Source: a bacterium
Lineage (GTDB): Bacteria > Spirochaetota > Spirochaetia > JABEVK01
Assembly (NCBI GenBank): GCA_021781625.1
Contig: JAJXWL010000152.1
Location: forward strand, 1 to 5,389
DNA: 5,389 nt
Direction: 5' to 3'
Both the position numbers and the translations under genes were made by a program. The notes below the pieces were generated by a model. That model saw only the letters and a program-made list of their open reading frames with translations, made no database searches and had not been told where the DNA came from. Shown in pieces: positions 1-5,389 of the stretch. Position 1 is the first letter of the stretch. Each line of letters begins with the position of its first letter.

Positions 1-670
1 GCGTCCGTACCGTGTCCAGGGGTTCGGCAGTTCGTCCTGCGGTAATCAGTACGGTTTTACCCGCCCAATCCCCCGATGTCGTCTTGGCTTTGACTTCGTT
101 AAGGCGGGTAATCACAGCCCGTAAAACTTCTTCTTCTGTCGCAAGCTTGGCTTTACCTTCTTCTAAGCGAGGCATCAATACAGTCACCCCTAACCGGCTA
201 AGTTTGGCAAGGTTTTCCCGGACCAACGGATGATCGTACATCGCTAAGTGCATAGCGGGCACTAAGATGAGGGGGAGTCCTTGCCCTAAACCCGTTGTCA
301 CAAAAGTAGTCACCGGAGTGTCATCGATTCCTGCCGCAATTTTACCGACCGTATTGGCCGTAGCCGGGGCAACTAAAATCAAATCGGCGGGTCGGCTGAC
401 ATTTCCCGCTAAAGCCACATGCTCAATGGCCCCTGAAAGTTCTAGGACAGGACGGTGGCCTGTGGCCCATTCCAACAGAGCAGGCCCAATCAATTGGGCG
501 GCTGATGCCGTCATAACGGGATATACTTCTGCCCCGTGCCGCATCAGTAAGCGTGCGAGATCGACCGCACGTACTACCGCCACCGAACCAGTCAGGCACA
601 GGACAATTCGTCGACCACGTAGCTCAGTGCCAGCCGTTCCCAAAATGTCTTCAGAGGGGTGGGGATTCAT
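1..670 (-). CDS. coaBC: CoaBC (Dfp): phosphopantothenoylcysteine decarboxylase / phosphopantothenate--cysteine ligase, archaeal type, 3' end cut by window edge
   Basis: This bifunctional cytosolic flavoenzyme joins cysteine to 4'-phosphopantothenate (CoaB, C-terminal) and decarboxylates the product to 4'-phosphopantetheine (CoaC, N-terminal). I translated 223 residues by hand without a stop before the edge; the family is usually about 400 residues. The FMN-binding flavoprotein domain spans about residues 18-180. Visible motifs are VLCLTGS (23-29), the probable catalytic His84 in AIEHVALAG, APATANT (101-107), PAMH (138-141) and the EEGKAKLA segment (160-167). The CoaB Rossmann domain starts at about 203 with GKTVLITAGRT and is then cut. 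PAMH instead of bacterial PAMN, and EGKAKLA instead of a Cys-containing LACG segment, fit the archaeal subfamily as I recall it. The ATG at 670 shares an ATGA overlap with the stop of the upstream decarboxylase gene and has a strong SD 7 nt before it. It is the last visible gene of the operon. Confidence 0.93.
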   Translation of the reverse strand, partial: MNPHPSEDILGTAGTELRGRRIVLCLTGSVAVVRAVDLARLLMRHGAEVYPVMTASAAQLIGPALLEWATGHRPVLELSGAIEHVALAGNVSRPADLILVAPATANTVGKIAAGIDDTPVTTFVTTGLGQGLPLILVPAMHLAMYDHPLVRENLAKLSRLGVTVLMPRLEEGKAKLATEEEVLRAVITRLNEVKAKTTSGDWAGKTVLITAGRTAEPLDTVRT

Positions 671-1833
671 GGAATTTCCTCCTGCAAATCCGACAAAAAG
701 CTTTTTAAAAGCTCGCGGGTCACGTGAGGCATCACCACCACACGAAAAAAATCGGTCCATTGTGAAAGGGCCCAACCTTTTTGCCGTAGTGCACCTGAAA
801 CCGCGTCAGCACGGCGTTTCAGAGGCCTTACGCCTACCACATTGAGGTCGGGCACCTTTAGCACAGGCTCAACCCCGGGGACTTGAGCCACCGCCGAGGT
901 AAACCAGTGGGCGTCTTCCATCGCTTGGCGAACAACCTCCACGTAACCTTGACGACCCAAATGCTTTAAAACAGCCCAAACAGCTGCAACCGAGGCTCCA
1001 GAACGGGTTCCCACCACGGTATTCAGCCGGGTGCGGCCCCCCGACAAATACCCAACCGCTAAAGCTGTGGCCTGTGCGGTTTGTTGGTCTTTCCACAAAA
1101 GGAGGCCGGAAGGTATGGGTCCTCGTCCCATTTTATGCGGGTCCAAGGCCACGGAGGAGTACCCCTCCCGCCATTGAAAAGCGGGAGCCGGAAAGCCTGC
1201 TTCTTGCAAAAAGGGTAAAACAAACCCACCGAAACTGGCGTCAATATGCAAGAACAAACCGGTTTGTACGGCCAGGTCGGCCCAGTCCGGCAAAGAATCG
1301 ACGGCCCCCAAGGCTGTCGAACCGGCTATTGCCACCAAGGCAAGGGTACGCTGATTCACGGCGCGGCGGGCGGCCTCAACATCGGCACGACCCCAAGCAT
1401 CAACAGGGATTTTTTTTAGCTTCAAGTCCAAAACGAGAGCGGCTTTTTCAAATGAAAAATGCGCAGATTCTGGAAGAATGACCTCGTCCTGTCCCTCACG
1501 GGCGAGTATTTTTGCCGTCCATAGGGCCAAAAGATTCGCTTCTGTCCCCCCCGTGACTAAACGCCCCGAGACCTGAGGACGTCCCCACCAGGTACCAACC
1601 AGCTGACAAATTTCTTCTTCTAATTCTACTAAACCAGGAACTAGCCCCGTATCGCCGATATTAGCGGCTAAGTAGCGCTGGTAGGCCTCGAAGGCGACGG
1701 GATGGGGGTCACCGCACATCGAACCTAAAATTCTTCCGCCTTTAAACGTCCAATCAGAGGCTAAGCGACGATCCAACTCGGACAAGACGGTGTCGAAGGG
1801 AAGTTCAAACGCGTTAATGGTAACTCTCCTCAT
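667..1833 (-). CDS. mfnA: MfnA-type PLP-dependent L-aspartate (or L-tyrosine) decarboxylase
   Basis: This is a group II PLP-dependent decarboxylase of the archaeal MfnA/ADC family. In this operon it most likely converts L-aspartate to beta-alanine for the next CoA step. From the ATG at 1833 it has 388 residues, near the usual ~380-400. Seen motifs: RILGSMCGDPHP (34-45), typical of MfnA; NIGDTGL (58-64); TGGTEAN (94-100), the PLP-phosphate region; His125, expected to stack on the PLP ring; HIDASFGG (196-203) with Asp198 pairing the pyridine nitrogen; and DPHKMG (231-236) with Lys234 as the Schiff-base lysine. It is not a pyruvoyl PanD. Archaeal relatives include tyrosine decarboxylases for methanofuran, so substrate is inferred from the neighbours. 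The gene overlaps panB by 20 nt and coaBC by 4 nt. The start is uncertain: there is no good SD before ATG 1833, whereas a GAGGAGAG stretch lies just inside it. Confidence 0.92.
   Translation of the reverse strand: MRRVTINAFELPFDTVLSELDRRLASDWTFKGGRILGSMCGDPHPVAFEAYQRYLAANIGDTGLVPGLVELEEEICQLVGTWWGRPQVSGRLVTGGTEANLLALWTAKILAREGQDEVILPESAHFSFEKAALVLDLKLKKIPVDAWGRADVEAARRAVNQRTLALVAIAGSTALGAVDSLPDWADLAVQTGLFLHIDASFGGFVLPFLQEAGFPAPAFQWREGYSSVALDPHKMGRGPIPSGLLLWKDQQTAQATALAVGYLSGGRTRLNTVVGTRSGASVAAVWAVLKHLGRQGYVEVVRQAMEDAHWFTSAVAQVPGVEPVLKVPDLNVVGVRPLKRRADAVSGALRQKGWALSQWTDFFRVVVMPHVTRELLKSFLSDLQEEIP
678..683 (-). promoter_or_regulatory. Shine-Dalgarno site of coaBC
   Basis: On the minus strand this reads AGGAGG, 7 nt before the ATG at 670. 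It lies inside the 3' end of the decarboxylase gene. With the ATGA stop/start overlap it fixes the coaBC start and points to translational coupling. Confidence 0.8.
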
Positions 1834-2596
1834 CCGACGGATACACACCGGCTTTGACATCTCGCACATAGCTTTCAATCACCGACCGCGCCAATTGCCC
1901 TACAGAGGGGTACCCTTGTGGTACAAACTTGGCTTTGCGGCCTTCAGTAAGCCCCAGTAAGTCATGAAAGACTAAAACCTGTCCGCTGGTATAGGGTCCT
2001 GCGCCAATTCCTATGGTAGGCAAAGAGTTTTCTTCAGTAATTTGCCGGGCCAAGGACAGTGGAACACATTCGAGTACGAGGCTAAAACAACCCGCTTGGG
2101 TTAAAGCTTTGGCGTCGTCACGAATCTTTTGAGCCTCTTCGGCTTCTTTTCCGTGAACTTTAAAACCCTGAGCCGTCTGAGGCAAAAGCCCCAAATGGCC
2201 CATGACGGGTATGCCTTCGGAAAGAAGAGCTTCGGCGACACCTGGTGGGTTGCCTTCAAACTTTACCGCGTGGGCTCCCGCCGCCATTAACAACCGCGCC
2301 GAGTCGATCGCGATTTCGGGCGTCTGGTACGTATTAGCCGGCAGGTCAGCGACGAGAGGAACTTTTGCCGTCCGCGCTGTCATGCGGGTATGATAGACCA
2401 TTTGCTCTAAGGTGACCTGCGAGGTCGAGTCTAAGCCCTGGACGACATTGCCCAGGCTATCCCCAACCAAAATCAGATCTATGCCGCCGGCACTGGCTAA
2501 GCTGGCTCCTGAGGCATCATAGGCCGTTAGCACGGCGAGCTTTTCGCCCAACCGCCAGCGAGTTAAAAAATTCTGCAAAGGTAAAGAGTTGACCAT
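1814..2596 (-). CDS. panB: 3-methyl-2-oxobutanoate (ketopantoate) hydroxymethyltransferase PanB
   Basis: PanB transfers a hydroxymethyl group from 5,10-methylene-tetrahydrofolate to 2-oxoisovalerate to form ketopantoate, the first committed step to pantoate. It is a cytosolic TIM-barrel enzyme of the PEP mutase/isocitrate lyase superfamily, 260 residues here against about 260-275 usually. Visible residues: VLTAYDA (22-28); the metal/substrate Asp46 in LVGDSLGN; Asp84 in VADLP; Glu114 in VKFEG; VMGHLGLLPQ (131-140); the catalytic Glu176 in LECVP; and GIGAGPYTSGQVLVFHDLLG (196-215). All expected active-site positions are present. I chose the ATG at 2596 because a GGAG lies 7 nt upstream; an in-frame TTG at 2614 is less likely. 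The gene begins 1 nt after the PPS stop and its end overlaps the decarboxylase gene by 20 nt. PanB is shared by the bacterial and archaeal routes, so by itself it does not discriminate between them. Confidence 0.96.
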   Translation of the reverse strand: MVNSLPLQNFLTRWRLGEKLAVLTAYDASGASLASAGGIDLILVGDSLGNVVQGLDSTSQVTLEQMVYHTRMTARTAKVPLVADLPANTYQTPEIAIDSARLLMAAGAHAVKFEGNPPGVAEALLSEGIPVMGHLGLLPQTAQGFKVHGKEAEEAQKIRDDAKALTQAGCFSLVLECVPLSLARQITEENSLPTIGIGAGPYTSGQVLVFHDLLGLTEGRKAKFVPQGYPSVGQLARSVIESYVRDVKAGVYPSDEESYH

Positions 2597-2597
2597 G

Positions 2598-3368
2598 CTA
2601 GAGCTCCGCTTCAAGGGCCAGTTCGGCTAAGCGCTCAGAATAAAACTTAAGGGCTTTGGCCAGGTTCTTTCCGTTGTCCCAAGTTCGGGCAGCTTCCCAA
2701 TGCGATCTCGGCAGAGTTTTCAGGTCCTTTGCCGCTTCAACAATGAGCGGAAGAGCTCGAACAATATTGTCCACGACGGTAACATGGGCCTTTTTCGCTG
2801 TACGAGAGAGCGGATTCAGGTCGATTGTCAGGACTTCTTTTCCCATGGCAACCAAAGCTTCGGTTCTGTCCCCATCTTCTAAAGGGACCAATACCACGTC
2901 AGCCACGAGGATTCCGCGTGGGTCAACCCGGCGGCGGCCATGAGTAATTTCTGGTATTTCCGCCGAAGCGGCCTCACCTACTCCATAGACTTCTTGAGCC
3001 CCTTCGGCTTTAAGTACCGCCTCAATGGCCTCTTCCCGGCCCGGAGCCCGATAAAACAAGTTAACTTCTAAGGGAGCGTTGACTTCTTTGGACAAAGCGA
3101 CCAACTCTCGGGGGACCAAGGCTGCGGCGTTACCATTGACCGAGATCACCGGATGGTGGGCTAAAAGCAAACGAGCCGCGACAGCCCTTGCCGCCTGACG
3201 ACCAAACTCCTGAGAAGCTTCACCTAAAAAGTAATCCAGACTTTCCCCACGACCGTGGGCAAACAAACCTGCTTCTGCAACGACTTTGTGGTGCAGGCCT
3301 TCTACAATTTTTTCGCGAAATAAAAGGGAATGATAGCGGGGATGTGTGGGGGGAATATCAAAAGACAT
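2598..3368 (-). CDS. pps: 4-phosphopantoate--beta-alanine ligase (archaeal phosphopantothenate synthetase, PPS)
   Basis: PPS ligates 4-phosphopantoate and beta-alanine using ATP to form 4'-phosphopantothenate. Together with pantoate kinase it replaces bacterial PanC plus pantothenate kinase. The 256 residues match the usual archaeal length of about 250-260 (former DUF137 family). Conserved blocks I recognise: IPPTHPRY (5-12), REKIVEG (18-24), AGLFAHGRGE (33-42), PVISVNGN (73-80), LEVNLFYR (100-107), VPLEDGDRTEAL (161-172), IDLNPLSRTA (182-191) and VVDNIVRA (198-205). The NLFYR, EDGDRTE and DLNPLSRTA blocks are hallmarks of the family, and I know no bacterial enzyme with this combination. The ATG at 3368 overlaps the end of the pantoate kinase gene by 11 nt and has an AGGAGGT about 10 nt upstream. 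It lies 1 nt before panB. Assignment to PPS is firm; activity is inferred from homology. Confidence 0.95.
   Translation of the reverse strand: MSFDIPPTHPRYHSLLFREKIVEGLHHKVVAEAGLFAHGRGESLDYFLGEASQEFGRQAARAVAARLLLAHHPVISVNGNAAALVPRELVALSKEVNAPLEVNLFYRAPGREEAIEAVLKAEGAQEVYGVGEAASAEIPEITHGRRRVDPRGILVADVVLVPLEDGDRTEALVAMGKEVLTIDLNPLSRTAKKAHVTVVDNIVRALPLIVEAAKDLKTLPRSHWEAARTWDNGKNLAKALKFYSERLAELALEAEL
2604..2607 (-). promoter_or_regulatory. Shine-Dalgarno site of panB
   Basis: The minus strand reads GGAG here, 7 nt before the ATG at 2596. It lies within the last codons of the PPS gene. It supports ATG 2596 over the TTG at 2614. Confidence 0.6.
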
Positions 3369-4308
3369 GGTTTACACGACCTCCTTGAGGGTCCAGGGCG
3401 GACACAAGAATACGACCCACCCCTTGAAAACTGGCTAAAAGCGACGTTACCTGCGAAACTAAGGTATTAGGCACTAACGTGTAGAGACCTTCTCCAAACA
3501 TCAGCATGGCCGTAGAAAAACCAGCACTCTGAAGTGACTGGGCGGCGGTTTTTAACTGTGGCGTCACTAACCCAGTACGCCGTGTAAACTCACCCGCCAA
3601 GGCTAGGTAGTTTTCTGGGTTTGGCTGGGACTGAAACTCCTTGAGAAGGTCTAAGCCCGCCGCATTGATCCGTCGGCGTAAGTCGGGCTCTTTTAAGAGC
3701 TTTGCCGTGGATAATGGCCCAAAGACCAGAAAAACCGCACGAAGATCATCTCGATACGGGACTAATTTCACGCGCCCTGTTCCCGGTGCCCCGGCCTCGA
3801 TGCGGATTTCCATTCCTCCAGTCAATTCACCCAAAACAGTTCCCAGACCCGTACCCGCTTCTAGCTCTGCCAAATGCGCTAGAGCCGCCGCTTCTTCACG
3901 AACTAAAGGGGTTCCTTCAAGAGCATTTAAGGCCAAAGCCAACGATAAAGCCCCTGCTCCGGAAGTTCCAAAGCCGCAACCTACGGGTAAAGTTGACGTC
4001 TGGGTAATTCGTAGCGGGGTGGACGACCTGAGACCCGTTTGCTCGTAAAAGAGCCTTACAACCGCACGCGATACCGGGACCTCAGCTTGTTGACCATTAA
4101 AACTATACACAGCCTGGAGAGAATTTGCCCCCACTGAGCGGGATTCAGAACTCAACCTACGGTCAAAGCTCAACTCAACCCGAGAGGTTACCCCTTGGGC
4201 AACACAAAACCCTGCCCCCAATGAACCTGTCCGGCGGGGGTCCGTGTCTTCATGAATGGAAAAAAGACCGGTGACGTGTCCCGGAGAAAAGGCCTCGGCT
4301 TCATTCAT
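3358..4308 (-). CDS. pok: Pantoate kinase (PoK), GHMP kinase superfamily
   Basis: PoK phosphorylates pantoate with ATP to 4-phosphopantoate, the substrate of PPS, the next gene. It is a soluble GHMP-type kinase (homoserine, mevalonate and galactokinase fold) of 316 residues, about the usual length for archaeal PoK. Seen: FSPGHVTGLF (7-16), the N-terminal archaeal PoK block; DPRRTGSLGAGF (23-34); the GHMP ATP-phosphate loop PVGCGFGTSGAGALS (108-122); and HLAELEAGTGLGTVLGEL (145-162) followed by the GG of TGGMEIRI. The GHMP loop proves a kinase of this superfamily. The FxPGHxTGxF and GTGLGxVxxEL blocks, and the PPS gene overlapping its end, point to pantoate kinase rather than mevalonate or homoserine kinase. 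The ATG at 4308 has AGGGA 7 nt upstream (4320-4316). It is the first gene of the operon and diverges from the exported-protein gene at 4404. Confidence 0.93.
   Translation of the reverse strand: MNEAEAFSPGHVTGLFSIHEDTDPRRTGSLGAGFCVAQGVTSRVELSFDRRLSSESRSVGANSLQAVYSFNGQQAEVPVSRAVVRLFYEQTGLRSSTPLRITQTSTLPVGCGFGTSGAGALSLALALNALEGTPLVREEAAALAHLAELEAGTGLGTVLGELTGGMEIRIEAGAPGTGRVKLVPYRDDLRAVFLVFGPLSTAKLLKEPDLRRRINAAGLDLLKEFQSQPNPENYLALAGEFTRRTGLVTPQLKTAAQSLQSAGFSTAMLMFGEGLYTLVPNTLVSQVTSLLASFQGVGRILVSALDPQGGRVNHVF
3379..3385 (-). promoter_or_regulatory. Shine-Dalgarno site of the PPS gene
   Basis: The minus strand reads AGGAGGT here, 10 nt before the ATG at 3368. This is a near-perfect anti-SD match placed inside the 3' end of the pantoate kinase gene, with slightly long spacing. 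It supports the start that overlaps the upstream gene by 11 nt. Confidence 0.7.
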
Positions 4309-4331
4309 CTAGTCATCCCTGTTAATAGTAG

Positions 4332-4350
4332 TCAAAAGCCTGGCTTTTGA
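4332..4350. repeat. 19-bp perfect palindrome, possible operator 1
   Basis: TCAAAAGCC, one central T, then GGCTTTTGA: both 9-base arms are exact reverse complements. A one-base centre is too short for an RNA hairpin loop without opening inner pairs, so a dimeric DNA-binding protein site is the more natural reading. It sits 24 bp upstream of the pok start codon. No known regulator is recognised. Confidence 0.6.
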
Positions 4351-4360
4351 AAAGTCTTAT

Positions 4361-4377
4361 GATTTTTTCAAAAAATC
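4361..4377. repeat. 17-bp perfect palindrome, possible operator 2
   Basis: GATTTTTT, one central C, then AAAAAATC: 8-base arms that are exact reverse complements. It overlaps the downstream half of the candidate -10 (4358-4363) and the expected start point of the plus-strand gene. Its core TTTTCAAAA (4365-4373) is the reverse complement of TTTTGAAAA at 4345-4353, centre to centre 20 bp. Low sequence complexity makes chance more likely than for the 19-bp palindrome. Confidence 0.45.
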
Positions 4378-4390
4378 CGATGGAATAAGA

Positions 4391-4395
4391 GGAGG
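4391..4395 (+). promoter_or_regulatory. Shine-Dalgarno site of the exported-protein gene
   Basis: GGAGG within the run AAGAGGAGG, 8 nt before the GTG at 4404. An in-frame GTG at 4395 overlaps this site itself and so cannot use it, which decides the start at 4404. Confidence 0.75.
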
Positions 4396-4403
4396 TGCTG
4401 ACG

Positions 4404-4937
4404 GTGAAGGGTGCTAGAAAACTCAGAGAACTTGCCATTTTAACACTTTCATTTTTAATGCTGGCCAATGGTGTCAGTCCTCTGTTGGCGGACCCCCCGA
4501 CTGTAGCCTTAGAGCCTACAACCAAAATCATTTACCCTAACCCAGCCGATGTCATACCCGGGCCGGTTCATTCTTCCACCACCAAATCTAGCCGCAAAGC
4601 TGAAGCTCCGCATTCCCCAGCTGTTGCACCCAAATCCTCACCAACGACCTCCAACACGCCCCCCCAAGTCATTCCTCCTCCCGCTTCTGCAAATAGTCCA
4701 GTTGCTTTGAACAAGGGGTGGTACCTTCGCTGGGGGCCCTGGAAAGACCGTGTTTCTGCCGTGGCCGCCTACCCCTCCGTTCAAGCCCAGTTCAGCGAAC
4801 CCGAGTTTAGCCATGCGACGTGGTTCCTCCAACTAGTAGGCACACAATGGACATTATTGGCCGGTCCTATTCCTGAGGCAGCCCTGGGACGAGCCCTTTG
4901 GGCTTCAGAACCTCCATCAGCAATTTATCGACCTTAA
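4404..4937 (+). CDS. Small exported protein with Pro/Ser/Thr-rich linker and possible SPOR-like C-terminal domain
   Basis: I do not recognise a named family. From GTG 4404 the protein has 177 residues. Residues 1-10 are basic (KGARKLREL), residues 11-28 are hydrophobic, and SPLLA before DPP (cleavage near 29/30) looks like a signal peptidase I site; no lipobox Cys is seen. Residues 30-103 are rich in Pro, Ser, Thr and Ala, like a disordered periplasmic or cell-wall linker. Residues 105-177 look folded: GWYLRWGPWKDRVSAVAAY, then a WFLQLVGTQWTLLAGPIPEAALGRAL segment. The W/Y-rich opening strand followed by a helix, and a late LLAGPI strand and turn, recall the SPOR peptidoglycan-binding fold, but the match is weak. 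The strong SD and signal peptide argue for a real gene. It diverges from the CoA operon and ends 4 bp from the convergent DUF188 gene. No link to CoA synthesis is visible. Confidence 0.75.
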   Translation: MKGARKLRELAILTLSFLMLANGVSPLLADPPTVALEPTTKIIYPNPADVIPGPVHSSTTKSSRKAEAPHSPAVAPKSSPTTSNTPPQVIPPPASANSPVALNKGWYLRWGPWKDRVSAVAAYPSVQAQFSEPEFSHATWFLQLVGTQWTLLAGPIPEAALGRALWASEPPSAIYRP

Positions 4938-4941
4938 TCTG

Positions 4942-5389
4942 CTATATATCGTCTTGAACCAGTTTTTGATTTTCTTGAGTAGGGAACTTCTGAGAAGCTA
5001 ACTTGAGCAAACGATGAAACTCTTTATCCCACGAACGGACAAAGGCTTCCCATTCTTTTTTCCCCCAAGTCCCTGAGGTATCAGCGGGTAAGCCGAAAGC
5101 TCTTAAATCTGCCATAAAATTGCGCACAGACAAGCGTTCTCGAACATTCTCACGAGAATAGACTGTTCCCCGATCATTAATTACTGTAACTTCATTTTCA
5201 ACTAGCCTTGCTGCCAAAGGGATATCCCGCGTTATAACCAAGTCCCCGGGTTGGGCTTTTTCGACCAAAACCTCATCGGCAGCCCCTTCTTGAACCTCAA
5301 CGACGAGCATCTGCACACCTTCAGAATCCTCAAAAGGGATGGCACGGTTGGCAACGCAGACTAGCGGAACACAAGACCGACGGCAACTT
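4942..5389 (-). CDS. yaiI: YaiI/YqxD family protein (DUF188, UPF0178), 5' end cut by window edge
   Basis: The frame is open from the right edge to the TAG at 4942 and gives 148 residues. Conserved DUF188 blocks are present: VPLVCVANR, GAADEVLV, the PGDLVITRDIPLAARLVE block, INDRGTVYS, and RERLSVRNFMADLRAFG. These align closely with E. coli YaiI (GDLVITADIPLAA; IRERLTMRDFMDTLRASG). By comparison about 20 N-terminal residues, including the conserved Asp-rich DADACP motif, lie beyond the edge, so the GTG at 5316 is not the true start. Structural surveys place the family in the PIN-like fold, which suggests a nuclease-type metal site, but I know of no firm biochemical role. The C-terminal tail after about residue 110 is poorly conserved and slightly longer than usual. 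It converges on the exported-protein gene. Confidence 0.92.
   Translation of the reverse strand, partial: SCRRSCVPLVCVANRAIPFEDSEGVQMLVVEVQEGAADEVLVEKAQPGDLVITRDIPLAARLVENEVTVINDRGTVYSRENVRERLSVRNFMADLRAFGLPADTSGTWGKKEWEAFVRSWDKEFHRLLKLASQKFPTQENQKLVQDDI

What the first reader, a model, noticed from the sequence alone, without database searches (positions are those of the whole stretch)
1..4308. Archaeal-type CoA biosynthesis operon in an apparently bacterial genome
Seen: pok, pps, panB, an MfnA-type decarboxylase and coaBC follow one another on one strand. PoK and PPS replace PanC and pantothenate kinase, and the PLP enzyme replaces pyruvoyl PanD; this combination is established for archaea such as Thermococcus. 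The bacterial context is inferred from strong SD sites, a Sec signal peptide gene and a bacterial-form YaiI next door. A whole archaeal pathway packed in one bacterial operon suggests interdomain transfer or an unusual lineage-wide pathway choice.
Basis: partly seen in the sequence, partly recalled or inferred. Interest (0 to 1): 0.8.

Follow-up and report, generated by a model that had tools for sequence, protein, structure and literature searches.

The report
Archaeal coenzyme-A operon in spirochaetes
A group of spirochaete bacteria appears to make the essential cofactor coenzyme A with a set of genes borrowed from archaea, in place of the usual bacterial route.

Summary
In detail: one strand encodes pantoate kinase (PoK), phosphopantothenate synthetase (PPS), PanB, an MfnA-type PLP decarboxylase and the 5' part of CoaBC. 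The contig is spirochaetal. PPS is in 14 of 392 sampled Spirochaetota and 7 of 7 genomes of the nearest order. In 20 PPS+ bacterial genomes PoK is in 20, panC in 0, coaX and coaA over cut-off in 0; in 20 PPS- spirochaetes panC is in 15 and coaX in 17. All 16 PPS+ spirochaetes in an rpoB tree form one clade, and so do 12 concatenated operon rows, among archaea. Bathyarchaeia have the same gene order plus panE. Best reading: an ancient en-bloc interdomain transfer replaced PanC-PanK and was inherited vertically. The pathway is chimeric: CoaE is bacterial, the archaeal DPCK absent. Against: the PPS tree alone does not give one spirochaete clade, PanB is unresolved, the window's genome is not held, type II PanK was not searched, and activities are inferred.

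The parts
3358..4308 (-). pok: pantoate kinase, GHMP superfamily, 316 aa
   Evidence: A2 profile finds PoK 6jbc at E 8.7e-61; AlphaFold model pLDDT 93, best PDB match 6jbc E 6.1e-30, TM 0.85/0.90, next match E 4.3e-18; keeps 18 of 18 columns at least 95% conserved in 52 non-spirochaete PoKs
2598..3368 (-). pps: phosphopantothenate synthetase (4-phosphopantoate--beta-alanine ligase), 256 aa
   Evidence: PF02006 232.7 bits; NF010324 334.5 bits; solved PPS 3wdk E 2.4e-75; keeps 54 of 56 columns at least 95% conserved in 76 non-spirochaete PPSs
1814..2596 (-). panB: ketopantoate hydroxymethyltransferase (ATG 2596, one base after the PPS stop codon; the mechanical ORF runs to TTG 2614)
   Evidence: PF02548 282.2 bits, TIGR00222 246.9 over cut-off 207.55; start context
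667..1833 (-). MfnA-type PLP-dependent decarboxylase, inferred L-aspartate 1-decarboxylase making beta-alanine (start uncertain: ATG 1833, ORF open to 1878)
   Evidence: TIGR03812 364.6 bits over cut-off 299.4; PDB 3f9t MfnA and 6jy1 L-Tyr/L-Asp decarboxylase, E about 5e-58; keeps 71 of 89 columns conserved in 11 non-spirochaete rows, among them the lysine of DPHKMG (K231 of the aligned stretch; that it binds PLP is recalled)
1..670 (-). coaBC 5' part: phosphopantothenoylcysteine decarboxylase/synthetase, runs off the window
   Evidence: PF02441 102.6 bits, TIGR00521 183.1 bits for the fragment, under its cut-off of 219.7; ATG 670 overlaps the MfnA stop; archaeal side of the tree
4309..4394 (.). 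86-bp region between the divergent pok and signal-peptide gene; a promoter for the operon is inferred here, but no minus-strand sigma-70-like site lies in it (one such site lies at 4555-4527, inside the flanking gene)
4395..4937 (+). flanking gene, 180-aa protein with a signal-peptide-like start, not part of the pathway; conserved in place in the nearest relative
   Evidence: no Pfam or NCBIfam match; 56% identical in L114
4942..5388 (-). flanking yaiI/yqxD (DUF188) gene, open at the window edge; bacterial context
   Evidence: PF02639 109.6 bits; 75% identical in L114, 59% in L110, 56% in L002

Best explanation
The window comes from a member of Spirochaetota that makes coenzyme A by the archaeal branch. 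PanB makes ketopantoate. A reductase encoded elsewhere (PanE or IlvC, inferred) makes pantoate. PoK phosphorylates pantoate to 4-phosphopantoate. The MfnA-type enzyme decarboxylates aspartate to beta-alanine. PPS joins the two to give 4'-phosphopantothenate, so that neither PanC nor pantothenate kinase is needed. CoaBC makes 4'-phosphopantetheine, and bacterial enzymes (CoaE found in relatives, CoaD inferred) finish. The operon came en bloc from an archaeon whose cluster was ordered pok-pps-panE-panB-mfnA-coaBC, as in some of today's Bathyarchaeia, into the ancestor of one spirochaete clade. It displaced panC and coaX and was inherited vertically, with later loss or exchange of panE, mfnA and panB. 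Hydrothermota and Cloacimonadota appear to have acquired the cluster separately.
For: Gene identities. Bacterial host: nearest named proteins and MAGs are Spirochaetales/Spirochaetaceae, with synteny across the operon boundary into YaiI. Replacement: PPS+ genomes (17 Spirochaetota, 1 Hydrothermota, 2 Cloacimonadota) have PoK 20 of 20, panC 0 of 20, coaX 0 of 20 over cut-off, coaA 0 of 20 over cut-off; PPS- Spirochaetota (the first 20 listed of 378) have panC 15 of 20, coaX 17 of 20, PoK 0 of 20 but for one weak match. Fixed in its order: 7 of 7. Single origin: 16 of 16 PPS+ spirochaetes are one rpoB clade with 14 PPS- outside; PoK 19 of 19 one clade, SH-aLRT 92; ten operon MfnA rows in one set of 30 with 20 database rows, 100; CoaBC 11 of 11 one clade, on the archaeal side of a branch of 100 from 6 bacterial CoaBCs; concatenation 12 of 12, support 100/100. 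En bloc: identical order plus panE in Bathyarchaeia L009, L022 and L024. Not a binning artefact: PPS also lies on chromosome-size contigs of G377, G013 and G056 (4.65, 2.47 and 2.56 Mb). Chimeric end: archaeal DPCK 0 of 20, CoaE 19 of 20 PPS+ genomes.
Against: The window's genome is not held, so the absence of panC and PanK there is inferred from relatives, several of them fragmented MAGs. The PPS tree alone does not give one spirochaete clade: four Heimdall/Hodarchaeal rows fall among 17 spirochaete rows, and L106/L108 sit on a long branch elsewhere; holding all 19 together is not rejected (p-AU 0.493), and holding the 17 together gave a better likelihood than the free search found (p-AU 0.903). 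PanB's origin is unresolved. The deeper branching among spirochaete lineages differs between the concatenated operon tree and rpoB. The rpoB tree holds only 14 of the 378 PPS- genomes and lacks PPS+ G001 and G002. 5 of 20 PPS+ genomes show neither MfnA over cut-off nor PanD. PoK scores under the narrow NCBIfam cut-offs.
Confidence: 0.87

Rival explanations
1. The contig is archaeal, or archaeal DNA was binned or co-assembled with a bacterium.
For: PPS and the decarboxylase score as archaeal families, and 73 of the 80 loci kept from genome contigs are archaeal.
Against: The same contig carries YaiI next to the operon, and YaiI stands near pok in L114, L110 and L002 too; PPS lies on chromosome-size contigs of Spirochaetota (G377 4.65 Mb, G013 2.47 Mb, G056 2.56 Mb); PPS+ spirochaetes are one clade in rpoB and in the operon tree.
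Confidence: 0.03
2. The operon is redundant: the cells keep PanC and a pantothenate kinase, and these genes do something else, for example beta-alanine or tyramine metabolism.
For: The window genome cannot be searched; type II PanK was not tested; MfnA homologues can be tyrosine decarboxylases (3f9t).
Against: panC 0 of 20, coaX 0 of 20 and coaA 0 of 20 over cut-off in PPS+ genomes; PoK in all 20 of them; operon with panB and coaBC; no PPS+ genome has both MfnA over cut-off and PanD.
Confidence: 0.05
3. The spirochaete pathway is not a transfer from archaea but an ancient pathway shared by both domains and lost in most bacteria.
For: PPS also occurs in Hydrothermota and Cloacimonadota, and the spirochaete clade has a stem of 0.29 changes per column in the concatenated tree.
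Against: Only 14 of 392 Spirochaetota have PPS, and the 16 PPS+ rows are one rpoB clade with the 14 PPS- rows outside; Hydrothermota PoK and PPS group with Bathyarchaeia, not with spirochaetes; CoaBC lies among archaeal rows.
Confidence: 0.05
4. Several separate transfers of single genes from different archaea (PPS from Asgard-like, CoaBC from Nitrososphaeria-like donors) were assembled into an operon in spirochaetes.
For: Nearest neighbours differ by gene: Heimdall/Hodarchaea for PPS, a Thermoplasmata and a Cloacimonadota row for PoK, Nitrososphaeria for CoaBC.
Against: These placements come from quick trees with SH-aLRT of 80 to 96; the concatenation gives one spirochaete clade with 100/100; archaeal clusters already have the same order.
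Confidence: 0.12

Closest known systems
Archaeal CoA biosynthesis of Thermococcus kodakarensis (PoK-PPS branch; PMC6650551)
   Same: Same enzymes for pantoate to 4'-phosphopantothenate, with sequence and fold matches to solved PoK 6jbc and PPS 3wdk (that both are the T. kodakarensis proteins is recalled); a PLP decarboxylase supplies beta-alanine
   Different: Bacterial host; one compact operon; no GTP-dependent archaeal DPCK (0 of 20 PPS+ genomes) but CoaE (19 of 20); panE not in the operon. The paper's introduction calls PoK and PPS unique to the archaea
pok-pps-panE-panB-mfnA-coaBC clusters of Bathyarchaeia (L009, L022, L024)
   Same: Same gene order and strand
   Different: Has panE between pps and panB; archaeal host
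Bacterial PanB-PanC-PanD plus CoaX/CoaA pathway
   Same: Same start (ketopantoate) and end (4'-phosphopantothenate); shares PanB and CoaBC functions
   Different: panC, coaX and coaA not found over cut-off in 20 PPS+ relatives; order of phosphorylation and condensation reversed
PoK-PPS clusters in Candidatus Hydrothermota (L003) and Cloacimonadota (L011, L014)
   Same: Other bacteria with the same archaeal genes and no panC
   Different: Have panE in the cluster; Hydrothermota rows place with Bathyarchaeia and Cloacimonadota rows apart from the spirochaete clade, so probably separate acquisitions

Membership tests
Phosphopantothenate synthetase (PPS, PF02006) | Profile match over curated cut-off | tested here: met
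   232.7 bits against 26.4; NF010324 334.5 against 227. The narrower archaeal equivalog NF041123 is 298.9 against 300, just under
Phosphopantothenate synthetase (PPS, PF02006) | Conserved residues of the family kept | tested here: met
   54 of 56 columns that are at least 95% conserved in 76 non-spirochaete rows
Phosphopantothenate synthetase (PPS, PF02006) | ATP-dependent ligation of 4-phosphopantoate and beta-alanine | not testable with these tools
   needs enzyme assay
Pantoate kinase (PoK) | Closest solved structure is PoK and not another GHMP kinase | tested here: met
   profile E 8.7e-61 to 6jbc against 2.3e-7 for the next (mevalonate kinase); fold E 6.1e-30 against 4.3e-18
Pantoate kinase (PoK) | NCBIfam equivalog cut-off (NF040725 380 bits, NF041122 500 bits) | tested here: not met
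   131.7 and 123 bits; but a Bathyarchaeial PoK in an archaeal cluster (L024) also fails with 176.7 and 171.8, so I read these models as narrow subfamilies
Pantoate kinase (PoK) | Occurs with PPS and without PanC/PanK | tested here: met
   in relatives: 20 of 20 PPS+ genomes; type II PanK not tested
MfnA-type L-tyrosine/L-aspartate decarboxylase | TIGR03812 over cut-off | tested here: met
   364.6 against 299.4 bits
MfnA-type L-tyrosine/L-aspartate decarboxylase | Aspartate rather than tyrosine as substrate | tested here: inconclusive
   indirect: operon with CoA genes; no PPS+ genome has both MfnA over cut-off and PanD (12 and 3 of 20), Fisher p 0.049 without correction for kinship
Archaeal CoA pathway as a whole | PoK and PPS in place of PanC and PanK | tested here: met
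   in relatives only; type II PanK not tested
Archaeal CoA pathway as a whole | Archaeal GTP-dependent DPCK (PF04019) | tested here: not met
   0 of 30 genomes, 20 of them PPS+; CoaE in 19 of 20
Archaeal CoA pathway as a whole | Feedback inhibition at ketopantoate reductase rather than PanK | not testable with these tools
   reported for T. kodakarensis in PMC6650551; needs biochemistry

The most novel reading that the evidence does not exclude
In one step, a clade of spirochaetes swapped the committed and regulated middle of an essential universal cofactor pathway for an archaeal operon, and has run on a chimeric pathway ever since (archaeal to phosphopantetheine, bacterial at the end). At least two other bacterial phyla did so separately. 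PoK-PPS would then not be archaea-specific, and these bacteria would lack pantothenate kinase, the usual feedback-controlled step of the bacterial pathway, and possibly be unable to use external pantothenate.
Probability: 0.7. Interest if true: 0.72.

Novelty: new variant of a known kind. Interest (0 to 1): 0.62.

Why it matters
PoK and PPS are described as unique to archaea (PMC6650551, introduction). Here they stand in for PanC and pantothenate kinase in a bacterial clade that, by the name of P0168 and the matching contig length, includes Sediminispirochaeta bajacaliforniensis, so the replacement can be tested in culture. It is a clear case of an essential housekeeping segment being replaced across domains by an operon whose order is still visible in a possible donor group. 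It also seems to remove pantothenate kinase from these cells, which raises the question of how CoA level is controlled. Automatic annotation already names some of these proteins. In the listings of searches I saw no paper whose title or abstract start discusses it; the listings were capped (30 of 120, 15 of 84, 15 of 4,539), and most subscription journals and all bioRxiv preprints are not in the library.

Tried and rejected
Chance or mis-annotation: rejected, since five adjacent family matches recur in the same order in nine other loci. Archaeal contig or mis-binning: rejected. Redundancy with PanC/PanK: rejected for relatives as far as panC, coaX and coaA go. Donor naming: single-gene trees disagree, so I name only 'an archaeon with a Bathyarchaeia-like cluster'; the concatenation puts the spirochaete stem in an unresolved set with Bathyarchaeia, Nitrososphaeria and Cloacimonadota (94/97). 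PanB tree: no conclusion. The Fisher values are not used as probabilities, because the PPS+ spirochaetes are one clade. Promoter scan: no minus-strand site in the 86 bp before pok; one at 4555-4527 in the flanking gene; 3 sites in the region against a shuffled mean of 1.0. Paper searches for the pathway in spirochaetes gave nothing on it; the primary papers PMC2788864 and PMC3957723 are not held.

Rows dropped before counts: one search left out PoK rows under 220 model positions or 90 bits; one search lacks G001, G002 and G003, whose rpoB loci were not returned; one search left out 12 named rows (long branches and near-copies); one search left out CoaBC rows under 300 positions except the window and PanB rows under 180; one search kept 48 rows with at least 3 of 4 proteins. 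In one search the reference rows called archaeal in the script include the Hydrothermota and Cloacimonadota rows.
Full report
Observation. The window carries five minus-strand genes in the order pok (4308-3358), pps (3368-2598), panB (2596-1814), an MfnA-type decarboxylase (about 1833-667) and coaBC (670 to the edge, truncated), with overlaps or a one-base gap at the junctions I could place. PPS (PF02006, NF010324), PanB and the decarboxylase exceed curated cut-offs; CoaBC is a fragment below its full-length cut-off; PoK is below two narrow NCBIfam equivalogs, but so is the PoK of a Bathyarchaeial CoA cluster. PoK's identity rests on the profile match to solved PoK 6jbc (E 8.7e-61, next family 2.3e-7), on a confident AlphaFold model (pLDDT 93) whose best PDB match is 6jbc by a wide margin, and on keeping 18 of 18 highly conserved columns.

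Host. No whole genome is held for the window. Its PPS is 87% identical to that of genome G388 and its decarboxylase 68% identical to that of a 'Spirochaetales bacterium' MAG. The flanking YaiI and 180-aa gene are in the same place in L114 (G388; 75% and 56% identical); YaiI matches also lie near pok in L110 and L002, with weak matches of the 180-aa gene. I take the contig to be spirochaetal.

Distribution. PPS (PF02006) is in 14 of 392 Spirochaetota genomes drawn from the phylum and in 7 of 7 of G388's order, five of which are also among the 14. That L019 and L055 are termite-gut MAGs is recall from their isolate codes.

Replacement. Twenty PPS+ bacterial genomes (17 Spirochaetota, 3 others; six of the seven order members, G399 not tested) were compared with 20 PPS- Spirochaetota, the first 20 listed of the 378. 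PoK: 20 of 20 against 0 of 20 (one weak match, E 3.8e-5). panC: 0 against 15. coaX over cut-off: 0 (one match of 19.4 bits below cut-off in G003) against 17. coaA over cut-off: 0 of 40, nine genomes with weak matches, two of them PPS+. panD: 3 against 15. MfnA over cut-off: 12 against 0 (one PPS- genome has a 278-bit match below cut-off). No PPS+ genome has both MfnA over cut-off and PanD; five (G002, G006, G007, G245, G388) show neither, of which G388's contig ends inside panB. Archaeal DPCK: 0 of 30 genomes, 20 of them PPS+. CoaE: 19 of 20 PPS+ (none in G002, only a fragment in G001).

History. In an rpoB tree of 30 Spirochaetota the 16 PPS+ rows are one side of a branch with SH-aLRT 100, and the 14 PPS- rows lie outside (G001 and G002 not in the tree). 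PoK: 19 of 19 spirochaete rows together (92). MfnA: the ten operon rows fall in one set of 30 with 20 database rows (100). CoaBC: 11 of 11 together (100), nested among archaea and separated from 6 other bacterial CoaBCs by a branch of 100; no CoaBC of a PPS- spirochaete was in hand. PPS alone: 17 of 19 with four Heimdall/Hodarchaeal rows inside, two elsewhere on a long branch; one clade of 19 is not rejected (p-AU 0.493), and the 17 held together score better than the free tree found (p-AU 0.903). PanB: unresolved. The careful concatenated tree of 48 rows gives one spirochaete clade at 100/100, in a set with Bathyarchaeia, Nitrososphaeria and Cloacimonadota at 94/97, away from Asgard archaea at 88/95. 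Within the window's order both trees separate G103/G293 from the rest; deeper, the operon tree joins G245 and G006 with G323, G192 and G274 (96/83), whereas rpoB joins G377 and G383 with the latter three (92), so agreement is partial. Hydrothermota PPS and PoK group with Bathyarchaeia, which suggests a separate transfer.

Operon. Of 18 spirochaete loci laid out, ten, the window included, have pok-pps-panB-mfnA-coaBC; L114 is cut by the contig end; L002 lacks mfnA; L107, L019 and L055 have pok-pps-coaBC, with panB after it in L107 and L055; L102, L103 and L105 have pok-pps alone. In L102 and L103 a panB gene and a short CoaBC-like gene stand several kb away, and panD lies near by. Bathyarchaeia L009, L022 and L024 and Cloacimonadota L014 (pok cut at the contig edge) have the same order with panE (PF02558 and PF08546) between pps and panB. 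The simplest course is one transfer of an archaeal six-gene cluster, loss of panE from the operon, and later exchange of the beta-alanine and panB modules, with pok-pps as the part always kept in the loci seen. Steps shown: gene content, order, anti-occurrence in relatives, clade structure. Steps inferred: enzyme activities, the pantoate-forming reductase, CoaD, the donor and the direction (archaea to bacteria, from archaeal breadth against a narrow bacterial clade).

Names. G383 contig 23 (68,871 bp) has the length of the contig of P0168, named pantoate kinase [Sediminispirochaeta bajacaliforniensis], and G388 contig 48 (16,802 bp) that of P0123, 'MAG: GHMP kinase [Spirochaetales bacterium]'. 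That G377, G013 and G056 have the sizes of S. smaragdinae and Spirochaeta thermophila genomes is recall, not a test.

Literature. PMC6650551 (introduction read whole, 12 passages seen; [quoted passage not shown] kodakarensis. Of the 13 held papers with 'pantoate kinase' (listing only) none is about a bacterial pantoate kinase by title. The collection lacks most subscription journals and all bioRxiv preprints, so 'not in print' is not claimed.

Noticed in passing
window 4395-4937 (+): A 180-aa protein with a signal-peptide-like start, proline-rich linker and a C-terminal stretch that looks SPOR-like by eye (recalled resemblance, no Pfam hit); divergent from pok and conserved in place in L114, weakly matched in L110 and L002.
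   Followed up: partly
L102, L103, L105 (G013, G056, G149): Three PPS+ spirochaetes have pok-pps without mfnA and have the pyruvoyl panD; in L102/L103 panB groups weakly with PanB of PPS- spirochaetes.
   Followed up: partly
L002 5585-5622: In this member of the window's order the operon runs panB directly into coaBC, with no MfnA match and no panD match in the genome; its source of beta-alanine is unknown.
   Followed up: no
L003, L011, L014: Hydrothermota and Cloacimonadota MAGs carry archaeal-type clusters (L003 pok-pps-panE-panB; L014 pok-pps-panE-panB-mfnA-coaBC; L011 the same from pps on) and no panC, apparently separate acquisitions.
   Followed up: partly
G010, G016, G023, G026, G028: Five of 20 PPS- Spirochaetota also lack panC; G016 and G028 still have coaX, suggesting pantothenate auxotrophy, while G010, G023 and G026 show neither.
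   Followed up: no
L059 10370-10837: In one Bathyarchaeial cluster only a C-terminal fragment of the decarboxylase was seen in an open frame where relatives have the whole gene.
   Followed up: no
L019 306-1259, L055 2946-3896: These spirochaete loci have a PanE-like gene divergent from pok (85-88 bits), the only PanE-like genes seen near the spirochaete operons held.
   Followed up: no
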